A program made the translations under genes and the position numbers. From contig JAHEGU010000003.1 in the NCBI GenBank assembly GCA_024644945.1, forward strand, positions 1-64,000: DNA of 64,000 bases, read 5' to 3'. The notes beneath the pieces are model-generated. The model did not search any database. It saw only the letters and a program-made list of their open reading frames with translations, and was not told the DNA's origin. The DNA comes from Gammaproteobacteria bacterium. GTDB lineage: Bacteria > Pseudomonadota > Gammaproteobacteria > Arenicellales > Poriferihabitantaceae. Shown here one piece after another: positions 1 to 64,000 of this stretch (position 1 is the stretch's first letter; the number at the start of each line of letters is the position of its first letter).

Positions 1-384
1 ATCCCACATTAGGGCCTTTTGGGTATCTGAGTAATATATTCTCGGTCTGTATTTCATCTGCAACACTCCCTCTCTTTAAACAAAAGATTAGTATGTTGCA
101 TCGACCAGTTGAACCCGCCGTATAACTGAGACAATTGACTGAAATTTGCGACTGTCCGCTTCGGAGCAATTCCGGGCTTCCAAAAAATCCTGGTGAACGT
201 CAGCTTTTTTGGTTCATCTTGATTCCCTGAAACAGCCCAATCAATAAATCCCGGTGGAACACCAGTAAAATATTCATACTGCCATTAGACCCTCGTAATT
301 ATCAAGCAGCTTCAGCCCAGAGTGGTCGTGTTATTAACCAAGTTATCAATTCCATTTGAATGAAATTAATCCTAATATAGTCGA
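1..384. other. Left-edge stretch with no recognisable gene
   Basis: No ORF of useful length is listed here and I recognise no RNA gene or repeat. The stretch is AT-rich and contains stop codons in all frames. It may hold the promoter of the oxidoreductase that starts at 388, but I cannot point to a convincing -35/-10 pair. Confidence 0.5.
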
Positions 385-387
385 GTG

Positions 388-1377
388 ATGAAAGCGATTT
401 GTTATACCAAATACGGAAGCCCGGATGTTCTCCAACTTAAGGAGATAAAAAAGCCTGAACCCAAGGAAGGTGAAGTCTTGATAAAAGTTCATGCTGTAGA
501 GGCAACAAAGGCAGACTGTGAACTGCGTAGTTTCAAATTTGCAGTGAAGTGGTTTTGGTTGCCTTTACGAGTGGTAATGGGAATTTTGAAGCCTAAGAAA
601 ACCATATTGGGAGGGTATTTTTCTGGAGAAGTCGAATCTATAGGTAAAGAGGTTTCAAAATTTAAAATTGGAGATCAGATTTTCGGAACTACCCGGCTCA
701 GGTTGGGCGCATATGGCGAGTACGTGTGCCTGCCGGCCAGCTACACACTTGCATTGAAGCCTTGTAATGTGAGCTTTGAAGAAGCGGCAGCCATACCTTT
801 GGGCGGACTGAATGCACTCCACTTTTTAAGAAAAGCGAATATCAAAAGTGGAGAAAGAGTTTTAGTCAACGGTGCAGGCGGAAGCATTGGTACTTTTGGG
901 GTGCAGATTGCTAAAGCAATGGGGGCGGAGGTAGTGGTTGTTGACAGCACCATCAAGAAGAAAATGTTACTCCGAATCGGGGCTGATCGATTTTTTGATT
1001 ATACGAAAGAGGACTTTACAGAGTGTGGTTTATCCTATGATGTAATCTTCAATATGGTAGCCAAAAGCTCCTATTCTAAATGTATTAAATCACTTAACCC
1101 TAAGGGGCGTTATCTGATGGCAAATCCGCGTGTATCCGACATGCTGAGGTCAATTCTGACAGCAATATTTACTGATAAGACATCGGTATTTGCTTTTGCC
1201 GGAGAAAAGGAGAAAGAGCTGCTCACACTTAAGAAAATGATTGAAGAGAATAAAATCAAACCAACCGTCGATAAAATTTATCCCCTTGAACAAGCTGCCA
1301 AAGCTCATCAAAGAGTGGAGACTGAGCAAAGATTGGGAATTGTCATAATTTCTGTGAATCGTAATAACAATGTTTAA
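388..1377 (+). CDS. Zinc-independent MDR-family NAD(P)-dependent oxidoreductase (quinone oxidoreductase-like)
   Basis: Medium-chain dehydrogenase/reductase of about 329 residues. The N-terminal GroES-like domain begins MKAICYTKYGSPDVLQLKE. A Rossmann domain carries the nucleotide-binding motif VNGAGGSIGTFGVQIAKAMGA near residues 152-172. The catalytic and structural zinc ligands of alcohol dehydrogenases are absent, which fits the quinone oxidoreductase/enoyl reductase branch, so reduction of quinones or enones with NAD(P)H is the likely chemistry. The track starts at GTG 385; ATG 388 directly after it is the more natural start. The gene is visibly more AT-rich than the genes to its right, so it may have been acquired. 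The substrate is unknown. Confidence 0.8.
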   Translation: MKAICYTKYGSPDVLQLKEIKKPEPKEGEVLIKVHAVEATKADCELRSFKFAVKWFWLPLRVVMGILKPKKTILGGYFSGEVESIGKEVSKFKIGDQIFGTTRLRLGAYGEYVCLPASYTLALKPCNVSFEEAAAIPLGGLNALHFLRKANIKSGERVLVNGAGGSIGTFGVQIAKAMGAEVVVVDSTIKKKMLLRIGADRFFDYTKEDFTECGLSYDVIFNMVAKSSYSKCIKSLNPKGRYLMANPRVSDMLRSILTAIFTDKTSVFAFAGEKEKELLTLKKMIEENKIKPTVDKIYPLEQAAKAHQRVETEQRLGIVIISVNRNNNV

Positions 1378-1524
1378 TCGTTGCCAGTGAAAACCAAGAA
1401 CGGTGAACCTAAATTTCAACCTCATACATTGCAAATTTAATTATTGATTTCAATATTTTTTTACAATTAATGCCGTTATCTTGCTGCGGTGTTTGTTTAT
1501 ATTAGCGCGATAAGAGTTTAAAAA

Positions 1525-2142
1525 GTGAGTGATAGTGACAGTCTTGGTTTAATTGGAGTTCATAAACGACAGCGAGAAACATTGCTGGTTGTGCTTGGTA
1601 TCAATGCCATCATGTTTTTGCTTATAACCGGAGCTGCATTATTTGCAAAATCTACCGCGTTACTCGCCGATGGTCTCGACAATCTTGGAGACTCATTAAC
1701 CTATATCCTTAGTTTGTATGCGGTATCGAGGGGTGTGTCGGCCAAGGCAAAGGTTGCCCTGTTCAAAGGTGGTTTAATTTTTCTGGCAGCTTGTGCGGTA
1801 GCGGGGCAGATTGTGTACAGGCTGTTCGTGCCAAGCGTTCCTATATTCGAAGTCATGGGCACGTTCAGCTTACTAAGCTTGATCGCAAATTCGATTTGTA
1901 TAGTCCTGCTTCTGAAGCATCGCCATGAAGACGTGAATATGAGTTCAGTCTGGGAATGTTCGCGCAATGATATTGCTTCGAATCTGTCTGTTTTCATCGC
2001 CGCCGCAGCGGTTTGGCTAACGGGGTCGGGCTGGCCGGATATTGCGATTGCGCTCGGACTCGTAGTGATGCTCATACGCTCTTCGATCCGGGTGCTGTCA
2101 TCAGGCCTGGCAGAGTTGCGCAGTGTTGGTTCATTACAGTAA
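1525..2142 (+). CDS. Cation diffusion facilitator-like membrane transporter
   Basis: About 205 residues with five to six hydrophobic segments. The segment ALLADGLDNLGDSLTY near residues 46-61 matches the first acidic metal-site motif of CDF zinc/cadmium antiporters. A second motif, ECSRNDIASN, near residue 142 is where the family usually has HxxxD; here the His is replaced, so metal selectivity may be altered. The long cytoplasmic C-terminal domain of typical CDF proteins (about 300 residues) is missing, making this a short form. The start is a GTG after an A-rich stretch. Efflux of a divalent cation through the inner membrane is inferred from family membership. Confidence 0.7.
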   Translation: MSDSDSLGLIGVHKRQRETLLVVLGINAIMFLLITGAALFAKSTALLADGLDNLGDSLTYILSLYAVSRGVSAKAKVALFKGGLIFLAACAVAGQIVYRLFVPSVPIFEVMGTFSLLSLIANSICIVLLLKHRHEDVNMSSVWECSRNDIASNLSVFIAAAAVWLTGSGWPDIAIALGLVVMLIRSSIRVLSSGLAELRSVGSLQ

Positions 2143-2161
2143 ATTTCTATACTCGTGACAA

Positions 2162-2180
2162 TTCGTCCGCTATGGACGAA
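2162..2180. terminator. Hairpin just after the CDF-like gene
   Basis: A perfect 7-bp inverted repeat (TTCGTCC / GGACGAA) with a 5-base loop lies 20 bases after the stop codon of the CDF-like gene. There is no T-run, so it is at best a weak or factor-dependent 3' end. Confidence 0.3.
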
Positions 2181-2450
2181 CCGCGGTTGTTGCCGAGCAA
2201 ATCCTTGAATGACGGCTCAGGAGCAAACTCGGGTATTCACGTTGTTTTTCCCAAGGTCAGCTTTTCCCATATTTCCTATTTTCTCAGCAGCGGGCATCCA
2301 CGGGCGTTCGGGTAAACGGCTCTGAAATACTCATTGCCGACTTTACAACTTTTAAAATCAGAAGAATGCCCATTTGTATAAAGTGGACATTAAGCGCCGC
2401 AAATTACCGGTGGCAAAAAGCTGAGCGAGGAACGAGTAATGCTGTTTGAT

Positions 2451-2508
2451 GTCCGAGTATCAAGCGCATGCGGTCGGACTTGCAAGCCGCTGATGCGAGG
2501 CGTTATGT
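2451..2508 (+). repeat. attC-like repeat, copy 1
   Basis: This copy ends in the 20-mer gccgctgatgcgaggcgtta, shared exactly with 4382-4401, and both copies have GTCGGAC a short way upstream. The right end gcGTTATGT resembles an integron attC R' core (GTTRRRY, imperfect here), preceded by an imperfect hairpin. Flanking 2143-2672 otherwise has only short, unconvincing ORFs. No integron integrase is in the window. An attC-like recombination site is one reading; a generic dispersed repeat is the alternative. Confidence 0.4.
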
Positions 2509-2672
2509 GGCAGGTATTCAGAAGCTCCGCATATACATATTCTAGCGCAAAGCAGACGGCCAAATTATCGGCCTCGGTTTCTCAGAGCGTCGCTAATTCT
2601 ACCCTCGCGGAAATTGTTACTAGCCTAGAGAGCCCAGACGTCTAAAAAAATAACTTAAAGACTATTTTTCTA

Positions 2673-3347
2673 TCAATCCGATAAAAAACCCACACCAAAA
2701 ATCATGACTGCAATTGGGACTGGAGAAACAGCAAGTATGATCGTGACGAAAAAGCCAGGCACCGAAAAGAGCCGACTGGCACCAGCAAATAGTGCAATGC
2801 CGCCGCCGCCGCCGATAACGTAATTGCCAGGAATGTTAAGTGCCGCCGCAAGTGCAAAGTACCGGTAACGTAGCAGAAAAGGCACCATGCGTTTGGGTGA
2901 GCGGCCGATTAGAAAATCTAGCCGTTCTTTCTTGTCAAGCGGCTCGATGTTCTCGAGCAACTGGCGTGTGCGTTCGATCCTCAAATCCTTAGCCATATGA
3001 ATCAGCACCTTGATCGGTATCATGCGTCCCAGAATAAAACTGAGTGATAATCCGGCTAGGGTGCACAAGTAGATCAGCAATGCGATTCGGGGTCCGAGCG
3101 TGGCCATTAGCGCAACGCCAATTTCAGCGCCGGGAACAAAAGGGACGGCTAGAAATATTGCGTAGAGGCTCGCGGAAATCATAATCGTGCGGTGCACTGC
3201 ATCCTCGTTACCCGGGCGAATTGGAAAACTCAGGGCATCAATGTAGTTTAGCGCGACTAGATTAGCTGTGACTATTAGTGTGATAACACAAACAATGATG
3301 AAAACTCTGCGCCAGCGAATACCGTAGGCAGTTTGCCCATCTTTCAT
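2673..3347 (-). CDS. VTT/DedA-like inner-membrane protein
   Basis: About 224 residues with four to five membrane segments: residues 13-36, 55-80, 88-110 and a C-terminal pair. It has VPGAEIGVALMATLG near residue 72 and, near residue 168, LNIPGNYVIGGGGG after a basic RYRY patch. That layout of a re-entrant glycine-rich segment after an arginine is typical of VTT (SNARE-associated/TVP38/DedA) proteins, which act in lipid flipping or membrane homeostasis. The assignment rests on pattern only. Its ATG sits 1 base after the stop of the upstream gene (TAGCATG), so the two are almost certainly co-transcribed and translationally coupled. Confidence 0.5.
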   Translation of the reverse strand: MKDGQTAYGIRWRRVFIIVCVITLIVTANLVALNYIDALSFPIRPGNEDAVHRTIMISASLYAIFLAVPFVPGAEIGVALMATLGPRIALLIYLCTLAGLSLSFILGRMIPIKVLIHMAKDLRIERTRQLLENIEPLDKKERLDFLIGRSPKRMVPFLLRYRYFALAAALNIPGNYVIGGGGGIALFAGASRLFSVPGFFVTIILAVSPVPIAVMIFGVGFLSD

Positions 3348-3348
3348 G

Positions 3349-3840
3349 CTAGTCGGTCTTTGAAGAGCCAGTTATATTTTCGACTAACTTGCCTTCGAAT
3401 TCGAAAGTGCTTTCGACCGTCCAATACCAGCGCTTGGTAACCCAGGTTGATTTACCACTAATACGGCCCCCTTCGATAATTCCACGCCAAACAATTTTGG
3501 CGTCTTTATAGGGACATTGGGTTTCACTGATAAATTCTGTCTTGCTGCCATTAGCTCGCACGAAGTAAGGACGAGCGGGGTATTTACATCGCAGTTCGCA
3601 TTCCTTTGAAACAAAGGTGCCATTTTCGAAGATGAAGATATCCGGAATATCTTTGGGTTTACCGTCGGGGCCAAGGGCGCCACGAAAAGTAAGACCGTCT
3701 AGTGGGCCCGGCACTGCCTCTTCTGTTTCCGGTGTTACTAATTTTGAACCATCCTCATTCGCGGCCGATATCTGCAATACACTGGCAAGACCCAGGATGA
3801 CACCCAGTAAAATCGAGGAAAATGCATTGAATCGTCGCAT
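3349..3840 (-). CDS. Secreted hypothetical protein with signal peptide
   Basis: A 163-residue protein I do not recognise. It begins with a clear Sec signal peptide (basic MRRF, a hydrophobic stretch, likely cleavage after QISA near residue 26). The mature part has three cysteines (CELRC near residue 81, and a third near 107) that could form disulfides in the periplasm, and a beta-rich C-terminal half (WRGIIEGGRISGKSTW, WTVESTFEFEGKL) like small beta-sandwich lipid- or ligand-binding folds. It is the first gene of a two-gene unit with the VTT-like membrane protein. Confidence 0.6.
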   Translation of the reverse strand: MRRFNAFSSILLGVILGLASVLQISAANEDGSKLVTPETEEAVPGPLDGLTFRGALGPDGKPKDIPDIFIFENGTFVSKECELRCKYPARPYFVRANGSKTEFISETQCPYKDAKIVWRGIIEGGRISGKSTWVTKRWYWTVESTFEFEGKLVENITGSSKTD

Positions 3841-3998
3841 AACTCTGCTTGAATGGCTGGTATGAATTAGCGCTCCCCAAGTGGAGAGTCAAGATCAAAT
3901 ACCACAGATAAATATGGACCATACGCCTTATGCGTTCAAATATCAAAATATGAGATTTTGCTTGAAAATTAATGACCGCATACAGCCGAATGGTCATG

Positions 3999-4045
3999 CT
4001 AAAAAAAGATATGGGGGCCGCTCTTGCTATCTAAGAGGCGGCCCC
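3999..4045 (-). terminator. Intrinsic terminator reading leftwards, with no obvious gene upstream
   Basis: GGGGCCGC (4014-4021) pairs with GCGGCCCC (4038-4045), extended by TCTT/AAGA. On the minus strand the stem is followed within six bases by a run of seven T. It is a good rho-independent terminator for leftward transcription, yet the nearest minus-strand gene ends about 750 bases away at 4797. It may end a small RNA, a decayed gene or a long 3' leader. Confidence 0.55.
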
Positions 4046-4343
4046 AGAAATTTAGACAGCGCTATAAGTAGATAAGCAGCTTCATTTACGGCACTCTGTT
4101 GCAACAAAAAAGGAGCTCATCCTGCCCAGAAGACTACGCCGGAATCATTCTTCGGACTTTAAAGTCAAAGTGGCACTGGTGGAGATTCGAGGGAACAAAA
4201 TATTAGGGATCAGCTATGACTAGAACAACAGACAGGGATGTCGAATATGAGAGAATTACCTACTACCCCAATACTCCATCATTCAAATGATAAAGGTGTG
4301 GAGATTATCCTGAATCACAAATACCATCGAATTTAAAACTATC

Positions 4344-4404
4344 GCATAATAATCGCTTGCAGTCGGACGCAGCGAAGATGCGCCGCTGATGCGAGGCGTT
4401 AGGC
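4344..4404 (+). repeat. attC-like repeat, copy 2
   Basis: About 61 bp, bounded on the left by GCATAAT (imperfect RYYYAAC) and on the right by GTTAGGC, a perfect GTTRRRY core. The interior is imperfectly self-complementary, with GTCGGACGC facing GCGCCGCTGA, as in short integron attC sites. It shares the 20-mer at 4382-4401 with copy 1 in the same orientation. The DNA between the copies (about 1.9 kb) holds the two minus-strand genes 2673-3840. Confidence 0.4.
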
Positions 4405-4796
4405 CACTAAAATGTAAGGAGGAAATTAAACACAGCGCAAATTCATCAGCATCCCACCACAAAAAAATACCAAAATAAGGAGATTGAACTGCCACATGAC
4501 CAGTCCAGTTTTAGAGTTAGCCACGGTTTAAGTTGAGCTATTTAAAGCCTGCTATGCAGTATCAGAAAGTTCGCCAAGAGCATAACTGACGCATTGGTTT
4601 GAGTCTCCTGAAAAACTGCTCAGGAGCATCTTGAGCCAATAGGGGGATTCTGAAGAACGGCGGCTTTTCCAAGGTCAGGCTTGATCGAGTTCCAAATTGT
4701 AAATCGTATGTTCAGATGTTAACTTATACAGCTAGAGGAAAGTCTCCTTCTTAGTCTTGATGTGCTTCTAAAAGCAAAATGACATCAAGGCGAAAA

Positions 4797-5414
4797 TTAA
4801 TACAAACCTTTACCCCTCGAGAAAAAAAGCATTGCATCCGCTATCAGAGCGAGGCCCAGGAGCCCTAGTAACAAAGGCAGAATAAAATTTGTGATCTTGA
4901 AGAGTATTTCATTGACTTTTTTCAGCACAGGTTTGAGTTTGTTGCCACTGAGCGCATACAAAAGCGGTATTATTGCAAAGGGTGACGTATAGGCGAGGTT
5001 GTAGCCAATTAACGCAACCAATGATTCTAAAGGAGAGAGGTCGGCTCTCAGAATTTGGTTAATAGTTGCAAAATAGGGTACCGCAAACGGTACTCCGGCA
5101 AAATTCACTATTGCGCCGATACCGAAGGAATGTGCCGGTGTTAGCGCAACTTCTCTTTGACTGGATTCTTCGGGTTTGTTGTTTCGTGTTGCCCAGGCAG
5201 CGTAAACGCATGCCATACCTACCGCGCTACTGATGATGAAATCGATCGACTCTGGATTAGCAAGCCGTGTCGTTATTTTCTCTATTCCAACGGCTAGTAC
5301 AATTCCCGAAAGAAAGTAGGCTGCGGTGTGCCCAGCAAGAATCGCACTGCTGTTCAACACTGGACGACTGCTGCCGATCCCCGCAAGCATACTTGCGAAC
5401 AATACCGGATTCAA
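4797..5414 (-). CDS. GAP/Sap-type LysE-superfamily transporter, 5' end frameshifted
   Basis: A six-helix membrane protein whose conserved opening reads LLIDILNPVLFASMLAGIG, the usual N-terminal helix of GAP-family (LysE superfamily) small-molecule exporters, followed by SSRPVLNSSAILAGH. The open frame has no ATG. The family N-terminus is split between two frames: a GTG at 5463 gives MNDLLPILFP, and removing one base in the T5C3 run (5434-5442) joins it cleanly to ILLIDILNPVLF. The intact gene would be about 4797-5463. Either a sequencing error in the homopolymer or a real inactivating insertion explains this. The substrate is unknown. Confidence 0.65.
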   Translation of the reverse strand: MNPVLFASMLAGIGSSRPVLNSSAILAGHTAAYFLSGIVLAVGIEKITTRLANPESIDFIISSAVGMACVYAAWATRNNKPEESSQREVALTPAHSFGIGAIVNFAGVPFAVPYFATINQILRADLSPLESLVALIGYNLAYTSPFAIIPLLYALSGNKLKPVLKKVNEILFKITNFILPLLLGLLGLALIADAMLFFSRGKGLY

Positions 5415-5554
5415 AATATCGATCAGAAGTATTGGGAAAAAGTATAGGTAGTAGATCGTTCACGAGTAGTTGTAACGGTTGTGACGGGTTCAGTTTATTA
5501 CCTTAATTTTAATTCACCAAACTTTCGATTCAAATATAAGTCCAGGTGAGGACT

Positions 5555-5752
5555 ATGGGTGATCGTAAATTCCTTAAGCTCCGCCAAATTATTGAACCGG
5601 ATCATTACATTAACCGTTGTTTCGTCACTGCTGATAGAGGTCACCTAGGTGAACCAATTGTTATCAGGATTAACCGCAAGGTTTGTCTGACGAATACGTT
5701 GCATTGCGTTAAGGTGAAATATTTGCGATTGTTTATCTGGGAAACTGAGTAA
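5555..5752 (+). CDS. Possible small protein of about 65 residues
   Basis: An ORF starting at ATG 5555 with AGGTGAGG four to five bases upstream, which is the only support for it. The product (MGDRKFLKLRQIIEPDHY...) is basic, with two cysteines, no signal peptide and no domain I recognise. The rest of 5464-5984 holds no other plausible gene. It could be spurious. Confidence 0.25.
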   Translation: MGDRKFLKLRQIIEPDHYINRCFVTADRGHLGEPIVIRINRKVCLTNTLHCVKVKYLRLFIWETE

Positions 5753-5984
5753 CTGGTGACCTGCAGGTATCTCGGCGACTCCATTAAATTCGATATTCAT
5801 TCTGACAGCCACTAGGCGTCTCAGTTACGTGTAAAGTGTCGCTGATCCAGTACTGCTTTAGCTATTTGCGCATTGCGTAAATGTGGTTTAAATTTCAAAG
5901 TTTTGCTTAATCAGCGGATAGCGAAGACGTACATGAAATTTGATACGTCGAATGCTGTATCGACAACCTCTAGAGGATGAATTT

Positions 5985-6605
5985 ATGAATAACAAATATG
6001 CTACGGGCCTTCTTATCGCCCTGGTTCTTTCGATCTCTTCTGCAACCATACATGCCCAGTCAGAGGCAAAAAGAAAGGGTTGGCTTGGTGCCGGCATCGG
6101 TGCTCTGGCTGGCGGTATTATTGGTGGTGACCTGGGAGGTGCGGCAGTGGGTGCGGCAGCCGGCGGTGGAATTGGTTATTTGACGGGCAATGAAGACGAC
6201 AAAAAAAAGGCCGAGGCGCAGGCGGCGGCTGAGCGAGAAGCGCGGTCCCAAGCACAGGTCACTGAAAATCCGGAAACAGCTTACAAATCGCCGGTCACCA
6301 ACCAGTTTGTAGGCAGCACCTGGCAAGTCGTCAGCTTGGTATCCGAAAGCCCCTACCCGGAATACGCTTCGATGGTGGTCAATTTTCCATCCAGCAGCAA
6401 GCTCACTACCATGGCAGTAGACAAAGATGGTAAGGCCGAAACAACCGTGGAACAATATCGTATCGTTGAAGACGCGATAGTGATTACGGGCCAAGACCCA
6501 GACACTGGTGAGACTTATGTTAATAATTTTAAATTTTCGGTGGACGGTGATCAGCTTATCGCGGTATCGCCTGAATCACGGGTAGTACTTCAGCGAGTGC
6601 AATAG
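5985..6605 (+). CDS. Secreted glycine-zipper protein with C-terminal lipocalin-like region
   Basis: Start chosen at ATG 5985, after a GAGG-type ribosome binding site and at a good signal peptide (MNNKYATGLLIALVLSISS, cleavage near AQS at residue 25). The track start at 5940 lies upstream of it. Residues about 30-66 form a glycine zipper (GAGIGALAGGIIGGDLGG and on), as in outer-membrane-associated glycine-zipper proteins. A charged KKAEAQAAAEREARSQ helix follows, then a beta-rich C-terminal domain of about 115 residues (STWQVVSLVSESPYPEY..., DGDQLIAVSP) resembling META/lipocalin-like folds. Cell-envelope location is likely; function unknown. It stands alone. Confidence 0.7.
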   Translation: MNNKYATGLLIALVLSISSATIHAQSEAKRKGWLGAGIGALAGGIIGGDLGGAAVGAAAGGGIGYLTGNEDDKKKAEAQAAAEREARSQAQVTENPETAYKSPVTNQFVGSTWQVVSLVSESPYPEYASMVVNFPSSSKLTTMAVDKDGKAETTVEQYRIVEDAIVITGQDPDTGETYVNNFKFSVDGDQLIAVSPESRVVLQRVQ

Positions 6606-6771
6606 ACTATCTTTATATTGTTGGAAGAAACCTGAAGCTATGTTGCAAAAGAAAGAGCCCAACGTAAAACTAAAATCTTCGTGGATAATTTTCTAGCGAG
6701 GGCAAAGTTAGATTGGTTTGGCCCAAGAATCTGTGTGCTTGACTGATGCGGTGTACATCCGCAATAGCTGA

Positions 6772-8262
6772 ATGAAATCACTCATCGCCTGGATGTCAAT
6801 AAAAGGAAGGCATGCCAAAGCACTATTGATTCGCGCAGTAAGGCTCACGGTTATGTTTGCCTTGGGCGGTCTAATTTCTGGAATTATTGCCCTCGTAATT
6901 ATTCTCAACGGACGGCCAGATTTGAAGGTCTGGCATGAAGCGAGGCTCAACCAAGAGTTTTCGGATTCAGCCAATATCGAAACCTTTTCTGGGTACCTTG
7001 AGCTTGAAGATCGACTGTTTGAGGAATTAGAGGAGACAGTTAGCGATAAGATAGAAGAAGGAGATAAGCGTGAAATCAATCGCTACTTTGCCGGAAGTTT
7101 GAGTGACCCCGAACGTTGGCCAAAGAACTGGAATCGAACATGGGTGGTTGAGCCAGAATCTCCAACCCGAGGGATTCTATTGCTCCATGGAATGTCAGAC
7201 TCACCGTATAGCATGCGTTCGTTGGGAGAGAGAATAGCGGATGGTAAAACAGCTGCGATCGCCTTGCGTATTCCTGGCCACGGTACGTCACCTTCCGCAC
7301 TGCTCGATGTTGAATGGGAAGATATGGCGGCGGCGGTCAAAATTGCTGTTGCCCATTTAAAAGGGCAGGTCGGTAATGGCTCCATTTCGATCATCGGCTA
7401 TTCGAACGGGGGAGCACTCGCGATCGAGTATGCGCTTTCGGTTATCGAAAACTCCGAGTTGCCGCAGGTCGAAAAAATCGTTTTGATATCGCCGTCGATC
7501 GGGGTTACAAAATTAGCCGCACTTGCGATCTGGCAAAGTCGGCTGGGTCACGTTTTAGGATTAAATAAACTGGCGTGGAATGATATTCAACCGGAATATG
7601 ATCCCTACAAATATGGGTCATTTGCGCTTAACGCAGGGCGACAGGTTTTCCTGCTGACATCCGAGATCAGGAAGAGATTGGAGAAAGCTAAACAAAAGGA
7701 GGTGCTGCAAGAATTTCCCACCGTGCTTGGATTTCAATCAGTGGTAGACGCTACGGTTTCCACCCCGGCGCTGGTCGAGGTTTTATTCAACTCGTTGCCT
7801 GACCAGGGTCATGAACTCGTATTGTTTGATATCAATCGGCTGGATTCGATGGAAACAGTATTCAACCCGAAACCAACTCCAGGACTAAATGAGATGAAAG
7901 AGGAAAAGGTGCTGCCCTTTCGGTTCACTGTACTAGAGAACAGAAATGGAGAGAGTAGGGAAATTGTAGAAAGATCTAAAGAAGCGGGTAGCATGACAAT
8001 CACCATCAAAGAAACCGGTCTAGAATGGCCTAAAGGTATCTATTCACTATCACATGTGGCGCTACCTTTCCCCGAGACGGATGCCCTTTATGGCGGCGAG
8101 GCAGCGGAAAAATCGCCGGGAATCCAAATTGGAAATGTCGTGCTACGTGGTGAACGCGGAGTGTTACAGATCCCGGCTGGTACCATGCTTCGTCTTCGGT
8201 GGAATCCTTTTTATGATTTTATGGAAAAGCGCATTGTGGATTTCCTTGGGGTGAGCAAATAG
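6772..8262 (+). CDS. Membrane-anchored alpha/beta hydrolase (serine esterase/lysophospholipase-like)
   Basis: A 496-residue protein with an N-terminal membrane anchor (about residues 22-46). The hydrolase fold begins at ILLLHGMSDSPYSM (near 137), has RIPGHGTSPS, and carries the nucleophile elbow GYSNGG near residue 211. A helical lid and a C-terminal beta-rich extension follow, making it longer than usual serine aminopeptidase S33/lysophospholipase homologues (about 300 residues). Likely an ester hydrolase facing the periplasm or membrane; substrate unknown. No clear ribosome binding site precedes the ATG. Confidence 0.7.
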   Translation: MKSLIAWMSIKGRHAKALLIRAVRLTVMFALGGLISGIIALVIILNGRPDLKVWHEARLNQEFSDSANIETFSGYLELEDRLFEELEETVSDKIEEGDKREINRYFAGSLSDPERWPKNWNRTWVVEPESPTRGILLLHGMSDSPYSMRSLGERIADGKTAAIALRIPGHGTSPSALLDVEWEDMAAAVKIAVAHLKGQVGNGSISIIGYSNGGALAIEYALSVIENSELPQVEKIVLISPSIGVTKLAALAIWQSRLGHVLGLNKLAWNDIQPEYDPYKYGSFALNAGRQVFLLTSEIRKRLEKAKQKEVLQEFPTVLGFQSVVDATVSTPALVEVLFNSLPDQGHELVLFDINRLDSMETVFNPKPTPGLNEMKEEKVLPFRFTVLENRNGESREIVERSKEAGSMTITIKETGLEWPKGIYSLSHVALPFPETDALYGGEAAEKSPGIQIGNVVLRGERGVLQIPAGTMLRLRWNPFYDFMEKRIVDFLGVSK

Positions 8263-8324
8263 TGGCAAAACCCTTCTGTTCTTGGTCAGAGGCTATATCT
8301 CAAGATATGGCACTTCCGACAGAG

Positions 8325-9290
8325 CTAGGAATCATGACAAGTCCGCGTTGCGCTATTGGTTGATCCGACCGCTTTATCAGCAATGATCTGCTGTTTGTCG
8401 AGCAGAATTATGACGTTACCCAAAATGGCCAGAATCAGACCAATGGTGGCCACAGTCGACCATTGGTAACCTTCAAAAAGTGTAGAAAGGGCAAGCGCCA
8501 CAATGGGAAAAATCACCATGGCATAAGATGACCGGGCTGCGCCGATTCGACCTACGAGGGTAAGAAAACACCCGAATCCAAATACGGTGGAGAATATAGA
8601 GAGCCAAAACAACCCGCCTATATACTGCGCCGAATACTCGAAACTGAATTCTATACCTGCAACCCAGATATAAACCCCCATCCATAACGCGCCCCACGTC
8701 ATGCCCCAGGCATTAGTTTGCAGAACGGGGTACTGCTGACGTTGAAAGCGAGCAGAACTGATCATGCCGATGGCGGCGCAAAGCGTGCCCAGCAGGGCGA
8801 GCCCTATGCCCCGAATGGTAGCACTGGTCCAGTCAAGTTGATTGATTTCCGGTGAGAATACCAACCCAATTCCAACTATTCCGGTAAGCGCCCCTACCAG
8901 CATCATGCCGGTGATTCTGTCCCGTAACACCAGATATCCGATCACCATATTAAAAATCTGAATACAGCTGAAAATTACCGAGATTAAACCGGTGGTTAAA
9001 TGAAACGAGGCGAAGTATATGGAGATGTAGTTGAGATTAAAAAGAAACAGGCCGATGAATGCAAATCGTGCATGATCTATAAGACGATAGTGCAGCGACT
9101 TGCGCCTAATCAGGCAATAGATCAGAAGCGTTAGCGCGGCGATCACAAAACGGTAGAACACGGATACCTGAGGCGCCACCTCTCCAAGCTGGAGTTTGAT
9201 CACATACCAGGACGTGCCCCAGATTAAGATCGTCAGTACGTATAGCGCGCTGTTAGGCATGGTGCTCGTAAGAGACAAAGCGCGCATCAT
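8325..9290 (-). CDS. EamA-family (DMT) transporter
   Basis: A 321-residue protein with ten hydrophobic segments in two EamA repeats, opening with ALYVLTILIWGTSWYVIK. The second repeat ends in the conserved LPIVALALSTLFEG-type stretch (here FPIVALALSTLFEGYQW, near residue 262). DMT/RhaT-like proteins export or take up small metabolites. ATG codons at residues 1, 2 and 11 are all possible starts; MPNSALYVL begins right at the first helix. It is convergent with the hydrolase and divergent from the aldo/keto reductase. Confidence 0.85.
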   Translation of the reverse strand: MMRALSLTSTMPNSALYVLTILIWGTSWYVIKLQLGEVAPQVSVFYRFVIAALTLLIYCLIRRKSLHYRLIDHARFAFIGLFLFNLNYISIYFASFHLTTGLISVIFSCIQIFNMVIGYLVLRDRITGMMLVGALTGIVGIGLVFSPEINQLDWTSATIRGIGLALLGTLCAAIGMISSARFQRQQYPVLQTNAWGMTWGALWMGVYIWVAGIEFSFEYSAQYIGGLFWLSIFSTVFGFGCFLTLVGRIGAARSSYAMVIFPIVALALSTLFEGYQWSTVATIGLILAILGNVIILLDKQQIIADKAVGSTNSATRTCHDS

Positions 9291-9420
9291 AGCCTATCCG
9301 CTGAATTTGCGGCTACTAAAAATAAGAACAATTTAGGGCATAAGACCAATCCTAAAATTTATTGCGCCTGTTATTAAAACTTTCATGGGATAATTAATCT
9401 TTTACTAAACTTAAAAGAAC

Positions 9421-10404
9421 ATGATGCATTTCAAATTACTCGGTCGCACCGGAGTGTACGTGTCCGAACTTTGTTTCGGCACGATGTCATTTGGCGGTGA
9501 TGCTGACGTCGCCGAATCGACCAGAATGTATAAGGCAGTGCGGGATTCTGGCATCAACTTCCTCGACTGCGCCGATTCGTATAGTGGCGGAGAAGCCGAA
9601 CGTATTCTGGGTAAGTTAATCACGGGGGAGCGCGATCAGCTGGTGATTACTTCCAAATGCGCCATGTCTACCAGTGAAGATGTCAACGATCATGGCGTCA
9701 GTCGTCGCCACATAAGAAACGCTGTTGAAGCCAGTTTGAAGCGGCTCAATACCGATCGACTTGACATCCTGTTGACTCATCGTTGGAGTCCGGTGACGCC
9801 GCTTGATGAGACGCTGCGTGCTTTGGAAGATCTGGTGCGTGATGGCAAGGTGCTCTACACCGGCGCCAGCAACTATTCGGCTTGGCAGGTGCAAAAAGCG
9901 CTGGGTATTTCGGCTCAACACAATTGGACCAGATTTGAGGTGATTCAGCCAATGTATAACCTGGTGAAGCGTCAGGCAGAGGTTGAAATTTTACCGATGG
10001 CAGCATCCGAGCAGCTAGGGGTAATGACCTATGGCCCGGTTGGCGGTGGGCTGTTAAGCGGTAAATATGCTTCAGGTAGAAAGCCGGAGAGTGGACGGCT
10101 TGTAGATAATGAGGAGTATTCTGCGCGCTATGATGAAAAGTGGGTGTATAAAACCGCCGGACGATTCGGCGAGTTTGCCAAGCAGAAGGGAATACATCCG
10201 GTGAGTCTAGCGGTTGCCTGGGTTAGAGCCAATTCTATGGTGACCTGTCCAATTATAGGTGCGCGTAATTTGGAACAGCTTTATCCTTCGCTTGATGCGC
10301 TCAATGTCGAGATGAACTCTGAGCTGTATGAGCAGGTGTCCGGACTGTCAAAGGAACCTGCCTTAGCCACAGACCGGTTAGAAGAAAAGACTGGTCTCAA
10401 ATAA
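9421..10404 (+). CDS. Aldo/keto reductase
   Basis: A 327-residue TIM-barrel oxidoreductase. It has the family opening LGRTGVYVSELCFGTMSFGG, the catalytic DCADSYSGGEAE (Asp and Tyr near residues 50-55), the lysine in ITSKC near residue 80 and LLTHRWSP near residue 122. The C-terminal NADPH-binding segment is CPIIGARNLEQL. It reduces a carbonyl with NADPH in the cytoplasm; substrate unknown. The FAD monooxygenase starts 10 bases after its stop, so the two genes likely form one operon. Confidence 0.88.
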   Translation: MMHFKLLGRTGVYVSELCFGTMSFGGDADVAESTRMYKAVRDSGINFLDCADSYSGGEAERILGKLITGERDQLVITSKCAMSTSEDVNDHGVSRRHIRNAVEASLKRLNTDRLDILLTHRWSPVTPLDETLRALEDLVRDGKVLYTGASNYSAWQVQKALGISAQHNWTRFEVIQPMYNLVKRQAEVEILPMAASEQLGVMTYGPVGGGLLSGKYASGRKPESGRLVDNEEYSARYDEKWVYKTAGRFGEFAKQKGIHPVSLAVAWVRANSMVTCPIIGARNLEQLYPSLDALNVEMNSELYEQVSGLSKEPALATDRLEEKTGLK

Positions 10405-10414
10405 ATATAGTTTT

Positions 10415-11614
10415 ATGGCAATCGGCTCGAGCAACGATAAGATAATTATAGCCGGAGGTGGTATTGGAGGATTAGCCACTGCGCTTGGTCTGGCCCAGCA
10501 AGGTTATTCAAGCCTGGTTCTCGAAAAGGCTTCGGAACTTGGGGAGATCGGTGCAGGCATTCAACTTGGTCCCAATGCATTTCATTGTTTTGATTTCTTA
10601 GGTGTTGGGGAAGAGGCGCGACGGATGGCGGTCTACATTGATCAGCTTCGACTAATGGACGCCATTAGTGGAGATGAGATTGCGCACATTCCTCTTGATC
10701 AAACATTTCGAGATCGCTATCGTAATCCCTATGCGGTCGTGCATCGTGGCGATCTGCATGGCGTTCTGCTGCGCGCGTGTGAGCAGAATGATTTTATCGA
10801 ACTAAGGGTTAACGCCAATGTGCTTGGATATAAAAACCGGGTCGATGGTGTAACGGTAACGCTTGCTGACAATGCCCTCATCAGTGGTCGTGCGTTGGTG
10901 GGCGCTGACGGTTTGTGGTCGAATGTACGCAACCAGCTGGTCGCAGACGGACCGCCGCGTGTCTCCGGACATACGACCTACCGTTCGGTAATTCCGTTTG
11001 AGCAGATGCCCGAGGAGTTGCGATGGAATGCGGCGACTTTATGGGCCGGGCCAAAGTGTCATATCGTTCACTATCCGCTTTCAGACTGGAAATATTTTAA
11101 TTTAGTTGTGACTTATCATAACGACGCTCCAGAGCCGGTTGCTGGCAAAGCGGTATCGAGAGATGAGGTGCTTAAGGGCTTTGAACATGTACATCCGTTG
11201 CCTCGCGGGATTATCGATATTGGCAGGGATTGGAAATTGTGGGTGCTTTGTGACCGCGAACCGTTGACGTCCTGGCAAGACGTTAATACGGTGCTGCTTG
11301 GAGACGCTGCACACCCGATGCTGCAATATATGGCCCAAGGTGCATGTATGGCGATGGAGGACGCAGTATGTTTGGCGCGAGAGGTGAAGGCGCACGATGG
11401 AGATATTGAATCTGCTTTTAGGGCATATCAGGACCTAAGAATCACCCGCACTGCCAGAGTAGTGCTGTCGTCTCGAGCCATGGGGGATCACGTTTATCAT
11501 CCTGATGGCGCCCATGCGATGGTGCGTAACGCCATGCTTGGGAGCTGGTCACCACAGGAGTATTACCATCGCCTTGACTGGTTGTATGGGGACGGGGCCG
11601 GGGTATGGGAGTAA
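10415..11614 (+). CDS. FAD-dependent aromatic hydroxylase (3-hydroxybenzoate 6-hydroxylase/salicylate hydroxylase-like)
   Basis: A 399-residue group A flavoprotein monooxygenase. It has the dinucleotide motif IIAGGGIGGLATALGLAQQG at residues 10-29, GIQLGPNAFHCFDFLG, VGADGLWSNVR (the DG motif, near residue 162), and LLGDAAHPMLQYMAQGACMAMEDA (the GD motif, near residue 291). This family uses NAD(P)H and O2 to hydroxylate a phenolic acid. The closest remembered relatives are 3-hydroxybenzoate 6-hydroxylases, based on the LLGDAAHP.LQY and C-terminal DWL(Y/W)G signatures. No gentisate or catechol dioxygenase is nearby, so the ring-cleavage partner is elsewhere or the substrate differs. Confidence 0.8.
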   Translation: MAIGSSNDKIIIAGGGIGGLATALGLAQQGYSSLVLEKASELGEIGAGIQLGPNAFHCFDFLGVGEEARRMAVYIDQLRLMDAISGDEIAHIPLDQTFRDRYRNPYAVVHRGDLHGVLLRACEQNDFIELRVNANVLGYKNRVDGVTVTLADNALISGRALVGADGLWSNVRNQLVADGPPRVSGHTTYRSVIPFEQMPEELRWNAATLWAGPKCHIVHYPLSDWKYFNLVVTYHNDAPEPVAGKAVSRDEVLKGFEHVHPLPRGIIDIGRDWKLWVLCDREPLTSWQDVNTVLLGDAAHPMLQYMAQGACMAMEDAVCLAREVKAHDGDIESAFRAYQDLRITRTARVVLSSRAMGDHVYHPDGAHAMVRNAMLGSWSPQEYYHRLDWLYGDGAGVWE

Positions 11615-11778
11615 ACGTTGAATCTGATATGCGAAAATCATCAATCTTGCAGCAAATCCTTAGACCTGATGATAAGAATTTCTAATAAATCTGGGGGCCT
11701 TATCTGTTAATTTTTCCTTGAGATTTAATCTTGCAGGATCATAATTTGCCCGTTTTTTGGTATATCAGTGATTCGATT

Positions 11779-12054
11779 ATGAGCAAAGATAAAGACCAGT
11801 CATCTGATGATACGCCTAATTTGTTAGACGATGGGGAGATCGAAGAGGCAGATCCTCAACTTGAACACCTGGAACAAGAGACGGCCAAGTTAACTTCTAG
11901 TAAAAAAGTGGATCATAAGCTGGAAGTAAAGAAGCGACTGGATGCATATCTTGAACGAAAATGGTTCCAGGAAAATGGGTGGGAAGATGACGATGAATTG
12001 TTCAGTGATGATTTCTTTTACAATTCGCATTCCAGGCGACACGGCCACATCTGA
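11779..12054 (+). CDS. Small acidic protein, PA3496-like
   Basis: About 91 residues if translation begins at ATG 11779 (MSKDKDQSSDD); the track frame opens 48 bases earlier. The protein is strongly acidic at both ends, with a central basic helix KLEVKKRLDAYLERKWFQEN. A short (R/K)RLxxYLExK helix in an acidic protein is the pattern I associate with the PA3496 family of small gammaproteobacterial proteins of unknown role. It is followed by about 145 bases without a gene. Confidence 0.45.
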   Translation: MSKDKDQSSDDTPNLLDDGEIEEADPQLEHLEQETAKLTSSKKVDHKLEVKKRLDAYLERKWFQENGWEDDDELFSDDFFYNSHSRRHGHI

Positions 12055-12199
12055 TCTTCGTTGACGGCAGTTTTTTCTGATACTGCATAAGTTGAAGTAT
12101 TAGCTCGGTGCGACAGGCCGAGTCGCCGCTGATACATTAGGGTGAAGTTTTACCTGTCACACTCACATTCGATGTGACTCATACTCCCTGATAGATCGT

Positions 12200-13738
12200 A
12201 TGTCAGAACGCCAAAGAAAATCCACAGGCCGATCCCGTGGTGGACGCGCCGCCAAGAAGCAACGGGCGGAGCATACCGCGCCCGCATATATTACACGTAA
12301 GATTCCCTTCTACGAATTCCTTGATGAGGAAGGGCTGGTCACTTTGGAAAAACAGGCGGATTGGTTGATCCAGGAAATAGGTTTGGAGTTTCGTGGCGAT
12401 GACGAAGCGCTCAGAATATGGAAGCAGGCAGGTGCTGACGTAACAGGAACCAGGGTCAGGTTGCCTGCCGATATGGCCAGAGCACTCTGTAATACTGCGC
12501 CATCTCGGTTTATCCAGCACGCACGAAATCCACGGCGTAGTGTTGAGATTGGTGGTGATAGTCAGGTATTTGCACCGGTCTACGGGCCTCCGTTCGTGCG
12601 TGATTTAGACGGCGGGCGCCGTTACGGCGCCATGCAGGACCATGAAAACCTGGTGAAGATCTGTTATTCGCTTCCCAGTTTGCATCATACCGGGCTGGTG
12701 ATATGTGAACCTTGTGATGTGCCGGTATCTAAGCGGCATCTGGATATGGTTTACAACCAGTTACGCTACAATGACAAACCGTTCCTCGGCGCGATCACCG
12801 AAATATCCCGCGCTCAGGATTCGGTAGACATGGTAAAGATAGTGTTTGGTGAAGAATTCATGCAGAACAACTGCGTGATTATGGGCAACGTCAACACTAA
12901 CTCACCTTTGCTGATCGATAAGGTGGTCACAGAGGCAGCCCGGATTTATTGTGGCGCTGGCCAGGGGCTGGTGGCGGTGCCGTTTATTCTCAGCGGTGCA
13001 ATGGGACCGGTGACCACGGCAGCTTCTATTGCCCAGGCGCTGGCGGAAGCTATGATGGTATGCGCGTTCACGCAGCTTGTGCGACCCGGTGCGCCATTTA
13101 TTTTGGGAAACTTTCTGTCTTCCATGAGTCTTAAAAGTGGGGCGCCAACGTTTGGCATGCCGGAACCCGTGATGTCGAACCTGATTATCGGACAACTGGC
13201 GAGGAGGCTTGGATTGCCACTTCGTTGCGGTGGATCTTTGACCGCTTCTAAGTTGCCCGACGCCCAGGCTGCGGCTGAAAGCGCCGATTCGATGTTGTCC
13301 ACAGTTCTCGGTGGCGCTAATTTTGTCCTCCATGCGGCCGGTTGGTTGGAAGGAGGGCTTGTTACCGGGTATGAAAAACTAGTGCAGGATGCAGATCGTT
13401 TAGGCGCTTATCAGGTGATGCTTGGCGGAATGCCTATGGACGAAAATGCATTGGCAAGATCGGCATACTACGAAGTCGAACCCGCGGGTCATTTTCTGGG
13501 TTGCAGTCACACCATGGCAAATTATGAAACTGCATTTTATGAATCTGCGCTTTCAGACAGTGAGAGTTTCGAACAGTGGGAGGATCAGGGCTCAAAAGAT
13601 TCGGCGCAACGAGCCTATGAACGCTGGAACCAGATTCTGAAAGATTACCAGCAGCCGAAGATGGAGGAGGCGGTTCACGAACAGTTACTGGCATACATGA
13701 CTATTCGTAAGGAGCAACTGCCGGACGCCTGGTACTAA
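12200..13738 (+). CDS. Trimethylamine methyltransferase (MttB) superfamily protein, non-pyrrolysine
   Basis: A 512-residue MttB-superfamily corrinoid-dependent methyltransferase. The N-terminus is basic (KSTGRSRGGRAAKKQR). Family landmarks include EIGLEFRGDDEAL, VFAPVYGPPFVRDLDGGRRYG, FILSGAMGPVTTAASIAQALAE (near residue 268) and GGSLTASKLPDAQAAAESAD (near 345). No in-frame TAG encodes pyrrolysine; true trimethylamine methyltransferases need it, while non-Pyl members (MtgB type) act on quaternary amines such as glycine betaine. No cognate corrinoid protein or reductive activator is adjacent. Demethylation of a quaternary amine is inferred from family and neighbourhood. Confidence 0.82.
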   Translation: MSERQRKSTGRSRGGRAAKKQRAEHTAPAYITRKIPFYEFLDEEGLVTLEKQADWLIQEIGLEFRGDDEALRIWKQAGADVTGTRVRLPADMARALCNTAPSRFIQHARNPRRSVEIGGDSQVFAPVYGPPFVRDLDGGRRYGAMQDHENLVKICYSLPSLHHTGLVICEPCDVPVSKRHLDMVYNQLRYNDKPFLGAITEISRAQDSVDMVKIVFGEEFMQNNCVIMGNVNTNSPLLIDKVVTEAARIYCGAGQGLVAVPFILSGAMGPVTTAASIAQALAEAMMVCAFTQLVRPGAPFILGNFLSSMSLKSGAPTFGMPEPVMSNLIIGQLARRLGLPLRCGGSLTASKLPDAQAAAESADSMLSTVLGGANFVLHAAGWLEGGLVTGYEKLVQDADRLGAYQVMLGGMPMDENALARSAYYEVEPAGHFLGCSHTMANYETAFYESALSDSESFEQWEDQGSKDSAQRAYERWNQILKDYQQPKMEEAVHEQLLAYMTIRKEQLPDAWY

Positions 13739-13789
13739 TTGAGTCTTGTTCTATCTCAAAGTATTCGCTGCTGATTTATATTGATATTC

Positions 13790-15352
13790 ATGGAACGTCC
13801 CAACTTCCTGTTTATTATGTGTGATCAGCTGCGGCAGGATTACCTGTCCTGTTATGGTCATCCGGCCCTGCACACACCAAATATCGATAGTATTGCCGAG
13901 CAAGGTTTTCGTTTTACCAACGCATACTGTCAGGCGCCGCTATGCGGGCCTTCTCGTTCAAGCTTTTACACCGGGCGCTACATGTCTTCCCATGGCGCAA
14001 TGGCAAACGCGGATCCGCTAGCCACGGGCGAACTGACTCTCGGGGATTATCTAAGTGATTTGGGCTATCGAACCGCGCTCTGCGGGAAATCGCACACCTC
14101 GATCAACCGCGCTGGTTTGCAGCGACTAGGCGTTGACCTCGAAAGTCCCTTGGCTAGTCGTTTGATTTGCGGCGGATTCGAACCCTGGGAGGTCTATGAA
14201 GGATTAAATCCGGATCCCCTTGTCTCGCCCGACTTAGGATATAACGCTTATTTACGGGGGCATGGGTTTGAGGCTGACAATCCGTGGGAATCCTTCGTCA
14301 ATACCGCCCAAGGCGATGCGGCTGAGTTGACCGGATGGCTAATGCGAAACAATTCGAAACCGTCGAGAATTCCTGAGCAGCATTCAGAGACGGCTTTTAT
14401 CACAAACAGGGCTATTGAATTTCTTGGGGACCTGAATCCTGGAAACAACTGGTGTCTGCACCTGAGCTACATTAAACCGCATTGGCCATTGATGGCGCCT
14501 TCACCATACCATGGGATGTACTCCGGTCGGGATATCTTGTCGGTATGTCGGCACGCCCAAGAAAAGATTTCGCCGCATCCTGTGGTCGATGCGTTCATGC
14601 AGCAGGAATACAGTGTCAACTATTCAAACGAGGAAATCCGTAAATCTCTAGTGCCCGTATACATGGGTCTGATTAAGCAAATTGACGACCATCTTGGCAG
14701 ATTATTTCATTGGATGAGGCAGAATGATCAATGGGAGAACACAGTGATTATCTTTACCAGTGATCATGGAGATTATCTCGGCGATCACTGGCTTGGAGAG
14801 AAGGATTTATTTCATGATATGTCGGTCAAAATTCCGTTAATGATTCGAATGCCAGGTTTCGAAACGCGAGAAGAAATAAGGGAGCAATATGTCGAATCAA
14901 TAGATCTGTTGCCTACACTGATCGAAATGGCCGGCGGTCAGGTTTCAGTGGAGAAACTGGAAGGGTTCTCATTACTGCCTTTGCTTTATTCCGATGAGGA
15001 AGCGCTCAGGGAACTGGTGGTAAGCGAAATAGACTATAGTGATCGGGGTGTGAGAGGTATCTTGAATATCCCGCCATACCAGTGTCGTGCATGGATGTTG
15101 TGCGACGGAAAGTGGAAATATATTTACTACGAAGGTTTTCCGCCGCAACTTTTTGATCTTGAAGCCGATCCTCAGGAGTTTTTTGATGTGGCGGATAAGC
15201 CGGAATCACGGCGAATTATTGATCAAATGCAAGATAGGTTGTTTGACTGGTTTCGTGGTCTCAAACGCAGAACCGAAATGCCTGCAACTGCACTCGATGC
15301 AATGGGGCCAGAGCTGGACGAGCAGCAAGGGATCGTGATTGGCAGATGGTGA
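13790..15352 (+). CDS. Sulfatase/phosphonate monoester hydrolase-family protein
   Basis: About 520 residues of the alkaline phosphatase superfamily. It opens with PNFLFIMCDQLRQDYLSCYG (metal-site Asp) and has the formylglycine site CGPSR at residues 52-56, followed by SSFYTGRY. The second metal site is IIFTSDHGDYLGDHWLGEKD (near 322). The FGly motif needs an activating enzyme, not seen in the window. TTG 13781 also opens the frame, but ATG 13790 fits the family N-terminus. Choline-sulfatase, arylsulfatase and phosphonate or phosphodiester hydrolases share these motifs; I cannot tell them apart. It lies between the MttB-like and DUF3604 genes, all on one strand. Confidence 0.83.
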   Translation: MERPNFLFIMCDQLRQDYLSCYGHPALHTPNIDSIAEQGFRFTNAYCQAPLCGPSRSSFYTGRYMSSHGAMANADPLATGELTLGDYLSDLGYRTALCGKSHTSINRAGLQRLGVDLESPLASRLICGGFEPWEVYEGLNPDPLVSPDLGYNAYLRGHGFEADNPWESFVNTAQGDAAELTGWLMRNNSKPSRIPEQHSETAFITNRAIEFLGDLNPGNNWCLHLSYIKPHWPLMAPSPYHGMYSGRDILSVCRHAQEKISPHPVVDAFMQQEYSVNYSNEEIRKSLVPVYMGLIKQIDDHLGRLFHWMRQNDQWENTVIIFTSDHGDYLGDHWLGEKDLFHDMSVKIPLMIRMPGFETREEIREQYVESIDLLPTLIEMAGGQVSVEKLEGFSLLPLLYSDEEALRELVVSEIDYSDRGVRGILNIPPYQCRAWMLCDGKWKYIYYEGFPPQLFDLEADPQEFFDVADKPESRRIIDQMQDRLFDWFRGLKRRTEMPATALDAMGPELDEQQGIVIGRW

Positions 15353-15613
15353 TCGGGTTTTGTGAGGGGTGTTTTGTCTAGCGTTTTGGGAACTTGAAGA
15401 GGCTCTGACTCTTGTCGGAATGAAGCGGAACTCTATGCCGTCTTAAACCCCCACCCTGCATCATCATCCTTAATTTGATTCAGAATGTCAGGATCTATCC
15501 AGAGATGCTGGATCGGAGTCTGGAATAATGGGGGACTCGTGTGTTGCAACTTAGTAACACCGTTATAAAATGTAAAGGTTCTCCAATTGCATTTTTTCTC
15601 TGCTGACTTAACG

Positions 15614-17872
15614 ATGCCTCATTCCACGTATATGCCCGAAAGGATGGGCTCAGCCACGGTTGCTCCAACCGGCAGCTTCGAGGCGGGGTCTTATCAGGAA
15701 TTCGTAGTTACCTATACTGCCGGTTATTTTGGTATCGATGACACCGGTTCAATCAAGATCGTGCATCGATTTGCATCTGACATGGGGCGACCGCAGTTTG
15801 CTAATCCGACCGCACCGAACTACACCGCGGTTGAGGCGTCCAATGGCGCCGTGTTGCAGGTCGAGTACGATACAAAACGTAATATTCGTCCCTGGGATAA
15901 GACGCTATACATTAAAGTCGTGCGGGGATTTCTGCGAGAAGGGGATCAGATCGTTGTGCGCTTTGGAGACCGGCGGCAGGGGTCGCCTGGTATCCGGGTA
16001 CAGACTTTTTGTGAGTCGACTTTCGAGTTCCGTGTGCTCGTGGATGCTATTGCCACCTATAACTATGTGGAGCTTCCTGAACAGCCCGTGATCGAGATTG
16101 TGCCTGGTCCACCATCGCTGTTTAAAGCAATCATGCCCACCAGCACTGTATCCGGAGAGCCCTTTAGCCTGCGGATTAAAGTTGAGGACAAGTGGGGCAA
16201 CCCGACCGACCGCTGCGATCAAGAGTTATTTCTGAAACCGAGTGTCGCTGTTGAGGGACTGCCGCCCAAGGTCACAATGTTAAAAGGGGAATTTTCAGTT
16301 ACCTTAAAAAATCTCACTGTCTCGGAACCTGGTGATCTTGTGATTGAACTGGTGTCAGACGCAGACGCAGATGCAGTGCTGGCGCGATCGAATCCCAATA
16401 GGATAACTGCCTCGCTTATGCTGCGGCCGTTCTGGGGTGACCTGCACGGTCAGTCAGAAGAAACTATTGGCACTAACTCGGCCAGAGATTTTTATGAATT
16501 TGCAAGAGATAAAGCCTTCCTCGATGTCTGTGTTCATCAGGGTAATGACTTCCAGATCACCAGTGAATTCTGGGAGTGGCTGAATCAGTTGTCCGCGGAG
16601 TTTAATGTCGATCATCGGTTTGTTGTCTACCCGGGGTGGGAGTGGTCTGGCAATACCGGTCTCGGTGGAGACCGCAACGTATTGATGATGAAAGAGGGGC
16701 GGCAAATACACCGTTCCTCTCATGCATTGGTAGATGACCTGTCGGATATTCATACCGACGCCAACTCTGCCACAGACCTGTTCAAGGCTCTGAAGGATGA
16801 GGATTGTGTAGTGTTCGCCCATATCGGGGGGCGCTACGCCGATATTAAAGCCAGCCATGATCGACGTCTCGAACGGGCGGTAGAAGTGCATTCTGCATGG
16901 GGCACATTTGAATGGCTGATCGAGGACGCATTTGAACAAGGCTACCGTGTTGGCATCATGTCCAATTCAGATGGCCATAAAGGACGCCCAGGGGCCTCGC
17001 ATCCAGGCGCCACCAACTTCGGCGCTTATGGCGGTCTGACCTGTATGCTGGCAACTGAATTGACTCGTGCCGCAATTATGGACGCTCTTCGCAGAAGGCA
17101 TCATTATGGCACCACAGGTTGCCGCATGTTACTGGATACGAGGGTTGAGTTTGAAAAGCCCGCGCGGCTGTATGATGAGGATCCTCTACTTGGTGAGTCA
17201 GAGGTAACCGAAGTGAAGGCGTCGATGATGGGGGATATCGTCGGTTGTGATCAGGACACCGTGCGCTTTCAAATTGACGCGCTAGGTTCCGCACCGATTG
17301 AACGTGTCGACATTCGGAACGGATTAGATACTATTGAAGTCTACCGTCCCTATAAAGAGGAGGAGTTGGGTAGTCGCATCAGAGTCATATGGGAAGGCTC
17401 AGAGTATCGAGGTCGCGGGAGAGAGACGATCTGGGATGGCGTCGCCGTGATTCAAAACAATCGCTTTACGCATGTTTCTCCGATCAATCGATATAACGTG
17501 GACAAACGATTTGAGCTTATCGATGAGCAGCGGCTCGAGTGGGCCGCACTGACCACTGGAGGCTTCGGTGGATTTGACGCCTATCTAGATCACGCATCAA
17601 ACGGGGTGTTGAGTATTGAGACTAAACTGGTCAAGCAGAAAATCGACGTCAAGGATATAGGGCGAGAAGAAATGGTTTTTGAAAACGGTGGGATTGATAG
17701 AAGAATCCGAGTATTCAGGCTGCCCGATCAAAACAAGGTAGAGCGAATTCAAATTGAACGCGAAATTCACTTGAATCATGACCGCGATAATGCATTGTAT
17801 GTCAGGATTACGCAGGAGGACGGCCACTATATCTGGTCCAGCCCTATTTATCTGATTAATGACCGTCTTTAG
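15614..17872 (+). CDS. DUF3604 family protein (PHP-like metallohydrolase domain)
   Basis: About 752 residues from ATG 15614; the frame is open from TTG 15587. The N-terminal third is beta-rich and immunoglobulin-like (EVVPGPPSLFKAIMP-type strands). The C-terminal two thirds begin with FWGDLHGQSEETIG, followed by PGWEWSG, FAHIGGRYADI, VEVHSAWGTFEW and GIMSNSDGHKGRPG. These are the histidine/aspartate clusters of DUF3604, which resembles PHP phosphoesterases. The biochemical role is not known to me. It repeatedly appears with sulfatases and transporters in catabolic clusters (from memory), which fits its position here. Its last 17 bases overlap the convergent MFS gene. Confidence 0.78.
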   Translation: MPHSTYMPERMGSATVAPTGSFEAGSYQEFVVTYTAGYFGIDDTGSIKIVHRFASDMGRPQFANPTAPNYTAVEASNGAVLQVEYDTKRNIRPWDKTLYIKVVRGFLREGDQIVVRFGDRRQGSPGIRVQTFCESTFEFRVLVDAIATYNYVELPEQPVIEIVPGPPSLFKAIMPTSTVSGEPFSLRIKVEDKWGNPTDRCDQELFLKPSVAVEGLPPKVTMLKGEFSVTLKNLTVSEPGDLVIELVSDADADAVLARSNPNRITASLMLRPFWGDLHGQSEETIGTNSARDFYEFARDKAFLDVCVHQGNDFQITSEFWEWLNQLSAEFNVDHRFVVYPGWEWSGNTGLGGDRNVLMMKEGRQIHRSSHALVDDLSDIHTDANSATDLFKALKDEDCVVFAHIGGRYADIKASHDRRLERAVEVHSAWGTFEWLIEDAFEQGYRVGIMSNSDGHKGRPGASHPGATNFGAYGGLTCMLATELTRAAIMDALRRRHHYGTTGCRMLLDTRVEFEKPARLYDEDPLLGESEVTEVKASMMGDIVGCDQDTVRFQIDALGSAPIERVDIRNGLDTIEVYRPYKEEELGSRIRVIWEGSEYRGRGRETIWDGVAVIQNNRFTHVSPINRYNVDKRFELIDEQRLEWAALTTGGFGGFDAYLDHASNGVLSIETKLVKQKIDVKDIGREEMVFENGGIDRRIRVFRLPDQNKVERIQIEREIHLNHDRDNALYVRITQEDGHYIWSSPIYLINDRL

Positions 17873-19138
17873 TCTCTTTGTTTTGTGCCTGATTAGATGA
17901 CTGGTCTGACCTCGGGCGGTCACGACTGATTTTTCTTGCCATACGGAAAAATACAGGCGAAGTCCGGAGTAAGCTAACGAATCTCGACCGCTGTTCTACA
18001 GGCACCGAAGCTCGCGACTTGATCCTGATCATAACGACGAGTGCCAGAGACCCATGCACCGCGCAGGTATACACAAAGAAAGCGGGTGGTCCGAAATGCT
18101 GTATGACCAGCGACGCCGTGTACGGCCCAACCACTGCCCCGAGAGAAAAGAAAAACGTCAGTCCCGCGGAGATCAGTACATACTGACCTGATCCAGCGCG
18201 ATCATTAGCGTGCGCAGCAGCGAGAGAATATAACGGCATGGCAAACGCACCGAACAAGAATGCGCCAATAAACACCGAAGTCTCCGCGCCTGAATGCTGA
18301 CGTGATAGAAACAGTGCTGCGAGCATTGCGCCGGCAGTCGCGATCAATACGGTTTTACGTCTATCCAGTTTGTCTGACATATGACCGAGTGGGTACTGCA
18401 ATACGGCACCACCGATAATCCCCATGGTCATGAAAATGACTACTGATGAAGTTGAGAGCCCGATTTCCACACCATAAATCGGGCCAACCAGTCGAAATGC
18501 CGAATTGGTCAGGCCAATGGCAAGTGTGGTCAGACAGGCCAGAGGGGAAATCAACCAGACGGTCCGTAATTCGAGCTTCAGGTTTTCCGGGACCTTTGGT
18601 TTGGTCCGGTTTGATATTGCCACAGGTACCAGCGATAAGCAGTACATCAGGCTGACGATCGAAAATATCTCGAATCCGGCTGCGCCTGCTGCGGGAATCA
18701 GAAACTGGGTACAAGTTACCGATATCAGATCAACGACTCGGTAGATTCCGAGCACACGTCCTCGGTCAGCGTTCTTCGAGGTTTCATTGATCCAACTTTC
18801 CACCACCATGGGCAATCCGGCGAAGCAAAATCCGCTCAGCGCCCTAATTCCAATCTATACCCAGGCATTAGGCACCAATGCCATGACCAGAGGGACGGTT
18901 GCTCCCACTGCCGCCAGAGCGGCAAATGCCTGGACATGACCAATGGACCGAATGACTCTTGCGGCATTGAAGCTGGCGACGAAGAATCCGAAGAAGTAGC
19001 AGGCGCCCGTCAGACCGATCAGATCAGTATTGAAGCCTTCAGGTTGCCGCGCAGCGCAACCAGGGTGCGGAGCATACCGTTACCGCCGAGTAGAATTGCT
19101 GCGGCAAGCCGAAGAGGTAAGATTGATCGGATTATTGT
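17856..19138 (-). pseudogene. MFS transporter, disrupted by a stop codon and a frameshift
   Basis: The open ORF 17856-18815 encodes eight or nine helices with YPLGHMSDKLDRRKTVLI (the MFS loop motif). The missing N-terminal part is still readable upstream. In-frame ALVPNAWV is followed by TAG at 18855-18857, where the family would have Trp, then IGIRALSGFCFAGLPMVVESW. Further upstream, TDLIGLTGACYFFGFFVASFNAA is in frame, but MLRTLVALRGN lies one frame away across a lesion near 19035-19043. No clean start codon remains. With the lesions repaired it is a YcaD-like MFS protein. It may once have imported the substrate of the sulfatase/DUF3604 cluster. Confidence 0.75.
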
Positions 19139-19169
19139 CTAGCCCAAGCGGAGCTGGTGCAAATTTGAA

Positions 19170-20678
19170 TCAGGGCTGGAAACAGTCGGCATACTGTTGC
19201 CGCAATATATTCTTCTGAACCTTTCCCATGCTGTTGCGCGGCAGCTGGTCAAGGTGGAAAAACTTTTTCGGTTGTTTGAATTTTGCGATCTCGTTTTTCA
19301 TCATGGCTCTGATTTGATCATCCGAGGGCAGTGAATTTCCGGTTAATATCGCGACCACGCCTTCGCCAAAATCCGGATGAGGCACACCGATCACCGCGGA
19401 CTCTCTCACGCCATCTATTGCATCGAGCAGCAATTCAATTTCCTTTGGGTAAATGTTGTATCCGCCAGAAATGATCAGGTCCTTATCTCGACCTACGATG
19501 GTGAGATAGTGGTCTTCACTTAACTTGCCGAGATCACCGGTGATAAAAAAACCGTCATCGGTAAATTCTTCGGCGGTTTTCTCCGGCATTTTCCAGTAAC
19601 CTTTAAATACATTCGGGCCTCTTACCTGCACGGTGCCTATTTTGTTCGCCGCAAGAGGTTGTGAGTTATCCGCTGACATGATCCTGACTTCGATGCCTGG
19701 CAGTGGTGGGCCTACAGTTCCGGCGCGGCGGTCCCCTTTATAAGGATTTGATGTATTCATACTAGTTTCAGTCATGCCGTATCGTTCGAGAATTCGGTGG
19801 CCAGTACGTTGCTCGAATTCGACGTGAGTCTCGGCTAGCAACGGAGCGCTTCCGGAGACAAACAGTCGCATGTGTTTTACCAGTTCACCGGTAAATCTTT
19901 GATCGTCAAGCAGGCGAGTATAGAACGTGGGGACACCCATCATGCTGGTCGCCGCGGAAAGCTGTTCGATCATAGAGTCGATATGAAAAGCGGGCAGGAA
20001 TATCATGCTACCGCCTGCGACCATGGAAGTGTTGGTCGCGACAAACAGCCCATGGGTATGAAACACCGGTAGAGCATGAAGCAGTATATCGTGATCGGTA
20101 AACTGCCAGGCCTTGGCCAATACCTCTGCATTGGTCCAAAGGTTGTGATGTGTCAGCATTGCACCTTTGGATCTGCCGGTAGTGCCAGATGTGTAGAGAA
20201 TGGCTGCCAGATCATCTTTGTCACGCGCTACCGTCTCGAACTCGATGGGGCAAGCGTCTGCTGCAGAGGAGAGGCTGCCAGTGCCTGCCTGATTCAGGGT
20301 GAAAAGTTCTACATTGGTGGAATGGGTAATCGACTCAAGAGATTCTACGGCGGCCGGATCACAAATCAGCAGGCGTGGCTCTGCGTTTCCCAGGAAGTAC
20401 TCTATTTCCCTAGAAGTATAGGCATTGTTCAACGGCAGAAATACGCCCCCAGCCTTGATTGTGGCAAGGTAAAGCGCTAACCCGTGCCAGGATTTGTTAA
20501 CCTGCGCGGCGACTCGGTCACCGGGTTCGACTCCGCTTGCGATCAGCTGGTTTGCGATTTGATTGGCACGTTCACAAAACTCCCGATAGCTGAGTGTGGT
20601 GTTGTCTTCTAGTATGAGAAACGTTGTGTCGGATTGCTCGCGTGGTGCGACCAGCCGCTGGTAAAGATAGTTCGGCAT
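19170..20678 (-). CDS. matB: Malonyl-CoA synthetase (malonate-CoA ligase)
   Basis: A 502-residue ANL-superfamily ligase. It has AILYTSGTTGRSKGAMLTHHNL (P-loop, near residue 165), PVFHTHGLFVATN, RYGMTETSMNTSNP, ITGDLG and the C-terminal GRDKDLIISGGYNIYPKEIE hinge, with the catalytic lysine in NSMGKVQKN. The MTETSMNTSNPY segment and PVFHTHGL are characteristic of MatB, which activates malonate with ATP and CoA. It follows malonyl-CoA decarboxylase by 7 bases on the same strand, so malonate to malonyl-CoA to acetyl-CoA is the likely two-step route. No malonate transporter is adjacent unless the broken MFS gene served as one. Confidence 0.88.
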   Translation of the reverse strand: MPNYLYQRLVAPREQSDTTFLILEDNTTLSYREFCERANQIANQLIASGVEPGDRVAAQVNKSWHGLALYLATIKAGGVFLPLNNAYTSREIEYFLGNAEPRLLICDPAAVESLESITHSTNVELFTLNQAGTGSLSSAADACPIEFETVARDKDDLAAILYTSGTTGRSKGAMLTHHNLWTNAEVLAKAWQFTDHDILLHALPVFHTHGLFVATNTSMVAGGSMIFLPAFHIDSMIEQLSAATSMMGVPTFYTRLLDDQRFTGELVKHMRLFVSGSAPLLAETHVEFEQRTGHRILERYGMTETSMNTSNPYKGDRRAGTVGPPLPGIEVRIMSADNSQPLAANKIGTVQVRGPNVFKGYWKMPEKTAEEFTDDGFFITGDLGKLSEDHYLTIVGRDKDLIISGGYNIYPKEIELLLDAIDGVRESAVIGVPHPDFGEGVVAILTGNSLPSDDQIRAMMKNEIAKFKQPKKFFHLDQLPRNSMGKVQKNILRQQYADCFQP

Positions 20679-20685
20679 TCAGAAA

Positions 20686-21990
20686 TCAGTTTGGCAACAA
20701 TTTCTTTATCTGGTTGCTGCAAACAACCTTATGGTTCTTCATATAGTTTTCGTGATTTTCTTCGACCTTTGCCAGATTGTAGATGTAGTTCACCATCAGT
20801 CCGAGTGATTGCGTCATGCCTTTATCCGACAGGTCTGCGGCAACATTAAAGCGCTCCAGACGAGCGCCGTTTTTTAAATGAAACCTTGCGACCGGATCAA
20901 TAGGCGTTCCATAGGACGACTTCTCTTGCAGAAAGTAACGTGCTGCCAACTTTGAAATGCTGGCAGAGAGTCGCTCGCGCTCGAGTTCTTCGGGCCTAAG
21001 CTCAGCTTGCTCTATCAGTTCTGCCACCGCAGGTTCTTCGGCAGCCTTCTGAATCAACCATTTCTTGAATCCAGGGACTGGCGAAATAGTGACAAATTTT
21101 TTCAGATGCGGAAACCTCTGCTGCAGGCTGGTAGCCACCTGTTTGATCAGAAAGTTACCGAAAGAAACGCCGGCGAGACCACTGTGACAGTTAGATATTG
21201 AATAGAATACCGCACAGCTCGCTTGATCCGGCGATAGCAGGTCTCGGTCTCGATGCAATATTTGATCTATCTTCGATGGAATTTCGTCGGTCAGTGCGAC
21301 CTCGACGAACACCAGTGGCTCATCATCCATTGCTGGATGGAAGAATGCATAACAGTAACGATCCTGAGGCTCCAGTCGCCGCTGCAGTTCATTCCAGTTT
21401 CGGATTTCGTGCACTGCTTCGTAAGCAGTAATTTTCTCGAGAATGTGGGCGGGTGTGGTCCAGTCGATCGGCTGCATCAGGAGAAAACCGCGATTAAACC
21501 AGGAACTAAACAAGTGTCGAAAATCCACGTCCATTTTTGCAAGCTCTGGTTGCTTCCTCGACAGCTGCAGCAGGTGCTCGCGCATTTTAACCAGACTTTG
21601 TGTGCCACCTGGCGCCATATTTAGACGCCGAAACAATTCCTGGCGTCTGGGCTCAGCTTCCCTGGTAAGTTGTTTCAGGGTTTTGGTGTCAGGCTTCTCA
21701 GCGTATTGAGCTACCGCCGAGCCCAATAAATCCACATCTAGATCGTATTCAGCGTTCAGCATCTTGAAGAAGTCTGATCGACCCTCCAGATCTAATTTTT
21801 CGTAAGCCTCGAGAATCCGTTCTGCAATCAACAGACTGGAATATTCCCCGTCTAACTTCATCATCACATCGCAAAGTGCCTCAATGGATTGACTTTCATC
21901 TCCAAACAGGTATTTGCGGATTGACGATGGGGTCCAACTCCCAAATCGCAGGGAAGGTACAAGTTCCTGGAATATGCTCATCTTACTCAC
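20686..21990 (-). CDS. matA: Malonyl-CoA decarboxylase
   Basis: A 434-residue cytosolic enzyme of the MCD family. It has an N-terminal four-helix domain followed by a GNAT-like catalytic domain. Visible landmarks are FLLMQPIDWTTPAHILEKI (near residue 177), SISNCHSGLAGVSFGNFLIK with the catalytic serine region (near 268), FVTISPVPGFKKWL (near 301) and HLKNGARLERFNVAADLSDK, then GMTQSLGLMVNYIYNL at the C-terminus. It converts malonyl-CoA to acetyl-CoA and CO2. It is the promoter-proximal gene of the pair with matB, and divergent from polB across about 108 bases. Confidence 0.93.
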   Translation of the reverse strand: MSKMSIFQELVPSLRFGSWTPSSIRKYLFGDESQSIEALCDVMMKLDGEYSSLLIAERILEAYEKLDLEGRSDFFKMLNAEYDLDVDLLGSAVAQYAEKPDTKTLKQLTREAEPRRQELFRRLNMAPGGTQSLVKMREHLLQLSRKQPELAKMDVDFRHLFSSWFNRGFLLMQPIDWTTPAHILEKITAYEAVHEIRNWNELQRRLEPQDRYCYAFFHPAMDDEPLVFVEVALTDEIPSKIDQILHRDRDLLSPDQASCAVFYSISNCHSGLAGVSFGNFLIKQVATSLQQRFPHLKKFVTISPVPGFKKWLIQKAAEEPAVAELIEQAELRPEELERERLSASISKLAARYFLQEKSSYGTPIDPVARFHLKNGARLERFNVAADLSDKGMTQSLGLMVNYIYNLAKVEENHENYMKNHKVVCSNQIKKLLPN

Positions 21991-22098
21991 CCCAATCAGG
22001 CTTTACAGCAATCTAGCGGATTATCGCTTTGCTGGCGTTTAACTAATTATGTCCGGAATAGATTTGATGCAATGAAATAATGCCGGTATGTTTCCCCC

Positions 22099-24522
22099 AT
22101 GACCAGCAATCACCTCATCTCCGATCTCCCACCCACGTATTCTACAGTGCAACAGGGATTTTTGCTGTCCCGATCCAGTCACGACCGTAATAATTTAACT
22201 CAGATCGAGTATTGGGCAGCCACGGATGAAGGCCCTGCGAGGATTCTGATAAACGGCGAGCGGCCAGTTTTCTTTATTGCTGCTGAATCAGCAGCTGCCG
22301 CATCCCGAGTGCTTGAACCAATGCGATCCCAGGTTGAAGTGCGACCGCTGGCGCTCAACCTGTTTAATGGACAAGCAACGGCTGGGATTTATTCGCACAC
22401 AATCAGCGATCATTTTACTGCACAGGACTTACTGCAACATAGTGGTATCGAACTGTTTGAATCTGACTTCAGACTGCACGATCGTTATTTAATGGAAAGA
22501 TTTATTTATGGGAGCGCGGCGTTCGTTGGCGAGCGAATTCAGTGCAAGGGTTTTATCGAGTATCGAAATTGTAGATTAAAAGCAACTGACTATCTTCCGT
22601 CGCTGAACCTTCTATCACTGGACATTGAATGTGACATGGATGGGATATTGTATTCGGTAGGGTTGGCAGGAGCCGGAGTCGGGTCAGTAGCTGCTGTAAA
22701 TGAAGTGCTTATGATTGGTAACCCGGAAAACGGCGGACAAACCCGGATTCACTGGTTTGAAAACGAGCCTTCTCTTTTAGCAGGATTGCGTGACCGTATT
22801 GCTCAAATTGATCCGGATCTTCTGGTCGGGTGGAACCTTGTTAATTTCGATATGCGAATTTTGCTCAAGCGCGCGGAACGATACAAGATTCCGTTCAGTA
22901 TTGGGCGTAATAATCGAATCGCGTCGTGGCGTGATACCAGGGGTGATCCCACAAAAGGCTATGTCACGATTCCCGGGCGACTGGCGATCGATGGCATTGA
23001 CGCGCTCAAATCAGCGACATGGAGCTTTCCGAGTTTTTCATTGGAGCATGTGTCAAGGGCATTGCTCGCACGCGGTAAAAAAGTGGATCAGGACGTGGAT
23101 GACAGGCTTGCTGAGATCCAGCATAACTTTCTGCACAACAAGACGGCGCTGGCAGCGTATAACCTTGAGGACTGTCGACTGGTTCTGGATATCTTCAAAC
23201 ATACCGGCATTATCGACTATCTGATATTACGCAGCCAGGTAACCGGTTTGGAACTCGACCGGGCAGGGGGTTCGGTTGCGGCTTTCACCAATCTTTATCT
23301 GCCGCGCCTGCACCGTGGTGGCTACATTGCACCTAATCTGCCGGCTGATGGTGGTTTAGCCAGCCCGGGTGGTTATGTTATGAATTCAAAACCGGGCCTG
23401 TATCGCAATGTGTTGGTTCTCGATTTCAAGAGCTTGTATCCGTCAATAATTCGAACATTCAAAATCGATCCTATGGGTCTTGTAGAGGGTCTTAAAAACT
23501 CCGATGAAAGTATCCCAGGATTCCGTGGGGGCTGTTTCCACAGAACGCGTCACTATCTGCCGCAAATCATTACTGATCTGTGGCGTCAACGCGACCACGC
23601 CAAACGTGATCATGATTTGCCTCGCTCTCAGGCGCTCAAAATACTGATGAATTCGTTCTATGGTGTGCTGGGCTCGAGCGGATGTCGATTTTATGACTAC
23701 AGGCTGGCAAGTTCGATTACTATGCGTGGTCACGAAATTATGCAGACCACTGGCAAATGGATCGAACAGAAAGGCTATGAAGTCATTTACGGGGACACCG
23801 ATTCGACATTTGTGCGGCTTGATGAGGCACTTGATCAAGCGGCTTGCATAAAGACAGGTCAGGATCTGGCTGACACAATTAATCACAAATGGCGAGGGGT
23901 TCTTTCGAGAGAGTTTGATCTTGAATGCTTTCTGGAAATTGAGTTTGAAACCCATTTCAGCCGCTTTCTCATGCCAACCATTCGAGGGTCAGAAGCGGGC
24001 AGTAAGAAAAGGTATGCGGGTCTGGTGGTGGGTGATCCGGGCGAGCCTGATCAAGTTGTGTTTAAGGGCCTCGAAAACGTTCGAACCGATTGGACTGATC
24101 TAGCTAAGGAATTTCAACTGGAATTGTTTGAAATGGTGTTCCACGATCGAGATCCGAGTGAACTGATCAAACGAACCGTAGAGGAAACCATCGCAGGTAA
24201 GCGCGATGACAAACTGATTTATAGAAAACAGCTTCGACGCAAGCTATCGGCATATGTAAAAAACGTCCCACCTCACGTGCGGGCGGCACGTATTGCCGAT
24301 CAGATAAATCAGAAAAAGGGAAAGACGTTGCGATATCAGAACAAGGGCTGGATCAGCTATGTCATGACTATTGGTGGTCCCGAACCATTGGAACACAGGG
24401 CCAATCCCGTTGACTATGATCACTATATAGACCGGCAGCTGAAACCGGTCGCCGACGCGGTTCTTCCTTTCATTGGCCTGGATTTCGACTCGTTGGTCAG
24501 TGCCCAGGCGGAGTTGTTCTGA
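22099..24522 (+). CDS. polB: DNA polymerase II (family B)
   Basis: An 807-residue family B DNA polymerase with all catalytic motifs. Exonuclease motifs are SLDIECD (Exo I, near residue 174), VGWNLVNFDM (Exo II) and YNLEDCRLV (Exo III). Polymerase motifs are LDFKSLYPSII (A, near 443), KILMNSFYGVLGSSG (B) and IYGDTDSTFV (C, near 560). The length matches PolII of Escherichia coli (about 783). It functions in translesion synthesis and replication restart and is often SOS-controlled; I do not see a clear LexA box in the 108-base upstream gap. Confidence 0.95.
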   Translation: MTSNHLISDLPPTYSTVQQGFLLSRSSHDRNNLTQIEYWAATDEGPARILINGERPVFFIAAESAAAASRVLEPMRSQVEVRPLALNLFNGQATAGIYSHTISDHFTAQDLLQHSGIELFESDFRLHDRYLMERFIYGSAAFVGERIQCKGFIEYRNCRLKATDYLPSLNLLSLDIECDMDGILYSVGLAGAGVGSVAAVNEVLMIGNPENGGQTRIHWFENEPSLLAGLRDRIAQIDPDLLVGWNLVNFDMRILLKRAERYKIPFSIGRNNRIASWRDTRGDPTKGYVTIPGRLAIDGIDALKSATWSFPSFSLEHVSRALLARGKKVDQDVDDRLAEIQHNFLHNKTALAAYNLEDCRLVLDIFKHTGIIDYLILRSQVTGLELDRAGGSVAAFTNLYLPRLHRGGYIAPNLPADGGLASPGGYVMNSKPGLYRNVLVLDFKSLYPSIIRTFKIDPMGLVEGLKNSDESIPGFRGGCFHRTRHYLPQIITDLWRQRDHAKRDHDLPRSQALKILMNSFYGVLGSSGCRFYDYRLASSITMRGHEIMQTTGKWIEQKGYEVIYGDTDSTFVRLDEALDQAACIKTGQDLADTINHKWRGVLSREFDLECFLEIEFETHFSRFLMPTIRGSEAGSKKRYAGLVVGDPGEPDQVVFKGLENVRTDWTDLAKEFQLELFEMVFHDRDPSELIKRTVEETIAGKRDDKLIYRKQLRRKLSAYVKNVPPHVRAARIADQINQKKGKTLRYQNKGWISYVMTIGGPEPLEHRANPVDYDHYIDRQLKPVADAVLPFIGLDFDSLVSAQAELF

Positions 24523-24581
24523 AAATTTGGTTGGCTGGCGGCGCGTTTTAATCCACTGAACTGTGATTAAACACAACTAGT

Positions 24582-25439
24582 TCAGTCAGCGTAGGAGGGA
24601 TCTTTTTGGTTCAACAGCAATTTGAATTGTTCGAAATGTGCGGTGCCTGCGCCACGAAATTCATCCCACCCCGCGGCGGTCTTTTCAGCCAAATCATCGG
24701 GCATGATGTTCAGTGGCTGCCCCGTCTGATAGGCGAGAATCATTGTTCGACAAGCGCGCTCTAGCATGTATAGGTCCTCGAACGCTTCAGCAACGGTTTG
24801 TCCCACTGCAGTGACGCCATGATTCCCCATCATCATGACATTATGTTTGCCAAGGGCTTGCGCGATACGTTCGCCTTCTTGTTCACTGTCGGCCAGACCA
24901 CCAAATCCTAAATCAACAGTCATGCGGTTATAAAACCTGGCGGTGTTCTGGTCAATGGGTTTGATAGAGGGGTCCTTCAATGTTGCAAGCGCAGTGGCAT
25001 AGGTCGGATGACAATGCAGCAGTACTCTGGCATTCGGAATTTTGGCGTGAATGTTGGAGTGAATACTCCAGGCTGACGGGTCCGGAGCGTCATCCCTCTG
25101 CATCGTTTCGCCGTCATTGCTATCGAGCAGCTGCAGGTCGCTGGCTTTGATCAGTGAAAAGTGCTTCCATCGAGGATTCATCAAAAACTTGGTACCGTCT
25201 TCCGATACCGCTGCGCTGAAATGATTGGCGACGGATTCATGAAAATCTAACTCGGCTGCCATGCGGAAACATGCTGCCAGATCAACCCTCAGCTGCCAGT
25301 GTTCAAGATTGGTGCCAGGGGTTTCTAATTGATGGGTGGTTGCGCTCACAGTTGCCTCCGCCGGAATATCCGGATCATTGCTGCTAAAGGCGGCTGAGTA
25401 TAGTCCTGTTTTGATGACAATTGGAGTGTTCGACAGCAT
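24582..25439 (-). CDS. Class II aldolase/adducin-family protein
   Basis: A 285-residue protein with the class II aldolase fold. VDLAACFRMAAELDFHESVANHFSA near residue 53 is the substrate-phosphate loop region. The zinc ligands are in LLHCHPTYATAL (HxH, near 142) and GNHGVTAVG (near 205). Family members are fuculose-phosphate and rhamnulose-phosphate aldolases, but many environmental homologues act on other carbonyls. The N-terminal 45 residues before the fold are unusual and may reflect an early start choice. It is divergent from a PhyH dioxygenase 60-70 bases away, which suggests a shared, unidentified substrate pathway. Confidence 0.8.
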   Translation of the reverse strand: MLSNTPIVIKTGLYSAAFSSNDPDIPAEATVSATTHQLETPGTNLEHWQLRVDLAACFRMAAELDFHESVANHFSAAVSEDGTKFLMNPRWKHFSLIKASDLQLLDSNDGETMQRDDAPDPSAWSIHSNIHAKIPNARVLLHCHPTYATALATLKDPSIKPIDQNTARFYNRMTVDLGFGGLADSEQEGERIAQALGKHNVMMMGNHGVTAVGQTVAEAFEDLYMLERACRTMILAYQTGQPLNIMPDDLAEKTAAGWDEFRGAGTAHFEQFKLLLNQKDPSYAD

Positions 25440-25508
25440 GCTTTCAGTCGGGTCGACTCGGATATTGAAACTTGTTTTGTTGCAGAATAAGCTTGCTTAT
25501 TGGCTATA

Positions 25509-26402
25509 ATGAAAGCTATGGATGAACACCCGCAAAACGTGTCGGAACTTACGCTGGAGCAGACTGAGTTCTTTCAGAAAAATGGCTATTTAGTTGTAGA
25601 AGGGGCCTTGGAGTCCGGGTTACTCGTCAGGCTACAGCGACAATTCGGTAAGTGGGTTGAAGAGAGTCGGGGTCAGATTGAACCCTATGGCGAAACCTTC
25701 AATGGAAAACCTCGTTTTGACCTGGAACCGGGGCACTCTTCTGCCAAACCGGGCTTACGTCGGGTGAATGCGCCAGTGGAAATCTCCAAGGACTATTACG
25801 AAGCGATGTCCGAAAGTCGTGTTCCCAGCATGGTGGCCGACTTGATCGGCCCGGACGTCAAATTTCATCATAGTAAAATTAATTCCAAGCTGCCGGGAGG
25901 CCAAACTGAAGTTAAATGGCACCAGGATTTTCCTTTTACTCCGCATAGTAATGACGATCTGGTCACTGCATTAATCATGATCGATGATGTCACCGAGGAA
26001 AACGGTCCGTTGCAGGTGGTGCCTGGCTCGCATCTTGGAGACATTTATGGGCTTTGGCATGATGGGGTGTTTACCGGAGCGGTGGGACAAAGCGTTGCGT
26101 CTGATTGTGAGCAAGATGCCGTAAACTGTATTGGCCCGGCAGGGTCTGTCTGCTTGATGCATACGCGACTGCTGCATGGCTCCACGGCAAATCAGTCGAA
26201 GCACCCGCGCACCCTATTTATCTGCGTGTATTCCGCGGATGATGCGATACCCTGTTCCGCAAATCCCATGCCGAATCGCTATGAAGGCCAAATTGTCAGC
26301 GGTGAGCGCTGCGGAAGAATTCGCTGCACACCGTTTGAAATGATGACCCCCCAATTGCCCCTGACAGCTTCATTTTTCGACCAGCAGGCGGAGCAGCAGT
26401 AA
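25509..26402 (+). CDS. Phytanoyl-CoA dioxygenase (PhyH)-family Fe(II)/2-oxoglutarate oxygenase
   Basis: About 297 residues; ATG 25509 and 25518 are both plausible, and the track opens at TTG 25500. The double-stranded beta-helix iron site is VKWHQDFPF (HxD, near residue 138) with the distal histidine in RLLHGSTAN (near 221). An arginine after it (KHPRTLF) would bind 2-oxoglutarate. It is closely similar along its length to the PhyH protein at 50589-51503 (shared RFDxEPGHS, VKWHQDFPF, GPAGSVCLMHTR and SLWHDGVF-like segments). It probably hydroxylates a small metabolite, not phytanoyl-CoA; which one is unknown. Confidence 0.85.
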   Translation: MKAMDEHPQNVSELTLEQTEFFQKNGYLVVEGALESGLLVRLQRQFGKWVEESRGQIEPYGETFNGKPRFDLEPGHSSAKPGLRRVNAPVEISKDYYEAMSESRVPSMVADLIGPDVKFHHSKINSKLPGGQTEVKWHQDFPFTPHSNDDLVTALIMIDDVTEENGPLQVVPGSHLGDIYGLWHDGVFTGAVGQSVASDCEQDAVNCIGPAGSVCLMHTRLLHGSTANQSKHPRTLFICVYSADDAIPCSANPMPNRYEGQIVSGERCGRIRCTPFEMMTPQLPLTASFFDQQAEQQ

Positions 26403-26410
26403 AATTCGCT

Positions 26411-27040
26411 CTATAATCTCTCCGCTGAAGCAAGTTTTATGGCTAAGGCTGTAAAGACGGTACCAGCAACGCGGTTGAGTATAAGTTGTGCTCTAGGGGA
26501 GCTGGCGAATTTCTCTCCAAGCGTACCCGCCAGCAGGGCGATACTTCCAAATACCAAGATGGTCGACGCGATAAACAGCAGCCCCAGCAACAGCATTTGA
26601 GGTGGTAACTGCCCCCTGCCGGGATCGGCGAATTGCGGCAAAAAGGCCAGAAAAAATATCGACACCTTGGGATTGGTGATGTTCATGATGAAACCAAGGC
26701 GATAAAGCTTTCCATATTCGGGGCGTTGAGTTCCGCGGAGCGCGACTTCCTGTGACGACGCGCGAAACGCCTGCCAGGCCAGATACAAAAGGTATATCGC
26801 ACCGATTACCTTAAGTGCGATAAAAGCGAGCTGCGACGCCTGGAACAAAGCCGCTACGCCGAAAGCAACTGCGGTAGTGTGGATGATGATCCCGCTGCAA
26901 AGTCCGAGCGTTACAACGAATCCTGCGAGCCGACCCTTAAGTGCAGATTGTGTCAGTACGAAAATATTGTCTGGCCCTGGAGCCATTCCAAGGACCACCG
27001 AAATGCCGAAAAAGCCAAGTGCAATATCGATAGGAATCAT
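26411..27040 (-). CDS. LysE/RhtB-family exporter
   Basis: A 209-residue six-helix protein with the LysE/RhtB opening GMAPGPDNIFVLTQSALKGR (near residues 18-37) and NITNPKVSIFFLAFLPQFADP (near 120). This family exports amino acids and related solutes across the inner membrane. It is convergent with the PhyH gene and divergent from the phaE region, whose translation signals begin about 25 bases from its start codon. Confidence 0.88.
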   Translation of the reverse strand: MIPIDIALGFFGISVVLGMAPGPDNIFVLTQSALKGRLAGFVVTLGLCSGIIIHTTAVAFGVAALFQASQLAFIALKVIGAIYLLYLAWQAFRASSQEVALRGTQRPEYGKLYRLGFIMNITNPKVSIFFLAFLPQFADPGRGQLPPQMLLLGLLFIASTILVFGSIALLAGTLGEKFASSPRAQLILNRVAGTVFTALAIKLASAERL

Positions 27041-27066
27041 TGGATTAATACAGGGGGGAATTGGCG

Positions 27067-27614
27067 ATGATTATGCCAGAGCATCCTGCGATAATCTGGG
27101 AAACGGCTTAGATAACGAGTATACCCTGCGACAAGATAATCATCCCACTGACGTCGGCCCATTTCAGAAGTATCTGTTCTCCGGTGCATGTTACGTGCAA
27201 ATTGGCCAATGCTATGCTTTGGTCAAACAAGCCGTCGAGCAGGGTAAAAATTTTTCAGACAATGAGCAGTTGCGGTCGAGACTCGCTGCAGTTTGGCAAA
27301 GCTATGTTGTTCAGCAGTCGGGCGCAATGTCTTCGGCTTATGCGGGGTTCGATGTGCCTGACTCCGGTGGCCAACAATGGCATTGGGTCCACAAGCTGCA
27401 TCAGGAGGTTCAACAAGCGGGTATAGAGGCCATGGAGCAGTTACTGCCTGTGCTCGAGCAGATGGATTCAGAACATCTGGATCTTCAGCAGTTTTTTGTG
27501 AGCTGGGCTGGAGCATGTGATCAGGCATATAACCGGTTGATTCGCTCCGACGCTTTTGCCAGGGCGATGGGCGAGGTCGTAAACACTATGCTTGTTGCCG
27601 CTAAGTATGAATGA
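27067..27614 (+). CDS. phaE: Class III PHA synthase subunit PhaE (short; 5' end uncertain, possible frameshift)
   Basis: The C-terminal part (HQEVQQAGIEAMEQLLPVLE..., FFVSWAGACDQAYNRLIRSD) matches the conserved end of PhaE, the accessory subunit of class III polyhydroxyalkanoate synthases. It overlaps the phaC start by 8 bases. A strong ribosome binding site (AGGGGGGA) precedes ATG 27067, but that frame (MIMPEHPAIIWETA) stops at 27107-27109, while the PhaE frame is one base off. One missing base near 27095-27105 would fuse them. In-frame ATG 27003 instead lies inside the divergent lysE. At about 180 residues it is half the usual PhaE length. Confidence 0.65.
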
Positions 27615-28671
27615 CGAAACCAGTGTTGATGTAGCCGCGGAGCTTGATCAGTTCCGTGAGCGTTACCAGCAGCTTAATCGTCAGATTAGTGCACAGCAGG
27701 AACAGCTAGACTGGTCAAGCCCGAACAGCGTGGTGCTCGAACATGGCGCAATGAGGTTGAGACATTTTGAAGGTGGAGATCCAGCCCAACTGCCGCTTTT
27801 GATTGTCTACTCACACGTCAATAAGCCCTGTGTCATCGATCTTCATCCGGATCATTCCCTGGTGAAGCGAATAATAGAAAAAGGCCATCGTGTTTACATC
27901 CTTGACTGGGGGGAGGTCAGTGAGTCTGATCGCGAAAACGATATAAGTGTGTACGTCGAGGAATACATCGATGCGGCAGTGAGCTACCTTCGACAGCATG
28001 GCGGGTTCGAGGCTGTAAATCTTCTCGGCATCTGTCAGGGTGGTACGTTCGCCCTGTGTTATGCCTGCCGACACCCTGCTAAGGTAAACAAATTAGTGAC
28101 GTTGGTTACTCCCGTGGATTTCCACGCAGGTGACAGTCTTCTGACGCGCTGGGCGCGTTATCTGGACATGAACATACTGGCTTCTAATCCGCAGAATATC
28201 CCTGGCGCCCTGATAACCATGCTGTTCCAAATGATGCGCCCGTTCGAAGATATGATTCGGCAGGTTCAGCAAATTGACCAGCCAGCGGCGGGTCGCAAGC
28301 TTGAATTGATGATGAAAATGGATCAATGGGTGTACCACTGCCCGGATCAGCCCGGCAAGGCTTTTGCCCAGTTCGTGCAGCGTTTTTTTCAGGAAAACGC
28401 ATTGGTACAAGATAGCTTGGAAATTGGCGGAAATCAGATCAGACTGGGCAGCTTGCAGATGCCTGTACTGAATGTGTTCGCCAGGTATGATCACCTGGTT
28501 CCGCCTGAATCTTCCTCTGCGCTTAAGCGATTTATCGACTCGTCATCTTACCAGGAACTCGAGTTCGAGGGCGGCCACATTGGCTTGCTGGTAAGTAAAA
28601 AGGCCCAGCTGACCATACTGCCTGAAATCGGCGCCTGGTTAGCTGAGCCCCTCGTGTATCAACCGAGTTAG
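27607..28671 (+). CDS. phaC: Class III polyhydroxyalkanoate synthase subunit PhaC
   Basis: About 354 residues from ATG 27607, the class III length. It has the lipase-like box GICQGG (catalytic Cys, near residue 145), VYILDWGEVS, ARYDHLVPPESS (catalytic Asp) and GGHIGLLVS (catalytic His). It polymerises (R)-3-hydroxyacyl-CoA as a complex with PhaE on PHB granules. It overlaps the end of phaE by 8 bases (ATGAATGA), implying coupled translation. It is convergent with phaB, 6 bases away. Confidence 0.92.
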   Translation: MNDETSVDVAAELDQFRERYQQLNRQISAQQEQLDWSSPNSVVLEHGAMRLRHFEGGDPAQLPLLIVYSHVNKPCVIDLHPDHSLVKRIIEKGHRVYILDWGEVSESDRENDISVYVEEYIDAAVSYLRQHGGFEAVNLLGICQGGTFALCYACRHPAKVNKLVTLVTPVDFHAGDSLLTRWARYLDMNILASNPQNIPGALITMLFQMMRPFEDMIRQVQQIDQPAAGRKLELMMKMDQWVYHCPDQPGKAFAQFVQRFFQENALVQDSLEIGGNQIRLGSLQMPVLNVFARYDHLVPPESSSALKRFIDSSSYQELEFEGGHIGLLVSKKAQLTILPEIGAWLAEPLVYQPS

Positions 28672-28677
28672 TGTAAG

Positions 28678-29400
28678 TTAATACATATGCTGGCCACCGT
28701 TGATATCGACGGTGGATCCAGTGATAAATCCTGCCCTATCACTCACAAGGAACAAAACGCCGCGAGCAATGTCATGAGGGTCTCCTAATCTTCCCACTGG
28801 AATAGTGGCGATTATTTTCTCCAGAACTTTTTCCGGTACGGCTTTAACCATGTCCGTGAGGACATAACCTGGCGCGATTGCGTTTACGGTAATACCTTTA
28901 CCCGCGCCCTCCTGAGCCAGGGCTTTGGTAAAACCATGTATACCGGATTTAGCGGCAGCATAGTTGACCTGGCCATACTGACCAGCCTGCCCGTTGATGG
29001 AACCGATGTTAACGATGCGACCGAAGCCTCGCTCGCGCATCCCCTCGATCACACCGCGGCTCATATTGAAACACGAAGAAAGATTGGTTTGTAGTACAGT
29101 ATTCCATTGCTCAAAATCCATGCGATGCATGGTGCCGTCTCGGGTGATACCGGCATTATTAACTAATACTTCAATCGGTCCAACCTCAGCTTCAATCTTA
29201 TCAATTGCAGCGCTACAGGCGTCGAAATCACTCACATCGAACTTATAGGTCGGAATACCGTTTCGCTCGGTGAATTCCTTGGCCGCTTGCTCGTTTCCTG
29301 CGTAGGTGGCAATGACATTGTACCCGGCCTTCTTTAAATCGACGCTAATGGCCTCCCCGATGCCCCGGGTACCGCCGGTGACTACAGCGACTCTGCTCAT
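28678..29400 (-). CDS. phaB: Acetoacetyl-CoA reductase, copy 1
   Basis: A 240-residue short-chain dehydrogenase with TGGTRGIGEAI (cofactor site, residues 8-18), VNNAGITRDGTMHRM (near 84), SINGQAGQYGQVNYAAAKSG (catalytic Ser, Tyr and Lys, near 137-156) and the end GSTVDINGGQHMY, which is typical of PhaB. It reduces acetoacetyl-CoA to (R)-3-hydroxybutyryl-CoA with NADPH. A GAGGA ribosome binding site precedes the ATG. Unlike other promoters of this locus, no PhaR-like palindrome is visible in its 150-base upstream gap. Confidence 0.92.
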   Translation of the reverse strand: MSRVAVVTGGTRGIGEAISVDLKKAGYNVIATYAGNEQAAKEFTERNGIPTYKFDVSDFDACSAAIDKIEAEVGPIEVLVNNAGITRDGTMHRMDFEQWNTVLQTNLSSCFNMSRGVIEGMRERGFGRIVNIGSINGQAGQYGQVNYAAAKSGIHGFTKALAQEGAGKGITVNAIAPGYVLTDMVKAVPEKVLEKIIATIPVGRLGDPHDIARGVLFLVSDRAGFITGSTVDINGGQHMY

Positions 29401-29553
29401 ATTATTGTCCTCATGGTTATAGTGGAAAGTGGTCTAGATTGATGATGTAGCCGCCAATCTATCACATTGGTTTAAGGCTTGGAATTAAACTAATGACAGA
29501 GAGGCAGACCATCGGAATTAGCGCTAATCAAAATCCTTGTAAGAATATCGTTC

Positions 29554-31350
29554 TCAGTGATCTTCGCCTAACCTTACTTTAACGTAACTGCCAGGCGCAT
29601 CTTCAATGACCTTCAGTTTTCCGTCTCCAGGTTTTCGTGCCGGTACTTTCTTTCCGGCCTTTCGGCTGATCCAACGCTGCCATTCCGGCCACCATGATCC
29701 TTCGTTCTGTTCAGCGGATGCAAACCATTTTTCTGGATTTGCCGGTGGTTTTTTGGTCACCCGGTAACCGTATTTTTTCTCACTGGGTGGGTTTACTATG
29801 CCTGCGATGTGACCAGATCCTCCCAGGATAAACTGAACCGGGCCAGAGAACAATTTGGCCCCCGCATAAGTCGACTTCCACGGGGCGATATGATCTTCGA
29901 TGGTGGAGACAAAGCAAATCGGAACATCCACGGTGGAAAGATCAATTTCAACACCGTCAATACTGATCCCGCCAGGCTGACACAGAAGATTATCAATATA
30001 GAAGTTCTGCAGATACCAGCTGTGCATTGTTGCGGGCATTCGGGTTGAGTCTGAGTTCCAGTAAAGCAGGTCAAATGGCCGGGGATCATTACCCAGCAAG
30101 TAGTTATTAATATAGAACGACCAAATCAAATCGTTGGCGCGTAACATGTTGAAGGTGGTCGCCATGGAACTCCCTTCGAGGTATCCGTTGTCCTGCATCT
30201 TGAGGTCGAGGTTATCTACCTGTTTCTGGTCGACGAATACACCCAGCTCCCCAGGATCGGAATAGTCCAGCATCGTAGTAAGCAAGGTGGCGCTGGTAAT
30301 GCGGTCGTCACCGGTGGCTTTGAAGTAAGCCAGGGCGGTTGCCAGTAACGCGCCGCCAATACAGTAGCCAACCGCGTTGACCTTGCTCTGGCCGGTTGCC
30401 TTCTCAATAGCGCTCAGCGCGGCACCGACTCCATCGATGACATAATCCTCAAAACCAGTATCACGATAACTTTCATCGGGATTGATCCATGACACGACGA
30501 ATACAGTGTGCCCTTGGCCGACCAACCATTTGATCAGAGAATTCTTTGGTTGAAGGTCCAGCACATAGTATTTGTTGATCCACGGTGGAATGATCAGCAA
30601 TGGCTTGGTGTAGGCAGATTTGCTAGTTGGAGTGTATTGCAGTAATTCCAGCATTCGATTGCGAAATACTACCTTACCCGGAGTGGTCGCGACGTTCTTA
30701 CCCAGCTCAAATGCTTCAGTATCCGTCATGGTGATTTGCAGGGAGCCATTGCCTTTCTTAAGATCCCCGAGCATGTTTTTCAGGCCTTTGACCAAATTTT
30801 CGCCATTGGACTCAATGGTTTTTTCAATCACCGCCGGATTAGTGGTCGCAAAATTGGTGGGCGACAGACTGTCAAGGTAGCGCTCGGTAAAGAAAGCGAC
30901 TTTTTCAGCAGTCTGTTTATCGAGACCGTCAACATCGGTGACCAGATTGCGCGCCCAGCGTGATGTCAGAAGATAAGACTGCTTGATCAAGTTATACACA
31001 GGCTGGTCCTGCCAGGCTTCGTGCCGGAACCGGCGATCGCCTTTTTGCTCCGTAATCACCGGATCGGCGTTCTCCCCCCCCATCAACGCCAGTGCGCTTT
31101 GATGGTAGAGCTTCATTGCATCCTGCCAATATTGCAGCCCAGCCTCAAATACTTTCTCTGGATTCTTCGAGATCACTTCAAACCATGCTGAGCACGCTTC
31201 GCTCAGATTAAAAGGATCATGGTTAAAGTGATTATTACCATTTGAAATCTCTCTAAGCAGCGATTCTAATTGCTTGATATTGTTGGCTAATATCTCAGAC
31301 GGATCAGTTTGTTCAGGAGTCGAGTCGGTATTATTTTGATTTTCTGACAT
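29554..31350 (-). CDS. phaC: Class I polyhydroxyalkanoate synthase PhaC
   Basis: A 598-residue class I synthase with the N-terminal PhaC domain (EACSAWFEVISKNPEKVFEA...), LLIIPPWINKYYVLDLQPKNS, the lipase-like box VGYCIGGALL near residue 327 (catalytic Cys), VPICFVSTIEDHIAPW (Asp) and GGSGHIAGIVNPP (His). Class I enzymes act alone on short-chain (R)-3-hydroxyacyl-CoA. It lies 50 bases downstream of a phasin gene on the same strand and probably shares its PhaR-controlled promoter. Having both a class I and a class III synthase within 4 kb is unusual. Confidence 0.94.
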   Translation of the reverse strand: MSENQNNTDSTPEQTDPSEILANNIKQLESLLREISNGNNHFNHDPFNLSEACSAWFEVISKNPEKVFEAGLQYWQDAMKLYHQSALALMGGENADPVITEQKGDRRFRHEAWQDQPVYNLIKQSYLLTSRWARNLVTDVDGLDKQTAEKVAFFTERYLDSLSPTNFATTNPAVIEKTIESNGENLVKGLKNMLGDLKKGNGSLQITMTDTEAFELGKNVATTPGKVVFRNRMLELLQYTPTSKSAYTKPLLIIPPWINKYYVLDLQPKNSLIKWLVGQGHTVFVVSWINPDESYRDTGFEDYVIDGVGAALSAIEKATGQSKVNAVGYCIGGALLATALAYFKATGDDRITSATLLTTMLDYSDPGELGVFVDQKQVDNLDLKMQDNGYLEGSSMATTFNMLRANDLIWSFYINNYLLGNDPRPFDLLYWNSDSTRMPATMHSWYLQNFYIDNLLCQPGGISIDGVEIDLSTVDVPICFVSTIEDHIAPWKSTYAGAKLFSGPVQFILGGSGHIAGIVNPPSEKKYGYRVTKKPPANPEKWFASAEQNEGSWWPEWQRWISRKAGKKVPARKPGDGKLKVIEDAPGSYVKVRLGEDH

Positions 31351-31400
31351 GGGGGGATCTCTTGGCTGTTTCGGCGCGCAGGATATAAGAGCAAAGAGCT

Positions 31401-31862
31401 CTATTTAGTTTTGGCCAGCGTATCTCGGAGTTCGTCGAGATTTTCCTTCATTCGCTGTTCCACCTTTTCGGACATATCGCCGTAAATACCCTCGATCATC
31501 CCAGCGATTTCAGTGAAATTATCCATGGACTTATTCATAGCGTTTTCAATCAGATTGATATTTTTTTCGGCCATTTCAGAGGGCTCAGAATCCGACATCG
31601 ACTGGACCGCTTCTGCAGCTTCTGAGAGCGCGGTCTGCATCATTTCGGCTTGTCTCTTAAGTAATGACTGGGCGCCAGAGACAGCGGCCTGATTAGCTTG
31701 CATCATGGTTTCAAAATTCTTGCGTTGAGATTCTGCGATTGCGCTGGGATCAAGATTGGCAACAGGTGAACTGGAAAGCATTTCCTGGAATTGCTGGGCC
31801 AACTTGGCAGGGTCCATCTGATTGATTAGGTCACTGAAATCAAAGGGGTTTTTACTTGACAT
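31401..31862 (-). CDS. Phasin-family protein (granule-associated), upstream of class I phaC
   Basis: About 153 residues from ATG 31862 (MSSKNPFDFSDLINQMDPAK), which has a GAGGAATAT ribosome binding site; the track start at 31898 falls inside the putative operator and is not used. The protein is an all-helical amphipathic coiled coil (ESQRKNFETMMQANQAAVSGAQSL...) with no cysteine in the mature chain. This is the pattern of phasins, which coat PHB granules. It leads an operon with the class I synthase. Confidence 0.82.
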   Translation of the reverse strand: MSSKNPFDFSDLINQMDPAKLAQQFQEMLSSSPVANLDPSAIAESQRKNFETMMQANQAAVSGAQSLLKRQAEMMQTALSEAAEAVQSMSDSEPSEMAEKNINLIENAMNKSMDNFTEIAGMIEGIYGDMSEKVEQRMKENLDELRDTLAKTK

Positions 31863-31885
31863 GGGATATTCCTCTAGATCATAAT

Positions 31886-31934
31886 TTGTGCAGTGCACAA
31901 TAACGTATTTTATGGATTTTTAAGGTTTTGTCAA
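31886..31934 (-). promoter_or_regulatory. Promoter and PhaR-like operator of the phasin-phaC operon
   Basis: On the minus strand, TTGACA (31929-31934) and TAAAAT (31907-31912) are separated by 16 bases. The perfect palindrome TTGTGCAGTGCACAA (31886-31900) lies a few bases after the -10, over the expected transcription start. A repressor bound there would block initiation. It fits the TGCRNYGCASMA-type motif I recall for PhaR. PhaR is encoded divergently next door. Confidence 0.75.
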
Positions 31935-31961
31935 GAACCAAGGCAATCACGCCACACAGTC

Positions 31962-31990
31962 TTGACAGACATAGTATCATCAAATACTTA
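31962..31990 (+). promoter_or_regulatory. Promoter of phaR
   Basis: TTGACA (31962-31967) and TACTTA (31985-31990) with a 17-base spacer, about 40 bases before the phaR ATG. No palindrome of the PhaR type lies on this promoter, although the operator of the divergent operon is about 60 bases away, so direct autorepression is not evident. Confidence 0.55.
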
Positions 31991-32028
31991 GACACTTTTA
32001 TTCAGACTATTACTGAGCCTGCATCACG

Positions 32029-32502
32029 ATGAGCGACGAATCTATTAGAACGATCAAGAAATACCCGAACCGGCGTATTTACGACACCCATGATAGTAAG
32101 TACATTACGATCAATGATGTGCGGGATATGGTTGTGGAAGGTGTTGAATTTAAAGTGATCGACACCCAGTCAAAAAAAGACATCACACGCAGTATTCTGC
32201 TGCAAATTATTATCGATCAGGAGTCTGAAAATGATCCATTGTTTTCCACCGATAATCTGCAGCACTTCATTCGGTATTATGGTGAAAACCAGCAACAGGG
32301 ATTTTCCGACTTTATCAACCAGAGTCTCTCGTTTTTTCAACGGCAGCAGGAACAGTTCCAGTCGAATATGAGCGACATCATTGAGAATAATCCGGTCAAA
32401 GTGTGGTCTGACATCAGCAAACAAAATATGGAAATGTGGCAGCAGATGCAGGGAGCATTTTTTGGCCAGGATAAGCAGGAAGACAAAAAGTCCAAGGATT
32501 AG
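32029..32502 (+). CDS. phaR: Polyhydroxyalkanoate synthesis regulator PhaR
   Basis: A 157-residue protein whose N-terminus RTIKKYPNRRIYDTHDSKYI, followed by TINDVRDMV, is the signature PHB/PHA accumulation regulator DNA-binding domain. A second helical accumulation-regulator domain (SILLQIIIDQESENDPLFS) and a Gln-rich tail follow. PhaR binds both DNA and PHB granules and represses phasin genes until polymer titrates it away. Palindromes at four neighbouring promoters are likely its operators. It lies divergently from the phasin-phaC operon. Confidence 0.93.
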   Translation: MSDESIRTIKKYPNRRIYDTHDSKYITINDVRDMVVEGVEFKVIDTQSKKDITRSILLQIIIDQESENDPLFSTDNLQHFIRYYGENQQQGFSDFINQSLSFFQRQQEQFQSNMSDIIENNPVKVWSDISKQNMEMWQQMQGAFFGQDKQEDKKSKD

Positions 32503-32660
32503 TGGGCCCCCAGCACCATTTCCTGGATCTCCGTTTACGCTCGTAAACCTTGGTTTGGTCCGCTCTGAGTAACGCTCACAGCGGGCTGCGTACACGCTGA
32601 TATTCGTCTTACGCTGGCGGAACATCACCGATCTGGAGGTTTTTCGAAAATTGCCTGCCC

Positions 32661-32715
32661 TTGACATCAGCGTCTCAACTTATTATGGTGCAGCGCACAA
32701 TGTTGCATCGCAGCA
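32661..32715 (+). promoter_or_regulatory. Promoter and double PhaR-like operator of the second phaB
   Basis: TTGACA (32661-32666) and TATGGT (32684-32689) are 17 bases apart. TGGTGCAGCGCACAA (32686-32700) overlaps the -10, and a second match, TGCATCGCAGCA (32704-32715), follows at the likely start. Both fit TGCRNYGCASMA. The phaB2 ATG is 35 bases further with a GAGG ribosome binding site. Confidence 0.65.
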
Positions 32716-32750
32716 TTAGCTTGTTCTAATAATCAATCCTGAGGTTTGAG

Positions 32751-33497
32751 ATGTCTAAAAGAATTGCGTTGATTACTGGAGGTACCGGCGGTATTGGCAC
32801 TGCCACATGCAAGGAACTATACGATCGAGGCTGCACCATCATAGCCGGTTATTTTCCCCCCGAAAAAGAATTGGCCGAATCCTGGCAGAAACATAACTCT
32901 GAACAGGGGTACGATTTTACTCTCGCTCCGGTTGATGTTACCGATTACGACAGTGCCAAAAGCATGGTCGAGCACGTCGAGACATTACACGGTGCCATCG
33001 ATATTCTAGTTAATTGTGCCGGAATTACTCGTGATAAAACTTTGAAAAGGATGACCCCGGATCAATGGAAGGCGGTGATCAACACTAACCTGGACAGCGC
33101 CTTTAACATCACCCAGCCGATTGTCGCCGGCATGCTGGAACGTGGATTCGGTCGTATCATCAATATTGCTTCAGTAAATGGTCAGAAGGGACAGTTCGGT
33201 CAGGCCAACTACTCGGCTGCTAAAGCCGGTCTGCATGGATTTACAATGGCGGTAGCACAGGAGACGGCGTCTAAAGGTGTTACTGTGAATACAATCTCGC
33301 CTGGCTACGTTTCTACCGCGATGACGATGGCGATGCCTCAGGATGTTTTGGATAACATTGTTGATCAGGTCCCTGTCGGTCGAATGGGAACGCCGGAAGA
33401 GATTGCTTTTACCGTGGCCTGGTTGGCTGATGAGCGCAATGGGTACACCACGGGCGCTAACATACCGGTTAATGGCGGAATGTTTATGAGCGCCTAA
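32751..33497 (+). CDS. phaB: Acetoacetyl-CoA reductase, copy 2
   Basis: A 248-residue short-chain dehydrogenase closely related to the copy at 28678-29400. It has TGGTGGIGTAT at the cofactor site, VNCAGITRDKTLKRMTPDQW (near residue 86), SVNGQKGQFGQANYSAAKAG (active site, near 140-160) and an ANIPVNGGMFMSA end. NADPH-dependent reduction of acetoacetyl-CoA is expected. Unlike copy 1 it is preceded by PhaR-like operators, so the two reductases may be expressed under different conditions. A strong terminator follows its stop codon. Confidence 0.9.
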   Translation: MSKRIALITGGTGGIGTATCKELYDRGCTIIAGYFPPEKELAESWQKHNSEQGYDFTLAPVDVTDYDSAKSMVEHVETLHGAIDILVNCAGITRDKTLKRMTPDQWKAVINTNLDSAFNITQPIVAGMLERGFGRIINIASVNGQKGQFGQANYSAAKAGLHGFTMAVAQETASKGVTVNTISPGYVSTAMTMAMPQDVLDNIVDQVPVGRMGTPEEIAFTVAWLADERNGYTTGANIPVNGGMFMSA

Positions 33498-33507
33498 AGG
33501 GCGCAAA

Positions 33508-33535
33508 AAAGCCGCTGCTTTGCGGCAGCGGCTTT
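33508..33535. terminator. Bidirectional intrinsic terminator
   Basis: AAAGCCGCTGC (33508-33518) and GCAGCGGCTTT (33525-33535) form a perfect 11-bp stem around a 6-base loop, with A-run on the left and T-rich sequence on the right. It sits between convergent phaB2 (+) and the second phasin (-) and should end transcription from both. Confidence 0.85.
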
Positions 33536-33554
33536 ATCTGTTTAAAAGTCGCGG

Positions 33555-33908
33555 TTAAGCAGCTTTCTTTACAGCAGCCGAAACGGTTTTAACGTTGTTT
33601 TCAGCTAGATCACGAGCTTCTTCAATGAACTGAGCGTTCAGTTCACCGAATGCTTTCACGTCAGAAGTTACGCGAGCGGTGATTTCTTCCGCAACGTTCT
33701 TCTGATTCTCTGCATATGTTTTGAAGTCGTCAGCATTGCGAACTTCAAGACCGGCGTTCATGTTTTCAAGACCAAGCTTGGCGTATGCCTGCAGGCTTGC
33801 CATTTGCATATTGAATGCGGTCTCGGCGTTTTTGACAACCAGTTTGTTGAAAGCAACAACTGGTGCGATTGCAGCTTCGAACTGCTTGGCTTCAGTAACT
33901 TTTGCCAT
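33555..33908 (-). CDS. phaP: Phasin PhaP
   Basis: A 117-residue helical protein of the phasin_2 type. It runs FEAAIAPVVAFNKLVVKNAE, then AFNMQMASLQAYAKLGLENM, VEEITARVTSDVKAFGELNAQF-like helices and an alanine/lysine tail VSAAVKKAA. There is no signal peptide. Phasins coat PHB granules and control their size. The gene has an AGGAG ribosome binding site and a promoter flanked by two PhaR-like palindromes, as expected for the main PhaR target. It is divergent from the alpha/beta hydrolase at 34016. Confidence 0.88.
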   Translation of the reverse strand: MAKVTEAKQFEAAIAPVVAFNKLVVKNAETAFNMQMASLQAYAKLGLENMNAGLEVRNADDFKTYAENQKNVAEEITARVTSDVKAFGELNAQFIEEARDLAENNVKTVSAAVKKAA

Positions 33909-33954
33909 TTTGAATCTCCTGATAAAGGTTGGTAATCAAATAAAATACATCAAA

Positions 33955-33996
33955 TTGTGCGGTGCAGCATAACAACATTTATTGTGCAATGCAACA
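33955..33996 (-). promoter_or_regulatory. phaP promoter with two PhaR-like operators
   Basis: On the minus strand, TTGCAT (33989-33994) and TATGCT (33966-33971) are 17 bases apart. One motif copy (33982-33996) covers the -35 and another (33955-33969) covers the -10 and start, 27 bases centre to centre. Both fit TGCRNYGCASMA on one strand. The same DNA lies 20-60 bases before the divergent hydrolase gene and may control it too. Confidence 0.72.
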
Positions 33997-34015
33997 AAAA
34001 TTACGATAGTTTTAA

Positions 34016-34891
34016 ATGACTGATATTAATAAAGAAATTGTTTGCCGTTCGGGGCAGGTTGAATCCGCTACCGCGGATGGGCGGCGTCATCAGGTGCGCT
34101 GGACAGAGTGGGGTGAAGTCACTAATCCCAAACTGTTACTGTGTGCCCATGGGCTTTCTCGAAATGGTCGTGATTTCGACTACCTGGCGCGAGCGGCGGC
34201 GGCAGATTACCGTGTGATCTGCCCGGACTATCCTGGTCGCGGCGCCAGTGACCGGCTTGCAAACCCTGATTACTACCGCAACGAGCAGTATTTGCTCGAT
34301 ACACTGAAAATCCTTGATTCCATAGAGTATGAATGCCTCGACTGGGTAGGCACATCAATGGGTGGTTTGATTGGGATAGGCTTGGCGTCGATGCCAAATC
34401 AGCCCATTGGACGAATGGTAATTAATGATGTCGGCGCGTTCATTCCCGGTGATGCACTGGCATTGATCAATGAGTACTTATGTGAGCAGCCGTTATTCGA
34501 GACGCTTGAACAAGCGGAAGATTACTATCGCACCGTATATGCCAGTTTCGGTCCTTTAGAGGATGAGCACTATCGACATCTGGTCGAACACGGTGTGGCC
34601 AGTAACGAGAGTGGTGTTGGGTATATTTTGAACTACGACCCGGCGATGATAGATCAGTTTGTTTCGCTCGAATGCAAAGACATTGAGATCTGGGACTTGT
34701 GGGAAAAAGTCGATATTCCGACACTGATTATTCGCGGGCAAAAATCCGGATTGTTGCTGAAGCCAACTGTCGAGCAGATGAAGCAACGTCATCCTGGTGC
34801 AGAATCGGTTGAATTCGCCAATTGTGCTCACGCACCGTCTCTAATGGTGCCGCAGCAGATTGAAACGGTTGTCGAGTGGCTCAAGAGATAA
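34016..34891 (+). CDS. Alpha/beta hydrolase in the PHB locus
   Basis: A 291-residue alpha/beta hydrolase: LLLCAHGLSRNGRDFDYLA (oxyanion region, near residue 40), CPDYPGRGASDRL, nucleophile elbow GTSMGG near residue 114, and a C-terminal histidine in ANCAHAPSLM. There is no signal peptide. Its position between phaP and the thiolase, within reach of the PhaR-like operators, suggests a role in PHB or hydroxybutyrate-oligomer turnover, but true intracellular depolymerases belong to other families, so this is inference. No clear ribosome binding site precedes the ATG. Confidence 0.72.
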   Translation: MTDINKEIVCRSGQVESATADGRRHQVRWTEWGEVTNPKLLLCAHGLSRNGRDFDYLARAAAADYRVICPDYPGRGASDRLANPDYYRNEQYLLDTLKILDSIEYECLDWVGTSMGGLIGIGLASMPNQPIGRMVINDVGAFIPGDALALINEYLCEQPLFETLEQAEDYYRTVYASFGPLEDEHYRHLVEHGVASNESGVGYILNYDPAMIDQFVSLECKDIEIWDLWEKVDIPTLIIRGQKSGLLLKPTVEQMKQRHPGAESVEFANCAHAPSLMVPQQIETVVEWLKR

Positions 34892-34989
34892 CCACTGCTT
34901 CTGTGGTGTATTTTTAATTTTTTGAAAACGAAGTTCGGCTGTCATGCTATTCGACCATTGCTTGAAAATTGTGGCGGGAGGGTTTGACA

Positions 34990-35037
34990 TTGCAATAGAG
35001 TAGGCCGATCGGTATAATAATTTTGTGCAGTGCACAA
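34990..35037 (+). promoter_or_regulatory. Thiolase promoter and PhaR-like operator
   Basis: TTGCAA (34990-34995), a 17-base spacer and a consensus TATAAT (35013-35018), followed by the perfect palindrome TTGTGCAGTGCACAA (35023-35037) over the likely start. The operator is identical to the one at 31886-31900 and occupies the same place relative to the -10. Confidence 0.78.
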
Positions 35038-35084
35038 TTTTGTGCCCGACAATTACAAATTTACCACTCTAAAAGGAGTCTACA

Positions 35085-36263
35085 ATGACAGAAGTTGTCA
35101 TCGCCAGCGCCACCAGAACCGCTATTGGTGCCTTCCTGGGCGGTCTTTCATCCTTACCCGCATCCAAATTAGGAGAAATCGCTATAGCCGAGTCCCTTAC
35201 CCGTGCCGGTATGCAGCCGGATGAAGTATCTGAAGTCATCATGGGGCAGGTGTTAACTGCAGGAGTTGGGCAGAATGCAGCGCGGCAAGCGGCAGTAAAT
35301 GCGGGGATTCCTGCGGATCGCACCGCAGTGACCATCAACCAGGTATGTGGTTCCGGCGTCAGATCGATAGCGATGGGATGCCAGGCCATCAAAGCCGGCG
35401 ATAGCGAGGTGGTGGTCGCGGGTGGTCAGGAAAACATGAGTCATTCGGCCCACGCCGCGCAGATGCGCACGGGTCAGAAGATGGGTCCCTTAAACCTCGT
35501 TGATACGATGATTGTAGATGGATTGTGGGATGCTTTTAATCACTACCATATGGGTACGACCGCGGAAAACGTTGCCGACAAATGGGAGATCAGCAGGGAA
35601 CAGCAAGATCAGTTTGCTGCGGCTTCTCAGCAAAAGACAGAAACAGCTCAGGCCGCTGGCAAATTCAAAGATGAAATTGTTTCTGTCACGGTGCCCGGTC
35701 GCAAGGGTGACACGGTTGTTGACACTGACGAACATCCGAAACATGGCACTACCGCCGAGACGCTAGCGAAATTACGACCGGCATTTAGTAAGGAAGGGAG
35801 CGTGACTGCAGGCAATGCATCGGGTATCAATGATGGTGCGGCGGCTACCGTGCTGATGTCTGCGGAAAATGCTGAGAAAAGAGGTATTACACCATTGGCA
35901 ACTATCCGTTCGTGGGCCACTGTCGGTGTTGACCCCGCTGTGATGGGGTCAGGCCCGATACCAGCTAGCCGTCGTGCTCTGCAGCTCGCAGGATGGTCCA
36001 TTGATGACCTGGACCTGATAGAGGCCAACGAAGCGTTTGCGGCGCAAGCTTGCGCGGTCAACAAAGATATGGGTTGGAACACCGATATCGTTAATGTCAA
36101 CGGCGGTGCGATTGCGCTTGGCCATCCAATTGGTGCCTCAGGAACAAGGATTCTGGTCACGCTGTTACACGAAATGCAAAAACGGGAGGCAAGGAAAGGC
36201 CTGGTGACCCTCTGTATTGGCGGCGGTATGGGTATCGCCATGTGCTTAGAAAGACAGAGCTAG
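35085..36263 (+). CDS. phaA: Acetyl-CoA C-acetyltransferase (beta-ketothiolase)
   Basis: A 392-residue thiolase with the acyl-accepting cysteine in [15 protein letters not shown] (near residue 88), [16 protein letters not shown] (near 317), [14 protein letters not shown] (catalytic His, near 347) and [14 protein letters not shown] (second Cys, near 377). The length matches biosynthetic thiolases that condense two acetyl-CoA for PHB synthesis. It has a strong AGGAG ribosome binding site and a PhaR-like operator, so the first step of PHB synthesis appears to be in the same regulon as the phasins. Confidence 0.93.
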
Positions 36264-36306
36264 TTTGATTTGGTACGCTGTGGCAACGAATCGCCACAGC
36301 GCGCCT

Positions 36307-37326
36307 GTGAAAACCAATCTCGAATCTGATTACTATATAACCCCATCGATTTTCTCGGTTGAGAGATTAAAGCTGTTCTCCACCACCTGGCAGTTGCTCG
36401 GACCATTATCACGTCTCGAGAATCCAGGAAGTTACGTTAGCGATGATATCGCCGGAATTAAAGTTGTCGCTATTCGTGGTCAAGACGGAACCCTTCGCGC
36501 TTTCCGTAATGTCTGCCGTCATCGCGGTGCGCAACTGATCGCGGATGGTGCAGGAAGTTGCCGCACCATTCGTTGTCCGTATCACAATTGGGTTTATGAA
36601 GATACCGGAGCCCTTAAGCATGCGCCCTGGTTTGGAGGGGATTCGGATTTCTCCCTTGATCAGTGGCCATTGCGACCGATACACATACAACAATGGCGCA
36701 ACCTGGTCTTTATTTGTATCGAGCCACATCAATTGTTGCTGGATCAACTTGGGGATACAGAAGCCGCGCTTGATGATGTTCTATTAGAAGACTACCACTG
36801 CGTCGATGAGCACAGGGTAGAATTCAGTGCGAATTGGAAAGTGTATACGGACAACTTCGTTGAAGGCTATCACATTCCTGGTATTCACCCTGAGTTTTAT
36901 GCTGCCATTGACTTCGAAAAATTCAGCACCACGGCTGACAACGGTCTAGTGTCCATGAGTGCGCCGACGAAAGAGGATCTGTTTTACAGGGGTCGGTGGT
37001 ACTGGATGTGGCCTAACTGGACGCTCTCGTTGTTCAATGGCGGTATGAATACTTCAAGAATAAATCCGCTCAGTCACAACCGAACAGAACTTATTTATCA
37101 TTTTTACTTTGACCAAAGTCTCTGTGAAGACACTGAATTTAAGGCCAACACGATTGCACGCAATCTCGAAGTTGTGCGCCAGGATTTTCAGATTTGTTTC
37201 GACACCCACAAAAATTATGTTTCGGGAAACTACCACCCCGGGCCTTTGTCTCCGAGACATGAGCAGGGTGTGATGTATTTTCAGGATCGGTATAGGTTAA
37301 ATATTGGTACTGAGAAGGATAACTAA
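36307..37326 (+). CDS. Rieske-type ring-hydroxylating/quaternary-amine oxygenase, alpha subunit
   Basis: A non-haem iron oxygenase of about 340 residues. The Rieske [2Fe-2S] site is CRHRG (near residue 72) with CPYHNW 17 bases-worth of residues later, and the mononuclear iron site is DNFVEGYHIPGIHPEF (near 190). The frame is open from TTG 36265, directly after the thiolase stop; GTG 36307 (VKTNLESDYY) best fits family N-termini. Relatives include choline monooxygenase, carnitine monooxygenase and glycine betaine demethylase alpha subunits. No ferredoxin reductase is adjacent. A role in quaternary amine breakdown is inferred from the surrounding content. Confidence 0.82.
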   Translation: MKTNLESDYYITPSIFSVERLKLFSTTWQLLGPLSRLENPGSYVSDDIAGIKVVAIRGQDGTLRAFRNVCRHRGAQLIADGAGSCRTIRCPYHNWVYEDTGALKHAPWFGGDSDFSLDQWPLRPIHIQQWRNLVFICIEPHQLLLDQLGDTEAALDDVLLEDYHCVDEHRVEFSANWKVYTDNFVEGYHIPGIHPEFYAAIDFEKFSTTADNGLVSMSAPTKEDLFYRGRWYWMWPNWTLSLFNGGMNTSRINPLSHNRTELIYHFYFDQSLCEDTEFKANTIARNLEVVRQDFQICFDTHKNYVSGNYHPGPLSPRHEQGVMYFQDRYRLNIGTEKDN

Positions 37327-37730
37327 TTTACTGGCTGCAATCAGGCCTATTATTATCCTTGGTGCGGAAGATCAAAGTCTCTGATTGTCTGCTGCGCTAT
37401 GTTGAGGCTGTTCGGACTTATCTTCATCTTGGTTGCTGCGGCAAACTTAGCCAAAATGCAGTCCTTCTTGAAGGGTGTTCTGGAGGCTGACCAAACTGCC
37501 TTGGCTGTTGTGTTTCACAGCGTTATCTAGATCAGATTATCGTAATAATTTTCATTACGAGCCTCGGTCTAACAAACGCCATTCCAAGTACATGTTGTCG
37601 TAACATGATGATGCAGTTTTGCAAAACTCTCATTCCGGAGGTCGGGTTGGCTCAGGTAACTAATCAAACTGGCACTGTTGTGACTGAAGCGCTATCCTGC
37701 GCATACAGAAAACATTAAAGAGTAACGGCA
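37327..37730. other. Intergenic stretch before the GS-like gene
   Basis: About 400 bases with no recognised gene apart from a doubtful 43-codon ORF (37399-37530). The last 100 bases presumably contain the promoter of the glutamine-synthetase-like gene, but no clear consensus boxes were found. Confidence 0.4.
37399..37530 (+). CDS. Possible small membrane protein of 43 residues
   Basis: An ORF below the track cutoff: MLRLFGLIFILVAAANLAKM followed by a short amphipathic segment. The N-terminal hydrophobic helix looks natural, but there is no ribosome binding site and no known relative comes to mind. It could be spurious. Confidence 0.2.
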   Translation: MLRLFGLIFILVAAANLAKMQSFLKGVLEADQTALAVVFHSVI

Positions 37731-39101
37731 ATGAAAGGTTTGATGACACTTGAAGAATTGAAAGCGGAGGTTAGTGAAGGATCGATCGATACAGTGCTCG
37801 TATGTCAGGTGGACATGCAGAGTAGACTGATGGGTAAGCGCTTTCATGCTGATTTTTTCATTGATAGCGCCTGGGAGGAGACTCACAGCTGCAACTATCT
37901 GTTGGCCACAGATTTTGAAATGGAAACCGTGGGAGGATACCGATCGACTAGCTGGGCGGCAGGCTATGGAGACTACACCATGAAGCCTGATCTCACGACC
38001 TTACGACGTGTTCCCTGGTTGGAGGGAACCGCAATGGTCCTATGCGATGTGCTCGACCATCATGGTCACGAAGATGTACCGCATTCTCCGCGAGCGATAC
38101 TTAAGAAACAGCTGGAGCGATTGGATCAGATGGGAATGAGTGCGATGATGGCTTCTGAACTGGAGTTCTTTTTATTTAATACCAGCTATACAGAGTGCCA
38201 GCGGGCAGGATATCGCGACATGGAACTTGCGGGCACTTACAACGAGGATTACCATATTTTTCAAACCACCAAGGAAGAGGATGTAATGCGTTCAATTCGC
38301 AATGGACTGCATGGTGCCGGAATACCGGTGGAATGTTCAAAAGGTGAAGCCTGTGCCGGTCAAGAAGAGATCAATATATTGTACGCGGATGCGCTGACTT
38401 CAGCGGATAATCATGTGATTGTAAAGAACGGTTGTAAGGAGATTGCATGGAGTAAGGGTAAGTCACTTACGTTTCTGGCTAAATGGGATACCGATAAGGC
38501 AGGGAGTTCTTCCCATATTCATCAGAGTTTATGGAATAAAAATCGAACCGAGTCTTTGTTTTATGATTCCGGCGCAGAATACGGTATGTCACCACTGATG
38601 CGAAGTTATCTGGCTGGGCTATTGTCCCATGCGAGTGAGATAACCTGTTTCTTAGCTCCATTCATTAATTCTTACAAACGTTTCCAGTCAGGAACTTTCG
38701 CGCCTACCCGGGCTATCTGGAGTCCTGATAATCGTACTGCAGGTTATCGTCTCTGTGCCGAAGATACCAAGAGCGTAAGAGTTGAATGCCGGGTAGGGGG
38801 CTCAGACCTGAATCCATATCTTGCCTATGCGGCGTTAATTGCCGCGGGCATCAACGGAATAGAAAATCAGCTCGAACTCGAGCCGGCCTTCCAGGGTGAC
38901 GCCTATCATGGCGAAGACTTGCGCGAAATCCCCGGGACTCTGCGTGCCGCAATTAGCGCGTTGGATGCATCTGATATGTTGCGCTCGGCGTTTGGAGATC
39001 AGGTCATTGACCACTATGTGCATGCTGCCAGTTGGGAGCAGAAGGAATTCGACAGGGTGGTGACTGACTGGGAAATTGCCCGAGGATTTGAACGGGCATG
39101 A
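37731..39101 (+). CDS. Glutamine synthetase-family gamma-glutamyl ligase
   Basis: A 456-residue member of the GS superfamily. It has SELEFFLF (metal ligands, near residue 143), ECSKGEACAGQEEINILYADAL (near 202), the ATP/metal motif KAGSSSHIHQSLW (near 261) and the phosphate-binding GTFAPTRAIWSPDNRTAGYR (near 322). The usual adenylylation-site region of housekeeping GlnA is missing, which fits catabolic gamma-glutamyl ligases such as PuuA or gamma-glutamyl-amine synthetases. The stump of an aldehyde dehydrogenase 17 bases downstream supports a lost gamma-glutamylation pathway for an amine. The amine is unknown. Confidence 0.85.
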   Translation: MKGLMTLEELKAEVSEGSIDTVLVCQVDMQSRLMGKRFHADFFIDSAWEETHSCNYLLATDFEMETVGGYRSTSWAAGYGDYTMKPDLTTLRRVPWLEGTAMVLCDVLDHHGHEDVPHSPRAILKKQLERLDQMGMSAMMASELEFFLFNTSYTECQRAGYRDMELAGTYNEDYHIFQTTKEEDVMRSIRNGLHGAGIPVECSKGEACAGQEEINILYADALTSADNHVIVKNGCKEIAWSKGKSLTFLAKWDTDKAGSSSHIHQSLWNKNRTESLFYDSGAEYGMSPLMRSYLAGLLSHASEITCFLAPFINSYKRFQSGTFAPTRAIWSPDNRTAGYRLCAEDTKSVRVECRVGGSDLNPYLAYAALIAAGINGIENQLELEPAFQGDAYHGEDLREIPGTLRAAISALDASDMLRSAFGDQVIDHYVHAASWEQKEFDRVVTDWEIARGFERA

Positions 39102-39118
39102 GATAAGAGGCTTAAAAA

Positions 39119-39277
39119 ATGAAAAAGATTGTTTGCATAAGTCCCATTGATGGATCCGTATATGCGGAGCGAGAGGTTGATAACCGAGAGTCAGTGGAGG
39201 AAAAACTTCGACAGGCCAGAGTTGCACAGAGAGCTTGGGCAGATCAGCCGGTTTCGGCGCTTCTCCTAAATGACTAA
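39119..39277 (+). pseudogene. N-terminal stump of an aldehyde dehydrogenase
   Basis: A 52-codon ORF missed by the track because of its length. The peptide begins MKKIVCISPIDGSVYAERE and contains ARVAQRAWADQPVS. This is the exact layout of the first 50 residues of the aldehyde dehydrogenases that accompany GS-like ligases (xCISPxDGSVYxER...A..AQxAW...P). The frame stops at 39275-39277 and no more ALDH sequence follows before 39470. It has a GAGG ribosome binding site and lies 17 bases after the GS-like gene, so it is a deletion remnant of the next operon gene. Confidence 0.72.
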
Positions 39278-39482
39278 GGTTATACACAGACGATCCGGCT
39301 CTGCATGAAAGGGGAGCGCTTTTTTTGAATGTTTTCCTGGGTGCCGCCTGAAAATTTAGTCTGGCAGCGATCAGAATTCAATGGTAAATTGGCGATAAAG
39401 AGTAAACGAGGTGTGTATTCCCTGCCTTGCAAGACATGAAGTTGTTTCCATAACAACGAATTAAGTCCAAGTGAGTACTAGC

Positions 39483-39797
39483 ATGAGCGATAACGATATG
39501 CGAAATAGTGGTGATACCAACTTGCCCCAACCAAGCGATGAAATTATCGCGCTTTACCGTCAGCATGTGCCCGATTATCTATCCGAGCTGCTGTCTGCGG
39601 TTGAAAATGATGATCAGGAGAAGGTTTCATTTCAGTGTCACAAAATGTGTTCCGCCATGCGCACCATGGGATTCGATAACATTGCGGATATCCTGGAAGA
39701 AATTCAGCGCAGAAAGCCACAGGGTGAACAACTGAAAGAATTATCGTCACGCGTCGAAACGCTGGTCAATCATACGCTGCTGCTACTGGATAAGTAG
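39483..39797 (+). CDS. Hpt-domain phosphotransfer protein
   Basis: About 104 residues from ATG 39483; the frame opens at GTG 39471. A single Hpt-type helical bundle has the phosphorylatable histidine in FQCHKMCSAMRTMGFDNIAD (near residue 58), with the small-residue spacing of the usual HxLKGSxxxxG motif, although the Gly after Lys is replaced. It has no kinase or receiver domain. The hybrid histidine kinase at 42003-43991 ends in a receiver and lacks an Hpt, so this orphan may relay its phosphate. Confidence 0.72.
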   Translation: MSDNDMRNSGDTNLPQPSDEIIALYRQHVPDYLSELLSAVENDDQEKVSFQCHKMCSAMRTMGFDNIADILEEIQRRKPQGEQLKELSSRVETLVNHTLLLLDK

Positions 39798-39824
39798 CAA
39801 CCGAATCTGCGTCCCAGGATCGGA

Positions 39825-40472
39825 TCAGCCAGCAACGCAGCATGGCGAGCTGACAAAGAAAATTCGGATAGCCAACCCGATTAAAATCAGACCCGCAATC
39901 CATGCGAGAATCACTCCCGCCAATGGTCTTCTTTTTAGCTTTTGTGCCAGCGTACCACCTGCCATTGCTACAATAATATCGGAGGGTACTGCAGTGAGCG
40001 GTACCAGCATCCCCAGCACCAGGACTTGTGTAGTAATGTCATCTCGCGAGTAGTCGATGAACTGGGGAAGGAAAGCAAGAAAGAAAATCGCGGTCTTTGG
40101 GTTCAGAACTTCGACCAGAATACCCTGATAGAGAATGGTCGAAAAAGAAGCGTCTTTGACTTTGCGGATTGAAAAATCGTCGTTACCGGCGCCTCTGATC
40201 ATGCTATAGCCGAGATAGCACAAATAACAACCCCCTGCGATTTGAAGAATAGTAAACGCCTTCGGAGAATATTCAAATATCGCTGCCAACCCCATTGCTG
40301 TTGCAACGGCCAGAATGATGCCACCTATTGCTAGTCCGATTGCAGAAGCGAATCCGGCACTCCGGCTTTGGCCGACGCTTCTGGATAGCACATACAACAT
40401 TGACGGGCCTGGTGATGCGCTCAAAAGCAGGCCAGCCACCGCGACGGCGACAATCATATCAATACTTGGCAT
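39825..40472 (-). CDS. LysE/RhtB-family exporter, second copy
   Basis: A 215-residue six-helix protein with SASPGPSMLYVLSRSVGQSR (near residues 18-37) and VEVLNPKTAIFFLAFLPQFIDY (near 121), the two conserved LysE/RhtB motifs. It exports amino acids or similar solutes. It is convergent with the Hpt gene and not closely similar to the LysE protein at 26411-27040. The cysteine pair at its C-terminus (SSPCCVAG) is unusual. Confidence 0.87.
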   Translation of the reverse strand: MPSIDMIVAVAVAGLLLSASPGPSMLYVLSRSVGQSRSAGFASAIGLAIGGIILAVATAMGLAAIFEYSPKAFTILQIAGGCYLCYLGYSMIRGAGNDDFSIRKVKDASFSTILYQGILVEVLNPKTAIFFLAFLPQFIDYSRDDITTQVLVLGMLVPLTAVPSDIIVAMAGGTLAQKLKRRPLAGVILAWIAGLILIGLAIRIFFVSSPCCVAG

Positions 40473-40597
40473 ATTCCCCTTTTAACTAAAGTAGTAATTT
40501 TTATCCAGCATCCATACCATATTCTTTCAACTTTCTAGATGCAATGAAAGCCGACTTTAGTCTTTACGATAGATCTTTAGATTACTTCAAGACAGCC

Positions 40598-41692
40598 CTA
40601 TAGATAACTTCGCATCCTTTCCTCAAATGGGTTGGGACCTGGCTGCACATCAGGAAATTCAAGCAATCCTGCCTCATAGCGCCTGCGAAGATACGGAAAA
40701 TCCCGCAGCAACTGGCTGAGAAGGTGTTCGCCCCCAAGCACTGGTTCATAGTGTTTCTGCTTGTGGCGGAATTTCGGACAATCAACCGGCGCTACGACCG
40801 TGTCATAGTTGGTGGCTGCGAAAAACGGAACTGAAAACCGCTCTTCACCTTGGTTAATGACCCTGTGCGGAGTTGCCACCAGTAGACCACCGCTCCAAGC
40901 TTCCATCATATCGCCAATATTAAAGTAGAACGTATTGTCGATCGGGGGCGCATCAACCCAGTTTGAGTCAAGGTCCAGAATCTGCAAACTAGGTTTTCTG
41001 GAATGCAGAATTGTAAAGCACTCATAGTCTGTATGAGCACCCATATTAACGTCTGTATCGCTCGGTATGCGATCATTTTGTAAATAGTGAAGCAGACGTA
41101 ATTGAGAAACAGGTTTGTTTATTTGTTTGCGGAAGAATCGCCTGGGCAGACCGAGGCTCATTTCGAACGCTCGAAACATGGCCTGGGATACCCGGTTCAT
41201 TTCTTTGACATAACGCCCGAGTATGTAGCGAAACCCGGGTTGATCAGGCCACACATTTGGACCGAGCAACGGATTACCATTTACATGGTCAGGATCATCC
41301 GCAGGTAAATCCATTCCCATATCAAAGGCTTCGTAACGTCTCGGGCCTTGCTCATCAGCGTAGTCACCTTTTTCAGTGATCGGCACATATCCGCGATGAT
41401 TGCGAGAATGGCCAATATAGTATCTGTTCTTTTCCGCGATATCCTTGTTAAAGAAAAACTGTGCCTGCTCATACACCGCATCGGTCAGCGCCTTAGAAAC
41501 CATGTGGTTATACAAATACAGAAATCCATTCTGCATGGCGATATCACAAATTTGTGCCGCGGTGCTACGTTGAACCGAGGGGTTCCTGTCATACAACCCA
41601 CCAACGTCAACCATAGGTAGGGAGTCCTTGGTTGCGCGACGCGCCGGAAACGGCACGATTTTTTCATCTATGAACTCGTATGTGGTTTTCAA
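40598..41692 (-). CDS. Isopenicillin N synthase-like Fe(II)/2-oxoglutarate oxygenase
   Basis: A 364-residue oxygenase. The N-terminal DIOX_N-type segment is LPMVDVGGLYDRNPS (near residue 26). The iron site is MGAHTDYECFTILH (HxD, near 217) with the distal histidine in LLVATPHRVINQGEERFSVPFF, where RxS binds the 2-oxoacid (near 277-290). Members include gibberellin/flavonoid-type hydroxylases and bacterial relatives of ethylene-forming enzyme. The substrate is not known. It stands alone, 300 bases downstream of the histidine kinase on the same strand. Confidence 0.85.
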   Translation of the reverse strand: MKTTYEFIDEKIVPFPARRATKDSLPMVDVGGLYDRNPSVQRSTAAQICDIAMQNGFLYLYNHMVSKALTDAVYEQAQFFFNKDIAEKNRYYIGHSRNHRGYVPITEKGDYADEQGPRRYEAFDMGMDLPADDPDHVNGNPLLGPNVWPDQPGFRYILGRYVKEMNRVSQAMFRAFEMSLGLPRRFFRKQINKPVSQLRLLHYLQNDRIPSDTDVNMGAHTDYECFTILHSRKPSLQILDLDSNWVDAPPIDNTFYFNIGDMMEAWSGGLLVATPHRVINQGEERFSVPFFAATNYDTVVAPVDCPKFRHKQKHYEPVLGGEHLLSQLLRDFPYLRRRYEAGLLEFPDVQPGPNPFEERMRSYL

Positions 41693-42002
41693 GTGAGAGT
41701 TTTTTTAATTCGTTTTCGAGGCTCTGGATGACATATTTTAGTAATCTGCACAATCGATTTCCAAGACTTCAATTGGCAGGCTGAGGTCATTCAGGCCAGC
41801 CTTGGAAGATCGGTTAGCTCATACCCTAACCTACTTAATTACAATCTACCACCAATCCTACACTTAAAATGTTGAAAAATGAACGTTTATTAGAGTAAAA
41901 AATGCAAGAAGTGACGCATATTCAGCAAAGATAATACCCTGAATAGTCCAAATCAGTTAAGACCCACCTGTCCGTTAACCGCCTGAGTGTTCTTTCAGCA
42001 GC
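41693..42002. other. Intergenic gap between histidine kinase and IPNS-like gene
   Basis: About 310 AT-rich bases with no ORF, RNA or clear terminator that I can support. It presumably carries the promoter of the IPNS-like gene. Confidence 0.4.
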
Positions 42003-43991
42003 TTAGACCGCTACTGCATGAGTCGAAGGGCGAAGTAACTCAACAATTCTGCTGCGCAGCTCATCCGGGTGAAAGGGTTTGACTAGCTGTCCATCCATGC
42101 CGGCGCCTTTGATTTCCGCAGGGGAAGCGGATAAGACGTCTGCACTCATCGCAATTATTGGAATTCTGGCATTTGCCGTGGTCGACCGTCGAATCTCTTT
42201 CGCAGTGCGGTAGCCAGTCCAGCCCGGCATCTGTAAATCCATCAGAACCAGATCGAGATGTTCTGCGTTTACCATTTCAAGAGCTTTGTACCCGTCAGAT
42301 GCCGTAAAAACCACGACGTCCCACCTTTCAAGAAATTCTTGCGCTACCAAAATGTTTATCGGACTATCGTCTACGATCAGTATCCGGTATCCTGAAAGAT
42401 CAAAATGTTGTGCGTCATTTGAAACGGGTTTATGTTCTGTAGCGGAACCCAGTTTGTAGGGTAGGGTGACTGTAAAAGTAGTGCCTTTATTCGGTACACT
42501 TTTTACTCCTATGGAGCCACCTTGTTGTTCCACCAGTCGTTTGGAAATACCGAGGCCAAGTCCGACTCCAAAGAACAAACTGCTTTTTGCGGCATGGGCC
42601 TGTTCGTAACGATCAAAAATTGAATCTTGCTTGTCAAGTGGTATACCGACGCCAGTGTCAATTACCCGAATTGCTAGATTGACCTGCGAATCATCCCTCT
42701 CTATGAGACCCACAACAATTTTTACCTTACCGTAATTAGTGAATTTGAGAGCATTTAACGTTAGGTTGCCTAGCACCTGCGATAACCGAGTCGCATCGCC
42801 CAGCAGAAGATTGGGAACGTTCTCGGCAATTTCGTATTCTAAACCGATTGATTTTTCCTCTGCATGAGGAGATAACATCTGTAGCAAGCGGGCTAGAAGA
42901 TCATGCAGGTCGAAGGTGTTTTGCTCAAACACCACTTTACCCGCCCCAAGTTTCTCGAACTCTAGGATATCGTTGATAATTTTAAGAAGATTCTCACCCG
43001 AATATTCCATGGTCTCGAGTAGCTCAGTGGCTTTCTTCCCGTCTACGGACTCCCGAAGAAGTCGGCTCAAATTCAATATTCCATTTAACGGGGTACGAAT
43101 TTCATGGGACATCATACTCATGAATTCAGTTTTTGCCTGATCTGCTTTTTCCGCGACTTCCTTAGCTTTAAAGTATGCGGTGACGTCGACGAAGTATAGA
43201 TTGGCATAACCTCGTTCCGGAAACGGAATGATATCGACCGAATAGATCAGCTTATCGATCGGTAATGTGATGAGACCGCTTTCACCGGCTACCAGGGCTT
43301 CGGATACGTACTTGTACAGATTGTGATAGCGAAAATGGAAAGTACTCTCCTCCAGAGCTTTTAGAATTCTTTCAGCCGGTTGGTTGGCCAGTGAAACGTC
43401 AAATTCAGAGGACAGGCGGAACACCGGGTTCGGGTTTTCAAGTGCAAACAGAGCAATATCTTCTCTTTCCTGCTGGTGTATTGTCTTAGAGATCTTGGTG
43501 CCGGAAATAATGGCCAGATCCTGCAGGATTTCAAGGTGATAATTATCGTAGAAGCCCGCTTCGGAATGTTCACTGTCGATGATGCCAATTAGCTCGCCCT
43601 CTGCGAATATGGGCACCGCGAGTTCAGACAGGCGCGCGTGGTCGTCGACAATATAGCGATCATCAAGCCGGGTATCTGATATGAGTTCCGGCTTGCCGGT
43701 TTTAGCGACAGTACCGACAATTCCGTTTCCAATCGGAATCTCGATTGGATCCTTGATCGCCTCATCATCAATATTTTTATTACCGTATGCCGCTTTCTGG
43801 ACCAGCATGTTACGTTTTTCATCGACCAGGTAGATGACGCAATCTTCGAACCCAAGTCGGTTGATACAGTTTGAGACGATATCCCATAGGACGTCGTCCA
43901 CGGTATTTCTGCGAAATACCGACTGGGAAAAATAAGTGATGATATTGAGACGGCGCTCCAGCCGCTCAAACTTTTCGATATTATTTGTCAT
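42003..43991 (-). CDS. GAF-containing hybrid sensor histidine kinase
   Basis: A 662-residue soluble kinase with no membrane segment. A GAF domain spans about residues 15-165 ([20 protein letters not shown]), followed by a PAS-like region. The HisKA site is [20 protein letters not shown] (His near residue 295). The HATPase domain has [17 protein letters not shown] and [20 protein letters not shown]-terminal receiver begins [11 protein letters not shown], with the phosphoacceptor Asp in VLMDLQMPG near residue 583. It likely senses a cytosolic ligand. No Hpt or output domain is present; the orphan Hpt protein at 39483 is a candidate partner. Confidence 0.92.
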
Positions 43992-44554
43992 TATGCTATC
44001 GATTACCCCCGTAACCTTTAATCATGCCTGTATTTGGTTCAATTTTAAAGTAAAAAGAGCCAAATTCAGGGATTGGAACGAATTTAGAAAAAATAGCGAA
44101 ACCTCTTCTAATTCACTGAAAATTATATATAAATCATATGGTTATCCAAATATTATTCAGATTTATCGCAAACAATAAAGGCTTGCTGTTTCATGGGCAT
44201 TTTTACCGATGCCGACCCGATCAAATGGCGAAAATGGCGTGGCTTTTTGCTTGGTTGGAGTCTTTCAAGGTGTTGAAGCTCCATTTCTCGCCAAGGACTC
44301 GTTAATGTATTTCTTGGCCCGACCACAGTCCGGAACAGCAGGACCTCAGGCAAGGTGCGCAGAATCGCTCTGATTGAGGGCGTTTTTATCTAATATTGTG
44401 GCGGCAAACCGCTATGTACTCAGGCACTGTTCAGCTACTATCCGCTGGAAGAGATTAGAGGCCTTCTAGTGGTCCCAGTTAAGTTGATGTCCATTCTCGA
44501 CCGGAGATGCAGCCAGGCTTTTCATCAACCCGGTATCCAGCCGACGAGGTAAAG
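43992..44554. other. Intergenic stretch before the sox operon
   Basis: About 560 bases between the divergent kinase and soxB. It is AT-rich near the kinase and more GC-rich near 44200-44500, where short frames (for example from ATG 44192) read without stops for 25-40 codons but match nothing I know. It may hold decayed coding DNA plus the sox promoter. Confidence 0.35.
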
Positions 44555-45820
44555 ATGACGCGATATAACGCGTGGAATGTTTTAAAAAATGGAATTACCG
44601 GCCAGAAAGGCTGGGACAGGGCGTGGCGTGATCCGCAACCCAAAGATAGTTATGAGATTGTCATCGTTGGGGCGGGATTACATGGTCTGGCTACGGCGTT
44701 TTATCTTGCTAAGAATCATGGCATTCGCAATATTGCGGTGGTTGAAAAGGGGTGGCTTGGAGGTGGAAACGCCGGCCGCAACACGACGATTGTCCGATCA
44801 AATTACATGATGCCGGGCAACCGGTTCTTTTACGAACACTCGCTCAAGTTGTGGGAGAACCTGAGTCACGAGTTGAATTTTAATGTCATGTTCAGCCAGC
44901 GTGCGCATATTTCTTTGCTGCACAGCCCCGCGGCGCGAGACGCCGCAGCCCGACGCTACAATACGATGCGGTTGACCGATACCGGTGCGGAGCTGTGGGA
45001 TCTAGAAACGCTTAAACGAGAGGTGCCGCATTTAAACTATGACAACGCACGCTTCCCCATAATTGGTGCTGCGGTGCAAAGTCGCGCAGGAAGTGCACGC
45101 CATGATGCGGTGGCTTGGGGATATGCGCGGGGGGCAGATCAGTATGGTGTGGATATCATCCAGAATTGCGAAGTCACTGGAGTGCGGCGAGAGAACGGGC
45201 GGGTAACAGCGGTGGAAACCACTCGGGGTGATATCGGTGCCGCCAAGGTGGGGTTTGCGGTCGCTGGGAATACCTCAAGGCTTTGGCGGATGGTGGAACT
45301 TGGCAAACTCCCAATCGAAACTCACAAGCTCCAAGCTTTCGTGTCAGAACCTTTAAAGCCGCTGCTGGATCAGGTGGTGGTATTCGGTGTAGGCGGTGCC
45401 CACTTTTATATCTCACAGTCTGACAAAGGTGGGATGGTATTCGGGGGCGATCTCGACTGGTATAAATCTTATGCTCAAAGGGGCAATCTGCCGATTGTTC
45501 AAGACGTCGCGGAAGCCGCCACCTCAATACTGCCTTGTCTGGGCCGGGTCAGGTTGCTGCGACACTGGTCCGGGGTAATGGATATGTCGATGGATGGTTC
45601 CCCCTTTATATGCAAAACCCCTGTGGAGAATCTCTATCTAAATGCCGGCTGGAATTATGGTGGGTTTAAGGCAACACCCGCATCGGGTTGGTATTTTGCG
45701 GATTTGATCGCCAATGACAGACCGGATCCGGTCATTGAAAATTTTGATCTGGGTAGGTTTTCGCGAGGTGTCAATATTGATGAGCGCGGCGCGGGACCAG
45801 ATCCCAAGCTGCACGGGTAG
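44555..45820 (+). CDS. soxB: Sarcosine oxidase subunit beta
   Basis: About 421 residues from ATG 44555, which has a GAGG ribosome binding site; the track start is 48 bases earlier. The FAD-binding motif is IVIVGAGLHGLATAFYLAKN (near residue 37) and the covalent-flavin region is GGGNAGRNTTIVRSNYMMPG. The C-terminal FAD/substrate region is DGSPFICKTPVENLYLNAGW, with NYGGFKATPASG. As the beta subunit of heterotetrameric sarcosine oxidase it carries the covalent FMN and oxidises sarcosine to glycine, passing the C1 unit to tetrahydrofolate. It is first of soxBDAG. Confidence 0.93.
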   Translation: MTRYNAWNVLKNGITGQKGWDRAWRDPQPKDSYEIVIVGAGLHGLATAFYLAKNHGIRNIAVVEKGWLGGGNAGRNTTIVRSNYMMPGNRFFYEHSLKLWENLSHELNFNVMFSQRAHISLLHSPAARDAAARRYNTMRLTDTGAELWDLETLKREVPHLNYDNARFPIIGAAVQSRAGSARHDAVAWGYARGADQYGVDIIQNCEVTGVRRENGRVTAVETTRGDIGAAKVGFAVAGNTSRLWRMVELGKLPIETHKLQAFVSEPLKPLLDQVVVFGVGGAHFYISQSDKGGMVFGGDLDWYKSYAQRGNLPIVQDVAEAATSILPCLGRVRLLRHWSGVMDMSMDGSPFICKTPVENLYLNAGWNYGGFKATPASGWYFADLIANDRPDPVIENFDLGRFSRGVNIDERGAGPDPKLHG

Positions 45821-45843
45821 ACCGACGAGAATAGTTTAACTTC

Positions 45844-46128
45844 ATGATACGAATAAAGTGCCCCTTCTGCGGTGAGCGCGACCATAGTGAATTTACATAT
45901 GGTGGCGATGCCTCGATCGTCTATCCCGCTCTGGATGCAACAGCGGAAGAATGGCATGAGGCCGTTTTTATGCGGGAGAATATTCGGGGTATGCAGACTG
46001 AAACCTGGCATCACGTGAATGGATGTCGCATGTGGCTGATTGTGCAAAGAGATACCATGACCCATGAAATACGATCGGTGAGGCCTGCCCATGAAGGGCT
46101 GGCCGGCGTTCTGGAGGATGACCGATGA
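45844..46128 (+). CDS. soxD: Sarcosine oxidase subunit delta
   Basis: A 94-residue protein beginning MIRIKCPFCGERDHSEFTYG, the usual zinc-binding opening of SoxD, with further ligands in WHHVNGCRMWL. It stabilises the heterotetramer. Its stop codon overlaps the soxA start by 4 bases (ATGA). Confidence 0.94.
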   Translation: MIRIKCPFCGERDHSEFTYGGDASIVYPALDATAEEWHEAVFMRENIRGMQTETWHHVNGCRMWLIVQRDTMTHEIRSVRPAHEGLAGVLEDDR

Positions 46129-49115
46129 GCGCCAGGAGATTGCCAAGTGGCGGTCGGATTGACCGCAGTCAGGTTCTCAGGTTTACCTGGGACGATCGAG
46201 TGATGTCCGGTCACCCAGGAGACAGTCTCGCTTCTGCTTTGATGGCCAATGGAGAGCAGGTGCTTGGACGCAGTTTTAAATACCATAGACCGCGCGGGGT
46301 GATGTCCGCGGGTGTAGAAGAATCCGGAGCGATGGTGACCGTTGGAGAGGGCGCGCGTCGCGATCCAAACGTCAAAGCGCCGATGCAGGAGCTTTTTAAC
46401 GGGCTTACAGCCACCGGACAAAATGCCTGGCCGAATGTGCGGTTTGATTTTGGTGAGGTCAACGACATGCTGGGCCGCTTTCTCGTTGCTGGTTTCTACT
46501 ATAAAACTTTTATGGGGATTCCCCCATTTGAGTGGGGCAAGGGCACCGGTGCATGGATGTGGTACGAAAAGTTTATTCGCAAAGCTGCGGGTATGGGAAG
46601 CGCGTCAAGGGAGGCTGATCCAGATCAATACGAGCAGGGTCATGACTTCTGCGATTTGCTGGTGGTGGGATCTGGGCCAGCAGGCATGTCCTCGGCTCTG
46701 GCCGCTGCAGAAGCCGGCCTTGACGTAATGCTAGTTGAGCAGGATTGGGAGCTTGGTGGTAGTTTTCTATCGCAGACTGGTAGTGAATCGAAAAATAGAT
46801 GCGCGGATATGGTGGCGTCACTCAACAATGCAGGGGTGCGTACAATGCTCAGAACTACTGCGTTTGGACTCTATGATTACGGCGTCGCAGGGTTGCTGGA
46901 ACGGGTGACAGATCATCTGCAGAGTCCGGACCCTTATCAGCCCCGTCAAAGATTCTGGACCGTGCGGGCTAAGCAAACGATTTTAGCCAGTGGTGCCTTG
47001 GAGCGGCATATTGCATTTGGTAATAACGATCGGCCGGGAGTCATGAATGCTGCTGCAGGCAGAGCCTATGTAAATCGTTATGGAGTATTACCGGGAGAGC
47101 GCGTTATCGTTGCGACGAATAACGACTCCGCCTACCACAGTGCGATTGATCTTGCTTCTGCCGGTGCAGAAGTGACCCTGCTCGATGCGCGCTCAACATT
47201 GCCGGGTGAGCTTTCAGAGCGAATCGGAGAGGCGGGCGTCAGCTTAAGAACAAATACAGTCCCGCTAAAGACGAAAGGCCGCTTGTCTGTAAACGGGCTG
47301 GAATTAGCTGTTATTTCAGTTAATGGCTGGAGAGCCCGAGGAGCTGAGTCTTGTGATGCCGTGCTGGTATCTGGTGGCTGGTCACCTGTGGTCAATCTGA
47401 TGTCACACCGCGGAGTGAAACCGAAATGGGACGCTGAAAACGCCTGTTTCCTGGCGCCATCCCGCCACGAAACGATTCAAATGGCAGGTTCTGCGGCGGG
47501 GTACTGGCGCGCGGCGGACTGCGAATTGTCGGGCATCGCAGCTGGGTCTGTGGCGGCCAGTGCGCTCGGTAAAAAAGCCAAGTCTCTCGTGCTGCCCCCG
47601 ATCGGCGGTTGGGATTTGGCGATCAAACCCGTTTACGAAGTCAAAGTGCCGGGAAAAAAATTGAAATGCCTGGTAGACCCACAGCATGATGTGACTGCTG
47701 AAGATATTCGGCTCGCCCATCGCGAAGGCTTTGTTTCCGCTGAGCACCTGAAACGTTACACCACACTGGGGATGGCAACAGATGGCGGTAAGATGGGCAA
47801 TGTCATCGGGCTTGCGCTGATGGCAGAAGCGTTAGGTCGGGAAATTCCTGAAGTCGGCACGACAACTTTTAGACCGCCTTACACACCGGTTTCAATTGGC
47901 GCCTTGCGTGGGCGCAGCGTGGACGAACATTTTCGACCATTACGTCGCACACCGATGCATGACTGGAACTTGTCTAATGGGGCTACGATGACGATGGCCG
48001 GTCTATGGCATCGTCCGTGGTATTTCGCACGCCAGAGCGAAACTATCAGCGAGGCCTATGTCAGAGAAACTGAGACAACCAGAAAAACAGTAGGGCTGTG
48101 CGACGTCACTTCTCTTGGAAAAATTGCAGTGCAGGGCCCGGACGCTACTGAATTTTTAAACCGTATTTACACCAACCCATTTGCCAAACTTCCTATTGGT
48201 AAGGCGCGTTACGGCATCATGCTAAGGGACGACGGCTTCGTGATGGATGACGGTACCACATGGCGATTGTCCGAGACAGAATACTTCATGACCACAACAA
48301 CGGCACACGCTGGTAAAGTCATGGTGTGGTTGGAGGAACTGCTGCAGACCCGTTGGCAAGACCTGAAAGTTCACGTCACATCGGTATCTGAGCAGTGGGC
48401 CGGGTGTGCGGTAGCCGGTCCCGAATCGAGAAAGGTTCTGGCGACTTGTGTTGAGGATGCATCGGTTATGGATAATGATGCGTTTCCCTTTATGGGTGTG
48501 GTTGAAACCAAATTGAAGGGTGGTATTCCATGCCGCATTGCAAGAATCAGCTTTTCTGGTGAGCTGGCCTATGAAACATATGTGCCCTCGGACTATGCTG
48601 TTGCTATGATGGATCTGTTGTGGCCCCAAGCAGAACAATCCGGCGGTTGTTTATATGGTTTAGAAGCCTTGGGTGCGATGCGAATAGAGAAGGGTCATGT
48701 CACCGGTGCGGAGCTGGATGGAAGGGTAACCATTGAGGACGCTGGGCTGGGTAAAATGGCGTCGCCAAAGAAATCTTTCATTGGTAGCGCACTACGCAAC
48801 AGACCCGATATGACTAGAGAAGACCGGCCTAAGCTCGTCGGTATCTTTCCGAAAGATCGCAGCCAGACCTTCAATGCGGGTGCAATTCTTTGCAGTGTTG
48901 AGCAGGTTTCCGGACTGGGGGAGGGCTGGATTACCGGGGTTACCCACTCGCCGGTTATGGGGCATTGGATTGGCATTGGTTTTATTTCAGGCGGCCATGA
49001 AGCCTGGGCAGAAAGAACCGCAATCGCGGCGGATCCTGTTAGAAAAGGTAACACCGAGGTGGAAATCGTTTCACCACATATGTATGACCCAAGTGGGGAG
49101 AAGATGTATGGTTGA
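46125..49115 (+). CDS. soxA: Sarcosine oxidase subunit alpha
   Basis: A 996-residue subunit. An N-terminal 2Fe-2S-ferredoxin-like domain (RFTWDDRVMSGHPGDSLASAL) is followed by an NAD-binding domain, LLVVGSGPAGMSSALAAAEA near residue 177. A C-terminal aminomethyltransferase (GCV_T) domain starts near residue 610 (RRTPMHDWNLSNGATM... LCDVTSLGKIAVQGPDA), where tetrahydrofolate accepts the methyl-derived C1 unit. It binds NAD and folate in the complex. It overlaps soxD by 4 bases and soxG by 8 bases. Confidence 0.95.
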   Translation: MSARRLPSGGRIDRSQVLRFTWDDRVMSGHPGDSLASALMANGEQVLGRSFKYHRPRGVMSAGVEESGAMVTVGEGARRDPNVKAPMQELFNGLTATGQNAWPNVRFDFGEVNDMLGRFLVAGFYYKTFMGIPPFEWGKGTGAWMWYEKFIRKAAGMGSASREADPDQYEQGHDFCDLLVVGSGPAGMSSALAAAEAGLDVMLVEQDWELGGSFLSQTGSESKNRCADMVASLNNAGVRTMLRTTAFGLYDYGVAGLLERVTDHLQSPDPYQPRQRFWTVRAKQTILASGALERHIAFGNNDRPGVMNAAAGRAYVNRYGVLPGERVIVATNNDSAYHSAIDLASAGAEVTLLDARSTLPGELSERIGEAGVSLRTNTVPLKTKGRLSVNGLELAVISVNGWRARGAESCDAVLVSGGWSPVVNLMSHRGVKPKWDAENACFLAPSRHETIQMAGSAAGYWRAADCELSGIAAGSVAASALGKKAKSLVLPPIGGWDLAIKPVYEVKVPGKKLKCLVDPQHDVTAEDIRLAHREGFVSAEHLKRYTTLGMATDGGKMGNVIGLALMAEALGREIPEVGTTTFRPPYTPVSIGALRGRSVDEHFRPLRRTPMHDWNLSNGATMTMAGLWHRPWYFARQSETISEAYVRETETTRKTVGLCDVTSLGKIAVQGPDATEFLNRIYTNPFAKLPIGKARYGIMLRDDGFVMDDGTTWRLSETEYFMTTTTAHAGKVMVWLEELLQTRWQDLKVHVTSVSEQWAGCAVAGPESRKVLATCVEDASVMDNDAFPFMGVVETKLKGGIPCRIARISFSGELAYETYVPSDYAVAMMDLLWPQAEQSGGCLYGLEALGAMRIEKGHVTGAELDGRVTIEDAGLGKMASPKKSFIGSALRNRPDMTREDRPKLVGIFPKDRSQTFNAGAILCSVEQVSGLGEGWITGVTHSPVMGHWIGIGFISGGHEAWAERTAIAADPVRKGNTEVEIVSPHMYDPSGEKMYG

Positions 49116-49668
49116 TCGGATTTCAGCCCTGGATGGGCACTATCAGTCTGGACGCTTCGGAACCGATGGGGACACTGGCGTCTGTCTGCAGCTGATCAGG
49201 GATTTGCAGTTGCAGCAGGTCGCTGCCTGGCCCGACACGATAAAAAAGACCGCGGATGCTGCTGCCAAAGCTGCGGGTGCTGATGAGGCGCCGGCGCCTG
49301 GTGGTGCGATTAATTGTGAGCACGGTGCGATACTGAGAATAGAGCCACTGAAGTGGTGGCTTGTCGGTGCGGATGCGTTACAGATCGATCCTGAACTAGG
49401 AGCCACCCTAGATTTGTCACACTCGCGAACTCAGATTCGCATAACCGGACCTAAGTCGACTACACTTTTAAACCGACTGCTCCCTCTTGATTTACGTAAC
49501 GCAAATTTTCGTGAAGGAGTGGTGGCATCATCCGCAATGCATCACGTAGGCGTGACCCTTTGGCGCTCCACAGCGGGCTATGAATTGTTCATTCCAAGAG
49601 GATTTGCGTTGTCCTTATGGGAAGTCCTGTTCGAATCGGCGCTGCAATTTGGCGTTGAGGTTGTTTAA
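49108..49668 (+). CDS. soxG: Sarcosine oxidase subunit gamma
   Basis: About 186 residues from ATG 49108; the track frame extends far upstream inside soxA. It has the GCV_T-related SoxG fold: ILRIEPLKWWLVGADA, DLSHSRTQIRITGPKSTTLL and the end HHVGVTLWRSTAGYELFIPR with a GFALSLWEVL helix. Last gene of soxBDAG. Its end overlaps the convergent GrdB-like gene by 4 bases. Confidence 0.9.
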   Translation: MVDRISALDGHYQSGRFGTDGDTGVCLQLIRDLQLQQVAAWPDTIKKTADAAAKAAGADEAPAPGGAINCEHGAILRIEPLKWWLVGADALQIDPELGATLDLSHSRTQIRITGPKSTTLLNRLLPLDLRNANFREGVVASSAMHHVGVTLWRSTAGYELFIPRGFALSLWEVLFESALQFGVEVV

Positions 49669-50579
49669 AGAGGATTTGCCCGTCCTTCAGTTTGTTTTTT
49701 CTTTTTGGCGATCGCTCTATCTTGATCAAATTTTTCTCGCAGGCTGCGGCGCTCTTGTTCTGATAGCCGCTCAATATTATAAAAATCGTTCTTCCAGTTT
49801 TCGCTCTCCGACCATTGGATTGGGGAAACTAAGGTAGTTCGAGGAGCTGTAGCGGTATCCAACATTGTCAGCGCCAGGTCCAAAGTCTGACATTGCGAAT
49901 TATCGTCTCCCGGTTTCCCCGCTGCGTTACCTAAGGGAAAGTCGCTGAACATGAACCTTGGTATGCCAATGTGTTCGACAATATCTTTAGCGCAGCCCAA
50001 GACCACCGTGGCAATTCCATTTTGTTCAAGATGTCTGGCGGCCAGGCAACAGCATTGATGGCAAACAGGACAATTCGCTACTAACACGGCAGCATTCACA
50101 TCGTCCTCCAGAAATCGCTCCAGGAGCTTGGGTGCATCACGTTCCATGGTCGTAGTTTGGCTCCGGTTGGTGGGCAATCCATAGAAGCGTCTGGATACAG
50201 CGCCAATTCTGCCCGACGCTGCGGCAAGTTTTAATTGTGTTAACGGAAACCAGGTGTTCTGATCTTTAGCCGTTGTGTGTTTGCGATCGTATCCTACGTG
50301 GGAAATATAGACATTAGGATTTCCTTCCGTCGGCGAAGCATAAACGTTATAAAACTTTGCGGCGGCGTTGTAAGCTGCGCCCGGGCCCTGATCACCGCAT
50401 TCTTTACAGAACAATGCTGCGGTGGTTACCAGACCGATCCGTGCTTGCGACAGTGGCTTTTCAAGGTGAGAGAAAGGCACCTCGTCAAAATGCGCCCATT
50501 GGTAAGGATGTTCGTAACCGAGAGCCAGATAGTAGGACCTGATGCGCGCTAAATAGGGGAGTGGCTGGCCGATATCCAT
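49665..50579 (-). CDS. Glycine/sarcosine/betaine reductase B-like protein, cysteine form
   Basis: A 304-residue protein related to the B subunits of glycine, sarcosine, betaine and D-proline reductases. Family landmarks are ARIGLVTTAALFCKECGDQG (near residue 46), a central Rossmann-like part, and VLVANCPVCHQCCCLAARHLE (near 165), where selenoproteins carry Sec. GIATVVLGCAKDIVEH and RFMFSDFPLGNAAGKPGD follow. No in-frame UGA is needed. Partner A and C subunits, required for the anaerobic reductases, are absent from the window. Its neighbours are soxG and a PhyH oxygenase 9 bases upstream on the same strand. Function in an aerobe is unknown to me. Confidence 0.7.
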   Translation of the reverse strand: MDIGQPLPYLARIRSYYLALGYEHPYQWAHFDEVPFSHLEKPLSQARIGLVTTAALFCKECGDQGPGAAYNAAAKFYNVYASPTEGNPNVYISHVGYDRKHTTAKDQNTWFPLTQLKLAAASGRIGAVSRRFYGLPTNRSQTTTMERDAPKLLERFLEDDVNAAVLVANCPVCHQCCCLAARHLEQNGIATVVLGCAKDIVEHIGIPRFMFSDFPLGNAAGKPGDDNSQCQTLDLALTMLDTATAPRTTLVSPIQWSESENWKNDFYNIERLSEQERRSLREKFDQDRAIAKKKKQTEGRANPL

Positions 50580-50588
50580 CGCCAGATT

Positions 50589-51503
50589 CTACATTCCCTG
50601 CTGAGACTGCTGATTGAAAAAAGAGGCTCCGGAGGGAATTTCCGGCGCTTCAAGAGTCTGGCTTTGAACCCTAATTTTGCCCGGGTCCTTACCATATACG
50701 ATTTGGCCGGAGTAAACGCTGGGCACCGGATTGGGCGAAAGTGGGATGGCGTCTGCGCTCGTCAGATTGGCAATAAATAGTGTGCGCGGTGAACTGGTTC
50801 GATTAATTGTAGAACCATGCAGTGCGCGGGTGTGCATCAGACAAACTGATCCCGCGGGGCCAGTGCATTCGACCGCGCTAGATTCGCACTCTCTAGCAGT
50901 CTTATCTTCTGCAGCTCCAATAAAAACCCCGTTGTGCCATAGGGAATGAATCGAACCACGATGGGATTCGGGCACTATCTTGGGTGCACCATTTTCATTG
51001 CTGACATCGTCGAGATACAACATCGCGGTGACGCAGTCATCATTAGTATGAGGATCAAAAGGAAAGTCCTGATGCCATTTCACAACGGACCCTGAACCCG
51101 GCATCTTGCTGTTTAGTTTAGCGTGGTGAAAGCGAATGTCAGGGCCAATGATACACGCTGCGGCCTCAATGAATGCGCCCTGCTGCAACATGCCTAGCCA
51201 TTCCGCTGATAATTCTTCAGGGGCCGCTATTCGGCGAAGAGCAGGAGAGTCGAAACTGTGACCAGGCTCTACGTCAAAGCGCGGGCGACCATCGAGCATT
51301 TTTCCGAAGGGTCCACCGTGCTGTCTCGATAACTCAACCCAGGCATCGAAGCTGCGTGTTAATGATCGCAGCAGTGACTTGGACACTGCGTGTTCTAGCA
51401 GCACAAAACCCTGCTGTTGATAATTATCGATCTGTTCTGGAGAGAGCATATAAGGATATTCACTATATTTCGAGGATTGTAGTATCGCTGCGTCGATTTG
51501 CAA
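50589..51503 (-). CDS. Phytanoyl-CoA dioxygenase (PhyH)-family oxygenase, second copy
   Basis: Up to 304 residues; MLSPEQIDNYQQQGF at residue 19 is an alternative start. The iron site is VVKWHQDFPF (near residue 158) with the distal histidine in RALHGSTINR (near 238). Long stretches match the paralogue at 25509-26402, including GRPRFDVEPGHS, HHAKLNSKMPG and GPAGSVCLMHTR. It forms a two-gene unit with the GrdB-like gene, 9 bases apart, and is divergent from the M20 amidohydrolase 50 bases away. Together these suggest one pathway for an N-methylated or quaternary amine. Confidence 0.85.
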   Translation of the reverse strand: MQIDAAILQSSKYSEYPYMLSPEQIDNYQQQGFVLLEHAVSKSLLRSLTRSFDAWVELSRQHGGPFGKMLDGRPRFDVEPGHSFDSPALRRIAAPEELSAEWLGMLQQGAFIEAAACIIGPDIRFHHAKLNSKMPGSGSVVKWHQDFPFDPHTNDDCVTAMLYLDDVSNENGAPKIVPESHRGSIHSLWHNGVFIGAAEDKTARECESSAVECTGPAGSVCLMHTRALHGSTINRTSSPRTLFIANLTSADAIPLSPNPVPSVYSGQIVYGKDPGKIRVQSQTLEAPEIPSGASFFNQQSQQGM

Positions 51504-51553
51504 CTGTTAGAATAAATTTAACCCATAAATATTGCACACTACTGAGGTTATTA

Positions 51554-52786
51554 ATGGAGCAAACGAATATTCAGATTAATGCCGAACGCCTTTGGGATTC
51601 ACTAATGGAAATGGCGACAATTGGTGCCACCGACAAAGGTGGAGTGTGTCGATTGACGATGACCGATTTAGATCAACAAGGCAGGGAACTACTGTTACGC
51701 TGGACTGATGAGTTAGGCTGCGCGCACCAATGCGACGCGGTAGGTAATCTATTTATTCGACGCCCAGGTCGAAACAAAGAGCGCCCGCCTGTGATGACAG
51801 GAAGCCATCTCGACAGCCAACCAACCGGTGGGCGATTTGACGGGGTTTATGGAGTATTAGCGGGTTTGGAAGTATTGCGAACGCTTAACGATCATAATGT
51901 TGAGACCGAGGCACCCTTAGAGCTGGTGGTTTGGAACAACGAAGAGGGAAGCCGTTTCTCGCCACCAATGATGGGTTCTGGAGTATATACGGGTATCTTC
52001 GAGTTAGATTGGGCTTATCAGATAGAAGACGAAGCTGGTACCAAGGTCAAACAGGAGCTGGACCGGCTTGGTTGGATCGGCTCACGTCCATTCGGTCAGG
52101 CGGTCGACTGCTACTTCGAAGCGCATATTGAGCAAGGTCCTGTGCTTGAAAACGAGGGCAAGACAATTGGCGTTGTCAGCGGTGGACAAGGTCAGCGCTG
52201 GTTTGAGTTAAACGTCTATGGGCAGGAGGCCCACGCCGGGCCAACCCCGATGCCTCTGAGAAAGGATGCGTTGCTGTGTGCCTCAGAGATGATTCAAATG
52301 ATCAATCGACTGGGACTGGACAATGGGCCGGATGCCTGCGCAACCTGCGGTCTGATCAAGGTGCTGCCGGGCAGTCGTAATGTGATACCGGGCCATGTAT
52401 GGGTCACTGTCGATACCCGACATCCAGATGACGATGTGCTGATACGGATGGAGAGTTTGCTGCGTGAATCGCTGGGAAAAATTGCAGACAAGCATCGGTG
52501 CACCTTTGATCTGCAAAACTTCTGGATTTCACCGGCTACCCCGTTTGATCAAGACTGCATCGCTCTGGTCAGGGAGGGTGCTGAAAAAAGTGGTTATCCG
52601 TACCGTGAGATGATCAGCGGTGCAGGGCATGATGCGGTCTACATGGCAAGAAAATATCCTGTAGCGATGATATTCGTCCCTTGTGAAGGTGGCATCAGTC
52701 ACAATGAAATTGAAAACGCCACGTCTGAAGATATCGCCGCGGGCTGTCAGGTACTGTTTCACGCCGTGCGTTCGCGAGCTGGTTAG
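51554..52786 (+). CDS. M20 amidohydrolase/hydantoinase-type Zn-dependent hydrolase
   Basis: About 410 residues from ATG 51554; the track frame runs 127 codons further upstream across the divergent PhyH gene and is not used. Metal ligands are visible in MTGSHLDSQPTGGRFDGVYG (near residue 80), NNEEGSRF (near 128), AHIEQGP (near 192) and ISHNEIENAT (near 380). This subfamily includes N-carbamoyl-L-amino acid hydrolase, allantoate amidohydrolase and ureidoglycolate hydrolase, all cytosolic and cleaving an N-carbamoyl bond. Exact substrate uncertain; in this setting an N-carbamoyl amine or creatinine-type intermediate leading to sarcosine is possible. Confidence 0.85.
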   Translation: MEQTNIQINAERLWDSLMEMATIGATDKGGVCRLTMTDLDQQGRELLLRWTDELGCAHQCDAVGNLFIRRPGRNKERPPVMTGSHLDSQPTGGRFDGVYGVLAGLEVLRTLNDHNVETEAPLELVVWNNEEGSRFSPPMMGSGVYTGIFELDWAYQIEDEAGTKVKQELDRLGWIGSRPFGQAVDCYFEAHIEQGPVLENEGKTIGVVSGGQGQRWFELNVYGQEAHAGPTPMPLRKDALLCASEMIQMINRLGLDNGPDACATCGLIKVLPGSRNVIPGHVWVTVDTRHPDDDVLIRMESLLRESLGKIADKHRCTFDLQNFWISPATPFDQDCIALVREGAEKSGYPYREMISGAGHDAVYMARKYPVAMIFVPCEGGISHNEIENATSEDIAAGCQVLFHAVRSRAG

Positions 52787-52796
52787 TCGCCAGAGA

Positions 52797-53597
52797 TTAA
52801 GGTGCCTGTAACCACTTTACCGGGTCCGCGAACTCTGGTCGAAAATAGCAGATCATTCTGCCGTCGGAGCCGGCGCTCGCGTTCTTTCCCCAGGGGGCCA
52901 TGCCATGCAGGGCCAGACGATGTATCACAAACACCTGCCCTGGTTTGACCGCGATCTCGACGCGCTTACATTGCTCAAATATTCTGCGGCGCAGCGCGTG
53001 ATAGATCTCGGTCAAATCGATTTCTTCCCAGCCGTCCGGGGTGTTTACATCGAGCACGCTTCTGAAAGTTTTACGAGCGATCTCATGGGAGCCATTCCAC
53101 ACTACTAACGGGGAGGCGTCATGACTGAAGTCGACCATCGGAATGCCCAGAATAAACCCATGGTACTCGCGTAAAAATCTACGCTTCTCAGGTCCGATTC
53201 GCAGTAGTCCATCAATATGTGCAGCGTCGCGCTTCAGGCGGTAGCGAAAGGCGGTTTCCGGTTCATCGTCCGAAACTTTCGGATAGCCCGGGTAACACAC
53301 AGAAATCTGTGCCTTATCCCAGCGGATCGGTTGAATATCCAGTTGCCTGGATACAAACTGTACCGCTTGTCCGCTAATAGGCGGGCCGCCGTTGACCTCT
53401 CCTCGTTCATTATTCTCGAGTGCATTGACGCCGGCGAACCAGGTGCCGTCATGCCTTAGCCACTGCCGGTTGGCTGGATTGGTGACCGCCTGTCTGCATG
53501 ACGCAAGAGATGATTTTCTCCAGGATTCGATAGCCGGATCCGGTTCAAATATTCTCCATCCCTGGGTGAAAAAATTTTTTGTCGCTGATAAGGTCAA
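52797..53597 (-). CDS. PhyH-like Fe(II)/2-oxoglutarate oxygenase, divergent type
   Basis: A 266-residue protein unlike the other two PhyH copies. A probable iron site is DAAHIDGLLRIGPEKR (HxD, near residue 124) with the distal histidine in FVIHRLALHGMAPW (near 225) and an arginine in GRMICYFRPEF. It lacks a signal peptide. Convergent with the M20 gene, divergent from the FAH gene. I would place it in the PhyH superfamily with unknown substrate. Confidence 0.65.
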   Translation of the reverse strand: MTLSATKNFFTQGWRIFEPDPAIESWRKSSLASCRQAVTNPANRQWLRHDGTWFAGVNALENNERGEVNGGPPISGQAVQFVSRQLDIQPIRWDKAQISVCYPGYPKVSDDEPETAFRYRLKRDAAHIDGLLRIGPEKRRFLREYHGFILGIPMVDFSHDASPLVVWNGSHEIARKTFRSVLDVNTPDGWEEIDLTEIYHALRRRIFEQCKRVEIAVKPGQVFVIHRLALHGMAPWGKNASAGSDGRMICYFRPEFADPVKWLQAP

Positions 53598-53701
53598 GAT
53601 CTTCGAGCCGGTTCGTTAGTGTTGTTGCGATCTGATAGCACGGATTATAGAAAATTCTGTAGAATGCGCGCGATAATCTTTGTTTATCCTATAAAACTTT
53701 C

Positions 53702-54391
53702 ATGTCTGATTACGTATTTTCTCCTCCGGCTATACCAAACCTTTCTATTCTCGACTCGGACAAGGTGTTTCCCGTGCATAGAATATATTGTGTAGGCAGA
53801 AACTATGCGGAGCACGCTATTGAAATGGGTCATGATCCGGATAAGGAGCTGCCGTTTTTCTTTCAGAAGAATCCCGATAATCTGGTCGTAAACGGGGCGG
53901 ACTTTCCGTATCCGCCAATGACCAGTGATGTCCATCATGAAATCGAACTGGTGGTCGCTTTGCAGCAGGGAGGAAAGGATATTCTGGTGGAGAATGCGCT
54001 GGAGCATGTGTATGGATATGCGGTGGGCCTCGACATGACCCGGCGAGATCTGCAGGCTCAACAGAAGAAAATGGGGCGGCCATGGGACGTTGGCAAGGCA
54101 TTCGAGCACTCGGCGCCTTGCGGGCAAATTATGCCGGTCGCCGGAATAGGCCATCCCGCCGAAGGTTCGATCACGTTAAAGATCAACGGTGAACTGCGTC
54201 AGCACGGGGATCTGAATCAGTTGATCTGGAAAGTACCGGAAATAATTTCGATCCTGTCAGGACTGTTCGAACTGCAGCCAGGCGACTTGATCATGACCGG
54301 CACCCCGGCCGGGGTTGGACCGGTGCAGCGAGGGGATACCCTGGAGGGATCTATTGAAGGGGTAGGAGAGCTGCATGTCGAGGTGATCTGA
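53702..54391 (+). CDS. Fumarylacetoacetate hydrolase-family protein
   Basis: A 229-residue FAH-fold hydrolase. It has IYCVGRNYAEHAIEMGHDPD (near residue 28), the metal ligands HHEIELVVAL (ExE, near 79) and GLDMTRRDLQ (Asp, near 107), and the end GDLIMTGTPAGVGPVQRGD (near 196). Family members include fumarylpyruvate and acylpyruvate hydrolases, oxaloacetate decarboxylases and 2-hydroxyhepta-2,4-diene-dioate isomerases. It is 6 bases from the TauD-like gene, so they share a transcript. Confidence 0.88.
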   Translation: MSDYVFSPPAIPNLSILDSDKVFPVHRIYCVGRNYAEHAIEMGHDPDKELPFFFQKNPDNLVVNGADFPYPPMTSDVHHEIELVVALQQGGKDILVENALEHVYGYAVGLDMTRRDLQAQQKKMGRPWDVGKAFEHSAPCGQIMPVAGIGHPAEGSITLKINGELRQHGDLNQLIWKVPEIISILSGLFELQPGDLIMTGTPAGVGPVQRGDTLEGSIEGVGELHVEVI

Positions 54392-54397
54392 GCAAAG

Positions 54398-55408
54398 ATG
54401 TCTGTCGCCTTCCTCGACTGTCGCCAGGAATTGTCCGAGATCAGAAAGACGCCGGATGCGCGCAGGGCATGGTTGGCGCACGAGATAACCGACCAGGATT
54501 GGGTGGTGCCTCTTGAGCAGGCAATGTTGAGTGAAATTAATAAGTTATCTGAGTTTATTAAAGAAAATCCGCTACAGAATCTGCAGCGCAATGTGAAGGA
54601 TTTCAAATTGCCTGCATGCGCGGCGACGATGGCGCATATGCAATCAATTTTGGATGACGGGGTGGGTTTTGCAGTGCTGGACAGGTTGCCCATGGATGAT
54701 TATCCGATCGATATCATGGTCGAAATTTACTGGCTGCTCGGTCAGTTAGTTGGCCGGCCGGTGGCCCAGAAATGGAATGGGGAAATGATCTATGACGTTC
54801 GCGATACCGGTGAGGCTTATGGCTATGGCGTGCGCGGCTCCCACACCTCGGTTGAACTTGTGTTTCACACCGACAACGCCTTCGCAAAGATGGTGCCGGA
54901 TTATGTAGGGCTGCTATGCCGTTACCCGGCTCCAGAGGGAGGTGTCAGTCGATTCTGCAGTCTTTACACGGTGCACGATCGGATGATGGGCAAGTATCCG
55001 AAATCACTGCAACGCCTTTATCAGCCCATGCTGTTTGATCGTCAAAAGGAACACAGAGAAGGCGCGCCAAAGGTCTGCCTGGCGCCTTACTTCAGCTGGA
55101 TTGGCAATCGACTGAATGCGCGTGCAAATTCACAGCTGGTGCGCAAGGGTTATGCGGTCGTGGATGAAACCATGGATACCGAACTAGCCGATGCGCTTGA
55201 AGCCATCGATGAAGTCTGCGCCGATCAAGACATCTGGTTTGAAGGGCCGCTGCAACGTGGGCAAATACAGTACTTGAACAACCACGAGGTTGGACATTAT
55301 CGCAGTGCATTTTCCGATCACAGTGACCCGGACCACAAGCGCCACCTGTTTAGACTATGGCACCGAGAGCGTGGGTCCGCCTGTTATGATGGTGGTTATC
55401 TGGAGTAA
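54398..55408 (+). CDS. TauD/gamma-butyrobetaine hydroxylase-like oxygenase
   Basis: A 336-residue TauD/TfdA-family Fe(II)/2-oxoglutarate oxygenase. The iron site is LVFHTDNAFAKM (HxD, near residue 156) and the distal histidine with the 2-oxoglutarate-binding arginine is in QYLNNHEVGHYRSAFSD and RHLFRLWHRERG (near 290-325). This C-terminal pattern is shared with clavaminate synthase-like and gamma-butyrobetaine-type enzymes. It likely hydroxylates a small amine or acid. Second gene of the FAH operon. Confidence 0.83.
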   Translation: MSVAFLDCRQELSEIRKTPDARRAWLAHEITDQDWVVPLEQAMLSEINKLSEFIKENPLQNLQRNVKDFKLPACAATMAHMQSILDDGVGFAVLDRLPMDDYPIDIMVEIYWLLGQLVGRPVAQKWNGEMIYDVRDTGEAYGYGVRGSHTSVELVFHTDNAFAKMVPDYVGLLCRYPAPEGGVSRFCSLYTVHDRMMGKYPKSLQRLYQPMLFDRQKEHREGAPKVCLAPYFSWIGNRLNARANSQLVRKGYAVVDETMDTELADALEAIDEVCADQDIWFEGPLQRGQIQYLNNHEVGHYRSAFSDHSDPDHKRHLFRLWHRERGSACYDGGYLE

Positions 55409-55437
55409 AGATCAGTTGTCAAGAGACGATCATTTGC

Positions 55438-56076
55438 TTAAGCGGCAACCCCACACTGTTCAGCAGGCAGTGGCTGATTGCCACGCGGAATATCGTAAGG
55501 AGCAGACCAGGAAGAGACGGCAGTATTCATCGAAATCGTACCTTTAGACGTTTTGCCTATTGCGTCTATTGAGATGCTGGCTGCAATGCCGAGACAATTC
55601 CCGGGCGACAGGCGAGACAAAGAAACAGTAGAGCCATCCACGGGCACACCCTGTGCGCCCCAATGTTCGATGTTAACGCCTTCATTCGGGACATCGCGCT
55701 GAATCAGGAAGGCAACCTGCAAATTTACAATCTGATTATTGCTTCCAGCTGGTTTGACACAGCAATGTTGAATCACCACATCCACATTTCTACAGACGCA
55801 CGCTTGCGCAGTGGGAATGATCGAATCAATGATACCTTTGAATATCTGTTCAGGTGCAGACAGGCCTGTAACACCATTTACTCTATTCATGGGGTTACCG
55901 CCATGAAAATTAGGAATAAATGGCGGCATGGTGGTTTGTGCATGCGCAGGCAATAAAACCTCATTGACAACTGGTTTGGTCCACTCTTTAGGCATTGACT
56001 TCGCTGTAACGGCAACGGCGCTCCCTACGGTCAACGATTTAAGTAACTTGCGACGGCCCGAATCATTAGTATTCAT
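55438..56076 (-). CDS. Tat-type exported protein of unknown function
   Basis: A 212-residue protein with a twin-arginine leader: GRRKLLKSLTVGSAVAVTAKS, then PKEWTKPVVNEVLLPAHAQT. The W(T/S)KPVV..V.LPAHAQT block after a Tat leader recurs in many small proteobacterial secreted proteins (from memory). The mature domain is about 165 residues and has cysteines in ACVCRNVDVVIQHCC and a late one in EQCGVAA, suggesting disulfides or a metal site. I recognise no enzyme. A perfect FNR/Anr box sits 80 bases upstream at a class II activator position, so expression probably rises under oxygen limitation or nitric oxide. Confidence 0.75.
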   Translation of the reverse strand: MNTNDSGRRKLLKSLTVGSAVAVTAKSMPKEWTKPVVNEVLLPAHAQTTMPPFIPNFHGGNPMNRVNGVTGLSAPEQIFKGIIDSIIPTAQACVCRNVDVVIQHCCVKPAGSNNQIVNLQVAFLIQRDVPNEGVNIEHWGAQGVPVDGSTVSLSRLSPGNCLGIAASISIDAIGKTSKGTISMNTAVSSWSAPYDIPRGNQPLPAEQCGVAA

Positions 56077-56427
56077 AAGCTTTTAACCCCTCAGGAAAAT
56101 AGTTATTTAGTAACCCGAACACGATATATCTGAACTCGACCTGCTGATATTGATTTCAATCAATATTAGTTAGTTCTAATGTTAGATTGAGGAAGATTGA
56201 AATCGATTGGGCGCTGCAACCTGCCGGTCGCAGGAAAGTTTGGGTTGGAACCCACAAGGAAAGAAATCGAACAGGTCAGTGAGGACTAAAGCCGTGATTT
56301 TAAATAGCTGATGGAGGCCCTGAATCACGTTCAGTACGGTGGGGGTAAAATAATAATCATTGCAGAATGTAATGAACTGAAGGTTCCGAGTCGTTGAGTT
56401 CAATTTTTTCAACAACTTACTCCGCAA
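56077..56427. other. Intergenic stretch, regulatory on its left side
   Basis: About 350 bases. The left part (56123-56163) holds the FNR-type promoter of the Tat protein. The rest, up to the 3' end of the CoA ligase gene, shows no ORF and no clear terminator. Confidence 0.5.
56123..56163 (-). promoter_or_regulatory. FNR/Anr-box promoter of the Tat-exported protein
   Basis: TTGATTTCAATCAA (56150-56163) is a perfect TTGAT-N4-ATCAA box within a longer palindrome ATATTGATTTCAATCAATAT. A TATATC -10 on the minus strand (56123-56128) predicts a start near 56116, putting the box centre at about -41, the class II FNR position. FNR, Anr and Dnr share this consensus, so oxygen or nitric oxide could be the signal. 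Confidence 0.72.
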
Positions 56428-57954
56428 TCATAAAGAAGCAATAAGGTCCGGCAGTTTTAATCTGAGAATTTTCCCGGAGGGCCCCTTGGGCAGATCGTCA
56501 AAAAAGTAGATCGTCTTTGGGGCTTTGTACTTTCCAACCGAAGCTTCGCAGAAGTCCTTTAACTCCTGTTCATTACAGTTATAGCCATCCCGAACTACCA
56601 CGCAGGCCACGACTTCCTGGCCATAATTATCGTCATCCACGCCGATCGCCGCGGCTTCGAGGATGGCGTCATGTTTGTACAGCACATCGTCTATTTCCCG
56701 GGGTGCGATGTTTTCACCGCCACGAATTATCAGTTCCTTGAGCCGGCCTGTAATGAACAGATATCCATCCTTATCTTTTTTCCCGAGATCGCCGGTGCGA
56801 AACCACTCACCCATGAAGGCGGCTTGCGTGGCTTCCGGATTCTTGTAGTAGTGATTGAGTACGTTGTCGCCCTTAATGACCAGCTCTCCTGGGACGCCAG
56901 CGGAGCAAAAGTCGCCTTTCTCGTCCACAAGTTCTATTTCGTTGCCGTAAGGAAGACCAACTGAAGCTGGTTTGCGCGGCAAAGGCGGCATGGGATTGGT
57001 GGCCACTGTGCCCGCGGTTTCAGTCAGACCGAGGGTTTCAATCATGGGGACATGAAACGTGTCTTCCCACTGCTTTAAGACCACGGCAGGAAGCGGCGCC
57101 GAAGCAGAACGACCAAATCGAAAGCAGGACAGACGCTTATCATGACCGAAGTTGAACTCTTCCTGGTGCGCCCGATCCAGTAAATATTTAATGATTGTGG
57201 GGACTACACTCGACCAGGAGCACTGGTACTGAGCTACCAATGTCCAAAATGTGCGGGCACTGAAGCGACAGGGCATGACCACGCTTGAGCCGCTCACCAG
57301 CGGTGCCGAGACCGTCACCATGGCGCCATTGATATGGTAGACGGGCAGGACACATAACGCTCGGTCATCTTGATCAAGTTGATGTCCGCCCGCTACGTTG
57401 GCGCCACCACTTGTAACTGCCAGGTGCGAAAGTACTGCGCCTTTAGGCAGACCGGTCGAACCCGAGGTATAAAGCAGAAGGGCGGCATCGTCTGATGCCG
57501 GTGCGTCTGCGGTTGCGCCGCGGCCGGAGAATTCAGGCCATTCAGGGCCATTCATATCATCACAATCAATCACCAGAATCTCGCGATCGATTACTGTCAT
57601 AAGTTCTTTTAACTTATCCCGATATTCTGCTGAAACGAATACGATCTCTGCATCCGAATGACTTAAGACATGCTGAAGCTGGGTTGCACCTGCCACCGCA
57701 TTGAGTGGGACGATCACCCGATTGCTGGCCATTACGCCAAGAAATATCTGTGCAGTCCAGTAGCCATTATTCAGGAGAAAGGCGACCTTCGCACCCTGTT
57801 CGACACCGAGCCGATCTAGCTGGTTGCCGATCAAATCTGCTTTGGTCTTCAGTTGGGCGAAGCTAAGATCCTGTTCGATGTCCGGTGCGATCAGAAAAGT
57901 TTTATCAGCGCGCTCGGCGGCGTGGTGTTCGATACACTGTCTGATGGTATGCAT
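56428..57954 (-). CDS. sauT: Acyl-CoA ligase, probably sulfoacetate-CoA ligase
   Basis: A 508-residue ANL ligase: LLLYTSGSTGLPKGAVLSHL (P-loop, near residue 163), ETLGLTETAGTVATNPMPPL (near 316), FRTGDLGKKDKDGYLFITGR and the C-terminal lysine in PKGPSGKILRLKL. Alone the sequence would be just an acid-CoA ligase. Its place 69 bases downstream of a SauS-type acylating aldehyde dehydrogenase on the same strand matches the sauST arrangement of Cupriavidus necator, where SauT activates sulfoacetate to sulfoacetyl-CoA. The substrate is therefore inferred from context. Confidence 0.65.
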   Translation of the reverse strand: MHTIRQCIEHHAAERADKTFLIAPDIEQDLSFAQLKTKADLIGNQLDRLGVEQGAKVAFLLNNGYWTAQIFLGVMASNRVIVPLNAVAGATQLQHVLSHSDAEIVFVSAEYRDKLKELMTVIDREILVIDCDDMNGPEWPEFSGRGATADAPASDDAALLLYTSGSTGLPKGAVLSHLAVTSGGANVAGGHQLDQDDRALCVLPVYHINGAMVTVSAPLVSGSSVVMPCRFSARTFWTLVAQYQCSWSSVVPTIIKYLLDRAHQEEFNFGHDKRLSCFRFGRSASAPLPAVVLKQWEDTFHVPMIETLGLTETAGTVATNPMPPLPRKPASVGLPYGNEIELVDEKGDFCSAGVPGELVIKGDNVLNHYYKNPEATQAAFMGEWFRTGDLGKKDKDGYLFITGRLKELIIRGGENIAPREIDDVLYKHDAILEAAAIGVDDDNYGQEVVACVVVRDGYNCNEQELKDFCEASVGKYKAPKTIYFFDDLPKGPSGKILRLKLPDLIASL

Positions 57955-58023
57955 GTGACGATAGGTCTTGATGGAATAACTGTAAATTAGACAGACATGG
58001 TCAAGTTAGAGACCGTGAGAAGA

Positions 58024-59454
58024 TTATTTTCCGTACTTACTCCAGTAGTCACCAAACAGCTCTTCTTCTGCAGGCTTGTCTTCCGGAATCGTAGTGACCA
58101 CATGAGTGATATTGATAAAGTGCTTATAGTTCAAATTTTCTGAAATCGAATTTCCCGCCCAGGTGCCGCAACCCATTGAGAGTGTGAAAGGAAGGCCGCT
58201 GTTAAATCCCCCTCCGTTGCCAAAGGTATGGGCCTGATTGACCAGTACCCTGACGACTTTCAGATCTTCGGCGAGGGAGTGAGCGTGTTTCAGCTCCTTA
58301 GTGTGGATCCCGCATGAATGCCCGATGCCCTTAACATCCAGCACTTGACGCACCTTGTCCTTGGCATCTTCAAAATCAATCGCCCGGTAGACCGTTAATA
58401 CCAGCGACAATTTCTCGTCTGACAAAGGATGGTCGGGTCCAATAACATCGTCTTCTACCAGAAAGAACTTGGCGGCCGCTGCGGATTCATTGAGACCGGC
58501 AGCTTCGGCCAGTACATTTGCATCCTTGGCAATAACGTGTCGATTGAGGTGCCCGTCGACCCAAAGCGTGTCGATAATCTTTTGTTTCTCAGACGCGCTG
58601 GTACGATAGGCACCGGCACGCTGCAGTGCGGCAACGGCGTCTTCGTATATCTCATCGATAATAATGATTGAGTTTTCTGACGAGCATGACGTTGCATTGT
58701 CGAAGGTTTTTGACGCACATATTTTTTCTGCTGCGTCGCTGAGATCTGCAGAGGTGTCAATAATGACCGGTACGTTACCTGCACCCACGCCAATCGCAAC
58801 AGTACCGCTTGAGTAAGCCCGCTTGACATTGTTTTGTGATCCGGTGCAGACCACCAGGTCAGCGGCTTCCATGAGCGCCTGGGTCAGATCCTTGGAAACC
58901 GGTGCAGGAAGAATCTGCACCAGGTCTTCGGGATGGCCCGCCTTGGCAAGTTCGTCCCGCATATATTTCACCGTCAGCGCGGTGGTGCGGTAGCCGGCGG
59001 GGGATGGCGCAATGACTACGGCATTGCCGCCCTTAACCGCCATCATCGCCTTATTCACCGGCGTAGCCGCAGGGTTGGTCGAGGGACAAACCGCGGCGAC
59101 CACGCCAACCGGCTTAGCGTATTTCACCAGACCTTTGTCCGGAATCTCCTCGATGATTCCTGTGGTCTTCGCCCGTGAGAGGTCACGCAGCGTTCCAAAT
59201 GTTTTGCGCGTGTTTTTGGTCACCTTGGAGGGAACATTGCCAAGCCCGGTGTCTTGCACCGCAAGTTCGGCAAGCTCTCTGGCCCGTTCCGGTTTGTAGA
59301 TCGACCAGGCCAGCGCCGTGACAGCCTCATCTATGCGCGCCTGGTCGGTGTTTTGAAACGCTTCCATTGCGGCCTGCCCTTGTCTCACAAGCTGCTCGGC
59401 GATGGCATGAGGATCAGACTGATCGAGCGGTATTGCTGGGTTGTCCTTCAACAT
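58024..59454 (-). CDS. sauS: Acylating sulfoacetaldehyde dehydrogenase (SauS-like)
   Basis: A 476-residue CoA-acylating aldehyde dehydrogenase. It has CPSTNPAATPVNKAMMAVKG near residue 122, CTGSQNNVKRAYSSGTVAIG near 201, the catalytic cysteine in KTFDNATSCSSENSIIII (near 253), and LPFTLSMGCGTWAGNSIS near 423. I recall the TLAELAV.DTG.GN......KN N-terminal layout from SauS, and the whole protein aligns with it in memory. SauS converts sulfoacetyl-CoA to sulfoacetaldehyde with NADPH. The next enzyme, sulfoacetaldehyde acetyltransferase (Xsc), is not in the window. Confidence 0.75.
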   Translation of the reverse strand: MLKDNPAIPLDQSDPHAIAEQLVRQGQAAMEAFQNTDQARIDEAVTALAWSIYKPERARELAELAVQDTGLGNVPSKVTKNTRKTFGTLRDLSRAKTTGIIEEIPDKGLVKYAKPVGVVAAVCPSTNPAATPVNKAMMAVKGGNAVVIAPSPAGYRTTALTVKYMRDELAKAGHPEDLVQILPAPVSKDLTQALMEAADLVVCTGSQNNVKRAYSSGTVAIGVGAGNVPVIIDTSADLSDAAEKICASKTFDNATSCSSENSIIIIDEIYEDAVAALQRAGAYRTSASEKQKIIDTLWVDGHLNRHVIAKDANVLAEAAGLNESAAAAKFFLVEDDVIGPDHPLSDEKLSLVLTVYRAIDFEDAKDKVRQVLDVKGIGHSCGIHTKELKHAHSLAEDLKVVRVLVNQAHTFGNGGGFNSGLPFTLSMGCGTWAGNSISENLNYKHFINITHVVTTIPEDKPAEEELFGDYWSKYGK

Positions 59455-59518
59455 AATCTAGTGCCTGCAGTTTGGTTCACTGAATGAGGTGGTTGTCATT
59501 GCAATGATTGATAATTAT

Positions 59519-59576
59519 TTCGTAAAATTATTGATAAATGGGACAAAATCGCCCGTTTAATATAGTATATTACGAA
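59519..59576. promoter_or_regulatory. Inverted repeat between sauS and the IclR regulator gene
   Basis: TTCGTAAAAT (59519-59528) and ATATTACGAA (59567-59576) are inverted copies with one mismatch, their centres 48 bases apart, in the 206-base divergent region. This is a plausible two-site operator for the adjacent IclR protein, controlling both directions. Promoter boxes are AT-rich and not clear. Confidence 0.45.
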
Positions 59577-59660
59577 TGAGAATTACCCACAATATACAAA
59601 TCGCCGGGTGCTGTTTATCTCCTCCAGCTTCTCGCACTGTGTTTGAAATCTAGTTCGATT

Positions 59661-60449
59661 ATGCCGAATTCCCGCAGCGTACAAGACCCAAAAACCCGCG
59701 GTTCGGCTCTAGATAAAGCGATTCTGGTGCTACGCAGCGTCGCTTCATCTGAACGCGCAGTCAGTTTAGCGGAACTGACGGAGGCTCTGGGGCTGCCAAG
59801 GCAGACGATTCACAGGGTGCTGCAGGCGTTGCTGCATGCGGGAATGGTCCTGCGCGCGCCTCAAAAGGATCGATACCAGATTGGCCCTGAATTGACCCGG
59901 CTCTCGGTAATGACGCTTAAATCATTGAATACCCAGGCACCAGTTCGGACTATTTTGATGGAACTGGTTGAGCAGACAGGTGAAACCTGCAATGTAGGAG
60001 TGTTGGAACAGGGCGAAATAGTTTATATCGAACGTATAGAGGGATCCTCACCGTTACGGCTTCAACTTGATGTCGGAAGCAGGGTACCTTTTTACTGTAC
60101 CGCAATTGGTAAACTTCTCGTTGCCAGTCAACATAAGAACCTGCGCTCGCGCTTGATTAATACTTCACGCCTCAGAAAATTCACCAAGCATACGTTAATC
60201 GAACCGAGTCAATTGGAGCAGGAATTTAAGTCTATCCGGTCTCAGGGTTACTCTTTTAATAATGAAGAGTTTGTAGAGGGGTTGACCGCATTCGCGGTGC
60301 CGATTATGGATACGAACAATCGGCCTGTGGCCGGGCTTGCGGTGCACGCGCCCGCGTTGCGAATGAGCCATCAGCAGGCGCTTTCATTGTTGCCGAGCAT
60401 GAAAAATAAAGCGGAGCGCATCGCGCAAAGCTGGTCGATAGCAGAATAA
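59661..60449 (+). CDS. IclR-family transcriptional regulator
   Basis: About 262 residues from ATG 59661; the frame opens at TTG 59643. The winged helix-turn-helix is VSLAELTEALGLPRQTIHRV, followed by LQALLHAGMVLR (residues 33-64), and the effector-binding domain includes VPFYCTAIGKLLVAS (near 153), EEFVEGLTAFAVPI and a C-terminal AVHAPALRMS. It is divergent from sauS and upstream of transport genes, so it probably controls the sulfonate cluster in response to a pathway intermediate. Confidence 0.88.
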   Translation: MPNSRSVQDPKTRGSALDKAILVLRSVASSERAVSLAELTEALGLPRQTIHRVLQALLHAGMVLRAPQKDRYQIGPELTRLSVMTLKSLNTQAPVRTILMELVEQTGETCNVGVLEQGEIVYIERIEGSSPLRLQLDVGSRVPFYCTAIGKLLVASQHKNLRSRLINTSRLRKFTKHTLIEPSQLEQEFKSIRSQGYSFNNEEFVEGLTAFAVPIMDTNNRPVAGLAVHAPALRMSHQQALSLLPSMKNKAERIAQSWSIAE

Positions 60450-60460
60450 ATAGAATAAGT

Positions 60461-61246
60461 ATGGAGTTCCCTTTGATTACCGACTTCGGAGCTTGGGCAA
60501 TCGCCTGGTGTGCTCTGGCAATGATGCTCGGTGGATTGATAAAGGGTACCCTCGGAATCGGTACGCCATTATTAACGGTACCGATGATGGCCATGGTTTT
60601 ACCGGCGCATATGGCAGTGACTATGATGATTGTTCCGGTGATCGTTGCTAATCTTTGGCAGGTCCGAGAGGCGAGCGATCCGACTGCCACTGTGCTGAGA
60701 TTCTGGCCCGCATTCGGTGCACTTTTTATCGGCACCTGGTTTGGCGTTAGAATTTTATCGGAAATTGATGAGCGTCCGCTTCTGATGTTTGTCGGGATTG
60801 CGGTGATCTGTTTCACATTGTTACAGGGGTCTCGTCGAAAAATCCAAATTCCGGAGAATCTGGTTAAGATCACTGGCTTTTTCTTTGGATTCTGCAGTGG
60901 ATTGATTGGCGGTCTTTCATCTATGTTTGGTCCGATGCTGGTCCTGTATCTGGTGTCTCTCGGTGGGCTGAAGAAGAATGAGTTCGTCAGCATTATCAGC
61001 TTTCTGTATGTCGCTGCGGTGCTATCCTGGGGCATCGTGCTCGTTTCATTTGATATGCTGAATAATTCGCTCGTCATAAGCTCAACCCTGGCGCTGCTGC
61101 CGCTTTCCATAGGCTTGGGCCTGGGTCGTTCTCTGCGAAACCGTGTGCCGGAACGGTTGTTTCACAGGTTAGTATGGCTCATACTTTTGGCGTCAGGGAC
61201 ATCGATGTTGTGGCGAGCCTGGAATTTGGACTCGACACTGTCTTGA
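60461..61246 (+). CDS. TauE/SafE (TSUP) family anion exporter
   Basis: A 261-residue protein with eight hydrophobic segments in two repeats. The first repeat has GGLIKGTLGIGTPLLTVPMM (near residue 27) and the second FFFGFCSGLIGGLSSMFGPM (near 143), the duplicated G-rich motif of TSUP transporters such as TauE. These export sulfite or sulfonates. In a sulfoacetate cluster it could remove sulfite or take up the sulfonate. It starts 11 bases after the IclR stop. Confidence 0.83.
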   Translation: MEFPLITDFGAWAIAWCALAMMLGGLIKGTLGIGTPLLTVPMMAMVLPAHMAVTMMIVPVIVANLWQVREASDPTATVLRFWPAFGALFIGTWFGVRILSEIDERPLLMFVGIAVICFTLLQGSRRKIQIPENLVKITGFFFGFCSGLIGGLSSMFGPMLVLYLVSLGGLKKNEFVSIISFLYVAAVLSWGIVLVSFDMLNNSLVISSTLALLPLSIGLGLGRSLRNRVPERLFHRLVWLILLASGTSMLWRAWNLDSTLS

Positions 61247-61347
61247 CATATGACTAACATCGCAACTAATAAATTTCTTAAAGCTTCCGCTTTCGAGGAG
61301 CTATTTCCATCACCCCATTCTCATAAACATTAATCGAGGAGAACAAT

Positions 61348-62376
61348 ATGAAACTCAAAAAATATGTAGCGTCTGTGGGCACGATCGCCGTTTCCATGGC
61401 GCTCAGTGCTAACGTCGCCTTTGCGGCTTGTGCAAGCGATGGTTTGCCTGCGAGCATGGAGGGCCCTGGTGGTTATCCCGAGCGGGCACTGACCATGATC
61501 GTACCTTATGGACCAGCGGGTGGTTCTGGTCAGGTTGCCCAGGCGATGGCCCAGGCCGTTTCAGACCTGACCGGTGTGTCCATCAATCGAGACCACAAAC
61601 CCGGTGGATCCGGTACGGTTGGCATGACAGCGTTTATGGCAACCCCGGCAGACGGCTATACGGTGCTTGAGCATATCGATGACGCTTCCAGTGCGCACGC
61701 ATTGGATTCGAGTCGCCCTAACCCCGCTGAAGATCTGATCCCGCTTGTGATCTCGCAGATCACTTTCTCTCAGGTTTACATTCGCACCGAAGAAGACCGT
61801 TTTACGGACTGGGCTTCCTTTGTGGACTGGGTTAATGCCCAAGGCGGTAAGGCGACTATCGCTAACGTTTCCAAAGAAGGCTCCATGGAGCGGATCACCA
61901 TGAAGTTCATCACCGATGCTACCGGCATGGAAATCCAGCAGATTTCTTTCGACAAGGGCGCGCCGCGTTACGGTGCCTTGGCAGGCGGTCAGGTCGATGC
62001 ACTTTTCGAGCAGCCTGGTGATGTTCGGAAGTTTCTGGATGCGGGAACCTTCAAACCCATCCTGACTATTCTTAAGGAAGCCCCAGAGGCTTTTGCTGAT
62101 GTACCGAGCCTTACGGAAGCAGGACTTGGCTTTGATCCGTTGTACCGTTTCCGAGGTTTCTATGTGCACAAGGACGCACCTGCGGATCGGGTAGAATGGC
62201 TGAAGTGGGCTTTCCAGAAAGCGTATTGCGAAGAAAGCTATCAGAAATATAACGAGAGCAAATTCATGACACTGATTGAAAGTTTTCGTGACACCGAAGG
62301 TTCAAGAGAGCTGATCAACAACACTGTTGCTCAATACCGCGATGTTTATAAGGCCATGGGTCTGGAAGTAAAGTAA
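61348..62376 (+). CDS. tctC: TTT-transporter substrate-binding protein (TctC family)
   Basis: A 342-residue periplasmic solute-binding protein. It has a Sec signal peptide (MKLKKYVASVGTIAVSMALS, cleavage near AFA-AC) and the TctC landmarks MIVPYGPAGGSGQVAQAMAQ (near residue 49) and INRDHKPGGSGTVGMTAFMATPADGY. It binds a carboxylate-like ligand for the TctAB permease. The A-C-A start of the mature chain raises the question of a lipoprotein, but no lipobox is present. Given its neighbours the ligand may be a sulfonate. It has a strong GGAG ribosome binding site and is followed by a terminator. Confidence 0.88.
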   Translation: MKLKKYVASVGTIAVSMALSANVAFAACASDGLPASMEGPGGYPERALTMIVPYGPAGGSGQVAQAMAQAVSDLTGVSINRDHKPGGSGTVGMTAFMATPADGYTVLEHIDDASSAHALDSSRPNPAEDLIPLVISQITFSQVYIRTEEDRFTDWASFVDWVNAQGGKATIANVSKEGSMERITMKFITDATGMEIQQISFDKGAPRYGALAGGQVDALFEQPGDVRKFLDAGTFKPILTILKEAPEAFADVPSLTEAGLGFDPLYRFRGFYVHKDAPADRVEWLKWAFQKAYCEESYQKYNESKFMTLIESFRDTEGSRELINNTVAQYRDVYKAMGLEVK

Positions 62377-62400
62377 CATCTTGCGGGCTGACGTGAAAGG

Positions 62401-62441
62401 ATCCTCGGCGACTGCGGTCGTCGAGGATTTTCTGTCTTTTT
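62401..62441 (+). terminator. Intrinsic terminator/attenuator after tctC
   Basis: ATCCTCGGCGAC (62401-62412) pairs with GTCGTCGAGGAT (62417-62428), a 12-bp stem with one G-T pair and a 4-base loop, followed by a T-rich tail. Lying within the operon between tctC and tctB, it would lower membrane-subunit expression relative to the binding protein. Confidence 0.8.
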
Positions 62442-62531
62442 AATTTTGAATCATCTGCTCGATTTCGGATTGGTCTAGATTGACCTTGAAATCTTTATAG
62501 CAGTCATTTCAAGTTCCAAAGGAGAGCAGCA

Positions 62532-63245
62532 ATGGGTAATCTGAAAACCGGCCATATTGTCGAGGCAGCCATCTGGTTGAGCCTGACGGTATTTCTTTAT
62601 GTCTATTCATTTGAGTTCGATAAAGAAATCGAAATCTACAAATATGGTGCTTCATCTTGGCCCAGGGCTATTCTTCTTCTGATCGCAATTGCTGCCATAG
62701 GTCAGCTTGCTTTTCATTGGAAATCAGGAGATGGGGCCGGTACCTCAATGATCGGTCAGGCTACCGCTGATAGTGCTGAAGACGCGGCGCATGAATCGCA
62801 CCACGATAGTGCGAGGTGGTATGCATGGACATTCTTTCTATTGGCGATTCCGTTTGTCTATCTGAATCTGCCAGAGTGGATTGCGGCGGCGATGTCTCTT
62901 GAAAAACCGGGTTTACACACGGTCAAACTGATTTCAGCAGCGATCTTGGTGGTGATCTATTTGATTGCGATTAGAGGCAATCATGTGGGAGGGATCCTCG
63001 CATTACCTATTTTGTTTGGTGCATTCCTGCAGGATTTCGGCTTTTACGCGATGGCCCCTGTTTTCATTCTTGGTGTGATGTACCTTTTTGGTGAACGCCG
63101 TTACAAACACATGGTTGTGGTGATGGCAGGGCTGTTTGCGTTGTTGCTGATGTTTTTCGTCAGCCTGCTGTATGTCGGACTGCCTACTGGAAATATTAGC
63201 CCGTTCTATGAGTTTGGCACTGGCCTGGTCAATATACTTCAATAG
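62532..63245 (+). CDS. tctB: TTT-transporter small membrane subunit (TctB family)
   Basis: A 237-residue membrane protein with about five helices. It is larger than typical TctB (150-170 residues), because a hydrophilic His/Asp-rich loop (DSAEDAAHESHHDSARW, near residue 75) is inserted between helices. It has the family pattern of two helices, loop and two helices with GGILALPILFGAFLQDFG. Good AGGAG ribosome binding site. It forms the permease with TctA. Confidence 0.78.
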   Translation: MGNLKTGHIVEAAIWLSLTVFLYVYSFEFDKEIEIYKYGASSWPRAILLLIAIAAIGQLAFHWKSGDGAGTSMIGQATADSAEDAAHESHHDSARWYAWTFFLLAIPFVYLNLPEWIAAAMSLEKPGLHTVKLISAAILVVIYLIAIRGNHVGGILALPILFGAFLQDFGFYAMAPVFILGVMYLFGERRYKHMVVVMAGLFALLLMFFVSLLYVGLPTGNISPFYEFGTGLVNILQ

Positions 63246-63265
63246 GCGCCAAGGAGAATATTGCA

Positions 63266-64000
63266 GTGGAAACTTTTAACAACTTTCTTGGTGGCACGGT
63301 CGCTCTATTTAGCGATCCCTTCGGAATTCTGATTTTCTTTGGTGGCGTGATTGGTGGCATGTTGTTCGGTGCTATTCCAGGAGTCAGTATGCTGACACTG
63401 GCGGCTATTCTATTACCGTTTACTGCGCATCTGTCTCCGGAACACGGCATTATGCTGTTCTCCGTGATTTACTGCACGGGTGTATACGGTGGTGCGATTA
63501 CCGCTATCTTATTTAATATTCCTGGGGCGCCGGAAAATGCGCCGACCGCATTCGATGGTTACGCGATGACTAAGAACGGCCAGGCCGGCAAGGCGGTGGG
63601 GGCAGCGGTCATGTGTTCGGCCCTGGGCGGGACGGTATCTGCAGTGATCATGATGATTGCGACGGCTCCTATCGCCAATTGGGCGATCTCCGCTTTTGGC
63701 CCCCCCGAGATTTTTGCTCTGGTTTTCTTTGGTCTGGCAGTCGCGTCTTCCGTGGGTGCAAAAACTTTCTGGAAAGGATGGCTGTCTATCTTGGCTGGAT
63801 TACTCATCGCCATAGTTGGCCTGGATCCAGTAGGTGGAATAGAGCGCTGGGATTTTAATATGCCCTACCTGCTGGCGGGCATTCATTTCATTCCGACCAT
63901 ACTTGGTTTCTTTGCCGTGACCGAGATATTCGTGCAGGCCGAAAAGAAAGCGCGGGGGGCCTATCAGGCGCCAAAACTCAGTGTAGATTTTCCTAGTTTA
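63266..64000 (+). CDS. tctA: TTT-transporter large membrane subunit (TctA family), 3' partial
   Basis: A GTG start at 63266 with AAGGAGAA upstream opens a frame that runs to the end of the window (245 codons of about 500). It is not listed in the track. The protein shows the TctA hallmarks GGVIGGMLFGAIPGVSMLTL, TGVYGGAITAILFNIPGAPE and NAPTAFDGYAM, then a long hydrophobic stretch with PPEIFALVFFGL. It completes the tctCBA set. Confidence 0.9.
   Translation, partial: METFNNFLGGTVALFSDPFGILIFFGGVIGGMLFGAIPGVSMLTLAAILLPFTAHLSPEHGIMLFSVIYCTGVYGGAITAILFNIPGAPENAPTAFDGYAMTKNGQAGKAVGAAVMCSALGGTVSAVIMMIATAPIANWAISAFGPPEIFALVFFGLAVASSVGAKTFWKGWLSILAGLLIAIVGLDPVGGIERWDFNMPYLLAGIHFIPTILGFFAVTEIFVQAEKKARGAYQAPKLSVDFPSL

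Follow-up and report, generated by a model that had tools for sequence, protein, structure and literature searches.

What function might a relative of the anaerobic PrdB and GrdB reductase subunits perform when its gene lies between those of an oxygen-dependent enzyme and a sarcosine oxidase? The question is raised by a 64,000-nucleotide stretch of DNA, referred to here as the window, from a gammaproteobacterium of the order Arenicellales and family Poriferihabitantaceae (assembly GCA_024644945.1, contig JAHEGU010000003.1). A preliminary description of this locus took the arrangement as a hint of a previously unknown aerobic reaction in the metabolism of betaine or sarcosine, one that would rely on thiol or metal chemistry. 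Here, we report a comparative analysis of the gene, its homologues and their genomic neighborhoods.

The sarcosine oxidase cluster soxBDAG spans positions 44507-49668 of the window on the plus strand. The beta and alpha subunit genes, soxB (44507..45820) and soxA (46125..49115), score above the cut-offs of TIGR01373 (614.8 bits, cut-off 529) and TIGR01372 (1214.9 bits, cut-off 1164), respectively; the gamma subunit gene soxG (49105..49668) matches TIGR01375 with E 3.6e-15, and the delta subunit gene soxD (45844..46128) was assigned from its open reading frame, CPFCG motif and position. On the minus strand, convergent with soxG and overlapping it tail to tail by 4 bases, is the prdB-like gene (49665..50579), which encodes a protein of 304 amino acids. 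Because the two genes lie on opposite strands, they do not form an operon and are not co-transcribed. The prdB-like gene is preceded on its own strand, across a gap of 9 bases, by a gene for a PhyH-family 2-oxoglutarate/Fe(II) oxygenase, and the next gene on the plus strand encodes an amidase of the M20 hydantoinase/carbamoylase family (51554..52786; NF006769, 613.9 bits). The open reading frames and profile matches thus confirm the gene order of the preliminary description, with a cysteine-type GrdB/PrdB relative 9 bases from a PhyH gene and beside soxBDAG.

The PhyH open reading frame as called (50589-51503) also encodes 304 amino acids. Its relatives are homologous only from about residue 19 onward, so translation probably starts at the ATG of that residue (51449), giving a minus-strand gene at 50589..51449. 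The product matches PF05721 with E 1.5e-24, and the residues H144-x-D146...H229...R240 are intact in it and invariant in 13 homologues. It is one of several paralogues in the window genome, and the group is multi-copy per genome in this bacterial family. Five genes for oxygenases of the iron/2-oxoglutarate type, this one included, occur within 30 kb of the window (25500-26402, 40598-41692, 50589-51449, 52797-53597 and 54398-55408). Upstream of sox, the window also contains genes for a GbcA-like Rieske oxygenase (36265-37326; 135.8 bits, cut-off 670) and a glutamine-synthetase-like protein (37731-39101), and at 59643-62376 genes for a BhcR-like IclR regulator (172 bits, cut-off 350), a TauE-type permease and a TctC-type receptor follow in a row.

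The product of 49665..50579 is the cysteine form of an uncharacterized, widely distributed relative of the PrdB/GrdB subunits, and it stands alone. It passes the cut-off of the GRDB profile PF07355 (37.2 bits against 22), with a match confined to profile positions 202-346 of 347, and the window genome yields no other GRDB match. The match to TIGR04483 (PrdB) is significant (E 2.5e-24), but its 86 bits lie far below the equivalog cut-off of 300, and the specific glycine, sarcosine and betaine models TIGR01917, TIGR01918, NF040794 and NF040795 yield 47-55 bits against cut-offs of 65-800. When the family profile was aligned with PrdB of Peptoclostridium acidaminophilum using hhalign, the two were related with 99.8% probability and 28% identity across residues 34-256, and the clostridial UxxCH motif fell on CPVCHQ of the PrdB-like family. 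PDB sequence searches with the single protein and with the family profile returned nothing meaningful, and Foldseek comparison of the predicted structure with PDB and BFVD gave no match at E < 0.001; the fold comparison therefore neither confirms nor refutes membership in GRDB.

Homologues were sought in whole genomes and in the GTDB contig set. Those with 50-60% identity come from the same genus as the window, from Burkholderiales/Zoogloeaceae, Rhodoplanes, Roseomonas and Haematobacter, and from several other lineages of the phylum; remoter ones share 31-45%. Conservation at 50-60% identity across so many lineages indicates that the genes are real. The hosts are Pseudomonadota and, as far as their genes show, aerobic. 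We define the stand-alone PrdB-like family by a length of about 300 amino acids, the CPxCHQ motif, flanking invariant residues, Cys/Sec exchange and the lack of a partner subunit, and the window protein fits this definition.

The lack of partners is judged from searches of 13 draft genomes that carry prdB-like genes, including the window genome, in which neither PF09338 (the pyruvoyl proprotein GrdE/PrdA) nor PF04723 (GrdA) had a match; the same searches gave matches in clostridial and enterococcal records used as positive controls. With the partner subunits absent and the equivalog cut-offs missed, the earlier view that this is not a classical glycine reductase stands, and it applies equally to sarcosine, betaine and proline reductases. 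The window genome yields only partial, elongation-factor-type matches to SelB, in keeping with the cysteine form of the protein, and two of its sister genomes encode full SelB. Sister genomes G018 (contig C50, locus L121, 4065-5300 and 11255-12418) and G020 (contig C71, locus L122, 6728-7900) also contain a further group of distant PrdB-like genes, whose UPxCTRAV motifs include a TGA codon. These paralogues, which the window genome lacks, adjoin selB and an upstream selA-like gene in two sister genomes, and the selenocysteine machinery and the UPxCTRAV paralogues seem to travel together.

The motif of the window protein reads N169-C170-P-V-C173-H-Q-C-C-C, and the codons for C170-P171-V172-C173 (50061..50072, minus strand) mark the predicted active site. 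C170, P171, C173, H174 and Q175 are invariant among 33-40 aligned homologues, with selenocysteine counted as cysteine. In 7 of 40 homologues, codon 170 is TGA, so that the motif reads UPVCHQ, and each of these seven genes has a short-loop hairpin 3' of the TGA that is weaker in most of the cysteine genes, a combination that fits real selenoproteins, although the shuffling z-scores of the seven range from -1.6 to -4.1. The maximum-likelihood tree implies at least three changes of state, with one selenocysteine protein inside a cysteine group and one cysteine protein inside a selenocysteine group. Such repeated exchange identifies residue 170 as a working nucleophile or redox residue; as read from the alignments, it demonstrates a redox or nucleophilic role for this residue, not the reduction of a carbon substrate as such. 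In the confident AlphaFold2 model (mean pLDDT 94.0, pTM 0.92), strand 163-167 leads into the CPVC turn and this into helix 171-186, which is the arrangement expected for a reactive thiol at the N-terminus of a helix.

The other cysteines fare differently. The CKEC pair (residues 58-61; 50397..50408, minus strand) is private to the window protein, its two cysteines being replaced in most aligned homologues by Asp (position 58) and Lys (position 61). Nor are the additional cysteines that follow HQ conserved among homologues. A metal site assembled from CKEC and NCPVCHQCC was rejected for this reason. Of the chemistry envisaged in the preliminary description, the thiol part is thus likely, given that the first cysteine of CPVC is interchangeable with selenocysteine.

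We then turned to the genomic context of the family. A PhyH profile built from 13 relatives detected no PhyH gene near the prdB-like gene in any of the 33 other loci compared, which represent 17 lineage groups and include a few short contigs with some flanks cut. A PhyH gene adjoins the prdB-like gene in the window genome only, and sox genes do so in the window's genus only; outside this genus, no sox subunits were found near prdB-like loci. A 28% match in locus L052 to the aminomethyltransferase-like part of SoxA was not accepted as evidence of sox. Elsewhere, on a Roseomonas plasmid (L067, 11968-14353), the prdB-like gene is convergent with a gene for the protein adenylyltransferase SelO.

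Four of the five genomes of the genus have the prdB-like gene at the soxG end of the cluster, in differing company. In sister genome G019, it is directly preceded by two IalB genes; in G018, it stands alone, with divergent lipase and DUF1989 genes adjoining; and in G020, its end is found next to soxG at a contig edge. Sister genome G017 (96% complete) has a Rieske gene directly before soxB, then soxBDAG and, about 170-200 bases on, the M20 amidase gene, with neither a prdB-like gene nor PhyH at the junction and no prdB-like gene elsewhere in the genome. This empty junction and the differing contents in the other genus members show that the soxG-M20 junction is a variable site. It has the appearance of a small insertion hotspot (window 49668-51554, compared with the empty L117 10687-10886 of G017, L047 6604-9011 and L048 7524-10830). 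Among 24 genomes of the bacterial family, most encode sox beta at >= 80% identity (about 20 when slightly lower matches are counted), and five carry a prdB-like gene, one of them a contig-edge fragment and another a frameshifted copy. The frameshift-split gene of G021 (L049, 3223-4174) has as its neighbor a Rieske oxygenase gene that seems to be split too, and the two are either pseudogenes or products of assembly error.

The survey thus uncovered no conserved neighborhood for the prdB-PhyH pair, the very outcome that the preliminary description had named as refuting its suggested functional pairing; the PhyH gene is an incidental neighbor in the window genome. Nor is the new betaine or sarcosine step sustained, with sox adjacency restricted to one genus and G017 maintaining its sox cluster without either gene: the soxBDAG neighborhood is a position common to the genus, not one required for function. 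Retention of this position in four of five genus members could nevertheless reflect more than inheritance.

The alternatives can be weighed against this background. That PhyH and the PrdB-like protein act jointly, oxygenating and then reducing an intermediate of a new aerobic betaine or sarcosine pathway, would account for the 9-base gap on a shared strand (likely one transcript), the intact oxygenase residues, the location of soxBDAG and a GbcA-like Rieske oxygenase gene in this region, and the divergent Rieske gene (33% identical to that of the window) beside the damaged prdB-like copy that a different genus of the family carries. We nevertheless consider it very improbable, in view of the 33 other loci without PhyH, the sister genomes in which the prdB transcript carries IalB genes or nothing, the Rieske-sox-M20 order that G017 retains without either gene, the lack of sox beside loci outside the genus, and the many sox-bearing genomes of the family that do without prdB. 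The sox junction itself might instead suggest that the protein is a thiol peroxidase or aldehyde scavenger that protects against the H2O2 and formaldehyde released by sarcosine oxidase. CxxC/UxxC motifs are typical of peroxide-handling enzymes, and the gene adjoins sox in most of the genus; however, homologues in other lineages are not located next to oxidases, no match to a peroxiredoxin or thioredoxin fold was obtained, and G017 has sox without the PrdB-like gene, all of which makes such a detoxifying role unlikely.

Outside the genus, the neighbors of prdB-like genes point weakly, as gene context, to organic-acid catabolism. A class III CoA-transferase gene directly follows the prdB-like gene in six of eight loci of family f217 and in the separate family f233 (55% identical), and genes for FAA hydrolases, sugar-acid dehydratases, TctC receptors, crotonase and acyl-CoA ligase adjoin it in other lineages. 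The order of prdB-like gene and CoA-transferase gene can be seen in L054 (6765-8921) and L062 (7974-10170), which represent two families, one with the cysteine and one with the selenocysteine form; in L062, a 424-amino acid open reading frame (8967-10241) was dismissed as a shadow frame, the real CoA-transferase gene there being 8977-10170. A specific role in the catabolism of carboxylic or sugar acids, with 2-keto, enoyl or CoA-activated acids as substrates, would be compatible with a thiol oxidoreductase, but such neighbor families are common in these genomes, and the CoA-transferase pair, the only one conserved across two families, may trace to a single inheritance; we regard this role as doubtful.

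The explanation that we favor, and hold to be rather probable, is that the PrdB-like protein, a soluble cysteine representative of a PrdB/GrdB-related family, works on its own as a thiol oxidoreductase that acts through C170 and C173 and is recycled by thioredoxin. In this scheme, the C170 thiolate at the N-terminus of the helix (a selenolate in the selenocysteine homologues) would attack an electrophilic center of a small acid-type substrate, C173 would resolve the adduct by forming a disulfide with C170, and the enzyme would be restored by thioredoxin or another dithiol of this kind, with no need for a pyruvoyl subunit or acetyl-phosphate chemistry. We infer the direction of the reaction, the electron donor and the substrate class. 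A broader proposition, which we advance only tentatively, is that the stand-alone family as a whole is an aerobic thiol/selenol enzyme in its own right, with a fold new to PDB, and performs PrdB-like reductive cleavage without a pyruvoyl partner. Its substrate would be an acid from general carbon catabolism, which the conserved CoA-transferase pair suggests may be CoA-activated.

Recognizing the prdB-PhyH pair as a local accident makes it unnecessary to look for a betaine step, for which the comparative evidence offers no support. The interest rests instead in the family, with its interchangeable selenocysteine and cysteine forms, its independence from the subunits that its anaerobic cousins need, and no solved structure. 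The cysteine members require no selenocysteine machinery, and their expression and assay would be easy.

Searches of the literature on PrdB- and GrdB-like proteins in aerobes and on the family accessions retrieved only selenoproteome surveys, clostridial papers and papers on fluoroacetate in Synergistota; no paper testing the function of the stand-alone family was found, and nothing relevant surfaced for the sox/Rieske/PhyH combination. A 2026 review, in its accessible part, describes the PrdB family via proline reductase only. PrdB relatives that stand alone outside the clostridial pathway, with either cysteine or selenocysteine, were already known: surveys of ocean metagenomes catalogued them in 2005 and 2008. 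According to the available portions of these surveys, the Sargasso Sea set contained 42 PrdB-type selenocysteine genes (PMC1088965) and the GOS set 235 selenocysteine and 110 cysteine PrdB genes (PMC2398784); PrdB-type proteins are among the commonest selenoprotein families in both. These UxxC proteins, likened here by description only, occur in selenocysteine and cysteine forms as does the window family, and the same portions give the name PrdB without neighborhood or function.

FarB of Synergistota (PMC10838667), also compared by description only, is a GrdB-like protein proposed to reduce fluoroacetate, with a selenol attacking the C-X bond; unlike the window protein, it is anaerobic and accompanied by a GrdE-like partner and a radical SAM enzyme. 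The beta subunits GrdB, GrdF and GrdH (PF07355, TIGR01917/01918, NF040794/5) share the C-terminal half of the profile with the window protein, which lacks the N-terminal half, stays under every specific cut-off and is encoded in a genome without GrdE and GrdA. D-proline reductase PrdB (TIGR04483) differs in having Sec where the window protein has Cys; the latter also has N- and C-terminal extensions, scores 86 bits against 300, and comes from a locus with an oxygen-using neighborhood and without PrdA or a prd operon. Yet the two are homologous over residues 34-256 at ~28% identity, with UxxCH aligned on CPVCHQ.
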